64,000 nt of DNA from a virus. Positions 1-64,000 of this stretch are shown piece after piece. Position 1 is the first letter of the stretch, and each line of letters begins with the position of its first letter. The stretch is from the IMG/VR virus record IMGVR_UViG_3300015024_000001, positions 1-64,000 of that record. One strand, 5' to 3'. Made by a program: the position numbers and the translations under genes. The notes under the pieces were generated by a model that had not been told where the DNA came from, ran no database searches, and worked only from the letters and a program-made list of their open reading frames with translations.

Positions 1-405
1 TATGGGAGCAAAAACTAATCAAAAGTTTGTCCAAATTCCTACCGCTAAGCTCAAAGAACGAATTAAACAACTGTGCGAACTCTATGGAATTGAGTTCATA
101 GAAACTGAAGAAAGTTATACTTCCAAGGCTTCGTTTGTGGATAGAGACTACCTACCTACTATTGGTGCAAAACCCGATGGGTGGAAAGAATCTGGCAGAC
201 GGGTTAAGCGTGGTTTGTATCGCACTGGTTCGCTTAATTGGCACATCAATGCAGACTGTAATGGTGCTGCAAATATACTCAGAAAAGTAGCGACAATGTT
301 AGGGCTTTGCCTTAATGGAGTTGGTAGAGGGACTTTGGCAGCCCCTCAGAGAATTAAACTTTAATTACTCTGGAATCTCAGCGCTGAAGCGACTGAGAGT
401 GTCAA
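1..405 (+). mobile_element. Right part of a TnpB-only IS200/IS605-type element
   Basis: The window opens inside a TnpB gene. After its stop at 362-364 there is a bulged hairpin at 377-397 (arms CTCAG-CGCT and AGCG-A-CTGAG), then AGTGTCAA ending at 405. The complete element at 23125-24436 ends the same way: a hairpin with one bulged base followed by GTGTCAA. In this family the right end also encodes the 3' part of the TnpB guide RNA, and the flank just beyond it (from 406) would be the guide. The sequence after 405 resumes an RNA ligase coding frame, so the element appears inserted in that gene. The left end lies outside the window. Confidence 0.8.
2..364 (+). CDS. tnpB: TnpB RNA-guided nuclease, C-terminal part (partial at window edge)
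   Basis: The last 120 residues of a TnpB-family protein. Near the N-terminal side are the NQKFVQIP segment and the TEESYTSKASFVDRD block typical of cyanobacterial TnpB; residues 83-92 carry the NADCNGAANI block that holds the third RuvC aspartate. The usual CxxC zinc-ribbon pairs are not evident here, as in the ESYTSK-type subgroup. The true start is upstream of base 1; the ATG at 2 is only the first in-frame methionine. The transposase partner TnpA is not visible. The protein differs clearly from the TnpB at 23221-24366, so two unrelated insertions are present. Confidence 0.85.
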   Translation: MGAKTNQKFVQIPTAKLKERIKQLCELYGIEFIETEESYTSKASFVDRDYLPTIGAKPDGWKESGRRVKRGLYRTGSLNWHINADCNGAANILRKVATMLGLCLNGVGRGTLAAPQRIKL

Positions 406-826
406 TGATGCTTTTATATTAGTTATTAAAAGATACCCTAATATTAGATTCTGTGCAGAGAATATGTATACTAAACATACAATTCACTACAAAAACTTAA
501 AATCACTGTTGTTGATTCATAGTATATGGGATGGTGATATTTGTTTATCGTGGGAAGAGGTGCGGTCTGTTTGTTTTATTATGGACTTAATGCTCGTACC
601 TACTATCTATAATGGTCTATATAACGAAACTGCTATCTGTAAACTTGATAATGTCAGTGATTACTTAGGTGATCCAGTTGAAGGTTATGTGGTACGAAAT
701 ACTAATAAATTTTCATATGATGACTTTGCAAAAAACGTAGCTAAATATGTCAGACCTGATTTTGTTATAGAAGGTGATACACATTGGTTTCAACAAGAAA
801 GAGTAAAAAATGAACTTAGAATTTAG
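406..826 (+). pseudogene. RNA ligase, 3' portion, interrupted by the upstream TnpB element
   Basis: The frame is open from 365, through the element's right end, to the stop at 826. Residues after the junction match the C-terminal half of phage RNA ligases: RFCAENMYTKHTIHY just before and after the ATG at 464, then LSWEEV, VPTIYNG, the nucleotidyltransferase motif DPVEGYVVR (about residues 71-79 from the ATG) and KYVRPDF followed by a THW signature. The lysine-nucleophile motif KxDG is missing and should lie upstream of the element. An ATG at 464 could still give a 120-residue fragment, but without the active-site lysine it could not form the ligase-AMP intermediate. The 3' end overlaps the next gene by 17 bases. 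Confidence 0.7.
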
Positions 827-1043
827 TTGGTTAGAAGGTAATAGACCTATTCTTGTACCACCTGATAATAGGATTGATAGATACATAGAGTGTATCCTAG
901 AGTGTTATCCAGAAAACGATGCAACAACTGTATCAGATAATCTTAGACCTAATGCAAGACTAAAACAACACATAGGTGAAATTCTAGATTGGATATATGA
1001 TAAACAAGGTAATAGTTATACAGTAACATGGCATCAAGAATAA
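810..1043 (+). CDS. Unknown small acidic protein
   Basis: 77 residues starting inside the end of the RNA ligase remnant and running into the start of the next gene (16-base overlap), so translation is probably coupled. It contains a polar middle (ENDATTVSDNLRPNARLK) and aromatic residues near both ends. No domain is recognised. The overlapping arrangement with neighbours on both sides is the main support for its being real. Confidence 0.6.
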   Translation: MNLEFSWLEGNRPILVPPDNRIDRYIECILECYPENDATTVSDNLRPNARLKQHIGEILDWIYDKQGNSYTVTWHQE

Positions 1044-1621
1044 CAGCTAAGACATTCGGTACGGGTTCTCTCGGATATACAACAGCACGTAGAACAGAGG
1101 CAGGTGATGATGTCCTTAAACGTAAGGATGATATTTCCTGTGAAGCTTATGGGTTGATTGATCTAGTTAATGCATGGCTTGGTAGAGTCAAAAACTATAA
1201 CCAGTCTGTGGAACTCTGTGTGGAACTACAGAATGCCATGTTGAATATAGGCTCTATGATTTTCTCATCATTGTATGCTAACTATGAAGTCAATACATCA
1301 CGTACCATTAAGAATATAGAAAAGAGGTTAGTAGAGATTGATCCTTTGTTATCCTCAACTGAATTTATTTTATATGGTGTTGACATTATACATGCTGATT
1401 GGGGGATTCTCAACACAGAGATCCGTCGTGCAGAATCAAAATTTGTGGGTTGGGTTTATTCACAAGATATATCTATCAAAGATATGCAGAAATATGCACA
1501 ACAAATTGACTTACTTAATATTATGTCTAAGTGGGCTTACTCTGAAGCTCGTTATTACGCACATATAACACAACAACAACAGGAAATTTGGGTATCAGAA
1601 TATGGAACGGCAGATTTATAA
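1028..1621 (+). CDS. PduO/MMAB-type cobalamin adenosyltransferase-like protein
   Basis: 197 residues that follow the layout of PduO-type ATP:cob(I)alamin adenosyltransferases. An N-terminal GTGSLGYTT replaces the usual TGDxGxT loop. KDDISCEAYGLIDLVNAWLG (about 33-52) corresponds to the family KDDxRVEAYGxxDExNxxxG block, and IEKRLVEIDP, then FILYG, then IRRAESK match the FILPGG and RRAER regions. Several residues used for ATP and cofactor binding differ: the Arg of RVEAYG is Cys, the Glu of DE is Leu, and the second Arg of RRAER is Ser. The fold is therefore likely but activity is doubtful. Enzymes of this family make adenosylcobalamin, the cofactor of class II ribonucleotide reductase. The stop overlaps the next ATG as TAATG. 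Confidence 0.55.
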   Translation: MASRITAKTFGTGSLGYTTARRTEAGDDVLKRKDDISCEAYGLIDLVNAWLGRVKNYNQSVELCVELQNAMLNIGSMIFSSLYANYEVNTSRTIKNIEKRLVEIDPLLSSTEFILYGVDIIHADWGILNTEIRRAESKFVGWVYSQDISIKDMQKYAQQIDLLNIMSKWAYSEARYYAHITQQQQEIWVSEYGTADL

Positions 1622-1833
1622 TGCTACACAAACTTGGACATACAATTAAACAAGGTTGGAGATTATTTTTCTGTACAGTGACACAACTTATCTATGTTTA
1701 TAGCTATACCTATATTCTTTTTGATGGTACTAAATTCTTTGGTTTAGCTAAAGATGATTATGTACTAGTTAGAGGAATATTTGAAACTAGTGTACTTGAA
1801 AGTTTTGAAAAAGATAATAGTTTAGGATACTAA
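1621..1833 (+). CDS. Unknown small hydrophobic protein
   Basis: 70 residues. I place the start at the ATG that overlaps the previous stop (TAATG), not at the earlier in-frame ATG at 1588, because such overlaps are common here. A hydrophobic, aromatic stretch rich in Tyr, Phe and Ile (about residues 14-32) could be one membrane segment; the remainder is charged. No family is recognised. Confidence 0.5.
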   Translation: MLHKLGHTIKQGWRLFFCTVTQLIYVYSYTYILFDGTKFFGLAKDDYVLVRGIFETSVLESFEKDNSLGY

Positions 1834-1838
1834 ATAAA

Positions 1839-1997
1839 ATGGAAGATGATATTGAAGTATATGAGGATTACGTATATGTTGAGGAATACATAGATAATGA
1901 GCCTGGTATATCGGAAGAGGATAAGGAAGAGTTTATGGAACACTTTTACGCTTCTATAAGAAATGCCTCTTTAGATGATGAAGATGATGAGGATTAA
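1839..1997 (+). CDS. Very acidic 52-residue protein
   Basis: A short frame just after the preceding gene. About two fifths of its residues are Asp or Glu (for example MEDDIEVYEDY at the start and DDEDDED at the end). Such proteins may mimic DNA or bind basic partners, but nothing here proves a role. It fills the space between two neighbouring genes without a gap. Confidence 0.5.
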   Translation: MEDDIEVYEDYVYVEEYIDNEPGISEEDKEEFMEHFYASIRNASLDDEDDED

Positions 1998-2040
1998 TTG
2001 ATACACACACGCGAAGAATTAGAACAGGAAGGTTATATTT

Positions 2041-2451
2041 ATGCTACATATTAAATGGGAAAATGGAGATCACAAGATTGACTGGTTAATCACACGCAAA
2101 CAAGAAGAACTAATGCGTAATTACAGACGACCACTACAGCGAAAATTAGCTGAAGAACAAGCAGCTAAATACAGACGCGATCCTGATAAATATAGAGTTT
2201 TGGGATATGTGACTGATTTACTAGATCAAGATATTTATGCACCTTATCTCGGCGCTGTTGGTGGTGATACATACATTTTTCACAAAATAGATGACGAATA
2301 CGCTATACAGTATCAGTATCTAGATGCAAAGCCTATTTGGTTAACAGCAGAGTTAGGTATTAAAGCTGATGGTGTTTATACAGTGATACCTACTGGATTG
2401 GGTTATATTGTCAAGTATCAAGTGGATATCACAGATTATGATAAATGGTAA
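2041..2451 (+). CDS. Unknown 136-residue protein
   Basis: The N-terminal third is charged and rich in Arg, Lys and Gln (RKQEELMRNYRRPLQRKLAEEQ), likely helical. The rest alternates hydrophobic and polar residues with many Tyr and Asp, as in a small beta-rich domain. AGGAAGG about 10 bases upstream gives a plausible ribosome site. The 3' end overlaps the next gene. No known family recognised. Confidence 0.6.
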   Translation: MLHIKWENGDHKIDWLITRKQEELMRNYRRPLQRKLAEEQAAKYRRDPDKYRVLGYVTDLLDQDIYAPYLGAVGGDTYIFHKIDDEYAIQYQYLDAKPIWLTAELGIKADGVYTVIPTGLGYIVKYQVDITDYDKW

Positions 2452-2698
2452 TGAAATTGCTGGCGTACTTACAGTTGACTACTTTAAACCATCTGGTAGA
2501 TGGTATGATACTATTGCAATAGAGGTAACTTTTGCAGAGTTATCAGAAAAATGGTTATTTGATGATGGCTACTGTGACCTATTCTTCAAGAAAACAGGTC
2601 ATCCAGTACCACATCCTTATTACACAAGTTTTATTAGACTTGAAAATCAACATCCTAAAGACCATAATTTTTGTCGTTATTTAATACAACCACTATAA
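2438..2698 (+). CDS. Unknown 86-residue protein
   Basis: Start taken at the ATG at 2438, overlapping the previous gene by 14 bases; an earlier TTG at 2408 is in frame but would lengthen the overlap. The protein is rich in aromatic residues (FKPSGRWYDT, HPYYTSF) and ends close to the dUTPase start. No domain recognised. Confidence 0.55.
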   Translation: MINGNEIAGVLTVDYFKPSGRWYDTIAIEVTFAELSEKWLFDDGYCDLFFKKTGHPVPHPYYTSFIRLENQHPKDHNFCRYLIQPL

Positions 2699-2702
2699 AC
2701 AG

Positions 2703-3434
2703 ATGCATCTTAAAATACAACCATTAACACCTGAAACTCTTTCTTTCTACGGTAATCACAATTATAATTTGCAAGGTGATTGTGGTTATGATTTAGGACT
2801 TGCCAAAGATACAAAAGTATATTTCAAAGCAACAACTAAAATCAATCTACAAGTTATCATTGTTGGTTGGGAGACTATATCAGATTGTGACTTTACAGGT
2901 CAATCTTTTGAAGATCAACTACCATGTGACTTCTTAATTGTACCTCGCTCATCTATTTCCAAGACAGCATTACGTTTGGCTAATGCTATAGGGACTATAG
3001 ATAAGAATTACAGAGGTAGCTTGATTGTAGCATTGGATTACTTAGATTTACGAACAGAACAACAACTACCTTTGCTAACTGAACTAGAGACAGGTTTTCA
3101 GTATTCTATATTACAAAAAGGCACAAGACTGGTGCAGATTATTGCTCCAGTTTTCAGACAGATTGACAGCACACAGATTGTTTCTGAGCATGATACTACA
3201 GAACGTGGTGATGGTAGTTTTGGTAGTACCGATAAAATCTATACACCTGATGAGATTAGAGTTGGTTCTAAAACAGTAATGTCCCATGTAGAGAGAACAG
3301 CTTACCTAAAGAACTCAGAACTTGGGAAGTTATATGGTTTCCCACAAAATGATGAGAAAGTATATAAACCTGAAGATATCTCTCTACCTTATGTTGAACG
3401 TCAAGAACAGATTAGAAAATTGTTAGGTAAGTAA
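2703..3434 (+). CDS. dut: dUTPase (deoxyuridine 5'-triphosphate nucleotidohydrolase)
   Basis: Hydrolyses dUTP to dUMP and pyrophosphate, keeping uracil out of DNA and supplying dUMP to ThyX, encoded 3 kb downstream. All five trimeric-dUTPase motifs are visible: I GYDLG (about 28-32), II PRSS (about 81-84), III AIGTIDKNYRG (about 96-106), IV KGTRLVQ, and V RGDGSFGSTD (about 168-177), where Ser replaces the usual second Gly. A tail of about 65 residues after motif V is longer than usual and unrecognised. A copy of the dispersed TTCTACGG motif lies in the codons for FYG near the N-terminus. Confidence 0.85.
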   Translation: MHLKIQPLTPETLSFYGNHNYNLQGDCGYDLGLAKDTKVYFKATTKINLQVIIVGWETISDCDFTGQSFEDQLPCDFLIVPRSSISKTALRLANAIGTIDKNYRGSLIVALDYLDLRTEQQLPLLTELETGFQYSILQKGTRLVQIIAPVFRQIDSTQIVSEHDTTERGDGSFGSTDKIYTPDEIRVGSKTVMSHVERTAYLKNSELGKLYGFPQNDEKVYKPEDISLPYVERQEQIRKLLGK

Positions 3435-3437
3435 CAC

Positions 3438-3869
3438 ATGATTACCATAGAAGAGGAGTTTAAATTAGAAGCTGACATCATTGCTCTGAAGCAACAGCTT
3501 CTTGTACTAAAAGAAGGTTTGCTGAGTAAAGAAAGAGAATTGTGGTGGCTACAAAGACCACACATTGCAGACTTTGCAAATGAATGGTACTATGAGTCTA
3601 CAGATGATGGTGGTCATTCTCCTGTATGGCGACCTCATCATGTAGACCTTAGCAAGAAGTGGTTATCTATTGTTGGTAATCAAGCATTTATTGATAGACA
3701 ACTTTTCTTTATTGCAGAAAAATATGAATCTGACTGTGATGAGGGAGAGTATCCTAATCACCTTATTTGTGGGTTAGGTGAAGATATTTATTGTGAGTAC
3801 TCTAATAACCCCTATCCTAATTTTGTAGATGCACCAGATACAGTGAGGAATCCTAACTATGCAAACTAA
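3438..3869 (+). CDS. WWL-family paralogue A, coiled-coil N-terminus
   Basis: 143 residues. The first 35 form a heptad-like helix (EADIIALKQQLLVLKEGLL) followed by ELWWLQRPHIADF. The same WWL-x-x-P-(hydrophobic)-x-x-F signature occurs in the proteins at 3859-4185 and 5196-5546, so the three are paralogues. The remainder is acidic and aromatic. A CCATAGAA motif copy lies at 3445-3452. Function unknown; a helical dimer with a conserved Trp pair suggests a protein-binding module. Confidence 0.65.
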   Translation: MITIEEEFKLEADIIALKQQLLVLKEGLLSKERELWWLQRPHIADFANEWYYESTDDGGHSPVWRPHHVDLSKKWLSIVGNQAFIDRQLFFIAEKYESDCDEGEYPNHLICGLGEDIYCEYSNNPYPNFVDAPDTVRNPNYAN

Positions 3870-4185
3870 TGAACTTATTGACAAAGCACTTGAACTACAA
3901 CAACTAGTTTGGTGGCTAGATAACCCTACTATTAAATCCTTTTTTCTATCTTGTGAATGTCATAGTAATAATGAAAATCGTTCTTTTTATCTAAAGATTC
4001 AGAATAGTGAATATAATCTAACAGTAGATATTACAGCTAGATTTTTAGTAATGGTGTCTAATTATCCAATTGATATCAATAAAACACATAATGAACATGT
4101 ATACAGACCATATCCTACAGATGTTGAAATCGAGACTAGAATCGACCACATTTTATATACACTAACTTTTGACGGTACACCATAA
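3859..4185 (+). CDS. WWL-family paralogue B
   Basis: 108 residues beginning inside the end of paralogue A. The helix is shorter (NELIDKALELQQL) and leads into VWWLDNPTIKSFF, matching the signature of paralogues A and C. The C-terminal part is probably beta-rich. No enzyme motif seen. Confidence 0.6.
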   Translation: MQTNELIDKALELQQLVWWLDNPTIKSFFLSCECHSNNENRSFYLKIQNSEYNLTVDITARFLVMVSNYPIDINKTHNEHVYRPYPTDVEIETRIDHILYTLTFDGTP

Positions 4186-4186
4186 T

Positions 4187-4984
4187 ATGCGAGTTCTAAG
4201 CACAACAGCTTGTACAGGTCGTAGCTTTGACGAGTTTCTAGAGATATACCAGATCTTGAAAGAACCCCTTAATCTACAAGGGCTGGAAGTCGCAATTGGC
4301 ATAAATTTCACTACAGATGATATTCCTAAAATCAAACAAGCTAGTATCGACACAGTTTTATGGCATGATGCTTTTTGGTTTGTTGACAACCACAAACAGG
4401 AAACATACCCTACTGTAATTGCTGAGTATTTCGATTTACACGAGCTTTTCTGTCAAAACGACATTAATGTACCTTTATGGTCTATACACCCATACAAAAG
4501 TCATAGACCAGAGGCTATGTGGACAGATGCTTTATATCAAGACTTCCATATCGAATATTGGGCTGATTTTGAGTATGTATTACCTAGGGATAGTGACTGT
4601 GGATCTCATTATTACTACACATCTCGTAATTTTCAGATTGTATTTGAGAATATGTTACCTAATGCACCTTGCTATAATAATCTAGAATCTATCCTGCAAA
4701 GTAGTAGGTACAATAACTTCTGTATTGACTATAGCCATATAAATGTTTGGTGCAACAACAATCGTGAGCAGACTATTATAGAATGTTTGCTAGCTACTGA
4801 AAAAGCTGAAGAAATACACCTATCATCTAATAAAGGTCGTCGTGATTCACATGACTACATAGAAGAAAATGAGTGGTTCATGCCTTACTTAAACTCTATT
4901 GAACAGACACACAAACATCTGTATATCACCTACGAATCACTACCTATAAAATACAAAGAATATGGAAGATTGGACAAACGGTAA
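4187..4984 (+). CDS. Xylose-isomerase-like TIM-barrel protein
   Basis: 265 residues from the ATG at 4187, one base after the preceding stop; a TTG at 4169 is the alternative. The sequence has the rhythm of the AP-endonuclease-2/xylose-isomerase-like TIM barrel: a strand with VAIGINFT, then LWSIHPY, an acidic metal-ligand candidate in FENMLPN, a CIDYSHINV strand and EIHLSSNKGRRDSHD. The last resembles the His/Asp metal site of sugar-phosphate isomerase/epimerase-like proteins. Substrate unknown; a role in carbohydrate or base modification is only a guess. It overlaps the next gene by 23 bases. Confidence 0.5.
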   Translation: MRVLSTTACTGRSFDEFLEIYQILKEPLNLQGLEVAIGINFTTDDIPKIKQASIDTVLWHDAFWFVDNHKQETYPTVIAEYFDLHELFCQNDINVPLWSIHPYKSHRPEAMWTDALYQDFHIEYWADFEYVLPRDSDCGSHYYYTSRNFQIVFENMLPNAPCYNNLESILQSSRYNNFCIDYSHINVWCNNNREQTIIECLLATEKAEEIHLSSNKGRRDSHDYIEENEWFMPYLNSIEQTHKHLYITYESLPIKYKEYGRLDKR

Positions 4985-5189
4985 AACTTGTATTGACTGC
5001 CAATACTGTGTAGAAGTAAAAAAACATCCTTGGAATAACCTCACACATAGTAAAGGTGGTATGCGAGATCATATGGGTTTTGCTTGTCTTTTATTTCAAG
5101 AGGATAACAAGATAGCTATTTTCATGGATCATGCTGACAGTTTTTGTGAATGTTTTACGACTAAAGATGTAGCCATAGAGGAGGTTTGA
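4962..5189 (+). CDS. Small cysteine-rich protein, probable zinc binder
   Basis: 75 residues with CIDCQYC near the start, an isolated Cys in GFACLLF and CECF near the end, a spacing compatible with one zinc site. Coupled to the previous gene by overlap and followed by GAGGAGG, the ribosome site of the next gene. No named family. Confidence 0.6.
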   Translation: MEDWTNGKTCIDCQYCVEVKKHPWNNLTHSKGGMRDHMGFACLLFQEDNKIAIFMDHADSFCECFTTKDVAIEEV

Positions 5190-5195
5190 TAAACT

Positions 5196-5546
5196 ATGAG
5201 TAACTTTATTGGCATCCAGATCGAGTCCGTAGGAAGAAACATCAGTTTATTGGAATCTAAACTCAAAGAGCAGAAACGACAGTTGGTGTTATGGCAAAGA
5301 CAGAAGTGGTGGTTAGAACATCCCACTGTATCTTACTTTACTGCACGTACAACTTGGGAAACTAACTATGGACATTCAGAATGGGAACAAGAGCTTTCCT
5401 TCTACGTTGATTCTGTTTTTCAGTTAGATAACTCTAGCATAGATTTTCAGAATCGTGGTTTGTTTGATAGTTATCCTCCCTTAGAAGAGGATGTAAGAGA
5501 TGACGATGAATTTGTAACATATAGAAATCTATTTTTATGCACATAA
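5196..5546 (+). CDS. WWL-family paralogue C
   Basis: 116 residues. An N-terminal helix (SLLESKLKEQKRQLVLWQRQ) runs into KWWLEHPTVSYF, the signature shared with 3438-3869 and 3859-4185. A strong GAGGAGG ribosome site precedes the ATG. The 3' end overlaps the capsid-like mini-gene by 10 bases. Function unknown. Confidence 0.65.
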   Translation: MSNFIGIQIESVGRNISLLESKLKEQKRQLVLWQRQKWWLEHPTVSYFTARTTWETNYGHSEWEQELSFYVDSVFQLDNSSIDFQNRGLFDSYPPLEEDVRDDDEFVTYRNLFLCT

Positions 5547-5863
5547 GACAATGGCTACAAGAAGACTTACAAAAACGGCAGTGTGCTATTGTAATCAACG
5601 AAACATTATGGCAACTGAGTAAGACCGTAGAAAAAGAAGTGGAGGAGAGCTTTTATCAGGAACTGTTAGACCTCAATTATCCTGATGAAACTGAAACCTA
5701 TATGGCTGCAAATTTAGCAGGAGCGAAAGCTAGAAATATACCACTTCAAAACACTATGAATTCTGATGGTGGGATTATTGTTGGTTACAACCATGAGCTT
5801 GCCTCCATACTACTTGTCAATAATTTACAAAGTTTAGTGAGAGAAAAATATGCAAATATTTAG
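5537..5863 (+). CDS. Miniature paralogue of the major capsid protein
   Basis: 108 residues matching two separated parts of the major capsid protein encoded at 57587-58720. Residues 6-27 align with capsid residues 7-28 (shared W-L-x-E-x-L-Q-x-R-Q and E-T-L-W-x-L). Residues 64-103 align with capsid 110-148 (shared A-R-x-I-x-x-Q-N-x-M-x-x-D-G, then I-x-G-x-N and N-L-x-x-L-V-R). By eye about half of the first block and two fifths of the second are identical. The capsid core between and after them is absent. It lies in the early block, far from the structural genes. It may act as a capsid-assembly partner, decoy or size regulator, but that is inference. A dispersed CCGTAGAA copy is at 5625. Confidence 0.75.
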   Translation: MHIRQWLQEDLQKRQCAIVINETLWQLSKTVEKEVEESFYQELLDLNYPDETETYMAANLAGAKARNIPLQNTMNSDGGIIVGYNHELASILLVNNLQSLVREKYANI

Positions 5864-6026
5864 AGTAGGTATGTTTGATGTACAACGTCGTTTACCTAAC
5901 CAAGAGGTGCATCTTGGTTTTAACACAGAGGAAGATTGTCTAGTATGGATTGATGCTAACAATCGTAATTGGGCAGAATACAATACACCAAGTCATTATT
6001 TTATAGGTTTATTACATGCAGATTGA
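5850..6026 (+). CDS. Unknown 58-residue protein
   Basis: Starts within the end of the capsid-like mini-gene (14-base overlap) and ends 11 bases into thyX. The sequence has a mixed alpha/beta look with a conserved-looking EEDCLVWIDA segment. Nothing is recognised; the nested overlaps support translation. Confidence 0.55.
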   Translation: MQIFRVGMFDVQRRLPNQEVHLGFNTEEDCLVWIDANNRNWAEYNTPSHYFIGLLHAD

Positions 6027-6660
6027 ACTACTATCGCATTTTGGTGACGATACTATGGTGGCAAATGTTGCCAGAGTTTCATATGCTAAAGAAGCATCTA
6101 ATTACACTGAAGAACAAAATGCTAAACTGATCAACTACCTATACAAACATGGTCACACAAGTTGTTTTAGACATCCTCAGTTACAGTTTAGAATTAAGTG
6201 TCCAATTTACGTTGAACGCCAGTTGTTTAAACACCAGACTGGAATTTCTGTTAACTCTATCTCAGGTAGATATGTTGATTTCAGTGACTCTTACTACACT
6301 ATTGACCACTGGCGTAGACAGTCAAAGTCATCTAAACAAGGTAGTGATGGGTTGTTAAGTCCTGACCAGCAACTAACAGCCAAGACCGTAGAAGAAAAGG
6401 TTCTGACTATCTGTAAACAGGCATACCAAGATTTACTAGCTATGGGTGTAGCAAAAGAACAAGCACGGTCTGTACTACCCTTGTCACTAGAAACCGAGTT
6501 TATTTGGACTGGTTCACTTCTAGCTTTCTTTCATATGTGTGACTTACGACTGAAATCTGATGCTCAAGCTGAAACTAGGTGGATTGTGGAGCAGATGTTA
6601 CTACAGATAGTAGAGCTTAAAGACTTCACACACAGTTTACAAGCTTGGTTCGGTAATTAG
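6016..6660 (+). CDS. thyX: Flavin-dependent thymidylate synthase
   Basis: Makes dTMP from dUMP using FAD, NADPH and methylene-tetrahydrofolate. Of 214 residues, 67-86 carry the ThyX signature region as ERQLFKHQ followed by TGISVNSISGRY. The usual RHRxxS core reads KHQ here, an unusual variant of the flavin/substrate site, while the downstream Ser, Asn and Arg remain. The C-terminal block has ARSVLP, then LRLKSDAQAETR, as in the family. It pairs with the upstream dUTPase and the dNMP kinase as a thymidylate supply route. A CCGTAGAAGAAAAGG motif copy at 6386 encodes TVEEK. Confidence 0.88.
   Translation: MQIELLSHFGDDTMVANVARVSYAKEASNYTEEQNAKLINYLYKHGHTSCFRHPQLQFRIKCPIYVERQLFKHQTGISVNSISGRYVDFSDSYYTIDHWRRQSKSSKQGSDGLLSPDQQLTAKTVEEKVLTICKQAYQDLLAMGVAKEQARSVLPLSLETEFIWTGSLLAFFHMCDLRLKSDAQAETRWIVEQMLLQIVELKDFTHSLQAWFGN
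6384..6400 (+). repeat. Dispersed motif CCRTAGAA + purine run (exemplar copy)
   Basis: One of at least 33 copies found by eye. Copies reading CCRTAGAA on + start at 3445, 5625, 6386, 8725, 12001, 14416, 31107, 31742, 38040, 42996, 50466, 54936, 56493, 61603. Copies reading TTCTAYGG on + start at 2745, 7708, 8085, 10248, 14081, 15996, 17986, 21482, 23054, 29662, 32172, 34852, 37723, 40999, 43933, 46413, 48219, 52640, 63500. Most are followed on the motif strand by 5-7 purines, mainly A. They occur in both orientations and in different codon phases (encoding TVEEK, FYG, LLW, LLR, PSTV or FSST), so the conservation is at the DNA level. Confidence 0.75.
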
Positions 6661-6719
6661 GACTTAACTACCGTGCTATATACAATCCTCACACTCTCTT
6701 CTATGTTGGTTATTTTGTT

Positions 6720-6950
6720 ATGACTGTATATGCTGTTGGTTTAATTTACAATGATGAGTGGGAAGGTGAAGTAGTTCAACATTATTCACTTTGGTCTGAT
6801 CACAAGAGAGCTAGAGAAGAAGCACTTAAACAAGATATTCGTTTTGCTAGTGCTATTGTAGTACAACCTTTTACTATAGATAACCCTAACCAATTTTTTG
6901 ATGCTGAAATCATTAAAAGTCATGCTTCTTTTGTGAGGTATGGATGTTGA
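6720..6950 (+). CDS. Unknown 76-residue protein
   Basis: Follows thyX after 59 bases that hold an imperfect hairpin at 6651-6673 without a T run. The N-terminus TVYAVGLIYNDEWEGEVV suggests a small beta-sheet protein. It overlaps the next gene by 7 bases. No family recognised. Confidence 0.55.
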   Translation: MTVYAVGLIYNDEWEGEVVQHYSLWSDHKRAREEALKQDIRFASAIVVQPFTIDNPNQFFDAEIIKSHASFVRYGC

Positions 6951-7213
6951 AAATCATTTTCTCAGATAATGTTGATTTTGGCTTACCTGATCATTTAGTA
7001 GAGGAATCTTGTATTCAAGTACTAGGTAGGTTAGAAAATAACCCAACTAATACTTTCGTACATAGAACAGGTCAGATATTAGTATGGAGTACTTTTATAA
7101 AATTAATTAGGAATGAATATAATGGGTTACGATCTGAAGTTGAATTTCACACTATTGATGGTAAAGGAAAATGCGTAGACGACATGATGCTTACTACACA
7201 GAACAAGGATTGA
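6944..7213 (+). CDS. Unknown 89-residue protein
   Basis: Overlaps its neighbours on both sides; the downstream methyltransferase starts 43 bases before its end. Hydrophobic N-terminus (MLKIIFSDNV), polar remainder. No domain seen. Confidence 0.5.
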   Translation: MLKIIFSDNVDFGLPDHLVEESCIQVLGRLENNPTNTFVHRTGQILVWSTFIKLIRNEYNGLRSEVEFHTIDGKGKCVDDMMLTTQNKD

Positions 7214-7764
7214 CACTAGAATTGTTGAAGTATCTGAATTTAACACGATACAAAACAATTTTAGAGCCTTGTGTTGGTGATGGTCATATAAGAGATATAG
7301 TCCAAACACGATATCCTCACTTGCAATACACAACTAATGACATAGATCTTACAAAAGATGCTGACAGACATTTTGATGCTACTGTGGACGGTTGTTTATA
7401 TAATCAAATAGATACAGATGAAACAAGTGCTGATTTATTTCACAAACTACCTTACTTCTGGGACTGTTGCATTACTAATTTTCCTTACGATGTGCAGGAT
7501 GATATCTTACCTCTAGTGTGGGAGCATACAGATCTTCTAGCTTTTATACCACGTTTAACATGGCTTGAACCAACTAAAACAAGAGCTAAGTTTCTACAAG
7601 ATAATAAAAAACATTGTAGATACCAAATTATCTTTAATCCACGACCTAAGTATGACAGCAAAGGTTCTGACAATGTTACTTCTATGTTCATAGTATATGA
7701 TAAGAATTTCTATGGAAATCCCGAACAAATCTATGCAACAGATTGGCAGTCGAATGTACTCTAA
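7171..7764 (+). CDS. Class I SAM-dependent methyltransferase, probable DNA adenine type
   Basis: 197 residues. Residues 31-38 (LEPCVGDG) form the SAM-binding motif I; TNDID (about 55-59) fits the acidic end of strand 2; TNFPY (102-106) takes the position of the catalytic (N/D)PPY motif, with Phe for the first Pro. LTWLEPTKTRAKF and PRPKYDSKGSDNVTS match a group of small phage methyltransferase-like proteins. An N6-adenine target is the usual expectation, but specificity cannot be read here and the altered motif may lower activity. No dedicated target-recognition domain is visible. Confidence 0.65.
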   Translation: MRRRHDAYYTEQGLTLELLKYLNLTRYKTILEPCVGDGHIRDIVQTRYPHLQYTTNDIDLTKDADRHFDATVDGCLYNQIDTDETSADLFHKLPYFWDCCITNFPYDVQDDILPLVWEHTDLLAFIPRLTWLEPTKTRAKFLQDNKKHCRYQIIFNPRPKYDSKGSDNVTSMFIVYDKNFYGNPEQIYATDWQSNVL

Positions 7765-7793
7765 TATGGTCAACTCTATAGCAGCTTCTTTGT

Positions 7794-8027
7794 ATGCTAT
7801 TACAGAGGTGTGTGACGACCCCTGATGATACTAAATTTGAACACAACTATTTGTGGTTTTTACGTTATATATTAAAGTATGATAACACACCACATGATGG
7901 TGACTGTACTCAAAAGTGCTTTGCTTGCGATCAATGTATAATTGATAGTTATAGAGAAAAAGCAATTCCACTTATCAACAAACAAGCTTTTGATCAGTAC
8001 TTAGTCGATGAGGAGCTATGCGAATAA
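7794..8027 (+). CDS. Small protein with cysteine cluster
   Basis: 77 residues. DCTQKCFACDQCIID holds four closely spaced Cys, a likely zinc or metal site. A 19-codon frame from 7766 leads into this region and may couple translation. Ends 10 bases into the next gene, whose ribosome site GAGGAG lies inside it. Confidence 0.5.
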   Translation: MLLQRCVTTPDDTKFEHNYLWFLRYILKYDNTPHDGDCTQKCFACDQCIIDSYREKAIPLINKQAFDQYLVDEELCE

Positions 8028-8323
8028 AAAATGAATGGTGGGATGTAGTTATAGGTGGTATTTTAGTACTAATCATAGCTTTTCTTCTATGGTGTTTTTC
8101 TGTATTTAATAATTCCTATATCGTAACCACAGATCAAAATGTACATGTAACTGATAAATATCATAAAGCTGAAGATTGTACTACTACATCTGATGGTAAT
8201 GGTAGTACATATGAGTCTTGCGATCCAGAACAATTTGTAGTTATTTTCGACAACAATAAATCAATAGATTTGAAGCAACAAACAGTATGGTCACAAGTAC
8301 GTGTTAACCAGTTATGGCATTAA
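8018..8323 (+). CDS. Single-pass membrane protein
   Basis: 101 residues. Residues 11-31 (VIGGILVLIIAFLLWCFSVF) form a clear transmembrane helix after a short charged N-terminus, so the C-terminal 70 residues probably face the periplasm. That part has two Cys (EDCTTTSDGNG and ESCDPE) which could form a disulfide. Candidate roles include superinfection exclusion, but there is no direct evidence. A TTCTATGG motif copy lies in the membrane-helix codons. Confidence 0.65.
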   Translation: MRIKNEWWDVVIGGILVLIIAFLLWCFSVFNNSYIVTTDQNVHVTDKYHKAEDCTTTSDGNGSTYESCDPEQFVVIFDNNKSIDLKQQTVWSQVRVNQLWH

Positions 8324-8373
8324 TACCAAGAGCAAGGTCGTTTGTGGACAATCAAAAAGGAGGCTTATAGACT

Positions 8374-8508
8374 ATGATTACACAAGAGAATATCGACAGA
8401 GCTATCGTAGAACATGAAGCTAGAGTTACACAGTCAGGTTTCTGGCTTGTAGCTGCACATGACTTACTTATGATAGGGATCATCTATCTCATCATCAAGA
8501 TCTTCTAA
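8374..8508 (+). CDS. 44-residue membrane-anchored peptide
   Basis: A strong AAAAAGGAGG ribosome site ends 10 bases before the ATG. The first 20 residues are polar and helical (ENIDRAIVEHEARV); residues 24-44 are hydrophobic (AAHDLLMIGIIYLIIKIF), a probable C-terminal membrane anchor. The gene's last 45 bases overlap the convergent frame at 8464-8721. Confidence 0.55.
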   Translation: MITQENIDRAIVEHEARVTQSGFWLVAAHDLLMIGIIYLIIKIF

Positions 8509-8721
8509 TGTTTTAGCATCAACATCAGCTTCAAGATCACGTATATTAATATTAACTAGAAATGATGACATAGTGTATAAGTCTTCTGACAAAGACTCTA
8601 TCTTAGCAGGATCTGTTTTTATTCTGTGAAACAGATCTATAACTTTTACTAGCATGTCTATAGCTGTATAGGGATCATGCATTGGTGACGCTGAAAAAGA
8701 ATCAAGAATATCAATATCCAT
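8464..8721 (-). CDS. Antisense acidic protein, 85 residues
   Basis: On the - strand within the + strand block, from the ATG at 8721 to the stop at 8464; in-frame sequence upstream of that ATG looks non-coding. Content is protein-like: MDIDILDSFSAS, then AIDMLVKVIDLFHRI and a very acidic C-terminus (AKTLEDLDDEIDDP). It sits convergent to 8374-8508 and divergent from 8752-8988, with a dispersed motif copy (8725) in the 30 bases between the divergent starts. It would be the only - strand gene in the first 23 kb, so confidence is limited. Confidence 0.4.
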   Translation of the reverse strand: MDIDILDSFSASPMHDPYTAIDMLVKVIDLFHRIKTDPAKIESLSEDLYTMSSFLVNINIRDLEADVDAKTLEDLDDEIDDPYHK

Positions 8722-8751
8722 AAACCGTAGAAAGAAAGGGTTATTAGTAGT

Positions 8752-8988
8752 ATGACACAAGTTGTGGTCAAAAAAGAAAAACCATGTATACTTACAGAAG
8801 AGTTTTTTAAGTCTGGTATGTTTGTAGTAGATTTTGATAATGATGTTTATATAACAGCGTTCGATCAAGATGAAAAGACAATGATTCTAGTTTCTTTAAA
8901 GTTTGGTGAAAGAATTGTATTTTGTGACAACCACCATCAAGATCTTACTATTCTAGAAAAAGGTACAGTGTTGGAGCTAACAGTATGA
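8752..8988 (+). CDS. Unknown 78-residue beta-rich protein
   Basis: The purine run of the motif copy at 8725 (AGAAAGGG) may serve as ribosome site about 12 bases before the ATG. Alternating strands (MFVVDFDNDVYITAF, MILVSLKF) suggest a small beta domain. The end overlaps the next ATG as ATGA. No family recognised. Confidence 0.55.
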   Translation: MTQVVVKKEKPCILTEEFFKSGMFVVDFDNDVYITAFDQDEKTMILVSLKFGERIVFCDNHHQDLTILEKGTVLELTV

Positions 8989-9332
8989 ACCAAAGACGAC
9001 AACAGCTTGAACTGATATTAGGTATGACTTTAAAACCTATAAATGAGACTAGATATGCTTCAGGTCTTATAGATTATGAATTTCCAGCAGGTATTCTGTA
9101 TGAAAATTTACAACTACTACTAACCTGTATAAGCAAAGGTAGTTTGGATTATAATGTATCTTTTGCTAGAGCCACTTATGAAATTACTCCAGATGGTATA
9201 CTACAAACACCACACACTATTATAGTAAATGGTCAACGGATTACTAGTGACTCTATTACTGTATCTTGGACAGACTATGAATGGGCGCAAAAGCAAAGAC
9301 TACAAGAGATGAGAGACTTATACAATGTATAA
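8985..9332 (+). CDS. Unknown 115-residue protein
   Basis: Linked by ATGA to the preceding gene and overlapping the next by 8 bases. Predicted mixed fold; HTIIVNGQRITSDSITVSW looks like a beta hairpin. No motif recognised. Confidence 0.5.
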   Translation: MNQRRQQLELILGMTLKPINETRYASGLIDYEFPAGILYENLQLLLTCISKGSLDYNVSFARATYEITPDGILQTPHTIIVNGQRITSDSITVSWTDYEWAQKQRLQEMRDLYNV

Positions 9333-9618
9333 CCATTATTTCTATGACTATCAAGGTGAAATTATTGCACAGTGGTTGCAATATCCTACATTATTAGCAA
9401 GAGGTAAATCTGTGCTTATGACAGGCAACCAACCAGCAGTATATATGATACAAGCTGAAATCCACATCCAAGGAGAAACACCCACAGCTAACAACTTTTG
9501 CTGGCTTGTGAACCGTTTATCTAAAATTGTGGCTGATGTATCATATATAGATACGTCAGCGCCACGTACACCATTACCACTCAAATCTGTGCAAGCTTTT
9601 AGAGGTGAAGCAACATGA
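9325..9618 (+). CDS. Unknown 97-residue protein
   Basis: Begins within the previous gene and ends in an ATGA overlap with the next. Polar, with a possible beta strand in VYMIQAEIHIQGE. No domain recognised. Confidence 0.5.
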   Translation: MYNHYFYDYQGEIIAQWLQYPTLLARGKSVLMTGNQPAVYMIQAEIHIQGETPTANNFCWLVNRLSKIVADVSYIDTSAPRTPLPLKSVQAFRGEAT

Positions 9619-10091
9619 TTAGATATTCTGAAAAAAGTCAATTCATGATATGGGATCATAAGACACCACTATGGTCAGACCGTTTTGATAAAGCATTTGA
9701 TGACTTGAACGCTATCTATGAATACTGTGACGACTCCTATAACTTAGATGATGACGTAAAAGAGGAGTGGGATTCTTGCAGTCAGAGTCCTACTCTTATG
9801 TGTGAGTTTTTACGACTCTACTGTATGGAGGCTGTATGTTTTCCTGAGCTTAATTTACCTGAATGGTTGCAGGATGACTTACCAGAGGATATGGACAGTT
9901 TGTACGATGCTATACCTCAAGATCATAAAATACTGGAGAAGCTAGAAGAGTTAAATAATTATATCCGTAAACAAAGATGCGTACTATGGTATGAACCTAC
10001 TAACTGGAAGCCAATACCAGAAAGTTTGACAGATCCTAATTATAAAATCAAAATTACTAAGCAACCTAGAAGATTACCATTTGATGACTAA
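9615..10091 (+). CDS. Unknown acidic 158-residue protein
   Basis: Rich in Asp and Glu (YNLDDDVKEEWDS, DDLPEDMDSLYD) with a basic last 15 residues. ATGA overlap with the upstream gene. Could be a small helical phage inhibitor or binding protein; nothing specific is visible. Confidence 0.5.
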   Translation: MIRYSEKSQFMIWDHKTPLWSDRFDKAFDDLNAIYEYCDDSYNLDDDVKEEWDSCSQSPTLMCEFLRLYCMEAVCFPELNLPEWLQDDLPEDMDSLYDAIPQDHKILEKLEELNNYIRKQRCVLWYEPTNWKPIPESLTDPNYKIKITKQPRRLPFDD

Positions 10092-10096
10092 ACAGT

Positions 10097-10714
10097 ATGG
10101 AACTTGTAATCCCACAATTATTGAAATCTCATGGTGAACATATACGTCTACCATATGCTTACAAGCGATATCCATCAGGACGTTTAGGTGCTTACTTCAT
10201 AGAACTTATTTGTTATGACGAAGATAGACCTACATCACGACCTTACTTTCTATGGGGTTTTGTATTGTTTACTAAAGATGATGAAGAGATCGTAGAAAGA
10301 GAAAGGGTGAAGTTCTGGATACCTCATAACTGGTACCTATGTGTACAGAAAGATGACATTACAAATCCACGTCGTTATGATCCTGTATTTTTATATAGAC
10401 GTAGTATACAGATAGCTAAGTACTGGTACAAGATATATGCAAAACGTAGTTATATAGTTGATGATGCCGATCTATATCAATTAGATCCACCAGCAATTAA
10501 AAAACCTACTTATGTATATTTAGGATATGAAGTACTTACAGGTTTTCCTATATGTGTGTTGGAAGCACATAATACAAAAGAAGCTTGCCGTTCATTGAAA
10601 AAGATGTATAAAACAGAAGGTACACAAGTAAAGACACGTCTGCTTAACCCTATGTTAGATTACTATTTAGAACATCCAAAATATAAAAAGATGATGCGTA
10701 AAATACTCGGATGA
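10097..10714 (+). CDS. Unknown 205-residue basic/aromatic protein
   Basis: Starts 5 bases after the previous stop. Unusually rich in Tyr, Arg and Lys (YAYKRYPSGRLGAYF, KYWYKIYAKRSY) with a basic C-terminus (KYKKMMRKILG). The pattern suggests a nucleic-acid binder, but no family is recognised. A TTCTATGG copy lies at 10248. It overlaps the next start (ATGA). Confidence 0.5.
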   Translation: MELVIPQLLKSHGEHIRLPYAYKRYPSGRLGAYFIELICYDEDRPTSRPYFLWGFVLFTKDDEEIVERERVKFWIPHNWYLCVQKDDITNPRRYDPVFLYRRSIQIAKYWYKIYAKRSYIVDDADLYQLDPPAIKKPTYVYLGYEVLTGFPICVLEAHNTKEACRSLKKMYKTEGTQVKTRLLNPMLDYYLEHPKYKKMMRKILG

Positions 10715-10912
10715 AAAAATATAAAATTAAATTACAGACTGATGGCTATTACTGCATTCAAAAACGATTCTTATTTATCTTTTGGAAAGATATGTTGTTT
10801 TCTAGATAAAAAACAAGCTTTACAATATGCCTCTGAGTATTTATTAGCACATGATGAGACCATGCACAACACTTGGTTAAACAAAAAGATAACTATGAGC
10901 AGTTACTACTAG
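10711..10912 (+). pseudogene. Small protein gene with a +1 frame change
   Basis: The first frame gives 32 residues (KYKIKLQTDGYYCIQKRFLF, then IFWKDM) and stops at TAA 10807-10809. The +1 frame, open across the same spot, continues as LDKKQALQYASEYLLAHDE to TAG 10910-10912. Together they read as one small protein: a beta hairpin carrying the QKRFLFxFW signature, then a helix. Either a one-base change has broken the gene, or a +1 ribosomal frameshift at or before the TAA joins them, or the base is a sequencing error. A similar +1 case occurs at 20920. Confidence 0.45.
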
Positions 10913-10989
10913 ATCGTATGATTGCTGATGGTTCTATCACGACCGATATATACACAAAATACAGTCCTATTCCTATTGTTGGAATATAA
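10873..10989 (+). CDS. Possible short frame, 38 residues
   Basis: Starts at a TTG inside the end of the broken gene and runs to TAA at 10987-10989. The product (starting MVKQKDNYEQLLLDRMIADG) looks protein-like, but there is no ATG before 10918 and no clear ribosome site. It fills the gap before the Hsp20-like gene. Low confidence. Confidence 0.25.
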   Translation: MVKQKDNYEQLLLDRMIADGSITTDIYTKYSPIPIVGI

Positions 10990-11002
10990 ACAAGAGAAAT
11001 AT

Positions 11003-11527
11003 ATGACATTATCAGCTAATCCTTCTATCAATCAAGATCCCACTGATTTTTACAGACCAAAAACAGAATCGATCCCTACTATTTTCGATGAGACCTTTGC
11101 ACCTTTCATTATAGAAACCTTTGGTAATCAACAAAAATCACCCACTTACAGAGGTCAAAAATCACCTGACCAGTATACTTATATACTAGCTATAGAGATT
11201 CCACGTTTGATTTATAATACTATTTCTGTAGAAATTGAGGAAGATCTAAAATCAACTTCACAGTTTAGAAGAGTTGGTTATCCTAGCTATAACATTGTGA
11301 TCAAAGCTGATCAACTGTTACTTGCTATTTACTCAAATGCAACAGAAAGATCTACCAAGAAAAAGTACGAGACAGAATGTGTTTTAGAAGGACAGATTGT
11401 GGCTCTAGATGGCTCTCTAACGCTTGCATACAGTGAAGGTGTACTTATGATTGAAATCCCATTGCAACGTCCTGTAGAAGCTAAAACAAAGGCACTGAGC
11501 GCACGTTTATCTGATATGCCTGTATAA
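11003..11527 (+). CDS. Hsp20/alpha-crystallin-like small heat-shock protein
   Basis: 174 residues from the ATG at 11003; a longer TTG start at 10922 overlaps another frame. After a polar N-terminus, QYTYILAIEIPRL opens an alpha-crystallin-type beta sandwich: ISVEIEE, YNIVIKADQLLLAIY, TECVLEGQIVALDG and the final EGVLMIEIPLQRP, with the I-x-I-like C-terminal tail typical of Hsp20. Such holdases are known in cyanophages, where they may protect capsid or host proteins during infection. It is followed at once by a terminator, so it probably ends a transcript. Confidence 0.5.
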   Translation: MTLSANPSINQDPTDFYRPKTESIPTIFDETFAPFIIETFGNQQKSPTYRGQKSPDQYTYILAIEIPRLIYNTISVEIEEDLKSTSQFRRVGYPSYNIVIKADQLLLAIYSNATERSTKKKYETECVLEGQIVALDGSLTLAYSEGVLMIEIPLQRPVEAKTKALSARLSDMPV

Positions 11528-11543
11528 ATACACAGTATTCATT

Positions 11544-11580
11544 AAGGAGTCGGCTAAGAACTGACTCCTTTTATTTTTTA
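11544..11580 (+). terminator. Rho-independent terminator after the Hsp20-like gene
   Basis: Arms AAGGAGTC (11544-11551) and GACTCCTT (11563-11570) form a perfect 8-bp stem with an 11-base loop, followed by TTATTTTTTA. It separates the Hsp20-like gene from the nucleotidyltransferase, whose ATG begins at the end of the T run. Confidence 0.8.
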
Positions 11581-12113
11581 TGTCTATCCCACAACAAAAA
11601 TTAGTAGCTGATTCTATACTTACAAAGCTAGAAACTATCGATCCCCATGTTATTCTTGCTGGTGGCGCACCGAGAGACTGGTCATTTGGTAATATAGCTA
11701 CTGACCTTGATTTTTACTTACATCTAACCACTATATCTGTGGTAGAACTCCACATTAAACTATACGATCTAGGTTTGTTACAGAATCCTTTGTACCCTAG
11801 TGATCTTACAATTGCTGAAAATTACCTAGAAACATCTGTTGTGAGGTGGGTTGTTTCTGTTGATTATGAAGGGCATAAAGTACAGATTGTTGTTATGCAC
11901 AGACCTGTTATCGAATCTGTGTTAACACACTTTTCATTATCTATCTACAAGATCTATTATAAAAACCAAATATTTCACACTACACCAGAGTTTTTAAAGA
12001 CCGTAGAAGAGAAAGTAATCAGACAAGTGGAACCAGCTTTCGGTACTGGTTATGTAGATAAAATTTTAGCTGTGTTTCCTGACTATACCTTTATCAATAC
12101 AATGGAGTTTTAA
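11580..12113 (+). CDS. Nucleotidyltransferase of the tRNA-NT/poly(A) polymerase head type
   Basis: 177 residues. VILAGGAPRDWSFGNIATDLDFYL (about 25-48) is the GG-x-x-R-D, then D-x-D metal site of the Pol-beta nucleotidyltransferase superfamily as seen in CCA-adding enzymes. The C-terminal RNA-binding domains of those enzymes are absent, so the protein is a stand-alone head domain. Substrate unknown. A CCGTAGAAGAGAAAG motif copy at 12001 encodes TVEEK. The ATG overlaps the terminator T run, so its transcription start is unclear. Confidence 0.7.
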   Translation: MSIPQQKLVADSILTKLETIDPHVILAGGAPRDWSFGNIATDLDFYLHLTTISVVELHIKLYDLGLLQNPLYPSDLTIAENYLETSVVRWVVSVDYEGHKVQIVVMHRPVIESVLTHFSLSIYKIYYKNQIFHTTPEFLKTVEEKVIRQVEPAFGTGYVDKILAVFPDYTFINTMEF

Positions 12114-12114
12114 T

Positions 12115-12330
12115 ATGAATAACAAAATACCAACAATTTTACATTGTATTAACAATGGTGATTATGATTATGTTTTACAAGATTTTTATGGTTTAACTAA
12201 GGAAGAAGTTTGGGATTTATGGTCAGAAATAGTTTCTGAGTATAAACCAGCACGTCAAGGTACAGAGTTTGAATACAACTACCTACAAGAGTTATTACAC
12301 CGCCTACTTCAAAATGAACCTGTGATGTAA
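12115..12330 (+). CDS. Unknown 71-residue helical protein
   Basis: Follows the nucleotidyltransferase by one base. Contains EFEYNYLQELLHRLLQNE, a likely amphipathic helix. No family seen. Confidence 0.55.
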   Translation: MNNKIPTILHCINNGDYDYVLQDFYGLTKEEVWDLWSEIVSEYKPARQGTEFEYNYLQELLHRLLQNEPVM

Positions 12331-12397
12331 TATATCTAACGAGTAGCAGAAGTTCGTGGATTGATAAGTCGTCTACAAGAAACTCTATTGGAGGGTT

Positions 12398-12643
12398 ATG
12401 ATGATAAATAGAGGTGATAAAGTGATAGCTATGAAAGATATACTATACGGTAATGTGTTTGTGATAGTAGGTAGTGAAGGTATAGTCACAGATTATGATG
12501 CACATGGTAGTGGTCATATAGAGGTGCTATGGACTGATGGTGAACTTACTTGTGCTAGGTTGGGTCATAACACTGAAGAGGTACGACCTGACATCAAAGC
12601 TGCATCAAAAGAAAATTGTATAGAGATCATAGTTGATTCATGA
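12398..12643 (+). CDS. SH3-like small beta protein
   Basis: 81 residues with GGAGGG 8 bases before the ATG. RGDKVIAMKDI, then VIVGSEGIVTDYD and HIEVLWTDGE have the pattern of small SH3-like barrels (KOW or DUF-type) that bind nucleic acid or protein. Last gene before a 271-base non-coding stretch. Confidence 0.55.
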   Translation: MMINRGDKVIAMKDILYGNVFVIVGSEGIVTDYDAHGSGHIEVLWTDGELTCARLGHNTEEVRPDIKAASKENCIEIIVDS

Positions 12644-12914
12644 TGTGCTAATGCACGTTGTTGCTTTGTTTTTATCCATCTAGTAGAATTAGGAGTAATA
12701 GAGATTGAAAAATGCTACATCTATTCACAACATAATCACAGTTTCGAGATTTTATTGGTACAGCAATAACTATCTTGCATAGCCTAGAAATACATAATAA
12801 GTATAGCAACTTTTTTAAAAATTATTGCAAAAACATTGGATAACAGTAGCAGTTATTTCTATCTTATTTATGCTATACTTATTATATAAACTAAAAGAAG
12901 GCAAATAGTTAAGC
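12644..12914 (+). promoter_or_regulatory. Non-coding region with 15-bp inverted repeat and promoter
   Basis: No gene is seen in these 271 bases. A perfect 15-base inverted repeat, ATAATAAGTATAGCA at 12794-12808 and TGCTATACTTATTAT at 12871-12885, flanks a very AT-rich stretch. The right arm contains TATACT, a good -10 element for the gene at 12915; the left arm gives the same -10 on the other strand. The pair could be divergent promoters, an operator pair or an origin-like site. It looks like the start of a new transcription unit. Confidence 0.5.
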
Positions 12915-13607
12915 ATGAAGATAGCTAATCCTGAAGTTGTAGATACATTAAATACAGCACTAGACAAGAAACCACGAGATAGTGATCTTGTTATCGGTTT
13001 ATTTTCAGATGATGACCGTATGGTTGCATCCCTATTGGTGGGTAAATTGTTCCAAACACTCGACTTACTGGAAGCTAGATCAGAAGAAAATCTAAAAATA
13101 CAAAAAGAGACTAAAGACTTAGTAGCTACTTTATTGAAAGATAAAGACTCTACTAATGTAAACCCAACAACTCTTGCACATTTCTTCAACAATAACCCTG
13201 AAATACTTGAAGACTTTTCGTTTGAGAACAACTCTATATCCTACAAAGGTAACTTTCTTGGTAGTGATTCTGAACAACTTATTACACTCTCATTGAAACT
13301 TGAGGATAATTTCGGTACAAAACATGTACCATTCAGTACACTTTTGATGGCTATGAAGCGTTACTTTGTAGCTAAAAAGAACTCTATTAACTACTTAAAA
13401 GAGTTTGTCGAGACTCAATGTGAAGATTATTTATCTGACTATAAAACTAAAAAAAGGACGAAAATCCCAATGAAATTTTTAAAAGGTATTTGTTCAGAAT
13501 TACCTGCTATTACCACCGATACTTTAAGACTGCTCATGTCTGAACTTGGTTACGAAGAAACTAAGAACAATACAAGATCTGTTTTCTTTTCTAAGGTAGT
13601 TGAGTAA
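12915..13607 (+). CDS. Unknown 230-residue protein, first gene of a unit
   Basis: Preceded by its own promoter-like region and AGAAGG ribosome site. The N-terminal half is helical with a coiled-coil stretch (LLEARSEENLKIQKETKDL). The C-terminal third is basic (KTKKRTKIPMKFLKG), followed by a helix pair and a strand (RSVFFSKVVE) that could be a winged-helix DNA-binding domain. The stop overlaps the next ATG (TAATG). A regulator or replication accessory protein is possible, not shown. Confidence 0.55.
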   Translation: MKIANPEVVDTLNTALDKKPRDSDLVIGLFSDDDRMVASLLVGKLFQTLDLLEARSEENLKIQKETKDLVATLLKDKDSTNVNPTTLAHFFNNNPEILEDFSFENNSISYKGNFLGSDSEQLITLSLKLEDNFGTKHVPFSTLLMAMKRYFVAKKNSINYLKEFVETQCEDYLSDYKTKKRTKIPMKFLKGICSELPAITTDTLRLLMSELGYEETKNNTRSVFFSKVVE

Positions 13608-13780
13608 TGGCTGACTACAAAATAACAAGACAACGTATACTGGAACTTACTGAAGGTGAAGAAGAAGGTGAAGACGATAAAGAGTATGTGTTGAGTTTAT
13701 TACAACAATTACATAAAGGCAAGATTCGTTGCCATGAAGAACCATTAGAAGGAATAGAATTAGAAACAACAAGAATATGA
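13607..13780 (+). CDS. Unknown acidic 57-residue protein
   Basis: Begins in a TAATG overlap. Rich in Glu (LTEGEEEGEDDKEY, EGIELETT) with one likely helix (YVLSLLQQLHKGK). Overlaps the next start. No family. Confidence 0.5.
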   Translation: MADYKITRQRILELTEGEEEGEDDKEYVLSLLQQLHKGKIRCHEEPLEGIELETTRI

Positions 13781-13950
13781 AAATTGAACTGAAATGGCTA
13801 CCTAATGGACGTAAGACACCTGCACTACAACAAGTACACACCTATGCCGAGCTAGAGTTATTGGTAGTCAAGGACTTGGATATTGGCGATGGTGTGTTTT
13901 ATATTACAGAAGGTGGTCATATAGTAGCCGAGGCAAAGAGAACAGTATGA
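13777..13950 (+). CDS. Unknown 57-residue protein
   Basis: ATGA overlaps on both sides, ending at the first C5-methyltransferase start. Sequence suggests a small alpha/beta fold (YAELELLVVKDLDIGDG). Unknown role. Confidence 0.5.
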   Translation: MKIELKWLPNGRKTPALQQVHTYAELELLVVKDLDIGDGVFYITEGGHIVAEAKRTV

Positions 13951-14774
13951 ATATTCTTTCACTTTTTGATGGTTTATCGTGCGCCCAGATAGCCTTACAA
14001 CGAGCAGGTATACAGTATGATAATTACTATGCATCTGAAATAGACAAATATGCAATCAAAGTCACACAACACCATTTTCCTTCTACGGTTCAACTTGGGG
14101 ATGTACAAAATATTAAAGCTGTAGACTTACCACAAATTGACCTATTATGCGGTGGTTTTCCTTGCCAATCCTTCTCTAGCGCTGGTAAAGGTTTAGGATT
14201 TAATGACCCACGAGGTCAACTATTCTGGCATACGGTACGTTTGTTGAAAGAACTACAACCTCGTTATTTTCTATTTGAAAACGTAATCATGTCTAAAGTA
14301 AACAGAGATGTAATCACAGAAGCATTAGGTGTGGATTGTATAGAGATTGATAGCGCAGTACTAACAGCACAACATAGGCGTAGATTATATTGGACGAATA
14401 TACCTTTCTCGAAAACCATAGAAAATAAAGGTGTAGTGATTGCCGATATACTAAACTCTGAACCAGATCCTTCCTGTTATCTTTCTGTCAAAGGTATTGC
14501 ACGTATCACAAATAGTGCTTATGTCAAAAAATTGGTAACAAAGGATACAGAAAAAACTGGTACATTGCTGTCTGGCTATTATAAGATAGGTGGTGGTCAT
14601 TACTATGTACAAGATGACAAAGGTATTCGTATGTTTACACCTACAGAGTGTGAAAAACTACAAACACTTGATGTAGGATATACCTCTATAATCAGTAAAA
14701 CTCAACGTTATAAAAGCATTGGTAATAGTTGGACAGTAGATGTCATAGCACATATTTTTAAAGGCTTATTATGA
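13947..14774 (+). CDS. DNA C5-cytosine methyltransferase 1
   Basis: 275 residues with the ordered motifs of Dcm-type enzymes: I LSLFDGLSCAQIAL (4-17), IV GGFPCQSFSSAGKGLGF with catalytic Cys73, VI FENV, VIII QHRRRLYWTN, a target-recognition region, IX-like LQTLDVGYT, and X SIGNSWTVDVIA. All key residues are present. It probably methylates phage DNA against host restriction; the target sequence cannot be inferred. Its first 27 bases recur at the start of the next gene and its last 44 bases recur at that gene's end. Confidence 0.9.
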   Translation: MNILSLFDGLSCAQIALQRAGIQYDNYYASEIDKYAIKVTQHHFPSTVQLGDVQNIKAVDLPQIDLLCGGFPCQSFSSAGKGLGFNDPRGQLFWHTVRLLKELQPRYFLFENVIMSKVNRDVITEALGVDCIEIDSAVLTAQHRRRLYWTNIPFSKTIENKGVVIADILNSEPDPSCYLSVKGIARITNSAYVKKLVTKDTEKTGTLLSGYYKIGGGHYYVQDDKGIRMFTPTECEKLQTLDVGYTSIISKTQRYKSIGNSWTVDVIAHIFKGLL

Positions 14775-14797
14775 ATATTCTTTCACTTTTTGATGGT
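14730..14797 (+). repeat. Junction of tail repeat (44 bp) and head repeat (27 bp) between the methyltransferases
   Basis: Bases 14730-14773 are identical to 15635-15678. Bases 14771-14797 are identical to 13947-13973, overlapping in the ATG. The two methyltransferase genes therefore share head and tail sequence blocks in direct orientation, and recombination between them would remove one gene exactly. Confidence 0.85.
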
Positions 14798-15682
14798 CTA
14801 AGCTGTGGTAGGATAGCTTTAGATCGTATAGGTATTCCTATTGATAATTATTTTTCATCTGAAATAAAAGAAGCAGCATTAGTTGTTGCTAATCATAATT
14901 ATCCACAAGATACTAAAAATAGATTAGGGGACATTACAAAAATAAAAGATTCTGACTTACCTAATATTGATTTATTGATTGGGGGTAGTCCATGCCAAAA
15001 TTTCTCTATAGCTAATAGAGAGAGAAAAGGTTTACAAGGTATAAAGAGTGGTTTGTTTTACGAGTATGTCCGACTGCTAGAAGAGACAAAACCCAAGTAT
15101 TTTTTACTTGAAAATGTTAGAATGGAAAAACAACATCAAAACGTAATTAGTTCTATACTAGGTTGTGAACCTATTATTATTAATTCATCACTAGTAGCGC
15201 CACAGTTACGTCATAGATTGTATTGGACTAATATACCATCTGTCACTGTACCAATAGCTATATGTGTAAGCTTAAATGATTATCTACAAACAGGATATTC
15301 AGATCGTACTAAAGCAAGAGCTTTGTTGGAATCAGATTCACGACCCCTAGCAACACCTATAAAGATGTGTCACAGATATTTCGGCACAGGTTTTTCTACT
15401 CTTGTGTTTAAATCTGAATACCACTACTTACAATGTAAACAACATTACACAGCATTTTTTAAAGGTAAAACAGCTTTAGAAATTGATGCTCTTATTACTG
15501 ATAGTATGGATTTATCGGTATATAATGGTGTTCGTTATATGACCAATCGAGAACGTGAGTATTGTCAAACAGTACCTCAAGGATATACAGATGTTTTGAC
15601 ACAGAATGATGCAGCATCAGTGTTAGGTGATGGCTGGACAGTAGATGTCATAGCACATATTTTTAAAGGCTTATTATGTTAG
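14771..15682 (+). CDS. DNA C5-cytosine methyltransferase 2
   Basis: 303 residues. Motifs: I LSLFDGLSCGRIAL, IV GGSPCQNFSIANRERKG with catalytic Cys75, VI LENV, VIII LRHRLYWTN, IX-like CQTVPQGYT, and X GDGWTVDVIA. Outside the shared ends it is clearly diverged from enzyme 1, especially between motifs VIII and IX, so it should recognise another site. Starts in the ATGA overlap with enzyme 1. No cognate restriction gene is present, consistent with orphan protective methylation. Confidence 0.9.
   Translation: MNILSLFDGLSCGRIALDRIGIPIDNYFSSEIKEAALVVANHNYPQDTKNRLGDITKIKDSDLPNIDLLIGGSPCQNFSIANRERKGLQGIKSGLFYEYVRLLEETKPKYFLLENVRMEKQHQNVISSILGCEPIIINSSLVAPQLRHRLYWTNIPSVTVPIAICVSLNDYLQTGYSDRTKARALLESDSRPLATPIKMCHRYFGTGFSTLVFKSEYHYLQCKQHYTAFFKGKTALEIDALITDSMDLSVYNGVRYMTNREREYCQTVPQGYTDVLTQNDAASVLGDGWTVDVIAHIFKGLLC
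15635..15678 (+). repeat. Second copy of the 44-bp methyltransferase tail repeat
   Basis: Identical to 14730-14773. The repeat's final ATG starts methyltransferase 2 in the first copy and a 30-codon frame (15676) in this copy, which suggests a modular cassette. Confidence 0.85.
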
Positions 15683-15768
15683 AAATTAAATTCAACCATG
15701 TGTTAGAGTCATGTAACTCACTGCCCATCTCTAGTAGTGGATTACTAACTTTACCTGACCTACTATGA
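15676..15768 (+). CDS. Possible 30-residue peptide
   Basis: Starts at the ATG inside the tail repeat, overlapping the methyltransferase 2 stop, and ends in ATGA leading into another short frame. The length is minimal and no family is known. It may be a truncated gene exposed by methyltransferase cassette exchange. Confidence 0.3.
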   Translation: MLEIKFNHVLESCNSLPISSSGLLTLPDLL

Positions 15769-15784
15769 ATATAGAATATTCTTT

Positions 15785-16054
15785 ATGTTTATGATTCTTG
15801 ATCACCAACCTAATAATGAAATCATCATATATAGTGACTCTACTAAAACTGTACAAGTTGGTGCTTATCACAGTATCCCTGAATACCATGACTACTGGCA
15901 ATTCTGGTTAGGTTGGGGTACTTTTGATATTGCATTTCGTCCTGTGCAAGCATGGTCAAAAAGATGTAATATACGAGTAGAAAATCTAACTTATCTTCTA
16001 CGGTTTGATTTACGTTTACCTACAATGTTTATTTGTTTGAGGATTTACAGATGA
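15785..16054 (+). CDS. Unknown 89-residue protein
   Basis: Start at 15785 or the in-frame ATG at 15791. Aromatic middle (YHDYWQFWLGWGTF). The C-terminus overlaps the next gene as ATGA. A TTCTACGG copy lies at 15996. No domain seen. Confidence 0.45.
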   Translation: MFMILDHQPNNEIIIYSDSTKTVQVGAYHSIPEYHDYWQFWLGWGTFDIAFRPVQAWSKRCNIRVENLTYLLRFDLRLPTMFICLRIYR

Positions 16055-16344
16055 GTGTTGCGTACAAAACTATTACTGATTATCTGCATAGTGCTGTAAC
16101 TGATGCACATGGTGAAGAGGATGCTACACTAGATATGGCTTTCTGTTGTGATTTATTAGGTTTATTGCTTGAGTCTGATAACACAGAGCTAGTGTTAGAT
16201 TTGTTTCGTACACTTATGAAAGAGCAATGGGGTGAAAATGATAACAATGACACTCCTGACTTTATTCTTAACTATTGGTGTACAAGAGCTAATGAAGGTT
16301 TAATGTCTGAAGTAGCAAGGGAGATTTATGGTTACACTGAATAA
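16051..16344 (+). CDS. Unknown 97-residue helical protein
   Basis: I choose the ATG at 16051 (ATGA overlap) over an upstream TTG. Helical content with acidic patches (DAHGEEDATLDMAF) and repeated hydrophobic runs (LLGLLLESD). Ends 17 bases inside the next gene. Function unknown. Confidence 0.55.
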   Translation: MSVAYKTITDYLHSAVTDAHGEEDATLDMAFCCDLLGLLLESDNTELVLDLFRTLMKEQWGENDNNDTPDFILNYWCTRANEGLMSEVAREIYGYTE

Positions 16345-16555
16345 AGTAAGACGATTATTTGCAGTTATGAAAGAGTTGGGTATATACACAGAACCTTTAC
16401 TTAATACAGGTTATAATGATGAGCTTATGGCTGAGTTTTGGCAAGGCGACAAATATCTATCTATAGATGTTGATAACTCTTCGCTAGATATCAGTGGTAT
16501 GCAGAGTGGTGTGTTTACTGTCAACTGTGTAGAAAAAGGATGGCTGTACGAATGA
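16328..16555 (+). CDS. Unknown 75-residue protein
   Basis: Overlaps on both sides. N-terminal basic helix (LNKVRRLFAVMKELG) followed by an acidic, probably beta-rich part. No family recognised. Confidence 0.5.
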   Translation: MVTLNKVRRLFAVMKELGIYTEPLLNTGYNDELMAEFWQGDKYLSIDVDNSSLDISGMQSGVFTVNCVEKGWLYE

Positions 16556-16722
16556 TAGTTTATATTATCATGCGTCATCATATCCATGACTACCCCGATA
16601 CTAATGTTATTTTGATGGTTTGTGCCACAGAAGAACTTGCTACTTTGAAACTAAAATGGTTAGAAGAGGATAAACCTCATAATATGAAGCTCTGGATTGA
16701 GGATCATATTATTGAAGTATAA
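16552..16722 (+). CDS. Unknown 56-residue protein
   Basis: Start set at the ATGA overlap with the previous stop; an in-frame ATG four codons earlier is possible. Contains VYIIMRHHIHDYP and a helix ATEELATLKLKWLEED. No known family. Confidence 0.5.
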   Translation: MIVYIIMRHHIHDYPDTNVILMVCATEELATLKLKWLEEDKPHNMKLWIEDHIIEV

Positions 16723-16834
16723 CAATAAACGTTGGAAACGACATAACAGACATACAAATCCTGAACTGATTGCTGCTCATGTTTTTGCAGCTTGTTTTAA
16801 AAGAGAAGCACCATTTATCTTCCACTATGAGTAA
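16712..16834 (+). CDS. Possible 40-residue basic peptide
   Basis: Open frame with a TTG start overlapping the preceding gene and ending inside the next. The product is basic (YNNKRWKRHNRHTNPE) with a hydrophobic middle. Without an ATG or clear ribosome site the call is weak. Confidence 0.35.
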   Translation: MKYNNKRWKRHNRHTNPELIAAHVFAACFKREAPFIFHYE

Positions 16835-17120
16835 AGTAAAACCTAAATATCAAGCAACACTAGATCGCTATTTGAGATGGTATGACTACATCAATGTTGA
16901 GATTAGACTAGGAACTTTCTTTATACAAGAGGTGGTGGATGATTTGCTGAAGCTAGGTGAAGATCCTATTAGTATACTACAAGGTGTTCGTAATAATTAT
17001 CAAGTCTGTTATCCTAAACAATGGCATGGTTTGGTAATAAACAAGATAGATCCTTATGTATTTTTTGACAGTTTAGAACACAACCAAGAGTGGCAGACCA
17101 TACATAGTGTGCTACAATAG
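16827..17120 (+). CDS. Unknown 97-residue protein
   Basis: The ATG at 16827 is preferred over one at 16770 that would bury it in another frame. The protein begins MSKVKPKYQATLDRYLRWYD and looks helical. After the stop, TAGTAAGG (17118-17125) and CCTTACTA (17148-17155) form an 8-bp inverted repeat with a 22-base loop, without a T run. Confidence 0.5.
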   Translation: MSKVKPKYQATLDRYLRWYDYINVEIRLGTFFIQEVVDDLLKLGEDPISILQGVRNNYQVCYPKQWHGLVINKIDPYVFFDSLEHNQEWQTIHSVLQ

Positions 17121-17165
17121 TAAGGTAGATTTCCATAATCGATGCAGCCTTACTACCAAGACTAG

Positions 17166-17648
17166 ATGATAAAACAAAAGAGATGTGAATGTGGTTGTGG
17201 TGCTTTAATTGAAAATAAAAAGCGGAGATTTATATCAGGACACAATCTTAAACTGATTAAAAGAACAGAGGAACACAATCTAGCTATAGGAAAGAGCCAG
17301 TTAGCAGCTTGGGACACTAAAAGAGAAAGGACAATTTTAGGATCTAAACGATTTAACTCTTCTGGCTATGTGATAGTCAAAGTCAGCCACACTGGTATGA
17401 AATGGAGAGAAGAACACATCCTAGTCGTAGAAGAATCTATAGGTCGAGATGTAGTTGTTGGTACTGAAGTTGCTCATCACATAAATACCGACAGAAAAGA
17501 CAACAGATTGGAAAACTTATATCTGTGCGAAGATAAAAGTCGTCATGGTAGAGTTCATGATTCACTGACAGATGTTGCAAAGCATATGATAAGATGTGGT
17601 CATACAACTTTTAATCACTCTACTGGTGAATATGAAACACTATTATAA
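17166..17648 (+). CDS. HNH homing-type endonuclease
   Basis: 160 residues. The N-terminus has a small zinc site (CECGCG). The C-terminal half has the HNH_3 pattern EVAHHINTDRKDNRLENLYL with the paired His, the Asn and the DN-x-x-x-N-L tail. Typical free-standing phage homing nuclease. Its last 17 bases overlap the DNA methyltransferase start, a common position for homing genes beside DNA-processing genes. Confidence 0.8.
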   Translation: MIKQKRCECGCGALIENKKRRFISGHNLKLIKRTEEHNLAIGKSQLAAWDTKRERTILGSKRFNSSGYVIVKVSHTGMKWREEHILVVEESIGRDVVVGTEVAHHINTDRKDNRLENLYLCEDKSRHGRVHDSLTDVAKHMIRCGHTTFNHSTGEYETLL

Positions 17649-18372
17649 GGACGAATTTGTTACATTATATAATGGAAATTGCTTTGATATACTACCCATC
17701 ATAGAAGAAAAAGTAGATATGTATTTTGTCGATGCCCCTTATAATTTGATAAGGTCAGCTTGGGACAGAGATATTATTGACCTTGCCCTCTTATGGCAAG
17801 AGCTACACAGAACAGGTCACACCAACACAGCTTATGTTTTTACAGGCGCACAACCCTTTACGTCTAAGCTTGTAGCTAGCAACTACAAAGAATTTAAACA
17901 AGAGTTGATTTGGCGTAAAACAATGGGTACAGGACATATGAATTGTAAACGTATGGCACTAAAAAACCATGAGAATATACTCATCTTCTATGGCAAACAA
18001 CCTGTATACAACCCACAAATGACTGCTGGTAAACCTTATAGAGCTTCACTAAGAAATGAAAAAGCTAATGTGTATGGTAAATCAGTTTATTACGAAACAC
18101 ATAATATAACAGGTGACCGTTATCCTTTATCAGTATTAGATTTTAAATATGACTCGAAAAGGTATCATCCGACACAAAAACCTGTAGCTTTGTGTGAGTA
18201 TATGGTAAAGACATATACCAACGAAGGTGCTTTGATGGTTGATCCTTTTGCAGGTGGTGGCTCATCACTTGTAGCAGCTAAGAGGTTGCGACGACGAGCT
18301 ATTGGTATTGAGCTTGGTACATCTTATTGTGACATTATAGTAGAGAGAGTAAAAAATGCAGATCCTATATAA
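17632..18372 (+). CDS. DNA amino-methyltransferase, beta-class order
   Basis: 246 residues from the ATG at 17632; an earlier in-frame start at 17596 would overlap the HNH gene further. Catalytic motif IV comes first as VDAPYNL (33-39), deviating from the usual DPPY, then the target region, and motif I near the C-terminus as VDPFAGGGSSLVAAKRL followed by AIGIEL. This order defines the beta class of N6-adenine/N4-cytosine enzymes. HPTQKP, also family-typical, is present. The Ala in DAPY is uncommon, so activity needs proof. Confidence 0.8.
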   Translation: MKHYYKDEFVTLYNGNCFDILPIIEEKVDMYFVDAPYNLIRSAWDRDIIDLALLWQELHRTGHTNTAYVFTGAQPFTSKLVASNYKEFKQELIWRKTMGTGHMNCKRMALKNHENILIFYGKQPVYNPQMTAGKPYRASLRNEKANVYGKSVYYETHNITGDRYPLSVLDFKYDSKRYHPTQKPVALCEYMVKTYTNEGALMVDPFAGGGSSLVAAKRLRRRAIGIELGTSYCDIIVERVKNADPI

Positions 18373-19438
18373 AAAGACTTCAACAGGTGCTACTCAACAG
18401 TGGCAACAAGAGGTTATACACGATATGTACAGAACTGTTACAGGTCAAGTTGGTGGTAAACTAACTATATCTGAATGGCATGAATGTACAGGTAAAAATA
18501 TTGGACGTTCTAACGAAACAACACCAGCAGAACAGCGTATAAAAGAAGTTACAGCTAACTATGAAAAGAAGCTAGTAGCAGGTGGTTATACAACTAACAT
18601 AGAAGATATAGGTATTGCTGGTTATTTCAAACCTATGCTTGCTAAGAACTATAAAGATTATGCACAGAAACTACAATATCCTGTATTCGTACAACCTAAA
18701 TATGATGGTATACGTTGTGTAATAAATAGTGCAGGAGCATGGTCACGTAAGGGTGAGCCTATTATCACAATTCCACATATTATTAACTCTTTACGTACTT
18801 TATTTTTGTCTTATCCTGACCTTGTACTAGATGGTGAACTGTATAATCATACGTTGAAAGATGACTTCAACAAGATCTGTTCTGTCGTCAAGAAACTAAA
18901 ACCTACTGAAGAAGATATTATAGATTCAGCAAATAACATTCTCTTCTATGTTTATGATTGTTATTTACCAACTACTTATAAAGAGAGATTGAATTTTCTA
19001 CAAACCTTAGTACCTTACTTATATGTAGATATTAGCATAACAGTTATTGCTACTAATAATACAAAAGTAGATGCCTACCTTGATCAGTTTTTGCAAGAAG
19101 GTTACGAAGGTATAATAATCCGTACTGATTCTTTGTATGAAAACAAGAGATCAAGCAACCTGCTAAAATATAAAGTAGATGAAACAGATGAGTTTGTATT
19201 GCTTGATATTATGGAAGGACAGGGTAATTGGGGTGGTTTAGCAAAGAAAGCTTCCTTAGTCACAGCAGATGGTATTGAATTTGAAGCTAGTATCGCTAAT
19301 ACACAGGAAAACTGTCTTAAGTTCTTACAAAACAAAGAGTTGTATATAGGTCGTCCAACAACTGTGAAGTACAATGGTCTCACACCTGCTGGTAAACCAA
19401 GATTTGGAGTTATTAAAGAATTTGATAGGAGGTTTTAA
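18356..19438 (+). CDS. ATP-dependent DNA ligase
   Basis: 360 residues. Motif I QPKYDGIR gives nucleophile Lys115; further motifs: SRKGEP (III-like), LDGELY (III), YEGIIIR (IV), NLLKYKVDE (V) and an OB-fold domain ending in GKPRFGVIKEF. The first 90 residues contain the GKNIGR and NETTPAEQ segment found at the N-terminus of many phage ligases. It seals nicks during phage replication and repair. It overlaps the methyltransferase by 17 bases and its TAATG couples to the next gene. Confidence 0.9.
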   Translation: MQILYKKTSTGATQQWQQEVIHDMYRTVTGQVGGKLTISEWHECTGKNIGRSNETTPAEQRIKEVTANYEKKLVAGGYTTNIEDIGIAGYFKPMLAKNYKDYAQKLQYPVFVQPKYDGIRCVINSAGAWSRKGEPIITIPHIINSLRTLFLSYPDLVLDGELYNHTLKDDFNKICSVVKKLKPTEEDIIDSANNILFYVYDCYLPTTYKERLNFLQTLVPYLYVDISITVIATNNTKVDAYLDQFLQEGYEGIIIRTDSLYENKRSSNLLKYKVDETDEFVLLDIMEGQGNWGGLAKKASLVTADGIEFEASIANTQENCLKFLQNKELYIGRPTTVKYNGLTPAGKPRFGVIKEFDRRF

Positions 19439-19683
19439 TGAAGTATGAATTATGTGGTGTAGAAATAGTAGATGGTACTTATAGGTTCTCGTACAGACCT
19501 GACCAACCCGTCCATCCTGATGCTGTATATACTCGTGTGTGTAAATCTGCTGTAGAGGCAGAGTTTAAACGTATGGTAGCAAAAGAAACTGATCTACCAC
19601 CTATTGCTTTGGATTTATGTATCAACACAACAGGTAAGTACAATCTTAAATATAGATGGCTTAAACCAAATGAAGCCTTGTAA
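19438..19683 (+). CDS. Unknown 81-residue protein
   Basis: Starts in the TAATG overlap with the ligase stop. Tyr- and Val-rich, probably a small beta/alpha protein (YELCGVEIVDGTYRFSYRP). No family found. Confidence 0.5.
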   Translation: MKYELCGVEIVDGTYRFSYRPDQPVHPDAVYTRVCKSAVEAEFKRMVAKETDLPPIALDLCINTTGKYNLKYRWLKPNEAL

Positions 19684-19732
19684 ATGTACATTCGTAAGTA
19701 AGAAGATTAAACAAGTCACAGAGAGCGAATAA
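19670..19732 (+). CDS. Possible 20-residue peptide
   Basis: ATG inside the end of the preceding gene; the TAA at 19730-19732 directly abuts the dNMP kinase ATG. It could simply couple translation to the kinase gene. Basic, with two Cys at the start (MKPCKCTF). Confidence 0.25.
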   Translation: MKPCKCTFVSKKIKQVTESE

Positions 19733-20494
19733 ATGACTATTGAAGAGAATATGAGAAAGGTTGTTGAATGTATTGCAAATGGTGTATTTGCGCCACAATC
19801 AGCACAAGATATTACAAACCTTATAGGTATACATAAAGACAATCTTCTTGTGGAAGAAGTAGGAACATTTATTGTAAATGATAGAGTAGATAATAAACTC
19901 AAATACATTGGTTTAGTTGGGTGTCAAAATGCAGGTAAAGATCATATTGCAAATTACATCGCTAAGAACTTAGAAAGAAAATGTGAGGTTGTTAAGTTTG
20001 CAACAAAGTTGACGCAAGTAGTTGCTGCTGTACTTGGTGTTGATGACCTTTCGTTATTCCAAGATAGGCAGTGGAAAGAAAATAAAATCTTTCAGTGGCA
20101 AAATAAAATCGTATCTGCTCGTGATGTACAGATCTCCATAGGTACTGATATCATGCGTAATATTATAGATGATGATATTTGGGTAGACGCTTTTTCAAAA
20201 GCATATAATGACCCTGATATACTCTATATTATTTCAGATTTACGGTTTATCAATGAGTTTGAGTTTGTACAGGCTAATAATGGTGTTGTAGTATTTATTG
20301 AGAATGTAAAAGCAGCAATGGCACAAGCAGATAAAGAGAAAGATGCTTTTGGTGTTTGGAAACCTCATGCTTCAGAAAAATTGGCGTGGGATCTATATGA
20401 CAAGAACATTCAATCTGATTATCATTTGTTAAATAATGACTACTCTGATCCACAACCTTTGCAAGATTTATTAACTTTTATAAATGGTATTTAA
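19733..20494 (+). CDS. Deoxynucleoside monophosphate kinase
   Basis: 253 residues. Residues 63-71 carry a Walker A loop (GCQNAGKDH) as in the T4 gp1-like dNMP kinase family, followed by EVVKFATKLTQ. RDVQISIGTDIMR and SDLRFINEFEFV match later family blocks. It phosphorylates dNMPs, probably including dTMP from ThyX, to dNDPs. A 55-residue N-terminal extension is unassigned. Located with the ligase and deoxyribosyltransferase-like genes in a nucleotide/DNA cluster. Confidence 0.8.
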   Translation: MTIEENMRKVVECIANGVFAPQSAQDITNLIGIHKDNLLVEEVGTFIVNDRVDNKLKYIGLVGCQNAGKDHIANYIAKNLERKCEVVKFATKLTQVVAAVLGVDDLSLFQDRQWKENKIFQWQNKIVSARDVQISIGTDIMRNIIDDDIWVDAFSKAYNDPDILYIISDLRFINEFEFVQANNGVVVFIENVKAAMAQADKEKDAFGVWKPHASEKLAWDLYDKNIQSDYHLLNNDYSDPQPLQDLLTFINGI

Positions 20495-20495
20495 T

Positions 20496-20933
20496 ATGAA
20501 GTTATATTTATCTTTTCCCATGACCTCTAGAAGTTTTGATGACCTTGAGACTTATGTTCTTGAAACAAAAGCACAACTAGAATCTTATGGTTATGATGTC
20601 TTACATCCCCTCACAGCCACTTCCTTTCTACGTTCTTCAGTTATTGCTCATACAGGATATCAACATCCTGAAGCTACTGATCGTGCTGCGTTCTCTAGAG
20701 ATAAAGCAATGGTGCAACTTGCAGACGTAATCTATTGCAATTGTGAAGACTTTGAGAAACCTTCCACTGGCTGTTTATACGAACTTGCATGGGCAGAGGT
20801 CTACAATAAACAAGTGGTGCTAGCTTGTCCACATGAACAACACGCTTTTGTAAAGCAAAGTATAGGTGTACAATTTGAAACACATTCTGAATCTATGGAC
20901 TACTTGAGAAAATTAAACTATGGTATTATTTGA
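20496..20933 (+). CDS. Nucleoside 2-deoxyribosyltransferase-like protein
   Basis: 145 residues from the ATG at 20496; another ATG four codons earlier overlaps the kinase stop. KLYLSFPMTS opens a Rossmann-like fold as in the deoxyribosyltransferase/DUF4406 group. DRAAFSRDKAMVQLADVIYCN and STGCLYELAWAEVYNKQVVLA match the active-site block in which a Glu is the nucleophile. Likely acts in nucleoside or nucleotide salvage, or as a glycosidase. Substrate unknown. Confidence 0.6.
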   Translation: MKLYLSFPMTSRSFDDLETYVLETKAQLESYGYDVLHPLTATSFLRSSVIAHTGYQHPEATDRAAFSRDKAMVQLADVIYCNCEDFEKPSTGCLYELAWAEVYNKQVVLACPHEQHAFVKQSIGVQFETHSESMDYLRKLNYGII

Positions 20934-21034
20934 CGAACTAATAGCTTTAGCTACCAAGTAATCGTCCTGCTGAAACAAGACCTCATAGATTTACACCAGA
21001 ATTACTAAGCTATGAGGAGTTCTTAAAAAAGTGA
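20920..21034 (+). pseudogene. Small gene with a +1 frame change
   Basis: The ATG at 20920 gives MVLFDELIALATK and stops at TAA 20959-20961. The +1 frame across the same point continues RPAETRPHRFTPELLSYEEF to TGA 21032-21034. The second part has clear protein character (an amphipathic helix), so one protein seems split. The change lies at or just before a TAA stop, as in 10711-10912. Mutation, +1 frameshifting or sequencing error are all possible. Confidence 0.4.
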
Positions 21035-21071
21035 TATACTAACTGTATAGTAATATACAAAAGGTTATCTA
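21035..21071 (+). promoter_or_regulatory. Promoter-like region before the resolvase gene
   Basis: AT-rich stretch with TATACT followed by TATAGT in inverted arrangement (TACTA-n6-TAGTA), then AAAGG before the GTG start. The -10-like element and dyad suggest a regulated start of transcription. No clear -35. Confidence 0.3.
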
Positions 21072-21575
21072 GTGGCTATTGTACAAGTATTAGGTCTCGA
21101 TGGAGGTTCGAGAAATTTGGGAGTATCTATCATAGACTACAACACGGAAATACAAACACTAAATTGTCTTGATGCAACTCATTTCGTTAGTAAAGGTGTT
21201 AGTATACCTGAGCAGTTAGATAGTGTAGCTCAATTCCTAAAACAGTACATAGACACTTATTCACCATCTATTTTTTCGTATGAAGCAATGGTTTTCAAAG
21301 GGAAGTTTAGTGCTGGTAATGGGGTCGGGATACAGAATGCAATGGGAGTTATACGACTTATAGCTTACAAAAAAGGACTGCAAGAATTTTCTTACAGTCC
21401 TAAACATATTAAACTTATAACTACAGGTAAATCAACAGCAGATAAACAAGATATAATTAATAAAGTATCAGCCCTTTTTCCTTCTACGGTCTTTAAGATT
21501 TCACATAATCATGCTGCTGATGCAGTTGCAATTGGACTTACATATCTTGTAGACCAGCATAAAATAAAACTATGA
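21072..21575 (+). CDS. RuvC-like Holliday junction resolvase
   Basis: 167 residues with a GTG start supported by AAAGG upstream. VLGLDGGSRNLGVSI gives the first catalytic Asp (D10), FSYEAMVFKG the central Glu, and SHNHAADAVAIGLTYL the C-terminal acidic residues of the RNase H-like RuvC fold. It would cut branched phage DNA before packaging. A TTCTACGG copy lies at 21482. Ends in ATGA with the next gene. Confidence 0.75.
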   Translation: MAIVQVLGLDGGSRNLGVSIIDYNTEIQTLNCLDATHFVSKGVSIPEQLDSVAQFLKQYIDTYSPSIFSYEAMVFKGKFSAGNGVGIQNAMGVIRLIAYKKGLQEFSYSPKHIKLITTGKSTADKQDIINKVSALFPSTVFKISHNHAADAVAIGLTYLVDQHKIKL

Positions 21576-22176
21576 AAAACAGAATAAAGTGGTACTTACA
21601 AGAAACAGAAGAAGATTCTGACATACCTTGTCATACAGATGTTGGTAGGTCTAGACCAGCAAAAGTGAGTAGGTCATACAATAACATACCTCCACGTTTT
21701 ATGATGACAACTATTACACCAGAGATTATAGATATATTAGAAGCTCAACCTATATCAGAGTACATAGAAAAGAAGTTTGATGCTTTTGTGTTAGCATTAC
21801 AATCTATTGCAAATACCAAACACACAAGAGAGTTGACTAATGAACGAGAATATTTTATAAAGTTAACACCTAATAAGATACAGAATTGGTGCCAGATAAC
21901 AAAACAAGAGTTATTAGACTTATCTATATTAGAACTTGTAGATAAATACACAGCGATTAAGTACAGAAAGAACAAGAATATGGTATGTAACTATGACAAC
22001 TCTACACTACACTTGTCTACTACTGATGCAGAGAAGTTTGTGGATATAATGCTTAATCTTCCTGAACCATCTAATAACTTAAAAAACTATTGCAGAATCA
22101 GCAAGATGTTCCTGCTGAGTTTCAACAAATATTGCATGATAATTTTTGGGAGATAGTCAGTGATAAAAATGCATGA
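21572..22176 (+). CDS. Unknown protein with probable programmed -1 frameshift
   Basis: The zero frame (21572-22156) gives 194 residues, but its last 23 residues look unlike coding sequence. At 22081-22087 the heptamer A AAA AAC sits in the correct zero-frame phase. Slipping -1 there continues the protein as LLQNQQDVPAEFQQILHDNF and stops at 22174-22176 (201 residues), overlapping the next start. The -1 tail has the Gln/Glu helix character expected after LPEPSNNLKK. The body holds helical segments (IIDILEAQPISEYIEKKF); function unknown. A simple one-base deletion is the alternative. Confidence 0.6.
22081..22087 (+). promoter_or_regulatory. Slippery heptamer A AAA AAC
   Basis: The first A is the third base of a zero-frame codon (offset 509 from the ATG), giving the X XXY YYZ phase required for -1 simultaneous slippage. 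A AAA AAC is an established frameshift heptamer in other viral systems. No obvious strong hairpin was seen directly downstream. Confidence 0.55.
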
Positions 22177-22444
22177 TAAAGCAGACAGTAAATTAGGAGA
22201 TTCTTTTTATAACGCTAAAGATAATAAGTGGTATTATTTTGACGGTATTAATTGGGTACTAGGACTTTATTTCGTATATGAAAATTATAAAGGCACTGTA
22301 GCAGAACGTTGTGTTATACCACTAAGTATCTTTTTTGGTGTCACAGAATATCATAAACAATCTGCATATATGATGCATACATGGGACATAGAAAAGAAAG
22401 CTTACAGAGACTTTGCTTTAAATAATATTCAGAGATTTTTATGA
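22169..22444 (+). CDS. Unknown 91-residue protein
   Basis: Start at the ATG 22169, which overlaps the -1 frame stop of the preceding gene; a GTG at 22160 is an alternative. Contains AKDNKWYYFDGINWVLG, an aromatic beta segment. No family recognised. Confidence 0.5.
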   Translation: MHDKADSKLGDSFYNAKDNKWYYFDGINWVLGLYFVYENYKGTVAERCVIPLSIFFGVTEYHKQSAYMMHTWDIEKKAYRDFALNNIQRFL

Positions 22445-22470
22445 GTAAACGTATAAAGTATACTACATAA
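22440..22470 (+). repeat. Remnant made of two halves repeated near the TnpB element
   Basis: The first 19 bases (TATGAGTAAACGTATAAAG) are identical to 23079-23097. The following ATACTACATAAG is also found just before the tnpB start (about 23196-23207). The region thus looks like the same gene start joined directly to the sequence now inside the element's left part. Its frame, MSKRIKYTT, stops after nine codons. Confidence 0.5.
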
Positions 22471-22519
22471 GTGAACTTACTTAGAACTTATATGACAATC
22501 AAATACAGAAAAGAATAAA

Positions 22520-22560
22520 ACTATAGTATGCTACACTATAAAGACTTTATAAAATAAACT
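22520..22560 (+). promoter_or_regulatory. Promoter/operator-like dyad
   Basis: TATAGT (22522-22527) and ACTATA (22535-22540) form an inverted repeat around TATGCTACACT, whose TACACT resembles a -10 box. It precedes the gene at 22561, which lacks an overlapping upstream gene. Similar dyads occur at 21040. Confidence 0.3.
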
Positions 22561-23031
22561 ATGTATTTACTTCTACTTGACCTTATTTCAAAACGTAAAT
22601 ATCCTAAACGTTATAGTTTAGATGGTAATTACCTAACTTATAGAATCGGTAATCATGTCAACTTAAACTATGACACACGTAAAATTGAAACTGAAACTGA
22701 TTCTGATTCTGATGAATACACTGATTTATTACATTTAATTGAGTGGTCTTGTGATATGGCGGCAAGAGAATCAGGTTATCCTGAACTTCTAACTATAGAA
22801 GAACTTGAAGCACTTGAATCTTCAGAATATTTTGCTACAAAAGATGGCATTGTGATATGTGTTAATCGTGAACTTTTACAGAAACAAATAACAAAGTTAG
22901 ATGTAAACTGTACTATTGAACCCAAAGGAAGACCTGTAGTTGTACACTTCCCAACTTTTGATATTACTATTCCTGAAGGTACATCTCACAAACATATTAA
23001 AACTCTTCTACTAGAAGCTGTTAGTAGATAA
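22561..23031 (+). CDS. Unknown 156-residue acidic protein
   Basis: Last gene of the + strand early block. The N-terminus is hydrophobic (MYLLLLDLISKRKYPKRYS); then ETETDSDSDEYTDLLHLIEW and LTIEELEALESSEYF are acidic and helical. The C-terminal strands (PVVVHFPTFDITIPEG) are beta-like. No family recognised. A motif copy follows at 23054. Confidence 0.55.
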   Translation: MYLLLLDLISKRKYPKRYSLDGNYLTYRIGNHVNLNYDTRKIETETDSDSDEYTDLLHLIEWSCDMAARESGYPELLTIEELEALESSEYFATKDGIVICVNRELLQKQITKLDVNCTIEPKGRPVVVHFPTFDITIPEGTSHKHIKTLLLEAVSR

Positions 23032-23079
23032 ATATACAACCACCAATATTTTCTTCTATGGTCTTTACATCCACACTTA

Positions 23080-23124
23080 TGAGTAAACGTATAAAGCAAA
23101 CTATATGGATTGATGATTCTTATC
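23080..23124 (+). pseudogene. 5' fragment of a small gene cut by the TnpB element
   Basis: ATG at 23080 reads MSKRIKQTIWIDDSYRKN and then runs into the element's left end, where it stops within the terminal hairpin. The remainder is not found after the right end, which runs directly into the convergent portal gene. Either the 3' part was lost or the element captured the start. The first 18 bases are duplicated at 22441. Confidence 0.45.
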
Positions 23125-24436
23125 GGAAAAACGGGTTTAAAACCCCGTGCTTCTAGCACGGCTTTATATCAATAAGCTACATCTTATGTTAGAATATACT
23201 ACATAAGATTAGATAAATCCATGTTAGTTCTCGAAGCAAAACTAAAAGGCAAAGCAGAGCAGTACAACCTCATTGATGAGGCTATCCGTACCGCTCTGTT
23301 TTGTCGCAACAAGGCTTTGAGGTACTGGATAGATAATCGTGACACTGGCAGATATGACCTCAATAAGTTCATGGCTGTGCTTGCCAAGGATTTTGATTTT
23401 GCAAATAAATTAAACTCTCAAGCAAGACAATCAAGTGCTGAAAGAGCATGGTCTGGTATCGCTAGATTTTTTGACAACTGCAAAAAGAAAGTATCAGGTA
23501 AGAAGGGATATCCAAGATTTAAGAAACGTGGTCAATCGGTTGAATACAAACAAACTGGATGGAAGCTTTCTGAAGACAGGAAATACCTAACTTTAACTGA
23601 TGGTTTTAAGATTGGCAAAGTCAAATTAGTCGGTAGCCGTGACCTTAACTTCTATCAGATTGAGCAAATTAAACGAGTCAGGCTGGTTCGCCGTGCTGAC
23701 GGATATTACGCTCAGTTCTGTGTCGATGTTGACCGCAGGGAAGATTTAGAGCCATCTAAATCTACGATTGGTTTAGATGTTGGATTGAATCATTTCTATA
23801 CCGATAGCAATGGTCAAACAGTCAAAAATCCTAGATTCCTTAGAAAGTCAGAACGTCAACTCAAAAAGTTGCAACGTAAAGTTTCTAAGCGTAAAAAGGG
23901 ATCAGTTAATCGCAGAAAAGCAATTAAGTGGTTAGCAAGAAAGCATTTGCAAGTAAGTAGGCAGCGTAAAGACTTTGCGGTAAAAACTGCAAGGTGCGTA
24001 GTTCGGTCTAACGACCTGATTGCCTATGAAGATTTGCAAGTACGGAATATGGTCAAGAATCATAAATTAGCCAAGTCAATATCTGATGCAAGCTGGTCGA
24101 TGTTTCGTGATTGGGTTGAGTATTTTGGCAAAGTGTTTGGTAAGGTCACGATTGCAGTACCACCACAATATACAAGTCAGAATTGCTCAACTTGCGGGAC
24201 TTTAATCAAGAAATCGCTGAGTGAGCGCACTCATCAATGCAGTCATTGCGGTAGGGTTTTAGACCGCGACCACAATGCTGCATTGAATATCTTGGCTATT
24301 GGTTTAAATAGGGTAGGGCTTACCCAAATTTCTACGCCTGTGGAGAGTTCGACCTCTGCCTTGTAGATTTAGGTCTACTTGGTAAGTTGTCTCGCCGAAT
24401 CAGGAATCCTCACGCCTTCAGGCTGAGGAGTGTCAA
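23125..24436 (+). mobile_element. Complete TnpB-only IS200/IS605-type element
   Basis: Left end: overlapping hairpins GGGTTT-A-AAACCC (23133-23145) and CCGTGC-TTCTA-GCACGG (23145-23161). Right end: bulged hairpin TCCTCA-C-GCC-TTCA-GGC-TGAGGA (24407-24429) followed by GTGTCAA (24430-24436). No inverted terminal repeats and no TnpA, as in IS1341-like elements that depend on a TnpA elsewhere. The right end should encode the TnpB guide RNA. The exact left boundary is approximate. It lies exactly between the convergent early and late blocks; the portal stop codon lies at its right edge. Confidence 0.8.
23221..24366 (+). CDS. tnpB: TnpB RNA-guided endonuclease, intact
   Basis: 381 residues. RuvC-like catalytic residues are present: D186 in TIGLDVGLNHF, E270 in LIAYEDLQV, D350 in VLDRDHNAALNI. 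The zinc ribbon has C322 and C325 (NCSTCG) with C340 and C343 (CSHCG). The N-terminal half has the basic, helical RNA-binding character of the family (KKVSGKKGYPRFKKRGQ). It should cut DNA guided by a right-end-derived RNA. Base use is more GC-rich than the phage genes, fitting recent entry from a cyanobacterial genome. Confidence 0.9.
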   Translation: MLVLEAKLKGKAEQYNLIDEAIRTALFCRNKALRYWIDNRDTGRYDLNKFMAVLAKDFDFANKLNSQARQSSAERAWSGIARFFDNCKKKVSGKKGYPRFKKRGQSVEYKQTGWKLSEDRKYLTLTDGFKIGKVKLVGSRDLNFYQIEQIKRVRLVRRADGYYAQFCVDVDRREDLEPSKSTIGLDVGLNHFYTDSNGQTVKNPRFLRKSERQLKKLQRKVSKRKKGSVNRRKAIKWLARKHLQVSRQRKDFAVKTARCVVRSNDLIAYEDLQVRNMVKNHKLAKSISDASWSMFRDWVEYFGKVFGKVTIAVPPQYTSQNCSTCGTLIKKSLSERTHQCSHCGRVLDRDHNAALNILAIGLNRVGLTQISTPVESSTSAL

Positions 24437-25926
24437 GGATAGTTATTAGGTAAATTTTCTAAAGTATCTTTAGGTACTGCTGTAGCTACTTGTGGATCTT
24501 GTTGTTGTAATTGATCTTGTTGTTGTTTTCCTTGATCTACTTGTGTTTTAGCATTAGAGATAGCACTTTGACTATTAAGCCATTTTGTCATTAATTCAAG
24601 ATTTTTTAACTTATTAGCATCTTCAAGTTCAGGTTGTGCCATAGGATTTAATCCTAAATCTTTACGTATTTGATTTTGTATCTCAGTGTCATCAGCAGAG
24701 AATAGACCTGATGCAATACATGATAATACTGTTGATACACGATTATTACGATCTACAGCAGACTCATCAGAGATAAATTCAAAACTACCATATTCTTTTG
24801 ATTCTCCAAACTCCCAAACAAGTAAAGGTTTAACTACTTTATTTATCATTTCTTCACGCATACCTTGTACAACGCTTTCCACACCTGCATCAAACATAGA
24901 TTTATGATTCTGTGAGAGTCCACTATTACCAAATGTACCACTAGTTCCTTCATTAAATAGAGATTGTGGAACACCAAAAGATAGTGATAAATTTTTCTCT
25001 ATAAGATTAAAAGCATAACTCCAGAACTGTTCACCTGTCTGTGTTTGTAATACTTGTAGATTAGTTTCATTATCAGTTACAATAAGATCACTATTCTCAA
25101 GTTCTTTAAGTTGCATATATAATGCTTTTTGCTTTGTTATAGTAATAGCCTTACCTGTCTGATCTACACGTAGTTTGTCATCAGCATCATATAACTGCAT
25201 ACGTTGTGTAGAGTTTGTCTGTCCCCATAATACACCAGTGGCATTATTCTTAGCTGCAATACCAAATTCGGTAGATATTAATTGACGTAATTTATACCAG
25301 TTTAATGCTTTTTCACAATCAGCAGATCCCCATATGAGATCTGTATTGAAAGGGACGGTATCTGTATTAGTTATATGTAGACACTTTCTATAATCTATGT
25401 ATATTGTATTATTATGTCTATCTCTATAACCAAACTCAATTACTCTACCATTTGTACCTCTCACTGAAATATTACGAATATCAAGTACATTAATACTTTT
25501 CAACATCCATTTATTACGAAATCCAGGCATCATAGAAGAGAAATTAACTTCAGCCACAGAATAACCAAAAGTCATAGCACTAGCTAATCGTGCTAATATA
25601 GTACGAAAACTACCTTCCATATTATTTAGATTCTTACGTACAAACTCTTGATAGTCTTTATTATTATGTGTATACTGACCAAAAGTTATCTGTGCGCGTA
25701 ATACTTTTATAGCAGCACAAAAACCAACAAGTGGATCTTTCTCAATCATCTTAATCCACTCCCCATATACACGACGCTTAGGACTATATATTTCTGTAAT
25801 ATATCGTCCTGTAAGTGCTTGGACTGATGTAGTTAGACGAGCATTAGTTGGTATGTACAGGGAAGGTTGAAAATCTTCATAAGAAAGATTTTCGTTGCGG
25901 TTAATAACTTGGGGAAATAATGACAT
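24433..25926 (-). CDS. Portal protein
   Basis: 497 residues, matching the phage portal layout (DUF935/Mu gp29-like). IEKDPLVGFCAAIKVLRAQI is the N-terminal helix region. AMTFGYSVAEVNFSSM and LQVLQTQTGEQFWSYAFNLIEKNLS match the portal core, and SLSFGVPQSLFNEGTSGTFG the segment before the wing. The C-terminal 60 residues are Gln-rich and disordered. The dodecameric portal forms the DNA gate. It is unusual that portal is the last gene of the late operon, about 32 kb downstream of the capsid gene. Its stop overlaps the TnpB element end. Confidence 0.85.
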   Translation of the reverse strand: MSLFPQVINRNENLSYEDFQPSLYIPTNARLTTSVQALTGRYITEIYSPKRRVYGEWIKMIEKDPLVGFCAAIKVLRAQITFGQYTHNNKDYQEFVRKNLNNMEGSFRTILARLASAMTFGYSVAEVNFSSMMPGFRNKWMLKSINVLDIRNISVRGTNGRVIEFGYRDRHNNTIYIDYRKCLHITNTDTVPFNTDLIWGSADCEKALNWYKLRQLISTEFGIAAKNNATGVLWGQTNSTQRMQLYDADDKLRVDQTGKAITITKQKALYMQLKELENSDLIVTDNETNLQVLQTQTGEQFWSYAFNLIEKNLSLSFGVPQSLFNEGTSGTFGNSGLSQNHKSMFDAGVESVVQGMREEMINKVVKPLLVWEFGESKEYGSFEFISDESAVDRNNRVSTVLSCIASGLFSADDTEIQNQIRKDLGLNPMAQPELEDANKLKNLELMTKWLNSQSAISNAKTQVDQGKQQQDQLQQQDPQVATAVPKDTLENLPNNYP

Positions 25927-25962
25927 AATTTTTATATATATAATACTATAATATCATATTTT

Positions 25963-27036
25963 ATGCATATAGCTTGGCTTGGAAAAGGAATGCCTGACTC
26001 TGGTAATATCACTTATTCGCGTGAGACAACCAATAGACTTTGCGCCTTTGGTGTGAAAGTTAGTTTCTTAAAACTGATAATTAGTGATGATCTCCAACCA
26101 TTTGATGAGTCAGATTACAAAGCCGATATTTATATTGTGCCACTCAACGCAGACGCTAATTTTATTGAAAAGTTGTTACGCGAACTAAAGCCTGACATTG
26201 TTCATGTTTCGCTAGCTGCTTCGTGCATTGACTTTGAAATCCCAAAAATATGCAAAAGATTGGGTATTCCGATTATTGGGATATTTCATCAGCCGTTTAA
26301 TATTGTATTTAATTATCAAATAGCTCAGGATAATTTCACTTGCTACCAGATCTACGCACCAACATTGTGTGAATACGATCACATAATTGCTATTAGCGAA
26401 TCTCAAAAACAATTACTCCACAGGGTAGGTGTTGACGATGCAAAAATAAGCATCATCCCTTATGGTATGGATACCGACTTTTACTGTCCTAGAGCATCAA
26501 AAAACCACAGTGACTTAATCTTTTTGTATCAAGGGCGTATAGCTAAGGAGAAGAACTTAGAAGCTCTACTAGACGCTTGGGTTGACTGCAATATGCCTCT
26601 AACTAGCAAGCTACTTTTAATGGGTACAGGCGATTTACTTGATGCCTTTAGCGCTAAGTACACAGTGAAAAATATTGAATGGTTAGGTCACATAGCAGAT
26701 AAAAAACATCGGTTAAGAATATTACAAAATGCTGATTTTTTTATTAGTCCATCACTTGCCGATGCAATGTCTCTATCATTACTAGAAGCGATGTCTTGTG
26801 GTATTTACTGTGTTGCAACAGATATAGGAGCGCACAAAGAGCTTTTAGACAGTTTTGGTACGCTGGTATCACCTATTACCACAAAGCAAGATTTGTGTGA
26901 GTTACTACCAATTCTTAGTAGATGTAAAGTTGATGAGATAAGGAATGTTGTTATCAATAAGTACAATATAGCAGACAGTCTAGATAAACTTTTACGATTA
27001 TATAAAAGCTGCAACATCAATTGTAGTAAATGCTGA
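25963..27036 (+). CDS. GT4-family glycosyltransferase
   Basis: 357 residues with the GT-B fold of glycosyltransferase family 4: N-terminal MHIAWLGKGMPDSGN, DIVHVSLAAS, HIIAISESQKQLL and IPYGMDTDFY, then YQGRIAKEKNLEALLDAW, LLLMGTGDLL, and the nucleotide-sugar site ISPSLADAMSLSLLEAMSCG with ATDIGAHKELL. It is the only + strand gene in the late block, lies between portal and a fibre gene, and overlaps the latter tail-to-tail by 39 bases. Base use looks somewhat more GC-rich than neighbours. This suggests a moron gene, perhaps altering host surface glycans or virion proteins. Confidence 0.85.
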   Translation: MHIAWLGKGMPDSGNITYSRETTNRLCAFGVKVSFLKLIISDDLQPFDESDYKADIYIVPLNADANFIEKLLRELKPDIVHVSLAASCIDFEIPKICKRLGIPIIGIFHQPFNIVFNYQIAQDNFTCYQIYAPTLCEYDHIIAISESQKQLLHRVGVDDAKISIIPYGMDTDFYCPRASKNHSDLIFLYQGRIAKEKNLEALLDAWVDCNMPLTSKLLLMGTGDLLDAFSAKYTVKNIEWLGHIADKKHRLRILQNADFFISPSLADAMSLSLLEAMSCGIYCVATDIGAHKELLDSFGTLVSPITTKQDLCELLPILSRCKVDEIRNVVINKYNIADSLDKLLRLYKSCNINCSKC

Positions 27037-28668
27037 GTCTTCTGGTATTGTAAAATAATTTACATTTTGTTCATTATTAGATGCTGAATTTAGATTACTT
27101 ATATTTACTGTTCCTTTACTCTTATCTTTGCTATCTACTGTAAAATAGTACAATTTACTATGAACGAGGTTACTACCTAACCTAATCTTCAGTATTTGTT
27201 GATTAGTGTTTGGATCAATAGCAAGTAAATCTAATTTTTTTTCTGTTTTATTCCATAAGTAGTAATCAGAATTTAAGTTATCTAAACGAAGTTTAATATA
27301 AAATGCTTGATAGCTGTTCAAATCTAATAATTTATCTACGATCTCAGTAATTACATAAGAGTTAGGGTCGATAGGTAGAGAGATATTAGGTATTTGTAAT
27401 AACTTAAATTCTTCATATGAGCTAGTACTTGAAGCTAGAAAATCAACCTTTAACAGCCTGTCAGTCTCAGGGTAATTATCAAATCTAATATCATTAATTA
27501 CGTTCTCTTCTGGTCTTATCAAAACAGAAAAACCCTGTCTAAAAGGTATGAATTTTACAGGTGTGATTGGTAGTAAAAAATTACTGTTAAATAGTAGGCT
27601 AGAACTTAAAGTACTATAAAACATAGTATTTATTTCTACCCCTATTAAGATTCCCAAAGCACCATCAGGCAGACCAAGATAAGCTAATGCCTGTTTACTT
27701 TGAGCCATTATAGAATAAACAGGTGGTATATAGTGGGGATTTGATAGAGGAAATTGACCACCACTGTAAGGTACACTATTACTAGCTTGACTATGAGCAT
27801 CTAAAAGTCTATCATTTCTATAGCCGTAGTCAAAATAGCCTGATTCACTAGAATAAGTATAAACTCCCTGTGGAATTTGAGTGCGAGTCCCCCTAACTGA
27901 AAATGAACCGTCACCTGCTACAATAGCACTAATTATAGGGAGATTAAAAAGATCGCTATCTGGAAAAGTGAATCTTGATTTATATATAGTTCCATTACTA
28001 TATACATAAAAATCTAAAGCATTATGATCCTCAATTGGTTGAGTTATAAAATGCACTTTAAAACTATGTAATGTTTTAGTTATAGTGCTAGTGTAGAATG
28101 AAGGATTCAATCTAGAATATATCCCTACAATTCCATTGCAAGGATAAAGCACTGACACCGCTTTACCGCCAACAGTACGACTTAGTTTAAATGTACCTTG
28201 ATTAGCATCACGCACATAATATATACCACCTATACCTGTATTTGTATTTAGTGGATCGGTTATGATACTAGAAATCAACACTTGAGAATTTAAAACAAAG
28301 TTATGTTCGCTTACATTAAAAATACCATCAGTCCCTACCTGAAACTGCTTACTTGGTGTTACTAATGATTCTATTAAAGGATTAATTTTATAAATTAGTG
28401 CAGGGTTAGATTGATGACCACCTACATATAATTCTGTTATAGCATAATCTTTCTCAAATTTTTTGAGTAAGAAGATAACACTAGATTTAAAATTTATAAC
28501 TTGTTGTTTATTTCTATATGTGATTTGTGTTTGTCTAGATATTAAATTAGTACCACCTTTTAATTCTGTACCATTTACAGACATAGAAGAAAAAGATGTC
28601 TGTTGTATAGTATTATTTTTAATAGCTCTCTGCTTATATTTATTTATAAGTTCAGAATCAGATGTCAT
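26998..28668 (-). CDS. Virion fibre or tail-tip protein (unknown)
   Basis: 556 residues, low in Cys, rich in Ser, Asn, Tyr and beta-strand alternation, with no enzymatic motif. Position after the large tail protein at 28837-31503 suggests an adhesion or tail-tip component. Start overlaps the preceding small gene (ATGA). The 3' end overlaps the convergent glycosyltransferase by 39 bases. Confidence 0.55.
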   Translation of the reverse strand: MTSDSELINKYKQRAIKNNTIQQTSFSSMSVNGTELKGGTNLISRQTQITYRNKQQVINFKSSVIFLLKKFEKDYAITELYVGGHQSNPALIYKINPLIESLVTPSKQFQVGTDGIFNVSEHNFVLNSQVLISSIITDPLNTNTGIGGIYYVRDANQGTFKLSRTVGGKAVSVLYPCNGIVGIYSRLNPSFYTSTITKTLHSFKVHFITQPIEDHNALDFYVYSNGTIYKSRFTFPDSDLFNLPIISAIVAGDGSFSVRGTRTQIPQGVYTYSSESGYFDYGYRNDRLLDAHSQASNSVPYSGGQFPLSNPHYIPPVYSIMAQSKQALAYLGLPDGALGILIGVEINTMFYSTLSSSLLFNSNFLLPITPVKFIPFRQGFSVLIRPEENVINDIRFDNYPETDRLLKVDFLASSTSSYEEFKLLQIPNISLPIDPNSYVITEIVDKLLDLNSYQAFYIKLRLDNLNSDYYLWNKTEKKLDLLAIDPNTNQQILKIRLGSNLVHSKLYYFTVDSKDKSKGTVNISNLNSASNNEQNVNYFTIPEDSAFTTIDVAAFI

Positions 28669-28835
28669 AGTTTTACTGATTGTGCTTGTGTTTGTGTGCT
28701 ACGAGTCTTATTAACTTCAACTGTCTGTGAACCAACTGTGATGCTAAATGTACGATCATCTTCACTAGGTATAGCTTTATACTTACTAAAAAGACCTTGA
28801 AAATTTTTAAGAATTTGAATTTGTGTATTATTCAT
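28665..28835 (-). CDS. 56-residue protein between tail genes
   Basis: From the ATG at 28835 to TGA at 28665, overlapping the next gene start as ATGA. Begins MNNTQIQILKNFQGLFSKYK, with a beta-like middle (RTFSITVGSQTVEV) and a Gln/Thr-rich end. Unknown role, but the tight fit between two structural genes supports it. Confidence 0.55.
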   Translation of the reverse strand: MNNTQIQILKNFQGLFSKYKAIPSEDDRTFSITVGSQTVEVNKTRSTQTQAQSVKL

Positions 28836-28836
28836 A

Positions 28837-31503
28837 TTAAATTATAGTAATTAAAGACGGTTGCTCACTACCTCGATTACCTGTTAGTAAAGGTGTATCT
28901 GGTAATTTATTAAATTCTAAAGGATAACTACCACCTACAACATTATATTTAGAGGGATTATAAGGTAGTTTGTCTGGTGGTTGGCTAGTAAAATTAGAAG
29001 TTGTAATTTGTGATTGTATAAAATACCACTTACCAAGTGTCAAACGTGTAGGTTTATTTACTAAGAAATCCCCACTAAAGTCAAAACTATGTTCTATCTT
29101 ACGTATTAACCATTGACCATCATATTCTTGTAATGAAGTTAAAGAACCTATTTTATACTCAGGTCTATAATAACCTAAATTAACAGTGAGTTCTTGAGTA
29201 CTATTTGCATTTTCTAACTTTAAACGAAAATCTAAAGCAGCACGTGTACGGTCAAGTTCAGATTGCTTAATCTCTAACATAGAAAAAGATGCTGTAGAAT
29301 CTTCTATAGGAAATTCACTATCAAGAATAGATGTGTAATAGTGTTCTTTATCTCTTTTATAAAAAGGATCTTGCTGAATATCAGATTGTAAAGCAGCAGT
29401 TCGTTTAACAGTTGCTAAAGGAGGACGACCTTCAAATTCAGCAAAACTAGTAATCTGTGCTTGTTCATTAAAATACTCACCTCTATTTGTCCTAGTTTTA
29501 TTATACTCTACATATTTATCAATACGGTTAGTATTATTAATAGTTCCATATGAACGTGTGGATAAACCTATATCACTAGTTGGTGGTAGTTTATAACGAT
29601 TGTTTTCTTGTAATACATCTCCATACTTAGATGTTGTGTTACGATTAGGTATAATTTTTCTTTCTATGGTTGATATTGTATTTTCACCTACAACATATGG
29701 TGCTAATGAGGGTAGATATGTTGTAGGAATATCACTAGTTAGTACTGTAGGTGGTATATCACTTAATGTTTGTTTTGAACTATCATACAGTTTAGCTAGA
29801 GGATTTGTTCTCCATCCTAGTGATATTTCTTCTGTCATCTCTGATATAACCATATATTCTTTATATGAATCAGGATCAGGTTTAGCAATACCAACAAAAC
29901 CTTGAGAATCTGGTGCTGTTTTATTTCTTAAATCTTCTGGTAATGAAGACCATGCAACTTTTTCTATATTAGCATTAACTTCTTTGTTTGTATTTATGAA
30001 AGTATCATTATAAATAGATTCTGACTCTACTAAATAATACTGTGTTTTACCATAGATAGGAATCTTACGAAATAGATATAGTTGCAACATATCCTGACAG
30101 TAATTATGTTGTCCTTCATCATTACCACCAGTTCCACCATTAATACCACCTTCTAATCTTTTACCCCAAAAAATAGTACCTGCTATAGAAGTATCTTCTA
30201 CTAAATTCCAACCTCCTTGTTGTTCAGTTTGAAAACGAAAGTAACGCCAACCTGTTGTTGATGTTGATGTTAAATAGAATATATTAGATGCTTGTAATAA
30301 GGATCTTAATGTTGGACTTATAATAGTAGATTGCCAATTTCCACTACGATCTTGATATTTAATATCTGCAAAAGAACGATCTACAGATGTATACTGATGT
30401 ACAGTTTTTTTATATTCAATAGGAACCCAATAGTCAGAAGGTGAGCCACCTCTTGATGCAAAACTATATGTACTAAACATAAAACCATATTTATAAGATT
30501 CAACATATTCAGTTACACCATCTACTTTTTTTGTTATACGTACTTCTTTTGTCTGACCACCATTATCAAAAACTAAATGTAAAATACGAGTAGCTTGATA
30601 CCAATTACCACCTTGATTATCTAAAGGTGTTGTTTTAGGATCAGTAGGATTATCAAGACCTACAGATAATATAGTTTGTCCTTTTTGGTCTTTAAAACCT
30701 ATAATATTATCAGGTGGTTTTGTGACATCTAAATCACCCTCCACTAAATATATTACAACAGGAGTTGGTTTTAAATATATAGGATCATTTCTAAATGGTG
30801 ACAAACTATTATTAACCCAAGTAATAACTGCATTTTTATACTGTACAGGAGGTGATCCTGATACTTGAATAGGACTTATAGTACCAATAATGGGTGGTGA
30901 ATACTGTAAAGGTTTTGTAACAACTTTGTTATTTTCATAATTAATAAACTGTTGAAATTCATAGGATCTAGAATCTATCTCTTGCTTAAGTGAAAAATTA
31001 TAAAAGGAATCAGCATTATCACGAGTAATAGGTATATGAAAATCAAAACCATTATAAACCACATTTGTTTTTGCAGCTATAGCTTGTATTGAAATAAAAG
31101 GGCTTCCCGTAGAAGGGAAAGGTAGTCTAACAGAAAGTTGTGCTTTTAAAAAACTATATACAATTAATACAACTTCAACAGTATAAGTGGAAATAATACC
31201 AAACTGCTGTAAAGATTGTGTAGTAATAGTCTCACTATAGTTTGTTGTTATATACTGATTATTGTCATAACTATGTAGTGATCCTTCTTTAAAACTAGCC
31301 TGTAAAAAATCTATACGATAAGAAGGTACTGTTGTAAAAGATAGGCGTATTTCAGAACCTTGATTCAATGTGTGTGAGATAGATAAAGAACCCTCAACTT
31401 TAGTAGGTATATTTACACCAATAGGGTTAACACCTGTTACACGAGTATTAATATTTATCAAAGGCGTATTAATAAATATCTTAGTGACATTAGCTAAATC
31501 CAT
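28837..31503 (-). CDS. Large tail protein, probable tail-tip/hub component
   Basis: 888 residues. N-terminus MDLANVTKIFINTPLI; long beta-rich body; the C-terminal quarter (LGYYRPEYKIGSLTSLQEYD, then GQWLIRKIEHSFDFSGDFL) resembles phage tail hub/late-control type proteins in which a beta domain carries the GxWxIxxVxHxxD pattern. Location downstream of the tape measure fits a distal tail role. No peptidase or lysozyme motif found. Start overlaps the preceding gene by 10 bases. Confidence 0.5.
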   Translation of the reverse strand: MDLANVTKIFINTPLININTRVTGVNPIGVNIPTKVEGSLSISHTLNQGSEIRLSFTTVPSYRIDFLQASFKEGSLHSYDNNQYITTNYSETITTQSLQQFGIISTYTVEVVLIVYSFLKAQLSVRLPFPSTGSPFISIQAIAAKTNVVYNGFDFHIPITRDNADSFYNFSLKQEIDSRSYEFQQFINYENNKVVTKPLQYSPPIIGTISPIQVSGSPPVQYKNAVITWVNNSLSPFRNDPIYLKPTPVVIYLVEGDLDVTKPPDNIIGFKDQKGQTILSVGLDNPTDPKTTPLDNQGGNWYQATRILHLVFDNGGQTKEVRITKKVDGVTEYVESYKYGFMFSTYSFASRGGSPSDYWVPIEYKKTVHQYTSVDRSFADIKYQDRSGNWQSTIISPTLRSLLQASNIFYLTSTSTTGWRYFRFQTEQQGGWNLVEDTSIAGTIFWGKRLEGGINGGTGGNDEGQHNYCQDMLQLYLFRKIPIYGKTQYYLVESESIYNDTFINTNKEVNANIEKVAWSSLPEDLRNKTAPDSQGFVGIAKPDPDSYKEYMVISEMTEEISLGWRTNPLAKLYDSSKQTLSDIPPTVLTSDIPTTYLPSLAPYVVGENTISTIERKIIPNRNTTSKYGDVLQENNRYKLPPTSDIGLSTRSYGTINNTNRIDKYVEYNKTRTNRGEYFNEQAQITSFAEFEGRPPLATVKRTAALQSDIQQDPFYKRDKEHYYTSILDSEFPIEDSTASFSMLEIKQSELDRTRAALDFRLKLENANSTQELTVNLGYYRPEYKIGSLTSLQEYDGQWLIRKIEHSFDFSGDFLVNKPTRLTLGKWYFIQSQITTSNFTSQPPDKLPYNPSKYNVVGGSYPLEFNKLPDTPLLTGNRGSEQPSLITII

Positions 31504-32195
31504 AATAAACCACCTCCTACTCGGATTGTAAATACATTAGTCATAGGTATAGCAGAACGTAACCTACTATACATTATATTATTATACAGTATATAATCTA
31601 CTTGACCAATATTAGAAGATAGATTATATACTGTAAAAAATGTTTGTAAGGATAAATCTAAAGTTAGAGTAAAATGTAAAGCTGCTGGTATAGGAAATTT
31701 AATCTTACTGATAATAGTATTATCTAATGTAAATTCTCGAACCGTAGAAGAAAAAGCAGCTATATGTCCTGTAAGATTTACTTCTGTTAATACACAACCT
31801 TTGTCTGTATAAATACTTATATCAGTTGTCAAACCTACAAGATCTGTAAAAACAACAAACTTTATTTCTATTATTTCACTAGAAGTATTTAAAAGAGGGT
31901 ACAGTGTGTTTAATTTCTTATAATATGTATTCATACCTAAAGAAGATAAACTACCACTAGAAGTCAATAAAAGACTTTCTGTGTTGTTTCTTATACTAAG
32001 TAGTTTCCAACTAGAAGGTGAAATTATAAAAGGATCAAATAATTCTAACTTATAACCATATAAAACAGAAAGAGGATATTCTTGTACAGTATAGATCTTA
32101 GGTTGTAGACGTATAAAATTACCTACACTATGTTGCGTAGTTATTATAGGTTTTTGTCTATCATTCTTTTGTTCTACGGTTGGTATTATATACAT
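31494..32195 (-). CDS. Virion-associated beta-rich protein (unknown)
   Basis: 233 residues, start ATG at 32195. The sequence is a run of hydrophobic/polar alternating strands (YKLELFDPFIISPSSWKLLS, FTLDNTIISKIKFPIP) ending MTNVFTIRVGGGLLWI. Two motif copies (31742, 32172) are inside. Probably part of the distal tail; no family recognised. Confidence 0.5.
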   Translation of the reverse strand: MYIIPTVEQKNDRQKPIITTQHSVGNFIRLQPKIYTVQEYPLSVLYGYKLELFDPFIISPSSWKLLSIRNNTESLLLTSSGSLSSLGMNTYYKKLNTLYPLLNTSSEIIEIKFVVFTDLVGLTTDISIYTDKGCVLTEVNLTGHIAAFSSTVREFTLDNTIISKIKFPIPAALHFTLTLDLSLQTFFTVYNLSSNIGQVDYILYNNIMYSRLRSAIPMTNVFTIRVGGGLLWI

Positions 32196-32824
32196 TAAAC
32201 TTCAGGATTATAAGAAAAAGAACTGATGGAAATAGCCTGTCCACTACTGATCTGTAATGGATTTGTATTACCAGAATTTAAAATTAAACTACTAGAATTT
32301 TTTCTAATTTTATGTATACCAGTTCCATTATTAGTCAAGACTATTGTAGATCCTCCTATAGTACTGGAAATCTGAATACTATTACCAGAGGATATTACAA
32401 AATAACTAGTATTATTAAGTAATGGGGAAGGTAGGGTATTATTACTAGAAACTAAGACTTCATCACCTACTGTGAAGTTATTACCAGTAACTGTAAAAAT
32501 ATTAGTTGAATTGTCTGTTGTAAAAATATAATTAGCACCAACGAAACCTCTAAATAATTCATTTGCTGCACCAGAATAAAGTTTAAAGGTAGCTGCAATA
32601 CCTGTACTAATTCCAGATCCTATTAGTATACTACTAGTAGTTGTAATTCCTGTAATACTATCAGGTGTTCCTAGAGGAACAGTGGAATTAAATAAAATAT
32701 TAGCTAAAACTATGGTACTACTATCTATTATAGATATATATCCAGTACCACCTATATTAATTTGAGTAGCAAGATTTCTTGATTCAGACACTAAAAGAGT
32801 AGGAGCTTTTATTATTAATGACAT
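32195..32824 (-). CDS. Ser/Thr/Ile-rich fibre-like protein
   Basis: 209 residues from the ATG at 32824 (the longer frame from 32857 would overlap the preceding gene). Very rich in Ser, Thr, Ile and Asn, with repeated N-N-T/S turns (VTGNNFTVGDEVLVSSNNTL). Typical of secreted or virion beta-structure; likely a fibre or decoration protein. Confidence 0.5.
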   Translation of the reverse strand: MSLIIKAPTLLVSESRNLATQINIGGTGYISIIDSSTIVLANILFNSTVPLGTPDSITGITTTSSILIGSGISTGIAATFKLYSGAANELFRGFVGANYIFTTDNSTNIFTVTGNNFTVGDEVLVSSNNTLPSPLLNNTSYFVISSGNSIQISSTIGGSTIVLTNNGTGIHKIRKNSSSLILNSGNTNPLQISSGQAISISSFSYNPEV

Positions 32825-32831
32825 ATAATAC

Positions 32832-33887
32832 CTAAAAAGAATTTGGTGGGATAACAAAGACAGACCCTATTTCTGTTGATGTAGCAAAAATAGAGTTTGT
32901 AGTAGGACAATAAGTAAGTCCTGAAGATGTTGCATCAATCTTAATAGTGCCAATTACACTATTACTATTAGGATCTATAACAGAAATGTAAGGTAAGCTT
33001 CTATTTGAAACATATAAATACCCATCATAGATATTGCGTACTATTTCTCTTGGATTTCCACCAACTGAAATAGTAACTAGTACTGATTGAGAACTACAAC
33101 TGATAACACTAACTGTACCAGTATTTGTATTTGTGACATATATATTATTATAAGCGGAAAGATAGGTAACTCCAATACAACCACCACCTAAAGAAATAGA
33201 CATAAAAATAGTCCAAGATATAGGATCTATTAAATATACACCACCAAAAGAACGACTTGCTAGATATATATACCCATTAGAAGTACAATAGGCAGCCATA
33301 TATGGTTGAGCAATACCCGAAATAGTTGTAGTTAAAGTTTGACTAGCTACATTTATAATCGATATATTATTAGAACCAAAGTTAGAAACAAGAATAGATC
33401 CAGAATAAAAAAATGAATTTAAAGGAGAATTACCTACTACAATACTAGATACTATGGTAGATGTAGAAGGATTTATGCTAACAAGCTGTCCATTGGTAGA
33501 ATAATCATTACACACATATAATAGTCCTGAACTTACATCTTCAGTAAATCCAAAAGGAGTAGCTACATTTATAAATCCTACTTTTTCAAGAGTAGTAGGA
33601 TTTATAACTATAATACCACCACTTCCAACATTAGCTATATATATAAGACCAGAGGTACTACTATACTTAGCACTTATAGTTGTCGTTCCACACTTTATTT
33701 CTGCAAAACGTCCACTAGAATTTATAACAAAAGATTTACTTGCGGAAGGAAACCCATATATATCACCTTCTACTAAAGCACTATTAGATAATTCTAAGCT
33801 TAGACTAGATAATTTTGCACTTGCATATACATCTGCTGACCCAATCCTATAATTTTTTGTAAGATTAAAAGCTGTCTGTGGGAACAT
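32832..33887 (-). CDS. YncE/YVTN-type beta-propeller virion protein
   Basis: 351 residues made of about seven repeats of roughly 40 residues. Each has the pattern GLIYIANVGSGGIIVINPTT or similar: (I/V)YV(T/S)N, then a turn, V(S/I)VID, then a strand ending in I-x-V/I-G-x-x-P. This is the YVTN/NHL-like propeller signature of bacterial surface proteins. In this position it is probably a tail fibre or receptor-binding blade. No catalytic motif seen. Starts one base after the 33889 gene stop. Confidence 0.7.
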   Translation of the reverse strand: MFPQTAFNLTKNYRIGSADVYASAKLSSLSLELSNSALVEGDIYGFPSASKSFVINSSGRFAEIKCGTTTISAKYSSTSGLIYIANVGSGGIIVINPTTLEKVGFINVATPFGFTEDVSSGLLYVCNDYSTNGQLVSINPSTSTIVSSIVVGNSPLNSFFYSGSILVSNFGSNNISIINVASQTLTTTISGIAQPYMAAYCTSNGYIYLASRSFGGVYLIDPISWTIFMSISLGGGCIGVTYLSAYNNIYVTNTNTGTVSVISCSSQSVLVTISVGGNPREIVRNIYDGYLYVSNRSLPYISVIDPNSNSVIGTIKIDATSSGLTYCPTTNSIFATSTEIGSVFVIPPNSF

Positions 33888-33888
33888 A

Positions 33889-36270
33889 TTATGTTATAAA
33901 GCCTGAACTGTACAGTCCATATAATTTACTAGCACGACTAATTATAGTTATTATATCAAACTTACCAACAGTTGTCGATAAAACAGGTACACCAAATAGA
34001 CCCCAATCTACAGCAGTAAAGTTGACTGTATAATTACCAGTGCCTCCTTGTTGTAAGAATAACAACCAGCAACCACCATCTTGAAAATTAGAGAAAGATA
34101 TAATAGTATTATCTGTCAATACAACATCTTGATTACCAATAGATAAATCTAAAACCAACGTAGAAGAAAAAACTTGAACATTACGTTTAACATATTGTGC
34201 TTTAGTAAATGTTTGGTTTTGGTCAACTTGAAAAAATTCGTGTATCCATCTACCTTGATTATCTATTGGTTGCACTACATATAGATTATCAGCAGTTCGT
34301 ATATCAGATTGTTTATAAGTATAAGATAAACCATTAGTAATAACTTTGCGTACTTGCTCATTAGTACGGTATGGATAAACTAGTGCTTTTAAGGTATCTA
34401 TATTTGATGTAGAGTCTGCCCAAAATAATGCACGATTATATGTATCTTTATAAGGTAAGAAACTAGTTGCAATACAACCCTCACTAGTAGCATGTGATAT
34501 ATCAGAGACAGAACTATTATCGTAAAAGAAAGAATAAGCAATAGATACTTGACCTGCTGGTACTGTTGCACCTGCTCCTATTGCTAGATGTGTTATACTT
34601 ACAGGAGCAAATAGACCTTGAGTATATGCATTAATCACTGTCTCTGTAAGTATTGTACCTGCTGACCAATCAGATATTGTACCTGTAATTAATCCAAGTG
34701 TGGGATCTATCGTAATAATAAAACCTTTATAAATAGAACCTGATTTAATTATAATCTGTACTTTATTAGTATTTAATTTTGCTTTGTTTTGTAAACCACG
34801 TATTGCAAGATCCCTGTATAAAGGATTAACTGTATTGTAATCTCCATTCTTTTCTATGGTCAGTGTGTATTGTACAGCTTGCCCATCTGTTAATGTCGTA
34901 GGAGTAGAAAAAGAACTTGCTGTAGTATAACGTCCTACTGTTGAGAATAAAGCTCTTTGAGGTTGTGTTAATGTAGGTGAACTTATTGTTGTAACACCTG
35001 TTCTTGCTATTCTAACAGTTTGATTTACTGTATTACTTACTACTACAGTTAAGTCTTCAACTACAGCATTACGAAATGTGTAAAGATTAATACAACCACT
35101 ACCTTCTAAAACACGTAATACACCTAACCCATAAGGTACAACTAGACGATTATCGGATTCACTAAATATCAAGTCACCTATAGCTATATTTGATTCACTA
35201 TAAGAAGAAACATTAGAATCAAAGTAAGGATATATGGATAAACTTACTGAAGCTGTAATCGTTGTATCAACATCTATAGCAGAAAATCGAGGTGTAACTG
35301 ACAGTAATAAAAATTCATCAGCTAGAAGATCATCCTCTAATAAAATATTACGTGTAAAATGGTCATATGGTACAACAGAACCAGCTGACAGCATATTTGT
35401 TGTATCTAATGAATAATTACTTGTAGCTACTTTTCCATATATAATAACATCAAGTAGACCAGAAAAATTATCTGTCATATCTTTATTATCAATACGTACT
35501 GATAAAGTAATACGAGTACCTTTAGCAATCAATGTATTTGAAGCTGACTTTAAATAGTAACGAATAGGTGTACCTATATTACCTGTTACATCATATACAG
35601 CAAAAATAAGATCAGGATTTTCATCCGATAGATTAATATCTTGATTACAACCATTAATACTTGTTGTTAAAGAGGTGGGATTTTCTACTAAATTACTAGA
35701 TTTACTATATAACCAACGACCTGTTGCTGCTATAAGAACTGTATCTGCATTAGCAGTATCTATAGCTATTGCACTATATCTATATGTACGAGAAAGTGAC
35801 GTAATAAAACGACGCATACCATGTACAGGTATAATGGGTAAATTTGCTGGCACATCAATAGTAGAAGAGAAGTTTAGATGATAATCTTGAGTAAGTATAA
35901 TTTGACTAATATCAGTACTAAGGGGTGTATTACTACCTAATGTCGTATGTGTTACTTGATTTACTTGTAAAGCTGCATAAGTACCAACAAGACGTGCTGT
36001 AGTGAAATCGTTTGTTGTGCTTGTATAAATAAGAAATTCATGCCAATCTTCACTTTCAGTATATGAAAGACCTGGGATTACAATACTTACAGTACTATTA
36101 TTAGGGATAACTATAGAAAAAGGCGTAGATGGTTGATTATAACCAGATCTTGCTCTACACTGAAGCCAGAAAAAATATGTATTATTACCACCTTGTATTA
36201 ATCCACCACTAGTTATATATACTGCTGGTGCTAATACACTCGATCTTCCAGATGCGAATTGAGTTGTCAT
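33889..36270 (-). CDS. Large tail fibre-like protein
   Basis: 793 residues, beta-rich, beginning MTTQFASGRSSVLAPAVYIT. WLQCRARSGYNQPSTPFSIV resembles fibronectin-like segments of phage tail proteins, and the C-terminal 120 residues (ending LSTTVGKFDIITIISRAS) are like trimeric fibre or knob tails. First gene of its transcript after the terminator at 36305-36330; TATAAT lies about 25 bases upstream of the ATG on this strand. Confidence 0.55.
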   Translation of the reverse strand: MTTQFASGRSSVLAPAVYITSGGLIQGGNNTYFFWLQCRARSGYNQPSTPFSIVIPNNSTVSIVIPGLSYTESEDWHEFLIYTSTTNDFTTARLVGTYAALQVNQVTHTTLGSNTPLSTDISQIILTQDYHLNFSSTIDVPANLPIIPVHGMRRFITSLSRTYRYSAIAIDTANADTVLIAATGRWLYSKSSNLVENPTSLTTSINGCNQDINLSDENPDLIFAVYDVTGNIGTPIRYYLKSASNTLIAKGTRITLSVRIDNKDMTDNFSGLLDVIIYGKVATSNYSLDTTNMLSAGSVVPYDHFTRNILLEDDLLADEFLLLSVTPRFSAIDVDTTITASVSLSIYPYFDSNVSSYSESNIAIGDLIFSESDNRLVVPYGLGVLRVLEGSGCINLYTFRNAVVEDLTVVVSNTVNQTVRIARTGVTTISSPTLTQPQRALFSTVGRYTTASSFSTPTTLTDGQAVQYTLTIEKNGDYNTVNPLYRDLAIRGLQNKAKLNTNKVQIIIKSGSIYKGFIITIDPTLGLITGTISDWSAGTILTETVINAYTQGLFAPVSITHLAIGAGATVPAGQVSIAYSFFYDNSSVSDISHATSEGCIATSFLPYKDTYNRALFWADSTSNIDTLKALVYPYRTNEQVRKVITNGLSYTYKQSDIRTADNLYVVQPIDNQGRWIHEFFQVDQNQTFTKAQYVKRNVQVFSSTLVLDLSIGNQDVVLTDNTIISFSNFQDGGCWLLFLQQGGTGNYTVNFTAVDWGLFGVPVLSTTVGKFDIITIISRASKLYGLYSSGFIT

Positions 36271-36304
36271 TCTTTTCTATATGAGTATTTCTTTATTATA
36301 ACGT

Positions 36305-36330
36305 AAAAAAGCACTCGTTTTCACAAGTGC
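36305..36330 (-). terminator. Rho-independent terminator within the late block
   Basis: On the - strand, GCACTTGT and ACGAGTGC pair with one mismatch around a 4-base loop (36311-36330), directly followed by six T (36305-36310). It lies after the gene at 36367-36744, so transcripts through the tape measure can end here before the fibre genes. Confidence 0.7.
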
Positions 36331-36366
36331 ATTACTATGTCTTCTTTTATTTTATACTATTTTAAG

Positions 36367-36744
36367 TTAGACAATCGTTAAATCATTACTTATGCAGTTG
36401 AATGAGACAGCAGGGTAAATCTTATTACCATTTACTGTTACAGCACTACCCTTTTCTAAAGTTTTAAGAGCATAAGATTTACCATCTAAAGTAATATTAG
36501 AAGTGGGTAAAGCACCTGTGACAACAGCAGATGCATAAGCAGATAGGTATGACTCAAGAGTATCTGCAAGAGAAGCAGGAACACCTTTAAGAGTAACCTT
36601 TTGTGTAATACGTGCAAAGTTAAGATCAGTCAAATAAGAGCCACTAGGAGCTTTTAATTGGAAAACTGATTCATTACCTTGTTGAATGTCACCTGGCTCA
36701 ATAGGATGATTAGAGAACGAATCAAATGCGAGAGTAATAGCCAT
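36367..36744 (-). CDS. Small tail protein after the tape measure (unknown)
   Basis: 125 residues: MAITLAFDSFSNHPIEPGDI, then beta strands and ISNDLTIV at the end. AGGAGAT lies 10 bases before the ATG. Location immediately after the tape measure and before a terminator suggests a tail component, for example a distal tail protein; this is inferred from position only. Confidence 0.45.
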   Translation of the reverse strand: MAITLAFDSFSNHPIEPGDIQQGNESVFQLKAPSGSYLTDLNFARITQKVTLKGVPASLADTLESYLSAYASAVVTGALPTSNITLDGKSYALKTLEKGSAVTVNGNKIYPAVSFNCISNDLTIV

Positions 36745-36792
36745 TTATAATATATCTCCTTTAATGATATATAATTATCTTATCATATTTTG

Positions 36793-39700
36793 TTATTGGA
36801 ATCTACGAGAGAGTTCCAATAACTCTTGTCTTACTGATTTGCCAATATCATTAGCTACAGCAGTATCTGCATTACCATTAACATTTACATTAACAGTAAA
36901 GGCATTGTTACTAGCCCCATTAGTCTGGGATGTGTTATTTTTATCTGTAACATTAGTAATAGATCCATCTTGTAATAATTTCACTTGTGCTTCTTGTCGT
37001 TGATTAGCTATACCAATACGTTCTTCATTCTTTGCTCTTGCATAATCAATCTGTGCTGATGGATCAGGATTAATATTAGATATAGATCCATCAGCATTAC
37101 GAAAAGTACGAACAATATCATTTCTTGCTTTTGGTGGTTCAGCAATATTGTCATTTAATTGCACTTGTTGATTTAAAGAACGAACAGTAGCATTAACACT
37201 TGCATCACCTACAGGCTGACGTAGATTAACAGCATTTACAGCTAAAAACTGTTGTCTTGCTGTTTTTAGATTAGCTGGATCAAACTCTTTAGTATAATTC
37301 AATGAAGCTGTGGATGCAGCAAGTATTGATTGTTGCTTCTGTAACTGTTGTTGTTGTGCAAATTGAGTAGGAAGTTCAGCTAATTGTGAAGTAACATTAT
37401 TTTGTAATCCAGCTATAGATTTACGAGCATCAGCAATAGCAGCTTTTTGTTCAGGTGTTTTTGCATCTTGTTCTTTAAATGATAACTCAATATCTATTAA
37501 CTTGAGTCTGGCTTGTGTTTCCTCAAGAGTAGATTTTGTTTTTTGCTGTTGGATTTTAAGTAGATTTTCTTCTAGTGCTGCTTGTTGTACAGCAATATTA
37601 ATTGACAAAGCACCAGCTAATTTTCTAGCAGCAACAGCATCTTTACTTCGATCTTCAGAATCAAAAGAACCAGCAAAAGTAGACAGCGCATCTTTTTGCA
37701 ATGTCAAACCTTTAACCTTATTTTCTATGGTTGACTTTAGTTTATTAGCTATTAAATCAAGAGACTCTTGTTTAGCATTGAATTGTAAAGATATTACCTG
37801 AGAAGCAAATTGATTATCAAGTATCTTACGTTTCGTATCAATTTCTTTTTTAGCTTCAACGGTAAGATTACCAGATGATTTTAGAGCCGCCTCTTGTAGA
37901 GTTAATTTCTCTCTCTCTAGTGATAAAGATTCAGTTGCAGCAGTAACTTGTAATTTATTATTTAAACCAATAATACCTAAAGAATTAGCTTGTGAGACGT
38001 ATGTGATGTCAATTTGTTTTAAAGTACCAGCCAGTGTAACCGTAGAAGATAAAGATTCTTGTATTGATGCACTTGACTTTTCAGCTATATCTTTTCTACC
38101 TTGAAAAGTAGTAACAGCTTGATCATTCTTAAACTTATTATCAAAAATATCTCTTTGAGCCTTTAAATCTTTTTGAGCTTCAGGTGTAAAAGTACCTGTT
38201 TCACGTAAAGCTTTTTCTTTTAAATCTAATCTTTTCTTTTCTAGGTCATAATTTTGTTGATTTTCAGTCAACTGTACTTTTAATCCTTGTTGTGCGCCTA
38301 CTATTGAATTAGTACCTAGTACAGCATTGGTTGTTGCTACAGTAATATTTAATCTATCCTGCTCAATATTCTTTACAACCTCAAGATCTTTTATAATACC
38401 ATCGTATATAAGAAGTTGTTTTTGTAACGCAGCTTGTTTACGATCACCTTCTTGTTTATCATTAAAAGCTTTTGATAATTCAAGTTGTTTACGTTTAATC
38501 TCATCGGTTTGATTATCCTTTTGACCTTGACCTGTAATAGTTTTGGTTAAATTAGATAAAGAAAAATTAGGATTCTTTATAGTATTTTGTTGTGCAAACT
38601 GTACTTCAGCTAATCCTTTACGACTAGCCAGCACTGCAGAATCTTTTTCAAAATCTTGTTCAGCATTTTGAATCTTAAGATCAGCTTTTGCTCTATTATC
38701 AGAGTCTTTTGTCTTTCTTATTACTGTACCATACTTATCTTTACTTATAATATCTGTATTGCCATTCATTTTACCATTCATTTTATCAACAATAACTTGT
38801 TGATTATATAAATCATTAGCACTCTCTGTACGATTTTCTAATCTTGTCTGTAGTTTATCCTGTTCTTTAACAAAACTATCAGAATCAAACTTAGATCCTT
38901 TTGATTCTAGTCCTAGAGAGATAGGAGCTATAAGATTAGTTTGTACGGAGGCTTGTGATTGTTCTATAGAAGCTTTTTGTTGTCTTAAAAAATCATCACG
39001 TTCTTTCTTTTGATCTAACTGAAATTGTTTTTCTTTATTATTTGCAATTGAAGTTGAATTTTTTCCACCTTCATCTCTAATACCAAATTTTTCAAATATT
39101 TGTTGTTTTATTTCAAGATCAGTTTGTGATAAACCTAATCTTGCTTTCTCACGATCATATAAAAGATTAGAAGCATTAATCTCTTTTGTAATACGTGCTT
39201 CAATTGTTTTATTCTTTTTATCAAGTTGTAACTGTGCTAAATCATTAAGTGCCTTTTCTTTAACAGCAGAACCCTGTTTTGCAGCAGCTATTTTTTCTTG
39301 AGCTTTAATCTTTATATCTATAACTTGTATTTCAGTTTGATCGATAGATTCTTTAGCTACTGTTGAACCAGCGACTTCAGAGTTACTAGCTAATCCTTGT
39401 AAACGTCTTGCTGATGTTTCAAGTTTTCCTACTTTATCGGCAGCAAGTTTAGCTACATTATCTGTTACTGTATTTATAACACCTAGTACAACTTTAGCAT
39501 CTAGCTTAGAAATAAGTGAACTACCATTAGTGTCTTTTAAGTTAATTAAATTACTTATTTTATCAGTAACATCTTGAAATTTATTTATATCTAGAGATTC
39601 TAAATTTTCTGAACTTACTTTTAAACTATCTAATAAACTAGGTATAGCATTACGTGAAGCATCGGTGTCAGTTTCTAATGCCTTTCTAATGTTATTAATG

Positions 39701-42700
39701 CTAGATACAGCAGATGTTTCTTCTTTTTGTGCTGCATTAGCTCCAACACCTTGCCCACTAGCTGTTTGATTGATTACATCTGTATTACGATTTACAAGTT
39801 TAGATTTAAACTTAGCTCCAAAATTAGTTGTATCCTCAATCTGTTTTGCACCTACAACTATTCTACTTTTTACAGCACTTTTCTGTGCATTATCAAGTTT
39901 AGGATCATTTAAAGTTTCTTCAAGACCTTGTTGTATTACTTTTAATTCAGCTATACGACCTTGTAACTCACTATCAACTCTTGAGGTATCTTCAGCAGTA
40001 ATTTGTGCGCGTCCTGATAATACTTTATTAGCTTTTGTTGTTAAATCTTCACTTAATAATCCTGCTTCTAATTGATTCTTATTTAAGCTACCAATAGCAG
40101 AATCAGTATCAGTCTTAAGTTCAGTTATTTTAGCACTAAATAAATCAATACGATCTACAATATCTTTTGATATAGGGTCATTTTGGTGACGTAATTTATC
40201 GAGTACACCATCATTTAAACCAGCTTGATTTTGTGCAACATCTATTTCTTTATCATAGATATCTAATCCAGATTTAACTTTAGCTTTTCTTTTTTCACGC
40301 TCTTGAGGTGTTACTGCTTTATCTACTTTAAACTTATCATTAAGTTCAGTCTCCTTACGATTTAAAGCTTCTTTTTTAATAGTTTCTTTATCCCCATTGG
40401 CTTCAACAGTTGTAGCGAGTTGACTTATTGCTAAACCAATTGCAAGACCAATACCAGCACCAATAAGAGTTCCAAGTCCAGGTGCTATGCTACCTAAAGT
40501 AGCACCTATACTTGCACCAGCAGAAGCTGCACCAACACCAAAACCTCCCACAACAGCCGCTCCGATTGCTACAGAACCACCAGCTAATGCACCAGTAATT
40601 GCCCCTGCCGCACCACCAGCAACTATACCTGCTGTACCTATTGAAAGTATACCTGTTGTATCAGTTTCTAATTTCTTTCTTGCTTGTCCACCATCAGTAG
40701 CACTAGCAAGACCTAATCTATTATCACGTATCTCTCCTAAAGTTTGTGTTAAAAATTCATCACTAGTACGAAAATCTTTTGTAGCGAGTTGTGTTTGTAA
40801 CCTCTCTCTACGTATGCCTGTTGCATTACCAACAGCTTTTTGTATATTCTTTTCTTGTCTCTCAGATTTAACTTTTTTAGTAGCTTCTTCTTCTGATAAA
40901 CCACCTTTTACTAAAGACTCTATTCTTTTTTGTTCTGTTAAAGCTCTATTAGTACTTTCAATAGCTTGAGTTCTTTTCTTTTCAGCTTCAGCATTCTTTT
41001 CTATGGTATCTGCTCTAAAAGCATTGGATTGTTGAAAACGATCAAATATAGCAAAACCAACTGCGAGAGCAGCTAAACCCAGAGTTAATGGATTTAAAAA
41101 TTGTGAAATTAAAGAACCACCTAATGATAATAAACCTTTACCAGCATTAATAATCCCTGTTTTTAATAAACCAAGACCACTACCAGCCGAAGAGAATAAT
41201 TTACCTACAGCCTGACCTACATTAGATATACCTTGAGAAGTACCTGCTAAACGTAAAGCTTGGTCTACTTCTCTAATTGAACCTGTACTACGACTAAAAG
41301 GTACTGTAATAGCAGTAAGGACACGTGCAATACCTTGACCAACTTTACTAAAAGCCTCACCAGCTACTACTGTCCTTACAAAAGATTTTTCAAGTTCACC
41401 ATTTTTATTTAATAAACCTTGTGTACCAGTTGAAGCTTGTATTAGTGATTGTGATAAATTTGTAATAAGTTTAGAATTAGTAGGTTGCTGTGTTTTAGCT
41501 TCTTCTAATGATGCTTGTATATTTTGAATAGGTGTAACTTTTTGTAGTTTACCCTGATTATTAAGAGTTTTAGAGTAAGGAGATACAGCTTCAGCAGCAC
41601 TAGCAGATCTAGCACGTAACTCTGTAGCCGTATCTGCTGTAATAGTGCCTTTTGCTACTTCATTTCGTAATAGACTCTCTTGTTCTAATTTTAACTTACC
41701 AACTTCTGCAATTTTATCACGTTGCTTAATAGATGATTTCTCAATATTTTTACTATTAGCACCTTGTTGAGTAACTGTACCTTGACCTTCTTTAGATTTT
41801 AATGCAGATAGTTCTTCTTCTAAAGCTAAGACTTCAGCTTTAGCAGCTTCAATTTGTTCAATGTTTAAATTAATAGGTTTTTCAGATGCAATTTGTATAT
41901 CTTTTAAAGCTACTTCTATTTCTCTTATTTGATGAACAACTTTTTTAGCTTCTTCTGTATCAGAACCTCCGGGTATTGCAGAGAAACCAGCAGACTTTGC
42001 TTTTAATTCATCTAACTTACCTTCTAGACCTTTTTTAACATCTTTACTTGTATCTATACCAATAATTTGTTTTAGTGCTGAACCATAATCACCAAGACTA
42101 ATAATAGAATTACTAATTAGCTTGCCTTGACTTATTAATCCACCACTAAATAAATTATTAAATATATTAATTGTTGCCAATATACCAACAACAGATAAGA
42201 AAGCACCACCTAAAGATGATACAACACCAACAACTTTACCTACTGTATCTCCTACAACTAAGATCGTAGAAATAAATTGTTTAACCCCAGGTAGATCAGC
42301 AAGTACTTCAGTACTACTAACAAATATATCAAGACTTTTAATAGCCCCATCAGTAAAACCTGTAAATGATCCACCAAGTTCAGCTACAAGTTCTTCAGCT
42401 TTAGTTGATATACCTCTTAGTTTTATTGTGGGATCTTCTTGTACTTCGCCAAATACTAAGTTAAGTTTAGCAGGTGAACTGTTAGAAACAGCTGCTAATG
42501 AATCAGCAAATAACGCACCACCTTGAGCTGCCAATGCAAGAGCTGCTTGTAAAGCACGAGATTCAGGTATTATTTCACGAATGATTGAGACATTACCATT
42601 AGCTGCTTTAAAAACATCTGTAAGGGCATTACCAAGTCCTTTAGCTTGTACTGTTGCTAAATCAAACTTAACAGCCTGACCATTCAAAGAAAGCTCTCCT

Positions 42701-43821
42701 AGAGCCTTCACAGCTTGAGGTGTCTGAGATGCTAATGTACGAAATAATGCTTCAATACCTGTTAATGCTTCAGGTGTGGATGTACCTTGTGTTGTAATAG
42801 TAGCAACAGCAGCACCTAATTGATTAAGGTCAATACCAAAAGCTTTAGCCGTAACAGCAGTCTCTGCAAAACCAGCGGAAAGCTCAGGTATAGTCGTTAT
42901 ACCAACTTCAACAACTGCATTTAATTTAGCTGCAACATCACCTGCTTTAGATGCTTCAAGACCATATGCCCTTAAAGATTTAGTAACTAGTTCTGCCGTA
43001 GAAAAGAAGTCATTAAAACCAACAACAGATAATTTTGCAGATGCTTCAGCAATTTGTCGTGAATCACCAGAATTAGTAAAACCAGCAGATGCAATTTGAT
43101 ACTGACCAGCAACAATATCACTAGCAGATACAGCACCATTTAAGTCTTTTGATAATCTTTTAGCCTCATTACCAACACCACGTAACTCATCTTTTGAAAT
43201 TTTAAGAATAGTATTAAGTTTAGTTAGATTAAGAGTAAAACTAATATCTTGTGTTTGTGATGCTGTACGAAAGGCTTGTAAAGCTTCTATATTACCAAAT
43301 AAACCAGCTCTAAATAAATCAAGTTCATGTATAGCTGTTGTATTAATTCCTAGAGAATCAGAAAGATCAAGACCTTTTGATTTATCATTTAAAGAGGCAA
43401 AAGCATCTACTATACCTTTTATTGGTACAGTTACTATTTGAATATCTTGTTGTAGTTGAAAGAAAGATCCCGCAACGACAGCAACAGCAGAGCCAACTTG
43501 AAATAATTCTTTGCCAACACCTTTTAAAGTAAAACCAAATGCATCAATACCCTGTTCTGCCGCTTTTATAATTTTAACTGTATTCTGAGCAGACTTACCT
43601 ACTTGATCAAAATCTCTAACTAATCCCGATATATTATTAGATACATCATCTTTAAATTTAACTACATAAGTTAAACTTTGATCTAATTGTTTTTTCAAAT
43701 TAGTAAATATATCTTCTTGTTTTATAGATACTGGTAAAACAGGAGTTGCAATAGGCGCAATAGGTTTACTAGCAATAAAATTAGAAAAATCAGGATTAGT
43801 TAAAGGTGTTGGTGTGACCAT
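36793..43821 (-). CDS. Tail tape measure protein
   Basis: 2342 residues, the largest gene. About residues 200-400 (for example LSVVGFNDFFSTAELVTKSL, LSAGFAETAVTAKAFGIDL and TQGTSTPEALTGIEALFRTL) match the TP901-type tape-measure core. Long Gln/Lys/Glu-rich coiled coils follow. Gly/Ala-rich hydrophobic stretches (GAAVVGGFGVGAASAGASIG and neighbours) are typical membrane-inserting segments. Length sets tail length; the commonly used 1.5 angstrom per residue would give roughly 350 nm. Starts one base after the T frame stop of the G/GT chaperone, the classic arrangement. Five motif copies lie inside. Confidence 0.92.
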   Translation of the reverse strand: MVTPTPLTNPDFSNFIASKPIAPIATPVLPVSIKQEDIFTNLKKQLDQSLTYVVKFKDDVSNNISGLVRDFDQVGKSAQNTVKIIKAAEQGIDAFGFTLKGVGKELFQVGSAVAVVAGSFFQLQQDIQIVTVPIKGIVDAFASLNDKSKGLDLSDSLGINTTAIHELDLFRAGLFGNIEALQAFRTASQTQDISFTLNLTKLNTILKISKDELRGVGNEAKRLSKDLNGAVSASDIVAGQYQIASAGFTNSGDSRQIAEASAKLSVVGFNDFFSTAELVTKSLRAYGLEASKAGDVAAKLNAVVEVGITTIPELSAGFAETAVTAKAFGIDLNQLGAAVATITTQGTSTPEALTGIEALFRTLASQTPQAVKALGELSLNGQAVKFDLATVQAKGLGNALTDVFKAANGNVSIIREIIPESRALQAALALAAQGGALFADSLAAVSNSSPAKLNLVFGEVQEDPTIKLRGISTKAEELVAELGGSFTGFTDGAIKSLDIFVSSTEVLADLPGVKQFISTILVVGDTVGKVVGVVSSLGGAFLSVVGILATINIFNNLFSGGLISQGKLISNSIISLGDYGSALKQIIGIDTSKDVKKGLEGKLDELKAKSAGFSAIPGGSDTEEAKKVVHQIREIEVALKDIQIASEKPINLNIEQIEAAKAEVLALEEELSALKSKEGQGTVTQQGANSKNIEKSSIKQRDKIAEVGKLKLEQESLLRNEVAKGTITADTATELRARSASAAEAVSPYSKTLNNQGKLQKVTPIQNIQASLEEAKTQQPTNSKLITNLSQSLIQASTGTQGLLNKNGELEKSFVRTVVAGEAFSKVGQGIARVLTAITVPFSRSTGSIREVDQALRLAGTSQGISNVGQAVGKLFSSAGSGLGLLKTGIINAGKGLLSLGGSLISQFLNPLTLGLAALAVGFAIFDRFQQSNAFRADTIEKNAEAEKKRTQAIESTNRALTEQKRIESLVKGGLSEEEATKKVKSERQEKNIQKAVGNATGIRRERLQTQLATKDFRTSDEFLTQTLGEIRDNRLGLASATDGGQARKKLETDTTGILSIGTAGIVAGGAAGAITGALAGGSVAIGAAVVGGFGVGAASAGASIGATLGSIAPGLGTLIGAGIGLAIGLAISQLATTVEANGDKETIKKEALNRKETELNDKFKVDKAVTPQEREKRKAKVKSGLDIYDKEIDVAQNQAGLNDGVLDKLRHQNDPISKDIVDRIDLFSAKITELKTDTDSAIGSLNKNQLEAGLLSEDLTTKANKVLSGRAQITAEDTSRVDSELQGRIAELKVIQQGLEETLNDPKLDNAQKSAVKSRIVVGAKQIEDTTNFGAKFKSKLVNRNTDVINQTASGQGVGANAAQKEETSAVSSINNIRKALETDTDASRNAIPSLLDSLKVSSENLESLDINKFQDVTDKISNLINLKDTNGSSLISKLDAKVVLGVINTVTDNVAKLAADKVGKLETSARRLQGLASNSEVAGSTVAKESIDQTEIQVIDIKIKAQEKIAAAKQGSAVKEKALNDLAQLQLDKKNKTIEARITKEINASNLLYDREKARLGLSQTDLEIKQQIFEKFGIRDEGGKNSTSIANNKEKQFQLDQKKERDDFLRQQKASIEQSQASVQTNLIAPISLGLESKGSKFDSDSFVKEQDKLQTRLENRTESANDLYNQQVIVDKMNGKMNGNTDIISKDKYGTVIRKTKDSDNRAKADLKIQNAEQDFEKDSAVLASRKGLAEVQFAQQNTIKNPNFSLSNLTKTITGQGQKDNQTDEIKRKQLELSKAFNDKQEGDRKQAALQKQLLIYDGIIKDLEVVKNIEQDRLNITVATTNAVLGTNSIVGAQQGLKVQLTENQQNYDLEKKRLDLKEKALRETGTFTPEAQKDLKAQRDIFDNKFKNDQAVTTFQGRKDIAEKSSASIQESLSSTVTLAGTLKQIDITYVSQANSLGIIGLNNKLQVTAATESLSLEREKLTLQEAALKSSGNLTVEAKKEIDTKRKILDNQFASQVISLQFNAKQESLDLIANKLKSTIENKVKGLTLQKDALSTFAGSFDSEDRSKDAVAARKLAGALSINIAVQQAALEENLLKIQQQKTKSTLEETQARLKLIDIELSFKEQDAKTPEQKAAIADARKSIAGLQNNVTSQLAELPTQFAQQQQLQKQQSILAASTASLNYTKEFDPANLKTARQQFLAVNAVNLRQPVGDASVNATVRSLNQQVQLNDNIAEPPKARNDIVRTFRNADGSISNINPDPSAQIDYARAKNEERIGIANQRQEAQVKLLQDGSITNVTDKNNTSQTNGASNNAFTVNVNVNGNADTAVANDIGKSVRQELLELSRRFQ

Positions 43822-44660
43822 TTATTTAATAGGCTTTCTATATTGATCTAACTCTAATAATTGTTCAACTGTTAATTCAGCATGACGACCTTGTGCAATT
43901 AAAAGTTCTATTTCAGGTGAAATAATCTTCTTTTCTATGGTCTTAGGTTTAGGAGTCCAAGTTTTACATTTCTCTATAAGTGATTTATATGTAATCTGTA
44001 GACTACCAAACTCTAGTATCTCATCTTCTAATAGTAAAAGTAAATCCTGTAATTTATTATTTTCTCTTTCTTGGTTACGTTCATCAGGAGGCGTTTTAAT
44101 TTGTCCTTGTGTTTCAAGCATGTTCTCAAGTGTTACATGATCAAAATTATGCCATAACCATTCAGCAGAGTGAGGATTTACTTCTACTAGTTGAGCTAAG
44201 AAGTCAGCATCTAGGTCGCCTGTGCCGAAGCTAGAGTATCTGCTAAACGTTTGCTGTCCATCATCTTTCCCAAAGCCACTGTATAGTCAAAATGATGTAA
44301 GGAAGCAATAATAGATGGAGTAAGAGGATCATAAGAACCATCTTCTTTATAAGATGAGGAACAAAAAATACGTGCCATTTGTTCATAGTCATCTTCAAGC
44401 TTACTAAAATCTACAGATTCATCACCAATTGTAGATAGCATTTCCAAAGTCAACTGCATATTTTGATATGCATCATCATTCATCATTAGTGCAGCAAAAG
44501 ATAAATTAGAGTTAATATAAATCTCCCACAATTGCTTCTGTAGTTCATATAGGTCACTCAATTTATCACGAGTAACGCGCTTAATATGTACAACAGTGCC
44601 ATCATTATAGATAAGCTTCTCAGTACGAATATCTCTTTTCTCTTTCTTTACAATTGACAT
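43822..44660 (-). CDS. Tail assembly chaperone GT, made by -1 frameshift
   Basis: The G frame (44660-44211) is read to the heptamer GGGAAAG at 44271-44265, where a -1 shift enters the T frame. The latter is open without an ATG from there, through GDLDADFLAQLVEVNPHSAE and WLWHNFDHVTLENM, to the stop at 43822. The fusion has 279 residues. In lambda, gpG and gpGT bind the tape measure to guide tail assembly, and the same heptamer is used. The T part is acidic and helical. An ATG at 44121 is present but need not be used. Confidence 0.85.
44211..44660 (-). CDS. Tail assembly chaperone G (zero-frame product)
   Basis: 149 residues ending ASAQAT, the product when no frameshift occurs. N-terminus SIVKKEKRDIRTEKLIYNDG followed by helices (LSDLYELQKQLWEIYI). 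Typical length for gpG-like proteins. Directly upstream of the tape measure in transcription order. Confidence 0.8.
   Translation of the reverse strand: MSIVKKEKRDIRTEKLIYNDGTVVHIKRVTRDKLSDLYELQKQLWEIYINSNLSFAALMMNDDAYQNMQLTLEMLSTIGDESVDFSKLEDDYEQMARIFCSSSYKEDGSYDPLTPSIIASLHHFDYTVALGKMMDSKRLADTLASAQAT
44265..44271 (-). promoter_or_regulatory. Slippery heptamer G GGA AAG for the G/GT shift
   Basis: On the - strand GGGAAAG occupies the X XXY YYZ phase of the G frame (the first G is the third base of a Leu codon; offset 389 from the ATG). It is identical to the heptamer used by lambda. Confidence 0.85.
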
Positions 44661-44665
44661 AGTAT

Positions 44666-45043
44666 TTATTTATCTATAGTATTTGATTCGTAAGACACGA
44701 ATAATAAATTATCCTTGTCTTTTTCATTATATCTTATTTTATAGGTTAAATTATAACCAAGTTGGGTAAAATCTTTATTATCTTCATCTGGTACTAAAAT
44801 ATTATGTATATGTAATATAGTTAGCTTATCATCTTTAGAAAATAATGTAGTTATTAAACCTTTAAAAGTATTATACTCAAAAGTAAAACTATAATTAGTA
44901 TAACGTAGAGCCAAATAATACTGACCTTCTTTTAAACAAACAATGAAATCTATAGGAGCTTTTACATAGAGAGAAGAATTATCTTCTAACAGTAATAAAA
45001 TATTTCCTATAGATTTATATTGTTTGTCAATGATTTTAATCAT
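44666..45043 (-). CDS. Unknown 125-residue protein in the tail module
   Basis: Lies between the tail-tube candidate and chaperone G. Begins MIKIIDKQYKSIGNILLLLE and alternates strands; no motif. Position suggests a tail assembly or structural accessory role. Confidence 0.45.
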   Translation of the reverse strand: MIKIIDKQYKSIGNILLLLEDNSSLYVKAPIDFIVCLKEGQYYLALRYTNYSFTFEYNTFKGLITTLFSKDDKLTILHIHNILVPDEDNKDFTQLGYNLTYKIRYNEKDKDNLLFVSYESNTIDK

Positions 45044-45044
45044 C

Positions 45045-45890
45045 CTAAGAAGCGGTACGCGCTACACGAGCATTTACAAAATAATCATCAGTATTTAAAG
45101 TAAAGCTGCCTAACTGTACACTTGATACAGATGCAATAGTGGTAGCATCAGAACCAGTTCCAAGTCCATCATAAGCTAGTAAACCAGTCTGTTTATATAT
45201 TTTAAAACTAGCAGTCATAGTATTACCATCGCGGGTATGAGTACCTTCGATATCATACATAATAGCATCAAATAAACCAGGCGTAAAAGCAATAGAGGTT
45301 GCAACATCAGTACCAGTACCAGCAAAATTGCTAGATAGTGTTACAATTCCAGTAGCAGAAACCAAACTCAGAATGCGTACTAAAGGTGTAACTGTTACAC
45401 TAACAGGTGATGCAAATAAAGATGATTCAGTATTGGGTAAGCTAAGATAAACAATACGAGTGGTAATATCAACACGAACAACTGTAGCACTAATAGCAAT
45501 ACCAGTACCAGAGATAGAATCACCACGTTTAGGAAGTGAGTTAGAACCTGTAAATAGAACAAAGTTCTGACTGTGATATACATGAGCAGTACGACTTAAA
45601 GTAGAAGAAATAGGAATGGTAACAGTACCACCTGTAACAGCAGATATAACATCACCAACACGTAGTTTAGCAAAATCTATAATACTAGGTGTAAATGTTG
45701 CGGTATTAGATACTACTGTTAGTCCTACTAAAGTAAAAGGAGTAGCTAATGTATCTTTAGCAGTAATAGGAAGATAAAAAGATTCATTAGAGATATTACC
45801 TACTGTTGGTAAATCTGCCATTGTAAAATTAAAAGGGACAGTCTGTACTGAACTAGTACGGACACCTGTAATTTCGTTTGTAAAAGCCAT
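45045..45890 (-). CDS. Major tail tube protein candidate
   Basis: 281 residues, Thr/Ser/Val-rich and almost entirely beta, with the C-terminal part (FDAIMYDIEGTHTRDGNTMT, then FKIYKQTGLLAYDGLG) likely the tube fold. Position immediately before the chaperone and tape measure is where siphoviruses place the tube gene. Good ribosome site (AGAGGT) and a TATAAT-like -10 about 20 bases upstream suggest its own promoter. The middle may be an added Ig-like domain. Confidence 0.6.
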   Translation of the reverse strand: MAFTNEITGVRTSSVQTVPFNFTMADLPTVGNISNESFYLPITAKDTLATPFTLVGLTVVSNTATFTPSIIDFAKLRVGDVISAVTGGTVTIPISSTLSRTAHVYHSQNFVLFTGSNSLPKRGDSISGTGIAISATVVRVDITTRIVYLSLPNTESSLFASPVSVTVTPLVRILSLVSATGIVTLSSNFAGTGTDVATSIAFTPGLFDAIMYDIEGTHTRDGNTMTASFKIYKQTGLLAYDGLGTGSDATTIASVSSVQLGSFTLNTDDYFVNARVARTAS

Positions 45891-45926
45891 ATATAACCTC
45901 TGTATTTGTTCTATTTTTATTATATA

Positions 45927-46424
45927 CTATATTGAAGTATAAATATTGAATGTAGCTGTAACTATATTCATTACAGGTTCATAATTTTCACTAAATGTAG
46001 TATTATAGTTGATAACTAATGGGGAACTTGTATGTATTTTTATATGTGTATCTGCATAAAAGTTAGGTTCAATTATAGCTAACTTTATAACATCACCTAT
46101 TAATGTTGAAAATGCACCTGTGTTACTTTTCCTTGTATAAGCCATACAGTGTTGTAATACAACTGTAGTTAAACTAATACCTGTATTTGGTAATACTGTA
46201 TCTGTTGTTCTATAACCTTTTAATAAAGGATATCCCTGTAATGGCATATCAAATATATTATAGTCAGCAGCAGATTTAACTATGACTATAGGATCAAAAA
46301 CGTAATTCAACGCTTCTTTTATATATTGTACTAATACCTTAAGATAGGTATCTTCAATAGGTGGTGGCACTATTATTGCACCTAACGCCGTTCTAGTACC
46401 TTGTAAATTTATTTCTATGGACAT
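45927..46424 (-). CDS. Tail terminator candidate
   Basis: 165 residues. Pattern KVLVQYIKEALNYVFDPIVI, then PLLKGYRTTDTV, then VVLQHCMAYTRKSNTGAFST and MNIVTATFNIYTS fits small alpha/beta tail-completion proteins that cap the tail tube. Assignment rests on position between the connector candidate and the tube gene and on general fold; no diagnostic motif. Confidence 0.4.
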   Translation of the reverse strand: MSIEINLQGTRTALGAIIVPPPIEDTYLKVLVQYIKEALNYVFDPIVIVKSAADYNIFDMPLQGYPLLKGYRTTDTVLPNTGISLTTVVLQHCMAYTRKSNTGAFSTLIGDVIKLAIIEPNFYADTHIKIHTSSPLVINYNTTFSENYEPVMNIVTATFNIYTSI

Positions 46425-47047
46425 CTGTAAGAATCTCCATAGTGATTAGGACGATTATCATAGAAATCAACAGGTACTCTACTTCTATTATCTCTAATAA
46501 TACTACCATCCTCACTTTTATCTCTTTCACCTATATAAAAACTTTGAGGAGTTTCTGTAGTATTCCAAAGATCTGTTCCTAAACCTATAGATGTTTTTAC
46601 TATCTCATTTGGTAGAGGAATAAAACGAGATTGTAGCTGTTGTTGATTAGGACTATTTTGTGGTGTTGCTGTAGCACCTATAATTGTAATACCAGTACCA
46701 CTAAATAAAGACTGAAATAAATCTAAAGCTGCTTGTTTTAGAACAGAGATATAATTATTATCACCACCTAAGCCAACATTACCTTCATATACAGATGTTA
46801 ATATATCCGCCATAATTAATTTTTCAGCTACTGCATTTAAAATAGCATGAGGAAATAAAAGAGGTAAGTTATATATAAGTTGTAAATGAGCATTCATCCA
46901 CTCTTCTATTTGACCAGCACTAATGCGAATAAGATTTATACTAACCGTTTGTTGTAAACCAGAAGGGGTGTCACCCAAACCTGTATCTATAAATACTCTA
47001 GTTGCTAAACGCTCTTTAATATTATCAACTATAGTGTAGTACAACAT
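46415..47047 (-). CDS. Head-tail connector candidate
   Basis: 210 residues. The first 120 are helical (GQIEEWMNAHLQLIYNLP, then FPHAILNAVAEKLIMADILT) like adaptor proteins that sit under the portal; the rest is polar and flexible, ending DFYDNRPNHYGDSYRCP. Overlaps the next gene by 10 bases. Confidence 0.45.
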   Translation of the reverse strand: MLYYTIVDNIKERLATRVFIDTGLGDTPSGLQQTVSINLIRISAGQIEEWMNAHLQLIYNLPLLFPHAILNAVAEKLIMADILTSVYEGNVGLGGDNNYISVLKQAALDLFQSLFSGTGITIIGATATPQNSPNQQQLQSRFIPLPNEIVKTSIGLGTDLWNTTETPQSFYIGERDKSEDGSIIRDNRSRVPVDFYDNRPNHYGDSYRCP

Positions 47048-47577
47048 TAGATGTCACATAGAAAAGAAATAGAGTTGGAATATGCTGATGATATAAGTTT
47101 ACCAGTACGAGGATCTTTTGTGTACTTAAGACGTAAAGATCGATTATCGGCAATACCTGCTTTAGAACTAGATTTAGAGAAACGATCAGAAGATCCACGA
47201 TTCACTTGTCTAGCCGAACCTGCTGTTAAATCTGTACGTAATGCTGCTTTTCCCTGTAGATGTAGAGAATCACCAAGACTTTTTGTTTTCTTACCTATAG
47301 TTGATTGTAAAGCAGGTGCATTTTCAACACCAACTGAACCATACTTTTTAAGTGCCATAGCTTCTGCTTTTGCATTTAAACTTACAGGTGGTAATAAACG
47401 TTTCTTGGCAATAATCGCTGATCCTATGTCTTGTTTAGCTTTTTGAGTATTTTGTAGCCAGCTTTTAGCTTTATTAACTGTACTACCAAGTTGACCTGTA
47501 ACCTTACTCAAGACACCTGTTTTTAAACCACCCATTGTGCCTACTAAACCAAATTCTGCTGTTGTTGTATATTTCAT
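47047..47577 (-). CDS. Basic late protein with AEFG leader
   Basis: 176 residues from the ATG at 47577. N-terminus MKYTTTAEFGLVGT carries a variant of the D/E-F-A/G leader. The body is strongly basic and Ser/Gly-rich (KSWLQNTQKAKQDIG, SDRFSKSSSKAGIADNRS). Its C-terminus YSNSISFLCDI again shows a FLCD element. Likely an internal virion protein; inference from leader and composition. Confidence 0.5.
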   Translation of the reverse strand: MKYTTTAEFGLVGTMGGLKTGVLSKVTGQLGSTVNKAKSWLQNTQKAKQDIGSAIIAKKRLLPPVSLNAKAEAMALKKYGSVGVENAPALQSTIGKKTKSLGDSLHLQGKAALRTDLTAGSARQVNRGSSDRFSKSSSKAGIADNRSLRLKYTKDPRTGKLISSAYSNSISFLCDI

Positions 47578-47578
47578 A

Positions 47579-47935
47579 TTACCTGAACCATCCAAATATT
47601 TTATGACCTGTATTTACCCAACCTTTTCCTTCACGAGATACATTAACTACTGTTGATATATTTTTTCGTGTATCATCGAGTGGTCTTCGTTTATCTTCAC
47701 GTTGTAGTCGTTCTTCACGAGCTTTTGCTTGATCTAAACGTCTTTGCTTATAAACAAGTTCTTCTTGTTTATAAGCTAACTTTTTATCCTCTAAGATAGG
47801 ATTTTTCTTTTTACTAGAATTATAAGATTTTACTACTTTACCAGTCTCAAGATAAGAATCTGTATTATCCTTTTGCTCCTCAGTTTCTGATTTTTTAGTA
47901 TTTTGTTTTGCAAAATCTATTATCAAATAGGTCAT
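47579..47935 (-). CDS. Basic coiled-coil late protein with IDFA leader
   Basis: 118 residues beginning MTYLIIDFAKQN. After the leader it is highly charged (KKSETEEQKDNTDS), has a VVKSYNSSKKK segment like the KSY motif of the protein at 62352, then a long Arg/Lys/Glu coiled coil (LVYKQRRLDQAKAREERLQ). Suggests an internal, possibly DNA-associated virion protein. Confidence 0.55.
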   Translation of the reverse strand: MTYLIIDFAKQNTKKSETEEQKDNTDSYLETGKVVKSYNSSKKKNPILEDKKLAYKQEELVYKQRRLDQAKAREERLQREDKRRPLDDTRKNISTVVNVSREGKGWVNTGHKIFGWFR

Positions 47936-47990
47936 TTTATTCTTATCTTATCACAACTATAAAGAAATTAGCAATATCATATATAGAAGA

Positions 47991-48437
47991 TCAAAGTTTT
48001 TCATTATTTTTCTTTTGATTTCTTAGATTCTGATAAGCTGCTAAACTACCAAGTGCCAAACCACCAGCAACGCCACCAGCAACACCATATTTTGTTTTTA
48101 TTTTAGCAGATTTTTCTCTACCTAAGTTGTTAGCTATTAAAGCTCCGACACCTATACCACTACCAGCACCAACTAAAGAACCTGATATTAGGGCATCAAC
48201 TTTATCTATCTTTTTCTTTTCTATGGACTTATTTTGTTCAGTAAAATTGGCTATATCAGATAATAAATACATATGTTGTGACTCTTTTGTTTCATAAATT
48301 TTTCTGTAGCGTATACCTTTTAAACCTATTTTGTGTTTACGAACCACACCATTACCTGCTGCTGTTTTAAGATCAGGTTTGGCGATTATCTTACCATTTA
48401 TAGTTTTTATTTTTAATTGTCCATTTTTTATAAGCAT
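47991..48437 (-). CDS. Late protein with internal LLSDIANF leader and glycine-rich membrane segments
   Basis: 148 residues from the ATG at 48437. Residues 1-55 are basic and beta-like (LIKNGQLKIKTINGKIIAKP). At 56 begins MYLLSDIANFTEQNK, resembling the leader of neighbouring genes, so a second start or an internal processing site is possible. Two Gly/Ala hydrophobic segments follow (SGSLVGAGSGIGVGALIA and YGVAGGVAGGLALGSLAAY) and a basic tail. Likely inserts into a membrane, for example during DNA ejection (inference). Confidence 0.5.
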   Translation of the reverse strand: MLIKNGQLKIKTINGKIIAKPDLKTAAGNGVVRKHKIGLKGIRYRKIYETKESQHMYLLSDIANFTEQNKSIEKKKIDKVDALISGSLVGAGSGIGVGALIANNLGREKSAKIKTKYGVAGGVAGGLALGSLAAYQNLRNQKKNNEKL

Positions 48438-48441
48438 AATT

Positions 48442-49677
48442 TTATACAGGGCAGGTAGGTAAAAGACTACCACAGTTATCAAGCTGTCCATCACTTCTCT
48501 TTACTCCATGAAGAGTAAAATCAAGAGTAAACCCATTAGCAATAGAGCCAATAGAAGAAGATTCAGTCACTAGTTGTCCTGCACTATTTCTAGCCTCTAT
48601 AATATTACTTGAAGCATTTTTTATAATCGAAGCTATTGAACCATTTATTCGCATAGGCTTTAACCTATTAGACCCTATAGGAATATCTGCATCATTCAGC
48701 CTAGATGACCATGTAGAAGCACCATAATTAGGATTATGTACAATGTAATCAAACTCTACAACATATTCTATATTGGGACACTGCCCACCAGTAAATCCTG
48801 GTTGTATTATAGCACTCTGACATGCTGCTTGACTAGTATATGGCGTAGGAGTAGATGAGAAAGTACATTGTCCTCCAGAACATTGCCAGTATTGTATAGG
48901 ACAACTTGCTGGAAGATTTCCACAATTATCTGTAGTACCAGCATCTCTTAAACGAATCCCAGTAATTACACCACGACCAGAAACATAACCAATACCATTA
49001 CCACCACTATTGCTACTCAAAAAGATTAATCCATTTGTAGTCTTTAGCTTCCATGTAATAGAAGTCTTACCATTTGTAAGTGTATCTACTCCATAATCCG
49101 TTTCAATAGATTGAATAGCACCTAAAGCGCCAACTTCGCTCAACTCTTGAATGCTCTCTACACCTTGTAGATTTGTTCTATACAGAGTTGAATCTACAAT
49201 ATAAAAGACTGGGCATTGTCCCCCAGTAAATGTTGCTGGTACTAAAAGACTTTGACAATTAGCAAGAGAAGTATAATTACCTAAATAACTCTCTGAACAA
49301 ATTCCACCAGCGCAATCCCAATATTTAATTAAAGAGTTTACACTTGTCAAATAAGTTATTGACCATAAATTAGCTCCTTGATAAACTAGTTGTATAGATT
49401 GTGAACTAGTGAGATTAATACCACCAACTTGTGCTACTGTAATTATTTCATTTGTTACAGGATTTATAATAGAGTATCCACTTGGTAGACCAACTCTCAA
49501 TACAGAAGTACTATTAGTTGCAAGAGAGATTGTATCACCTATAATAATTGTTGAAGGTAATTGTACAGTACTGTTAGTTGTTGCAATATAATTTTTATTA
49601 CTTTGCAAGGTTTGATTTGTAGATATAGGAATAAAAATATTACTGTTGACAGAAGAAAAATAATTATAAACTAACAT
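48442..49677 (-). CDS. Virion protein with two cysteine-rich repeats
   Basis: 411 residues. Two copies of a module, YWDCAGGICSESYLGNY and YWQCSGGQC plus YTS, each followed by A-x-CQS and FTGGQCP, with further NCGNLPASCP and NCGSLLPTCPV pieces. Each module should form disulfides, unusual for a cytoplasmically assembled virion protein but suited to an exposed fibre. N-terminal 130 residues are Ser/Thr/Ile-rich beta. Function likely receptor binding or decoration. Confidence 0.55.
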   Translation of the reverse strand: MLVYNYFSSVNSNIFIPISTNQTLQSNKNYIATTNSTVQLPSTIIIGDTISLATNSTSVLRVGLPSGYSIINPVTNEIITVAQVGGINLTSSQSIQLVYQGANLWSITYLTSVNSLIKYWDCAGGICSESYLGNYTSLANCQSLLVPATFTGGQCPVFYIVDSTLYRTNLQGVESIQELSEVGALGAIQSIETDYGVDTLTNGKTSITWKLKTTNGLIFLSSNSGGNGIGYVSGRGVITGIRLRDAGTTDNCGNLPASCPIQYWQCSGGQCTFSSTPTPYTSQAACQSAIIQPGFTGGQCPNIEYVVEFDYIVHNPNYGASTWSSRLNDADIPIGSNRLKPMRINGSIASIIKNASSNIIEARNSAGQLVTESSSIGSIANGFTLDFTLHGVKRSDGQLDNCGSLLPTCPV

Positions 49678-50285
49678 TACATAACCTCAGTGATACGAGC
49701 AAATCCATTAACAGCAATCCAAACACCTTTTATTTTACCACTATAATCTTCGCCTTTGATAATAGTAAAAGAAGGTACATTGTTTGATAAAGGTGCAAGA
49801 ACAATAGAATAGCTGTTAGGACTTGCATTACTGTCATGAAAACTGAGATATAAAATAGAAGTAGAGTCATTAGCAATAATTGCAGTTTTACGATTATTAT
49901 TTGCTTCAAGAAGAGTTACTGAACTAATACTACTAGTAATATTAGATAAAATAGAAGTATCTGCAAAAGCTTGTACTACAGATAAAGAATTACTAGAAGA
50001 CTTATTACCTAAACTAGAAGGTAGTTTTGTATTAATTGATGATAAGTTACCACCTGTCTCTAAAACTAAAGCTGAGGTATTAAGATTTGTACCTGCATTA
50101 ACAGTAATAGCAGAAGATCCACTACCATTACTACTATTATTACCACTACCAAGTTCACCAAGTAAGAATCGTACTAAAAATAATCTTTCTAAAAGAGAAT
50201 CTCTTAGATTTAAGTCAGCATATTCTAACTCTAATCTTCGCGTTAGAGCAAGTTTTTCTGTTGTTAAATAGTCTGATAATGCCAT
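49677..50285 (-). CDS. Virion protein, coiled-coil start and beta C-terminus
   Basis: 202 residues. Residues 1-45 (LTTEKLALTRRLELEYADLN, then RDSLLERLFLVRFLLGEL) form a helix. A Gly/Ser/Asn linker and a beta domain ending KIKGVWIAVNGFARITEVM follow. This pattern suits a trimeric fibre-attachment or neck protein. The stop abuts the Cys-rich gene start. Confidence 0.5.
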   Translation of the reverse strand: MALSDYLTTEKLALTRRLELEYADLNLRDSLLERLFLVRFLLGELGSGNNSSNGSGSSAITVNAGTNLNTSALVLETGGNLSSINTKLPSSLGNKSSSNSLSVVQAFADTSILSNITSSISSVTLLEANNNRKTAIIANDSTSILYLSFHDSNASPNSYSIVLAPLSNNVPSFTIIKGEDYSGKIKGVWIAVNGFARITEVM

Positions 50286-50305
50286 TGTTATACACCTTTA
50301 TTATT

Positions 50306-50695
50306 TTATAATACCATAAAATCTTCTTTTGTTTTTATTTCTATAGGTAGTTTAAGATTATCTATAATTGACATACAAACACCTATATATCTATAATCTA
50401 TAATATCGTTTTTATTTTCTTTAGCAAATATTATAATGACATTCTTAGAGCGTGGAAAATAATGACCATAGAAGAGAATTTGTCCAACAGCGTGTTTGAT
50501 ATTTGACCAGTGTTTAGCTTCATACAAAATATCATCTGTTAATATATCTATATAGCCCACAGGTGTATATACTTCGCGTTGATAACCAATACCTTTCTCT
50601 TCTAAGGTTTGACATATACTGTCCACAAATAGTCGTTCATGTGGATTTTTAGGTTTTTGTAATAACAGACGTGGAGGTTTGGGTAGGTCTATCAT
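50306..50695 (-). CDS. PD-(D/E)XK nuclease-like protein
   Basis: 129 residues. VYTPVGYIDILTDDILYEAKHW supplies Asp50, Glu59 and Lys61 of a D-(E)xK site, followed by the helix NIKHAVGQILFYGHYF typical of restriction-like nucleases. VIIIFAKEN fits a later strand. It is encoded among virion genes and overlaps the next start by 4 bases. It might process packaged or ejected DNA, or defend against competitors. Confidence 0.6.
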   Translation of the reverse strand: MIDLPKPPRLLLQKPKNPHERLFVDSICQTLEEKGIGYQREVYTPVGYIDILTDDILYEAKHWSNIKHAVGQILFYGHYFPRSKNVIIIFAKENKNDIIDYRYIGVCMSIIDNLKLPIEIKTKEDFMVL

Positions 50696-51147
50696 TTTTT
50701 CCTATTACCGAATTTCTTTTTATACATATCGTCAATGTGATCATTGATGCCAACAATATGAATATTTCGTTTTCCTACTTTTTTATCTAAGCTAGACAAA
50801 GCTCCACTAAAACGTTCATCATATTGTGAAGCTGGATTACCAACAAGATGTTCAACATGAATAGACTTTGCTGTTTTTATAGGTACTTCAGCAATACCTG
50901 TTACTACTTTTCTTTTCTTTCCACTTTTTAGATCAGTATAAGTTTTCTTTAAAAACTCTAGTTTAGGTTTTGTATTAAGGTGCTGTCTAAGATTAGTAGA
51001 ACCACGCATTGCATTAATTACATCTAACCTATCTTCATTGATAGGATTATGTTCATTCCTAAGAAGATCTTTAGTTGTAGATCCCCATTTATTCAGAACC
51101 TTCATCCAATCAGGATCTTTATAGCCGAAGTCACTCATTAAATACAT
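50692..51147 (-). CDS. Basic paralogue 1 with MSDFG leader
   Basis: 151 residues from the ATG at 51147: MYLMSDFGYKDPDWMKVLNK. Paralogous to 53467-53883: both have leader, KW, LKKxYxD, R(K/R)VVTG, LVGNP, F-x-GA, and a final D-x-(M/L)Y-x-KK-x-G. Highly basic overall. HVEHLVGNPAS is reminiscent of a nuclease or ADP-ribosyl-type pocket, but no family is certain. Likely packaged. Confidence 0.55.
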   Translation of the reverse strand: MYLMSDFGYKDPDWMKVLNKWGSTTKDLLRNEHNPINEDRLDVINAMRGSTNLRQHLNTKPKLEFLKKTYTDLKSGKKRKVVTGIAEVPIKTAKSIHVEHLVGNPASQYDERFSGALSSLDKKVGKRNIHIVGINDHIDDMYKKKFGNRKK

Positions 51148-51152
51148 AATGG

Positions 51153-51497
51153 TCACCAATTATACTTAGTTGCGTAATAGCTTGACCCAAAAGGATCATC
51201 TTTAGCTACCGAACCATCTTTCTTTTTTATACCAGCAAATCGTTTCTGAAAATTATCACGTCGTTTATCATCTTTATGTACAAGATAATCCTCACGTGTA
51301 TTATCACCCCAAGCTACAGTTTTTTTACGTCCATCAGAACGTTCTACAGTAACTTGATATTTCTTACCTTTTCTTGTAGAAAGTGTTGGCTCAGATATTT
51401 TATGTTCCATATCATTGTATTTAACAGTGTTAGCTTTATTTACTAACAATTTATCTACTGAAGCTACTTCAGCAAAATCACACAGAATAAAGATCAT
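51153..51497 (-). CDS. Basic late protein with LCDFA leader and viral small-basic domain
   Basis: 114 residues: leader MIFILCDFAEV, then KGKKYQVTVERSDGRKKTVA, then WGDNTREDYLVHKDDKRRDNF with an aromatic end (YYATKYNW). The core resembles the small basic domain common in large DNA viruses and phages that reads FG-x(n)-DY-x-x-H-x-D-x-x-RR (DUF5754-like, from memory). Function of that domain is unknown. Confidence 0.5.
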   Translation of the reverse strand: MIFILCDFAEVASVDKLLVNKANTVKYNDMEHKISEPTLSTRKGKKYQVTVERSDGRKKTVAWGDNTREDYLVHKDDKRRDNFQKRFAGIKKKDGSVAKDDPFGSSYYATKYNW

Positions 51498-51850
51498 GTC
51501 TCAGTACTTGTTGTATATTTTTGTTTCTTTTGCAAAGATTTACTAATAACATTAGTACCTGCTCCTACAATACCTGTAGTTACAGCACCAATACCTGCTG
51601 CTAATGCTGCTTCTTTTGCTGTTCTTCCACGATTAGCTTTTTTAAAAGATTCAGCAATATCGCCACCAGCAACTTTTAAAGATTCACCTAACATACGACC
51701 TTTAGGTGCATGTAATAAGTTACGTTCTAAATTAGTAACAGCGATACCACCTAACGCACCTTCACCTGCACCAACAACCATATCACGAGGATCGATTATT
51801 TTCTTTTTTTCTTGTTGCTCACTAGCAAAATCACACAATAGATAAGTCAT
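51494..51850 (-). CDS. Late membrane-active protein with LCDFA leader
   Basis: 118 residues: MTYLLCDFASEQQEKKK, then Gly-rich GAGEGALGGIAVTN and a hydrophobic segment AALAAGIGAVTTGIVGAGTN, ending basic. DFASEQQ recurs inside the protein at 62352 (DADFASEQQ). Overlaps both neighbours by 4 bases. Probably an internal protein that inserts into membrane. Confidence 0.55.
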   Translation of the reverse strand: MTYLLCDFASEQQEKKKIIDPRDMVVGAGEGALGGIAVTNLERNLLHAPKGRMLGESLKVAGGDIAESFKKANRGRTAKEAALAAGIGAVTTGIVGAGTNVISKSLQKKQKYTTSTET

Positions 51851-52353
51851 TTTTTACCTCTATATTTATCTTTTAAAATATTACTCCTCTTCCAAACTTT
51901 ATTCTGTAAAAGTTCAGAATCTGGTACAGTTTCTTCCATCATACCACCATAACCTTTATAGGGATCTGTACGAAAACCAAGATAACCATTTTTAGAAGCG
52001 GCAGAGTCATCTGTCTTACGGATATCTGTAAAATTAGGATTTTTAGATTGATCTTGTTTTGGTGTGCCTTTTTCTAGTTTATATTTCTTTTTTAGAATAT
52101 CTTTATCAGCATCAGTTCCACGCCAATATCTACTATTTTGTCTATTATTCTTTAAAGTATCATTAACTGTTTCTTTCATAAGATTAGAAAGTTTAATATC
52201 TTTTTTGTTATGTGTTATATTAGTAACGTATTCTCCTAAGTTAGTAGGTTTATCTAGCTTACCATTTCTGATTTTAGATCCACTAAGTTCGTACAAATTT
52301 TTCAACTGCTTATTAGCTTTTTTAATATAACCAAAATCTACTAAAAACCACAT
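51847..52353 (-). CDS. Basic late protein with VDFG leader
   Basis: 168 residues from the ATG at 52353, just after the preceding stop; an upstream in-frame start would overlap. MWFLVDFGYIKKANKQL opens the protein, then Lys/Asn-rich sequence (TNITHNKKDIKLSNLMKE, RNGKLDKPTNLGEY) and GYLGFRTDPYKGYGGMMEE. Possibly an enzyme fragment such as an ADP-ribosyltransferase, but no motif is firm. Confidence 0.5.
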   Translation of the reverse strand: MWFLVDFGYIKKANKQLKNLYELSGSKIRNGKLDKPTNLGEYVTNITHNKKDIKLSNLMKETVNDTLKNNRQNSRYWRGTDADKDILKKKYKLEKGTPKQDQSKNPNFTDIRKTDDSAASKNGYLGFRTDPYKGYGGMMEETVPDSELLQNKVWKRSNILKDKYRGKK

Positions 52354-52354
52354 A

Positions 52355-53470
52355 CTATTTATTTCTCTTATTTTGTAAACTAGAACTGTTCTGTGAAAAC
52401 CAATTGCGTATACCTTTCTGTTTAGGTTTCTTGCTTGTGTAAGAACCACCTTCAGCTTTGTACTTACGTGTTGCTATAGATGCTTTAACAGCTGACCATT
52501 GCCCAGCCACACCTCCTTTATCAGAAGCTTTTGTTTGTGCTACTATGGCACGCCATCTAGGGCTGTTTTTCTCTTTACCAAAATCTACATACTCCCGAGC
52601 TTTATCATACACACCTTGCAAGTCACCGTCACCTTTCTTTTCTATGGTTCTAATTTTCTTGCGTAGTTTAAAAGGTATTTGTGACCACTTTTCTGTTGGT
52701 ATTGATATATGTTGTGAATGTCCAGCATCAAAGTCACATAGAAGGAAAGTGGTACGGGAGAAACCAATACCGAGTGTCTCATACACAGGATGTTTATATC
52801 CAGCTTTGGTTTTTATATATCCAGCAGGTTCTTTGGTGTCAGGATCTATATTAATCTTCTTTTTACCTTTTAATGTGGCTATAACTTGCCTAGGTTCATC
52901 TCCCTGTGTAGGTAGATATAAACCTCCTTTCTTAGCATCAGCACTGTACTTAACATTCTTAGCATAAGTATGTTTACCACCAGATGTTACACTGATAATA
53001 GTTGAAGATTCTTTTAACTTTTTAAGAAGTTTTTCATACTCATCTTTATCTATTTTACCAGCTAAAAAATCGTTAATTACTTTACGTTTATCTACTGTCT
53101 CATTGATTTTAGATATGTTAGATAAATCCAAAGGTTTATCACTTTCTAAGTCTGGATCCCATCTACTTTTACTACGATAAAGATTTGATCGTGTTGTTGC
53201 TGGCTCTAATTTGTTGTTGGAAGGTCTTATAGATTTAGCATAGTCATCTACTTTCATTGTTGGTCTAGCACCAACAACTGATGTAAAAGCTTCGCCATGA
53301 ATATCAACTATAGAAGACTTAGCATTTTTGTTTGTTTTTAAAGGTAAAGGAAGACGAAATACCTTACCTTCAGAACCCATCCAGTCTCTAGTTAATCGCT
53401 TACCATCACGACTTAAACCTGCTGGTCTAGGTACTAAATTCTTCATTTTCTTTAATTGTTCAGGTGTCAT
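52355..53470 (-). CDS. Two-part basic late protein with internal LLCDF element
   Basis: 371 residues. The N-terminal part (about 1-240) is basic, with VFRLPLPLKT and SITVTSGGKHTYAKN-like strands. At about residue 245 the leader-like TTFLLCDFDAG appears without a start codon nearby, followed by a second domain (VYDKAREYVDFGKEKNSPRW, GGVAGQWSAVKASIATRKY). This looks like a fusion of a leaderless protein with a leader-bearing one, or a polyprotein cut at the leader by the maturation protease. Confidence 0.5.
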   Translation of the reverse strand: MTPEQLKKMKNLVPRPAGLSRDGKRLTRDWMGSEGKVFRLPLPLKTNKNAKSSIVDIHGEAFTSVVGARPTMKVDDYAKSIRPSNNKLEPATTRSNLYRSKSRWDPDLESDKPLDLSNISKINETVDKRKVINDFLAGKIDKDEYEKLLKKLKESSTIISVTSGGKHTYAKNVKYSADAKKGGLYLPTQGDEPRQVIATLKGKKKINIDPDTKEPAGYIKTKAGYKHPVYETLGIGFSRTTFLLCDFDAGHSQHISIPTEKWSQIPFKLRKKIRTIEKKGDGDLQGVYDKAREYVDFGKEKNSPRWRAIVAQTKASDKGGVAGQWSAVKASIATRKYKAEGGSYTSKKPKQKGIRNWFSQNSSSLQNKRNK

Positions 53471-53883
53471 ACTCTTTTACTTCCCAATTTTTTGTTGTAT
53501 AGACGATCAACAGCATTGTTGATAGGATCAATTTCTATATTTTTAGTACCAGCTCTTTTACGTACAGAATCCACTGCACCCTTGAACTTATTATCTCTCT
53601 TTGAGAAAGGATTACCAACTAGATTTCGTACTATCAGACGGTCAAGTTTATCTTTACCTTGCATCATACCAGTAACTACTCTACGATTACGTCCTTGAGT
53701 ATCTTTATATTCTTTCTTAAGTAGTTCTAGTCCTTGTCTATTACGCATACTGTCCAACATCATTTGTCGATGGTAAGCTGTAGTATCATTAAATGGCTCT
53801 ATTGATTTACTTATACGTGACCATTTATCCAATATTTTATTATAATTCGGTTCTTTAAAAGCAAACTCAGCTAGTAGGTACAT
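53467..53883 (-). CDS. Basic paralogue 2 with LAEFA leader
   Basis: 138 residues: MYLLAEFAFKEPNYNKILDK. Shares at least eight sequence blocks with 50692-51147, including KW near 20, LLKKEYKD, RRVVTG and LVGNP. The two genes lie 2.3 kb apart, so an old duplication. Strongly basic, predicted internal virion protein. Confidence 0.55.
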   Translation of the reverse strand: MYLLAEFAFKEPNYNKILDKWSRISKSIEPFNDTTAYHRQMMLDSMRNRQGLELLKKEYKDTQGRNRRVVTGMMQGKDKLDRLIVRNLVGNPFSKRDNKFKGAVDSVRKRAGTKNIEIDPINNAVDRLYNKKLGSKRV

Positions 53884-54187
53884 TTTGAGAATCCATATGT
53901 TGTTTTATTTTTAGCCATCTCTCTGTGCTAAACTTTTCTTGGTTAAAATACCACTGTCTTATACCACTATGACCTTTACTTACATTACAGGAACGACAAG
54001 CAGGGATCAAATTTGAGTACTCATCACTACCAAATTTAGCTAGAGGTGTTATGTGGTCTATAGTTAGTTCTTTATGTTTTTGGGTATAACCACAATAAGC
54101 ACATTGATTGTTCCATTCTTCTTTTAGATGTTTACGCATCATTGCGGCATGTTGACGAGGGATATACAACTCAAGACCGCTTTGCAT
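53867..54187 (-). CDS. HNH endonuclease (McrA-like)
   Basis: 106 residues from the ATG at 54187 (a TTG two codons earlier is possible). CAYCGYTQKHKELTIDHITP and LAKFGSDEYSNLIPACRSCN give a zinc-binding CxxC pair each side of the D-H catalytic core, with N in the position expected for HNH. A small free-standing nuclease, either homing or involved in packaging. Overlaps the next gene by 17 bases. Confidence 0.8.
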   Translation of the reverse strand: MQSGLELYIPRQHAAMMRKHLKEEWNNQCAYCGYTQKHKELTIDHITPLAKFGSDEYSNLIPACRSCNVSKGHSGIRQWYFNQEKFSTERWLKIKQHMDSQNVPTS

Positions 54188-54193
54188 GATCAA

Positions 54194-54408
54194 ACTCCAA
54201 ATATAATCTGAACTTATAGTTTAATTATAACCTATAACTGATAAATCCCCTACTTGACTGCGTTTTGCCCGTTTGTCCTGAATATATATTACAATAAAAG
54301 AAAAATACATATGTCAAATAGTAAGTTTCTCATATTAAAAATCTTTTCGATGAAGAAGCCCAACAAAAAGCTGGCAAGTCAAGCAAGAGTTAGGTGGATT
54401 TGATTAAA
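54194..54408 (+). other. Intergenic region with a short basic + strand frame
   Basis: About 215 bases between the endolysin stop and the HNH gene. On the + strand the ATG at 54311 could give a 30-residue basic peptide (MSNSKFLILKIFSMKKPNKK) stopping at 54403. TTGACT at 54255 and TATATT further on are AT-rich promoter-like words with poor spacing. No strong terminator was seen for the endolysin direction; a near-palindrome TTGATTAAATCAA lies beside its stop. Confidence 0.3.
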
Positions 54409-55674
54409 TCAAGCCAAAACCTCATGAGCTTTATTATAATAAGCTATGCGGTCGTCTATACCGTTGAGTCCTCCGTTGACAACTCTTGTGACCATATAGA
54501 TGTCAGCACCTTCCTTATTAATATAATCAGACAGTGTGTTTTTATTCCAAAACCAACCAGCGCTAGTGAAGGGATAGTTATCAGCTACATAATAACAACC
54601 TTGTTTAATAACTTCAGGATCGTTTATATCTTTTGAGAAACTCGTATAATTTCCACGTCCTGTTAATTGTATAAAACCTGAACCTTTAAATTTACAACCA
54701 TCACCTTTTTGTGTGTTACCTAAATCTTCACGACCTTCATAATCATCACCTGAAGCTATTTCCTTAGTATAAATAAGACCTGCAGATTCAGCCCCAACTT
54801 GCCCTAAGAACTGGCAAACATCTTCATGGGTGTTTATACCAAAAGTCTGCAAACACCTCTTAAAATCGATATACAAGGCATCTGATAGCGTATTATTATA
54901 TATATCTTCTAGTTGTGCTTTTGTTGGTATAAAATCCGTAGAAAAAGAAATTAATTGATCATCTTTATATAGAGAAACATGTTCAGCAAAAGCATATAAA
55001 ATACCAAGTATACTATTACAATTTAATTTTATATGTTTTTGAGATGGTGCTTCATAGCTAGTAATGGATAGTGATTGACCAGAAGCTATTGAAATTTTTT
55101 CATTAGAACTTAGTAAAGAAGAATCAATAGGTTTGGTTTTAAACCATGTCTTTTGATTAGCTTTTACGTACAACCCTGTAGTGTTTTGTTCTTGGCTACT
55201 ACTTGCCGAAGATTTTCCCAGCAAATTAGTTGGGTTAATAATATCATCAGCTATTTCAGCAATTGTATTAATAGTTGGATCTTTTGTTATTGAATTAACA
55301 ATAGATTCAGCAGGTTTTTCTACAACTTGTGTTACCGTTGTAATAATATTAGCGGGTTGATCTTGTACAGCTACAATAGGTACAACAGGTACTACAGGAA
55401 TTTCTACAATAGCAGGTTGCATAACAGCTACTTTTACAACATCTGTCTTATCACGTCCAATAATACCTTTAGGTGTATAAATATTAGGCTCTACTAATTT
55501 TAAAGTAGCAGCAACTCCAGTAGCAATAACAGATGAAATCAAGTGTTCTATATCTTTACGACTTAAATTACCATCAATTGCAGAATCAATAGCTGGTTGA
55601 CAACTAGTTATATAGAATAAACCGATAACTGTCCAAAAATGTTTAGTAGTAAATAAATTACGTTGTTCTAACAT
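54409..55674 (-). CDS. Endolysin with GH19 chitinase-like domain and lipobox-like start
   Basis: 421 residues. The C-terminal 170 match the GH19/lysozyme domain: VCQFLGQVGAESAG with catalytic Glu, DDYEGREDLGNTQKGDGCKF, KGSGFIQLTGRGNY, SAGWFWNKNTL, and RVVNGGLNGIDDR. It should cleave peptidoglycan. The N-terminus has TKHFWTVIGLFYITSCQ; ITSC fits a lipoprotein cleavage box, so a membrane-anchored or signal-arrest form is possible. A second part (IEHLISSVIATGVAATLKL, IYTPKGIIGRDK) resembles a holin-associated small protein common in cyanobacterial phages. Gln/Val-rich middle linker. Confidence 0.75.
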   Translation of the reverse strand: MLEQRNLFTTKHFWTVIGLFYITSCQPAIDSAIDGNLSRKDIEHLISSVIATGVAATLKLVEPNIYTPKGIIGRDKTDVVKVAVMQPAIVEIPVVPVVPIVAVQDQPANIITTVTQVVEKPAESIVNSITKDPTINTIAEIADDIINPTNLLGKSSASSSQEQNTTGLYVKANQKTWFKTKPIDSSLLSSNEKISIASGQSLSITSYEAPSQKHIKLNCNSILGILYAFAEHVSLYKDDQLISFSTDFIPTKAQLEDIYNNTLSDALYIDFKRCLQTFGINTHEDVCQFLGQVGAESAGLIYTKEIASGDDYEGREDLGNTQKGDGCKFKGSGFIQLTGRGNYTSFSKDINDPEVIKQGCYYVADNYPFTSAGWFWNKNTLSDYINKEGADIYMVTRVVNGGLNGIDDRIAYYNKAHEVLA

Positions 55675-55689
55675 TTTAATTTCCTCCTT

Positions 55690-56409
55690 TTAATTTTTAT
55701 TTTCTTTCTTTTTACGATTGGCTAATGCTAAAGCAGTTCCAACACCAGCAATACCTAACACACCTGCACCGAGAGCTAATCCAAGACCTATACCACCTTT
55801 ACCTTTAGGTTTGACTGCTTCTGTTACTGTCTTTACTTTAGATGTATCAAATTTAACTTGAGGTATATCTAATTTGATATCAGGTACTTTTGTAAACTTC
55901 TTAGCAAGCTTTGTTTGAGCTTTACTTACAGATTGTACTTTAATATCTTTACTTGGACTCTTCGGTGTGAGTATATCTTTAGGATCTAATTTATTCTTTT
56001 TCTCTCCAATAGTTGAGGCTGATTGTGGTATATATTTACCTGTTGATATTTTAGAATCATTGATAATTTTATTACCCTTTTCAGATTTCAGTTGCATACC
56101 AGCAGTATTACTATTGTCAGTATATTTAGTTTTTCGAGGTAGTTGTATATTGTCGTCTGCTAACTGATAAGGTGCTAGAATTTTACCTTTAGTACCGAAA
56201 ACTTTGGTTCGTGCTTCAAGAGGGTCAGCATCTCTTAAATTCTTACGGTTTCGTAAGAACCTTTCTGATACATCTTTATTAGATGGATTAACACCTACTT
56301 CGTCCACAGTCATACGTTTTGCTGTTTTTAACTCAGCTTCACGTTTCTTTTTTTTATTCTCTTTATTACCAAAGGTTGCATAAGGCAACATATTAGCTAG
56401 TATAAACAT
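55690..56409 (-). CDS. Basic late protein with C-terminal glycine-rich membrane helix
   Basis: 239 residues. N-terminus MFILANMLPYATFGNKENKK ends in a TFG-type leader, then a long Lys-rich segment, KVPDIKLDIPQVKFDTSKVK repeats and finally IGLGLALGAGVLGIAGVGT, a helix with a basic tail (NRKKKENKN). Composition matches an internal head protein that could span a membrane. Confidence 0.5.
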   Translation of the reverse strand: MFILANMLPYATFGNKENKKKKREAELKTAKRMTVDEVGVNPSNKDVSERFLRNRKNLRDADPLEARTKVFGTKGKILAPYQLADDNIQLPRKTKYTDNSNTAGMQLKSEKGNKIINDSKISTGKYIPQSASTIGEKKNKLDPKDILTPKSPSKDIKVQSVSKAQTKLAKKFTKVPDIKLDIPQVKFDTSKVKTVTEAVKPKGKGGIGLGLALGAGVLGIAGVGTALALANRKKKENKN

Positions 56410-56412
56410 ATA

Positions 56413-56946
56413 TTATTCTATCTCAGAAATAACTATAGAAGTGTCAGCCCAACTTTTGCCGAAGCCCAATTTCTGCCATTTATCGAGGTCAGCCATAGAA
56501 GAGAAAGTAGTACCATTAGATAAAGCCTCAACGAGTTTTTCTGCAGTCTTACGTGAAACATAAGGTAGTGATGCTAGTTCATCAACAGTTGCTATCTTTA
56601 ATGTAATTTGTTTTGCACCTTGCACTACATGGTCAGGTGAATTAAGACTTGTAAGATCAATAACAGTAGGTTGTACTTCAGCAATAGTCTCTGCTTGTCC
56701 ATAAGAAGGTTGAAAATGTTGTTCAATAACATTTTTATTAGCAACTGGATTATAATGAGATTCAATTACATTTCTTTCTATGTGGCTTAATTCTGGTGCT
56801 AAAATTGTACCATGATCAACTAATGTTGCAAAAGTTGACTGTAGTGCAAGTTGAGGTAACTCAGATTCAAAATAAGGTTTGGAACGTTGTTGGTAAACAG
56901 AACCATCTTGAGTTACAAATGTACGATGTAAAATATATTTACGCAT
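56413..56946 (-). CDS. Helix-hairpin-helix protein
   Basis: 177 residues. C-terminal 60 residues contain IATVDELASLPYVSRKTAEK with FSSMADLDKWQKLGFGKS, the ComEA-like helix-hairpin-helix pattern that binds DNA backbone. The N-terminal MRKYILHRTFVTQDGSVYQQ is a beta segment like those of small cyanobacterial/phage proteins. Contains a CCATAGAAGAGAAAG copy at 56493. Possible DNA-binding virion or packaging accessory protein. Confidence 0.55.
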   Translation of the reverse strand: MRKYILHRTFVTQDGSVYQQRSKPYFESELPQLALQSTFATLVDHGTILAPELSHIERNVIESHYNPVANKNVIEQHFQPSYGQAETIAEVQPTVIDLTSLNSPDHVVQGAKQITLKIATVDELASLPYVSRKTAEKLVEALSNGTTFSSMADLDKWQKLGFGKSWADTSIVISEIE

Positions 56947-57196
56947 TAGGGTTATTTAAGATATTGTTAGTTTGTGCAATATTAGGTTGCGGTGTCGGTA
57001 CAGTATAAGTTTTCTTTTTTCCTTTACCAATTAAAGGTGCAGCTATATCATCAGCGACTGGTGCTATAGCTTTTCCAATACTTGCAAGAAAAGAACCTCC
57101 AGAATTTGTAACTGGTGTCGCTACTTTCTGTCCTATAGCTTCTCCAGCATCTTCTATTAATGTGGTGGCTATGCCAAAATCAGATATTATGTGCAT
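56939..57196 (-). CDS. Late protein with ISDFG leader
   Basis: 85 residues: MHIISDFGIATTLIEDAGEA, a hydrophobic/small-residue middle (SFLASIGKAIAPVADDIAAP), then IGKGKKKTYTVPTPQP. Leader of the D-F-G type. Overlaps its neighbour by 8 bases. Probably packaged; unknown role. Confidence 0.5.
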   Translation of the reverse strand: MHIISDFGIATTLIEDAGEAIGQKVATPVTNSGGSFLASIGKAIAPVADDIAAPLIGKGKKKTYTVPTPQPNIAQTNNILNNPNA

Positions 57197-57317
57197 ATAT
57201 TAATTTCCAATCTGTACCTTGTAATTTATATAAATTAGTTGGTTCTTGTTTTTGTGCTAGTGATGTAATACGGATAGGTAAAGGTAATCTTATTACTGAA
57301 CCTTGTTTATGTAGCAT
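57180..57317 (-). CDS. 45-residue basic peptide
   Basis: ATG at 57317, ending 17 bases inside the next gene. SVIRLPLPIRITSLAQKQEP resembles the VFRLPLPLKT segment of the protein at 52355-53470. Short, but coding-like and well placed. Confidence 0.4.
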   Translation of the reverse strand: MLHKQGSVIRLPLPIRITSLAQKQEPTNLYKLQGTDWKLIYAHNI

Positions 57318-57353
57318 TGTATTTTATAAGTAACTATATCTATTATATCTTAT

Positions 57354-57476
57354 TTATGTATTTCGTGTACTACTACCTTCTGTTTTTTTAGGTGGCTCTC
57401 TTGGAGTAGGTGTAAAATCGCCAATACCTATAATTATAATAAGAACTACTGAAATAAAACTGTAGGTTTTTCTCAT
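57354..57476 (-). CDS. 40-residue membrane peptide with GDFTP
   Basis: From the ATG at 57476: MRKTYSFISVVLIIIIGIGD, then FTPTPREPPKKTEGSS. A basic start and one transmembrane helix followed by D-F, like the leaders of nearby proteins but longer. Could be a small holin, spanin or signal-bearing peptide. Confidence 0.45.
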   Translation of the reverse strand: MRKTYSFISVVLIIIIGIGDFTPTPREPPKKTEGSSTRNT

Positions 57477-57511
57477 AAGACTTTTATTTTTATTATAACT
57501 TATAAAGATAC

Positions 57512-57567
57512 TTATATGCTATATACAGCATATAAAAATAAAGTAGACTTTTACATCTACTTTATTT
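57512..57567 (-). terminator. Double hairpin terminator after the major capsid gene
   Basis: First stem after the capsid stop: AAATAAAGTAGA paired with TCTACTTTATTT, 12 bp perfect with 8-base loop (57536-57567), followed in - direction by T-rich TTTATATG. A second 9-bp stem TTATATGCT/AGCATATAA lies at 57512-57535. Placed 20 bases after the capsid gene, it probably lowers readthrough or stabilises the capsid mRNA. Confidence 0.75.
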
Positions 57568-57586
57568 AATATATTTAAAACTATTA

Positions 57587-58720
57587 CTAAGAAATCTTAC
57601 GACTCAAACCAAATTTACTGCATTCAACAGAAACTGGTAAGATTCTAGCAAGTACTTCACTTACATCCTTGCTTTGAACAAGTAGATCTTGATATGTGCG
57701 TTGATATATACCAGCTGCAGCATTATTTTCAATAACTCCACCCATAGCTTTAAGGATCTTACCTTTCTTAATGAAACAGTAGCGATCAGTATTCAAAAAG
57801 CGAATATTACCACCAGAAGTACCGGGAGTTACGTCCATTTCTGTACGTTCATCAAATGTACTAATTTTAGGTATACCACGAGCTTCAAGAACAGCTTGCA
57901 GACGCTCAGGAGCAACAACACCTTGTAATGCAGCACCACCATCTAAGAATAAGCTAGAAGCTGCTTCTTTAGTAGATTTCTGTTGTAACAATTCTTGCCA
58001 AACCTTACGTGACATAACAATGGCATCAGGAGCCATACCAGTTGAATCATAATACAAGTTAATGTCATTATAGATGTCTTGAATACCATTAGCTGTTGCA
58101 CGATTAGCAGCTGTCCAAGGAATATCAACAACAGCAGTAGGAAAGTGATCTCCTGCTGTAATCAATGAAGAATCTTTCCAATCTAGGTCAACACTCATCT
58201 GAGTACGAGGATCTACATAATTAACAGCACCAAATTGAATAACTTGCCAAGTCATATATTCCAATAGTTCGCCAACAGAACGTACTAGACCTGAGAGATT
58301 ACCAAATAATAAAGCAGCAAGACTGTTATTAGAACCTTCAATGACTTTACCATCAGCACCCATCATATTTTGTACATAGATACCACGAGCTTCTGCTAGT
58401 TCAATAGCATCACGTAGATTCCATTGGTCTTCTTCGTCATATTCATGTCTAAGACCAACCTTGAAGGATTCAGCAGTGATCTTACGAAATTGACCCTTAC
58501 GAGTTGAAGGGATAGCTCCGTTAGGTGCTACAACAGAAGCCATCGTATTAATCTGCTTTGTAATGTAAGCTAAGAAGTTACGATTATCGTATGTCTTAGT
58601 CTCTACATATTGATCTAACCATTTAGATCTTTGTTGAAGTTCCCACAAAGTTTCGTCAACAACCATATCTGCTTGACGGCTTTGGAGTTCTTCGTTTAGC
58701 CAAGTGCTAATATAAGACAT
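57587..58720 (-). CDS. Major capsid protein (protein E-like)
   Basis: 377 residues. Segment order fits the HK97-fold major capsid protein E group: N-terminal arm MSYISTWLNEELQSRQADMV; loop region AEARGIYVQNMMGADGKVIE; VNYVDPRTQMSVDLDWKDSS; PDAIVMSRKVWQELLQQ; LEARGIPKISTFDERTE; and RFLNTDRYCFIKKGKI. AGGAG ribosome site before the ATG. No large N-terminal delta domain, so a separate scaffold is expected. The protein at 5537-5863 copies residues 7-28 and 110-148. Confidence 0.85.
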   Translation of the reverse strand: MSYISTWLNEELQSRQADMVVDETLWELQQRSKWLDQYVETKTYDNRNFLAYITKQINTMASVVAPNGAIPSTRKGQFRKITAESFKVGLRHEYDEEDQWNLRDAIELAEARGIYVQNMMGADGKVIEGSNNSLAALLFGNLSGLVRSVGELLEYMTWQVIQFGAVNYVDPRTQMSVDLDWKDSSLITAGDHFPTAVVDIPWTAANRATANGIQDIYNDINLYYDSTGMAPDAIVMSRKVWQELLQQKSTKEAASSLFLDGGAALQGVVAPERLQAVLEARGIPKISTFDERTEMDVTPGTSGGNIRFLNTDRYCFIKKGKILKAMGGVIENNAAAGIYQRTYQDLLVQSKDVSEVLARILPVSVECSKFGLSRKIS

Positions 58721-58737
58721 TTTTTAATTCTCCTAAT

Positions 58738-59616
58738 TTAATAAAAAACAAATCGGTTGAGACGACGTTTAATGTCCTCATCAACATAAGGTAAATTAAC
58801 AGTATAAATACCTGTATCACAACCAAAACAAGGTGCAATATCTACAGAAGGTTTAGTCATAAAATCGATACCATGACAATATACGCCAAGTAGATTTGTA
58901 AAACGAACTCCAATACGCGCACCAACTGGTACATCTAAACTAGAATTAGCTGTAAGAGTGATAACACCTGTTACAGATACAAAAGCAATAACACCAATAA
59001 CAGTGTTACTAATAGTTAGAGTAGATCCAGAAGCAGTTGAAACACCAGCAACAGAAGCTGCAGTATCATCAACATTACGAGCAGCAGAAGTCAATGTACG
59101 TGCTGTAGAACCATCTTTACCGTATAGATAAACAGTAGCGTTCATTGCGACAGCCTTAACTAAGCCACTAATATTAGGATTATCATTAATAGCATTAGCA
59201 ACAGTAGTAGCAATATCTGTATTAATAGCTGAACCAGTTACAACAAGAACAGAATAACCATCAACAGTTACTTTAACGGTTTCTGTTGTTAAATACGTAC
59301 CACTAAGAACAATACTTCCATAAGGTTCTACGATATATAAAGAATCACCTGTTTTAAAAGTGTTATATGGTAATGCTACAGTACCAATCGTTGCAGCTAC
59401 AGAAAATGCACTAGTTACTAAAGAACGAGCTAAGAAACGTACAGCATTACCTGTTTGTACAACAAATGAGCCAGCAGGTACAATTTTATAACCATAAGCA
59501 TTAGAAGCAATATCAGTACCAGAGACAACGACTGAACGAGGATATTGCGCTCCGTCTTGATTAAATAGAATAGGGAGATCCTGTACATAAGGACTCTCAC
59601 GCTTGATATAAGACAT
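58738..59616 (-). CDS. Putative capsid decoration protein
   Basis: 292 residues, Thr/Ala/Val-rich beta structure, starting MSYIKRESPYVQDLP and ending in PYVDEDIKRRLNRFVFY. Adjacent and upstream of the capsid gene, the usual place for a head decoration/stabilising protein; the Ig-like alternation supports this. RBS AGAGGT. Confidence 0.5.
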   Translation of the reverse strand: MSYIKRESPYVQDLPILFNQDGAQYPRSVVVSGTDIASNAYGYKIVPAGSFVVQTGNAVRFLARSLVTSAFSVAATIGTVALPYNTFKTGDSLYIVEPYGSIVLSGTYLTTETVKVTVDGYSVLVVTGSAINTDIATTVANAINDNPNISGLVKAVAMNATVYLYGKDGSTARTLTSAARNVDDTAASVAGVSTASGSTLTISNTVIGVIAFVSVTGVITLTANSSLDVPVGARIGVRFTNLLGVYCHGIDFMTKPSVDIAPCFGCDTGIYTVNLPYVDEDIKRRLNRFVFY

Positions 59617-59626
59617 TTTTTACCTC

Positions 59627-60421
59627 TTATTTATTAAATAAACCAATCGCTTGCAAAGAACGTTTAGCAGTCTCATCCATATGAGAAGAACGCTCTACAG
59701 CAGCAAAATCAACATCTACATTTACATATTGATTAAAGTCCACCAACTTGCCACAACGCTTAAACAATTCAAGAGCAAATTCTATCGCGTGTAGTTGTGT
59801 ATCTATACTGACTCCATTTTTTGAAGCTAACATAGAAAAAGAAGCAACCATATCTTCTTCACGATTAAAGTTAGCCACCAAAGCTTCTTTAGCAATAGGA
59901 GCTAACCAGCCTTGTTCAACTCCGAACTCAGCCCTAGCATTGATATTAGCTAGACGATCTTTAACAGCACTAAATGTTTCAACAGTTGCTAAACGAGCCT
60001 CAAGTTCAGCAACACGTGTGTCACCTGCGGAAAAAGAAGCTGTATTACGTGTATAAGCAGAATAAGCACCAACAGCTTCATATTCTTCTACGTCTTCATA
60101 CTCTTCTTCATACTCATCTTCTAATTCTGCTGTTAAATCAATTAGATTAGCAGAATCCATAGCAATAGCTAACAAACCATTATAAACATCTCGGTTATTA
60201 GTTTGATCAAATACCGATGCCATGATTTCAAAATCTTCTTGTTCAATATCAATTTCAGAAGCTTCGATTAGACCGACGATTTGCTCATCATCTACTTCAA
60301 AACCTTGCTCTTGGAAAGCTGTTGCGATAGTATACAAACCATCATCAACAGTTTCATATTCATCATTGATTAGATCCAATAAGGACTGACCAAATAAATT
60401 TCCTGCTTGAATATTATACAT
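59627..60421 (-). CDS. Acidic helical protein, scaffold candidate
   Basis: 264 residues, strongly acidic in the first half (ELEDEYEEEYEDVEEYEAVG), with coiled coil RVAELEARLATVETFSAVKD and helical C-terminus. Acidity, helices and position between protease and capsid genes fit a scaffolding protein. RNTASFSAG near the middle contains an A-S-F-S site like possible processing sites of neighbours. Confidence 0.55.
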   Translation of the reverse strand: MYNIQAGNLFGQSLLDLINDEYETVDDGLYTIATAFQEQGFEVDDEQIVGLIEASEIDIEQEDFEIMASVFDQTNNRDVYNGLLAIAMDSANLIDLTAELEDEYEEEYEDVEEYEAVGAYSAYTRNTASFSAGDTRVAELEARLATVETFSAVKDRLANINARAEFGVEQGWLAPIAKEALVANFNREEDMVASFSMLASKNGVSIDTQLHAIEFALELFKRCGKLVDFNQYVNVDVDFAAVERSSHMDETAKRSLQAIGLFNK

Positions 60422-60430
60422 TTATACCTC

Positions 60431-61099
60431 TTATTCTACGTTCTTATTCTTTTTACTTAAAGCACTACCAATTGCTGCAATACCAGCACCAGCAGCACCA
60501 AGACGTACAGCCTTACCTGTTAAAGTACGACCAGCGACTTTGTTCAATACGCCTCTAGCACCAATACCACCTTCTTTAAAGCCCATTTTACCGAACTTCT
60601 CAGCACCTTCAGCAAGTGTTTTACCAAAACCTTCAGAAGCCTTACCTTTAGCAATTAAAGCACGTTCAGGATTACCACCAACAGCAGAAATGTCATTAGC
60701 TAAAGTCTTAACTGATTTACGGAAACCTAAACCATCTGCCACACCTTCAATTGATTTCTGACCATTAAGCTTACCTAATGATTCAGTCCTAGCTTTCTTA
60801 GCTGCTATAAAATTATTAGGGGCAGTACTTGCTTTAGCTTTAGCAAAATCTTCACCAGCTTTAACTTTTCTAGCAGCTTTAATTGCCTCATCAGATTGAG
60901 GTGTAACAGGAACAATAGCAGTAGGTGGTTTTGCTTGTGATTGTCTAGATAGTGCATCTAAAGTTGCTTGACGATTTTCATTAGCACTAGGCATACTACG
61001 TGGAGTATACGTTGGTGCTACTGGTGCTTCAACTACTTTCTTTTTACGAGCAAAGTTTGCTGATTTATTGTACTTAGCGAATGTACCTAATGTACTCAT
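60431..61099 (-). CDS. Basic internal-head-type protein
   Basis: 222 residues, Lys/Ala-rich. N-terminus MSTLGTFAKYNKSANFARKK holds two F-A elements, the second (A-N-F-A) followed by KKK. C-terminus has a small Gly/Ala helix (VRLGAAGAGIAAIGSAL) with KKNKN tail. Likely an internal core protein cleaved during maturation. Confidence 0.5.
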   Translation of the reverse strand: MSTLGTFAKYNKSANFARKKKVVEAPVAPTYTPRSMPSANENRQATLDALSRQSQAKPPTAIVPVTPQSDEAIKAARKVKAGEDFAKAKASTAPNNFIAAKKARTESLGKLNGQKSIEGVADGLGFRKSVKTLANDISAVGGNPERALIAKGKASEGFGKTLAEGAEKFGKMGFKEGGIGARGVLNKVAGRTLTGKAVRLGAAGAGIAAIGSALSKKNKNVE

Positions 61100-61111
61100 T
61101 TAATTACCTCT

Positions 61112-62050
61112 CTAACAAGAGTATTTTTGTTTACTTTTTACGGTTTTACCTGTTGGTTTAACCTTTTTTGTTTTATTAAGCATTTCTGCAAGTCCAAAGT
61201 TAGCTGCTCTGTATTTACTTGCTCTATAAGTTGGCATTATAGTGCCTGTACCTATTACATTTGCTGTATCAGTAATCTCTGTGGATTCTTTCTCATTATT
61301 AAGATCAAGTAATTTTTTAACTCTTTCAACAAAACCATAAAGAGTAACATCTAAGAGTTGGTTTGGATCTTTTCCTTTCAACTCTGCCTCATCGGCTGTA
61401 TAAATATTACGAATATATGACCAAAGTTGTTCTGTTAAATCTTCATACTCTTCTTCTTTATCTTCTAATTCATCTTCAGTTTCTTGGTCATCATCCCAAG
61501 TCAATGCTGAAAACTTAGCTTTACTATATAAAGTAGCATGTTCCCAAGCAGGAATACCAACAAGTGATATTTCTTTTAAAGAATCAGTTAAAAGATCCAA
61601 ACCCATAGAAACAGAAGAAGCTGTTCCTTCTAATACTTTCTCTATAACTTCAGGAGTTTGTATAACTAAGTTACGTACAAATAATGCTGCTTTACCTAAC
61701 AGTTTAATAGCTTTAGGATTGATTTTATCTATATCTTCTTGCGTTACTGTTTTAACATATAGTTCTGCATTATTAGCATTACCAACAGTTGCTAAAGCTG
61801 TCTTATTATGTTCCAATAACAAAGGTAGTTTAATACCTTCCTCAAGTGCAGCATTTGTATTAGCAGCTATATTTGTTAGTCGTTCAGCAGTAAACGTATG
61901 TACAACACCTTTTGAATCAGGTAGTGTACCTTCTAACATTAAAATAGCATCTTTAGTTACACAACCATTAACGTCCTGTGCAAAGGTAGATAGCAATGAA
62001 GCTTGTTTACCTGTGAAGTGTGTAGTAGTTGTGGTTTTTGTTTTTATCAT
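61112..62050 (-). CDS. Capsid maturation (prohead) protease
   Basis: 312 residues. LLLEHNKTALATVGNA supplies the His region; EGTASSVSMGLDLLTD the Ser, and LKEISLVGIPAWEHATLYS the conserved strand-turn, as in Mu-I/HK97-type serine proteases (S78-like). A long acidic, helical C-terminal part (EDELEDKEEEYEDLTEQLWS) may act as a scaffold. The tail SKYRAANFGLAE contains an A-N-F-G site like the leaders in this operon, possibly an autocleavage site. First gene of the late operon. Confidence 0.65.
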   Translation of the reverse strand: MIKTKTTTTTHFTGKQASLLSTFAQDVNGCVTKDAILMLEGTLPDSKGVVHTFTAERLTNIAANTNAALEEGIKLPLLLEHNKTALATVGNANNAELYVKTVTQEDIDKINPKAIKLLGKAALFVRNLVIQTPEVIEKVLEGTASSVSMGLDLLTDSLKEISLVGIPAWEHATLYSKAKFSALTWDDDQETEDELEDKEEEYEDLTEQLWSYIRNIYTADEAELKGKDPNQLLDVTLYGFVERVKKLLDLNNEKESTEITDTANVIGTGTIMPTYRASKYRAANFGLAEMLNKTKKVKPTGKTVKSKQKYSC

Positions 62051-62130
62051 CGTTAAAGATGTTTTTGTTACTATTTATAAGATATACTAATATATATACA
62101 GAGACATCTAAAAACTATAATAAATCGGAA

Positions 62131-62355
62131 ATGCCGTTATCTAAATATTCTGTTAATGCTAAGATAGGTTGGAAACTAAGACAAACTAGAGAAGATTTAG
62201 ATCTCAAGCAGAAAGATGTTGCAGCCAAACTACATAGAGATCCTGATTTTGTTTCTATGTCAGAGCTTGATAAACGACAAATCTCCGTTGATGATATTGT
62301 TGCTTTTTCACATATATATAAAAAACCAATTATTTATTTTTTTAGTGACTTATGA
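62131..62355 (+). CDS. XRE-type helix-turn-helix regulator
   Basis: 74 residues from the ATG at 62131 (longer frame starts at 62029, but GGAA before this ATG and family length favour it). VNAKIGWKLRQTREDLDLKQ, KDVAAKLHRDPDFVSMSE and DKRQISVDDIVAFSHIYKKP form the Cro/CI-like five-helix fold. It is divergently placed from the late operon, with TATACT in the 80-base gap, so it may control the late genes and its own promoter. Confidence 0.75.
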   Translation: MPLSKYSVNAKIGWKLRQTREDLDLKQKDVAAKLHRDPDFVSMSELDKRQISVDDIVAFSHIYKKPIIYFFSDL

Positions 62356-64000
62356 TATTTGCAGATGATTTCGTAGAATTTAATGAAGAAGTTAAAACTT
62401 ACCAGAGAATGCAAAAAGGTAAACTTATAACTGTAAGACAATACGATAGGAAAGGTGATCCTGCTGAAAAAGAACAAACTATAGAAAAGAATGACAATGC
62501 AATTATGCAAAGTCTGAAGACAGGAGCTATAGTTACTACTGGTGTTGCTTTAGCAGGTTTATCATTAGTTGGTATTGGAGCAGCAACAAAAGCTTATGTA
62601 ATAAATAGACATGCTAAACAAGTATTAAATGAAGCAGAACGTGTGTTACAAGCAAGTGATGTGTCTGACCTTCGTTTCTTATCAAAAGCTAATCCTGAAA
62701 AACTACCTGATAATTTTGATCGGTATGAAGGTATAATTATTGCGACTGGTGGATTTGGTGGTACTAAAGGACAGCATACACTTGAAGTACATAAGTATAT
62801 ACAACAAGAATACCCTAACCACCTAGTTGTATCTGTTGAAAATATGTATCATGATTTAGGTTGGAGAGAAGATGTTGTAGATAGATTTAAAGCTGCTCCT
62901 GCATTATTATGGCGTAATGCAACACAAGGGAATAAAACATCAGAAGAAATAGCTACTTTAACTAAAATGCTACGTAAAAGAACAGATAAACCTATTACTA
63001 TAGTATCTGCTTCTGGTGGTGGTATGGCAGTAAAAGAAGCTCAAGAGATAACAGATAAGTTAGGTTATAAAGATATACAAGGAATAGGTCTAGGAACACC
63101 AACTTTTACACTTGCAAATCCTAAATCCCCTTTTGTTTCTTTTGTAGACAAGAAAGATGCAACAGTGGGTTGGATTCCTAAAACTTCAAAAAAAGATACA
63201 GTATATATAGATAGACCAACAACTAAAGTAAAGTGGAATCTTAATCCATACCAAGGTGAAATACCTCACAATGAACAACATGAGTTTGGTACTTATCTTT
63301 TGCACGGTGAGACAAGATCTAAAGTAGATCAAATACTGTATAGGAACATAGCTAATAAAGATGTATTTAAACTAGAAAACTACACTATTGACTATAAACA
63401 AAATGTAGCGCGTAATCCATATATAAGTAAACAAGGACAAAACTCTAGTTATAGTAAGCTAGAACAACAAGCTTGGGCGAACTTTAATATACTCTTCCCT
63501 TCTATGGATGCTGATTTTGCTAGTGAACAACAAGTAGAAGTTAAATCTTATATGCGTAATGGAAAACTTGTAAAATCTTATACAGCAGGTAGAGATAAAG
63601 CGGTACAAGATTCTAGTTTAACTAATAGACTACGTAATAATATTGCTGGAAACATAGAAAAGAAAGGTCTAAATGAAGATACGGCAGATAAATTAGCCGA
63701 AGTAGCGTTAATTGTTGGTGGTACAGGTGTTGCTTTAATAGGTAGTAAGATGATACTAAATGGTGGTTTAGCAGCAGCTTTAAATATGGGTCGTCATGCT
63801 TGGAATACTAACTTTCTTAAACGTAATAGAATGATTGAAGAGATGGCTGATGAGCTTGTGAGTGGTAGGAAACTGTTCAGAGGTCAGACATTACGTTCTA
63901 CTATAGGTGATGCTGATACAGTAATAACTATCAAAGGTGGCATCAATATGGGTGGTAAAGGTGGTACTACTATTAAAAATGAATACCTTGATAAAATAAG
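62352..64000 (+). CDS. Leader-bearing membrane/hydrolase-like fusion protein, partial at window end
   Basis: Open to the window end (at least 549 residues), overlapping the regulator by 4 bases. Residues 1-11 (MIFADDFVEFN) resemble the late leader; VKTYQRMQKGKLITVRQYDR follows. A Gly-rich membrane segment (TGVALAGLSLVGIGAATKAY) lies at about 60-80. Residues about 128-250 look like an alpha/beta hydrolase: IIATGGFGG, then VSASGGGMA with nucleophile candidate Ser221. At 385 MDADFASEQQVEVKSYMRNG repeats the leader and KSY motif, followed by a second Gly-rich hydrophobic segment near 450-478. No stop is reached. Likely a virion protein delivered into the host. Confidence 0.6.
   Translation, partial: MIFADDFVEFNEEVKTYQRMQKGKLITVRQYDRKGDPAEKEQTIEKNDNAIMQSLKTGAIVTTGVALAGLSLVGIGAATKAYVINRHAKQVLNEAERVLQASDVSDLRFLSKANPEKLPDNFDRYEGIIIATGGFGGTKGQHTLEVHKYIQQEYPNHLVVSVENMYHDLGWREDVVDRFKAAPALLWRNATQGNKTSEEIATLTKMLRKRTDKPITIVSASGGGMAVKEAQEITDKLGYKDIQGIGLGTPTFTLANPKSPFVSFVDKKDATVGWIPKTSKKDTVYIDRPTTKVKWNLNPYQGEIPHNEQHEFGTYLLHGETRSKVDQILYRNIANKDVFKLENYTIDYKQNVARNPYISKQGQNSSYSKLEQQAWANFNILFPSMDADFASEQQVEVKSYMRNGKLVKSYTAGRDKAVQDSSLTNRLRNNIAGNIEKKGLNEDTADKLAEVALIVGGTGVALIGSKMILNGGLAAALNMGRHAWNTNFLKRNRMIEEMADELVSGRKLFRGQTLRSTIGDADTVITIKGGINMGGKGGTTIKNEYLDKI

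What the first reader, a model, noticed from the sequence alone, without database searches (positions are those of the whole stretch)
5537..5863. A miniature copy of the major capsid protein in the early region
The 108-residue product aligns with two separated segments of the capsid protein at 57587-58720 (mini 6-27 with capsid 7-28, mini 64-103 with capsid 110-148), each with many identities including W-L-x-E-x-L-Q-x-R-Q and A-R-x-I-x-x-Q-N-x-M-x-x-D-G. It lacks the folded capsid core and lies about 52 kb from it among early genes, embedded in overlapping genes. This looks like a domesticated fragment that could bind capsid subunits: an assembly timer, a size-control factor, a decoy for host capsid-sensing defence, or an inhibitor of a competing phage.
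Basis: seen in the sequence. Interest (0 to 1): 0.8.

Follow-up and report, generated by a model that had tools for sequence, protein, structure and literature searches.

The report
Shrunken capsid-protein copy in a cyanophage
A virus of the Pseudanabaena-phage type carries, far from its shell genes, a small conserved gene that is a cut-down copy of its own shell protein, keeping the pieces that in other phages hold the assembly scaffold or neighbouring shell units; it probably regulates or mimics the shell, but what it does has not been tested.

Summary
The 108-aa product of 5537-5863 (+) is a paralogue of the phage's own major capsid protein (MCP, 57587-58720, minus strand). Shuffle tests give z=18 for the whole protein and z=13 for each segment, and it is the only strong hit among 455 window ORFs. 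The key new fact is that a related phage (IMG/VR contig of 138,722 bp, MCP 90% identical) has the same gene between the same neighbours (136 aa, 47% identical). The reading frames survive at near-saturated synonymous divergence and the N-terminal 28 residues are under strong purifying selection, so it is not debris. None of 20 records with more distant MCPs, nor PA-SR01, shows one.

The two conserved segments are the MCP N-terminal helix and the strip just before and at the start of the spine helix. The E-loop, the rest of the P-domain and the A-domain are gone. In solved capsids these elements bind scaffold (SPP1) or clasp each other and a neighbouring subunit (P74-26). Best mechanism: an interface mimic that binds scaffold or MCP and modulates assembly (about 40%). 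Rivals: a new unrelated function, or a decoy for capsid-sensing defence. The paralogy is near certain; the function is inferred.

The parts
5537..5863 (+). mini-MCP gene: 108-aa truncated, E-loop-less paralogue of the major capsid protein
   Evidence: syntenic 136-aa homologue in L023:6001-6411
5537..5620 (+). block 1, residues 1-28: MCP N-arm helix (MHIRQWLQEDLQKRQCAIVINETLWQLS), matches MCP 2-29; about 71% identical to the other mini, 50% to MCP
   Evidence: N-arm profile finds only MCP and mini above threshold in the genome
5621..5740 (+). middle, residues 29-68: replaces the MCP E-loop region; length differs between the two phages (E-loop absent here, a possible remnant in G001)
5741..5860 (+). 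block 2, residues 69-108: hairpin before the spine helix plus the first half of the spine helix, matches MCP about 116-152; last codons overlap the next gene
57587..58720 (-). major capsid protein gene (377 aa, HK97 fold), the parent family
   Evidence: Foldseek best matches P23-45/P74-26, an E. coli prophage capsid protein, lambda
59627..60421 (-). candidate scaffold protein (264 aa, acidic, helical appearance), a possible partner of the mini; assignment by position and composition only
5196..5546 (+). upstream overlapping gene (116 aa), absent from the other phage; shares the ATGCACATAA stop/start overlap with the mini
5850..6026 (+). downstream overlapping gene (58 aa), kept in the other phage (54 aa)

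Best explanation
Identity (near certain): the gene is a duplicated, C-terminally truncated copy of this phage lineage's major capsid protein, kept as a separate small protein in the nucleotide-metabolism cluster. It keeps the N-arm helix and the hairpin plus start of the spine helix. The E-loop is lost in the window phage and eroded in its relative; the A-domain and the rest of the P-domain are lost in both. Mechanism (inferred): it works as an interface mimic. It presents the capsid protein's N-arm and spine-start face, which binds scaffold in SPP1 and forms the N-arm/S-loop clasp between subunits in P74-26, but it cannot build a shell. Made from the cluster with early-type genes, it would occupy scaffold or newly made capsid subunits and so delay, limit or redirect assembly, of its own shell or of a co-infecting relative's.
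For: Paralogy. Conserved gene: a homologue of 136 aa, 47% identical, lies in the same place in a phage whose MCP is 90% identical. The N-terminal 28 residues have dN/dS about 0.10 at near-saturated synonymous sites; over the whole gene dN/dS is about 0.46, against 0.06 for MCP and 0.09-0.14 for neighbours. A neutral 103-codon frame would stay open in 0.2% of simulations at d=1. Anatomy: predicted secondary structure of MCP (N helix 3-30, helix 97-111, hairpin 119-127, helices from 132) matches the mini's elements apart from one new helix. The mini alone gives a confident best model (pLDDT 89, pTM 0.77). [quoted passage not shown] In P74-26 the S-loop at the start of the spine helix locks the N-arm, and the N-arm contacts the subunit across the two-fold (PMC6775164). 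Our MCP's best fold matches include P23-45 and P74-26. Precedent for a capsid-protein homologue that redirects assembly: Ccm (PMC8569155).
Against: No binding, expression or phenotype data. The sample is two genomes. The mini evolves about five times faster in amino acids than MCP, which fits relaxed or changed constraint as well as conflict. Only one of five mini models is that confident (others 76, 62, 57, 54) and its alignment was made mostly of MCP rows. The MCP model itself is poor (pLDDT 55). Profile alignment to P74-26 MCP is weak (E=0.006, probability 6%), so the S-loop equivalence rests on order and position. A late function for a gene in an apparently early cluster needs an explanation.
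Confidence: 0.4

Rival explanations
1. Neofunctionalised small early protein: the capsid fragment was recruited as a stable helical scaffold for an unrelated early job (host takeover, regulation), and its original partners no longer matter.
For: Lies with dUTPase, ThyX and unknown small genes; whole-gene dN/dS 0.46; middle part unrelated between the two phages; new mini-specific residues conserved in both copies.
Against: The part that stays most conserved is the part still most like MCP (N-arm residues 1-28, dN/dS 0.10, 50% identical to MCP at saturated synonymous distance), which points to a kept MCP-like interface.
Confidence: 0.3
2. Decoy for a host defence that senses capsid protein: made before MCP, it occupies the sensor without activating it.
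For: CapRel-SJ46 is modelled to touch the P-domain beta-sheet and spine helix, with escape changes at MCP 114/115 (PMC9712102), a region overlapping what the mini keeps. A TIR-based system that senses phage capsids is also reported (PMC11312562, title and abstract only). Inferred early position and fast evolution fit an arms race.
Against: No such defence is known for the host, and the host itself is unknown. CapRel also contacts the A-domain, which the mini lacks. A fragment holding the recognised face might trigger rather than block the sensor. The paper search found no precedent.
Confidence: 0.17
3. Weapon against co-infecting related phages: it poisons a competitor's capsid assembly while the phage's own MCP is insensitive.
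For: Dominant interference by capsid-protein homologues and size switchers is known in satellites (Ccm, Rcm).
Against: The mini is closest to the clade's own MCPs (46% for the window copy, versus 22-39% for other MCPs), so self-poisoning is the obvious risk. No evidence of self-immunity.
Confidence: 0.1
4. Decaying remnant of a duplicated capsid gene with no function.
For: Fast overall divergence and length change in the middle.
Against: Two intact, in-frame, syntenic copies; strong constraint on the N-terminus; neutral survival of the frame improbable.
Confidence: 0.03

Closest known systems
Major capsid protein of the same phage and PA-SR01/Pam2-type cyanophages (phrog_29, PF03864)
   Same: Homologous N-arm helix and hairpin plus start of the spine helix, same order
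   Different: Lacks the E-loop, the rest of the P-domain and the A-domain; different locus; no family model hits it
Ccm of SaPIbov5, capsid-protein homologue that redirects phi12 assembly (PMC8569155)
   Same: A second gene for a capsid-protein homologue, encoded outside the head operon
   Different: Ccm is a full HK97-fold protein of a satellite, incorporated in the shell; the mini is a fragment encoded by the phage itself
Capsid size switchers CpmB, Rcm, Sid, TcaP
   Same: Possible functional analogy: small proteins that compete at scaffold or capsid interfaces
   Different: Not known to derive from the capsid protein; no sequence relation to the mini was tested
Capsid regions sensed by CapRel-SJ46 (spine-helix face)
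   Same: The mini keeps part of the spine-helix region
   Different: The trigger is the full capsid protein; no stand-alone phage decoy of this kind was found in the paper search

Membership tests
HK97-fold major capsid protein (phrog_29 / PF03864) | Significant sequence homology to the MCP family | tested here: met
   Mini vs own MCP z=18.4; a combined mini/MCP profile finds both
HK97-fold major capsid protein (phrog_29 / PF03864) | Match to the curated family model | tested here: not met
   No Pfam hit and no capsid PHROG
HK97-fold major capsid protein (phrog_29 / PF03864) | E-loop, P-domain sheet and A-domain present | tested here: not met
   Alignment ends at MCP residue about 147-152; E-loop region missing
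Ccm-type capsid redirector | Homologue of the affected phage's capsid protein | tested here: met
Ccm-type capsid redirector | Full-length HK97 fold with N-terminal delta domain | tested here: not met
   108 aa; no P/A core and no delta-length N-terminal extension
Ccm-type capsid redirector | Changes capsid size or is incorporated in the shell | not testable with these tools
   Needs expression and electron microscopy
Capsid-sensing defence decoy | Binds the sensor and prevents activation by MCP | not testable with these tools
   No host or sensor known

The most novel reading that the evidence does not exclude
A phage has turned the interface module of its own capsid protein (N-arm, hairpin and spine start, without E-loop or core) into a free-standing protein made from an early-type gene cluster that controls assembly or blinds capsid-sensing immunity, a regulatory capsid fragment not described before in tailed phages as far as the paper search showed.
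Probability: 0.45. Interest if true: 0.8.

Novelty: new variant of a known kind. Interest (0 to 1): 0.55.

Why it matters
Capsid proteins are sensed by bacterial immunity and hijacked by satellites through exposed faces of the same fold. A phage that makes a conserved, core-less piece of its own capsid protein from an early-type cluster would give a direct handle on how assembly is timed or how capsid sensing is evaded, and shows a capsid gene feeding the birth of a new small gene. It could be tested with two or three purified proteins.

Tried and rejected
Chance similarity: rejected. Another family for the mini: no PHROG, Pfam, PDB-sequence or Foldseek match. Remnant or pseudogene: disfavoured. 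Wider family: IMG/VR pattern scans with either mini, their alignment and neighbouring genes returned only the one other phage; species genomes, plasmids and phage records gave none; twenty records with more distant MCPs and PA-SR01 have no mini, though several are partial contigs. The first shuffle script failed on gapped alignment rows and was rerun; the first tree script failed on thread count and was rerun. The phylogeny places both minis together (99.3/100), but whether they join the clade's MCPs is weakly supported (74/46), so origin within the clade rests mainly on identity and three shared clade-specific residues. That the middle of the relative's mini is an eroded E-loop is only suggestive (98 of 3000 shuffles as good). 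Promoter scan was uninformative, with fewer sites than shuffles.

Full report
What was checked. ORF 5537-5863 (+) encodes a 108-residue protein. The gene at 57587-58720 is on the minus strand and encodes a 377-residue HK97-fold major capsid protein: phrog_29 E=5e-21, PF03864 E=5e-10. Foldseek best matches are the P23-45/P74-26 capsid, an E. coli prophage capsid protein and lambda, on a modest model. The window is part of a 131,991-bp virus record. The nearest named phages by MCP are Pseudanabaena phages PA-SR01 and Pam2 at 32% identity.

Similarity is real. BLASTP E=1e-13. Against 2000 shuffles the whole protein has z=18.4 and each of the two blocks z about 13; the middle has none. All-against-all comparison of ORFs in the whole record shows no other strong match between this + strand cluster and the late structural block; the remaining paralogue pairs include transposase copies, tandem methylases and two tail-region genes. 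Separate N-arm and spine profiles find only MCP and mini above threshold.

It is a conserved gene. A related phage (IMGVR_UViG_3300034073_002480, 138,722 bp, MCP 90% identical) has a 136-residue version at the same place. It sits after the same 75-residue gene (with the 116-residue gene of the window phage missing) and before the same 54-58-residue gene, with the same 10-nt and 14-nt overlaps. The two minis are 47% identical overall and about 71% in the first 28 residues. dN/dS is about 0.46 over the gene and 0.10 in the N-terminal block, against 0.06 for MCP and 0.09-0.14 for neighbours; synonymous sites are near saturation, so these are rough. Simulated neutral drift leaves a 103-codon frame open in under 1% of runs at d=0.5 and 0.2% at d=1. 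Part of the conserved C-terminal end (REKYA) may be held by the overlapping start of the next gene.

Distribution. The mini was not found outside these two phages. Scans of IMG/VR, species genomes, phage records and plasmids were negative. PA-SR01 and twenty records with more distant MCPs have none; several of these are partial contigs. Both minis group together; the window copy is 46% identical to the clade's own MCPs in the aligned blocks and 22-39% to other MCPs. The simplest history is duplication of the clade's MCP before these two phages split, truncation near residue 150, then loss or erosion of the E-loop. The relative's copy may still hold an E-loop remnant (YITK, IP and G in register; 98 of 3000 shuffles as good, so only suggestive).

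Anatomy. Predicted secondary structure of MCP: N helix 3-30, strand 39-44, helix 46-56, unstructured E-loop about 57-95, helix 97-111, hairpin 119-127, then helices 132-139 and 142-163 at the spine. The mini: helices 2-7 and 10-26, a new helix 33-44, helix 50-66, hairpin 73-81, helix 86-106, with pLDDT 89 in the best of five models. So the two 'separated segments' are the N-arm and the strip leading into and starting the spine helix, and the part removed between them is the E-loop region. Weak profile alignment to P74-26 MCP pairs our residues from 94 on with its 110-239, including YMTWQVIQFG with WLTWQVMRTG in the spine.

How it could work. [quoted passage not shown] In P74-26 the S-loop at the start of the spine helix locks the N-arm, and the N-arm contacts the subunit across the two-fold (PMC6775164). 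The mini keeps these elements and lacks what is needed to build a shell. I therefore favour an interface mimic that occupies scaffold or capsid subunits. The candidate scaffold is the acidic 264-residue protein at 59627-60421, by position and composition only. Shown: paralogy, conservation, which segments are kept. Inferred: fold details, partners, timing, effect.

Rivals. A new unrelated early function (30%), a decoy for capsid-sensing defence such as CapRel, whose contact lies on the spine-helix face (PMC9712102; 17%), a weapon against related phages (10%), or debris (3%). The closest precedent for a capsid-protein homologue that alters assembly is Ccm of SaPIbov5 (PMC8569155), a full-length satellite protein, so the mini is not a member of that group although it may work like it. 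The literature search found no description of a core-less capsid fragment in a phage's early-type genes, within an open-access library only.

Noticed in passing
window 2-364, 23221-24366; record 104980-106164, 129878-131125: Several IS605-type TnpB (OrfB) copies in this phage record; the two tested have OrfB_IS605/TNB domains. The piece at the very start of the window is 97% identical to the end of the copy near the other contig end. 133-aa minus-strand ORFs beside two copies may be TnpA (not tested).
   Followed up: partly
window 13947-14774 and 14771-15682: Two tandem overlapping C5-cytosine DNA methylase genes, 39% identical to each other.
   Followed up: partly
window 3438-3869, 3859-4185, 5196-5546; L023:4100-5009: Small proteins sharing a 'WWL..P' stretch by eye, probably a local gene family; the copy just upstream of the mini (5196-5546) is absent from the related phage.
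   Followed up: no
window 6016-6660 and L023:6541-7392: The ThyX-type gene (PF02511) near the mini is a clearly different version in the two phages, as if exchanged in place.
   Followed up: partly
window 4187-4984; L023:5011-5808: 265-aa protein, 72% identical in the two phages, with no PHROG, Pfam or phage-record match.
   Followed up: partly
window 50692-51159 and 53467-53883: Two paralogous structural-region proteins, 37% identical.
   Followed up: no
window 5537-5546; L023:6001-6010: The overlap ATGCACATAA (stop of the upstream gene, start of the mini) is identical in both phages although the upstream genes differ.
   Followed up: partly
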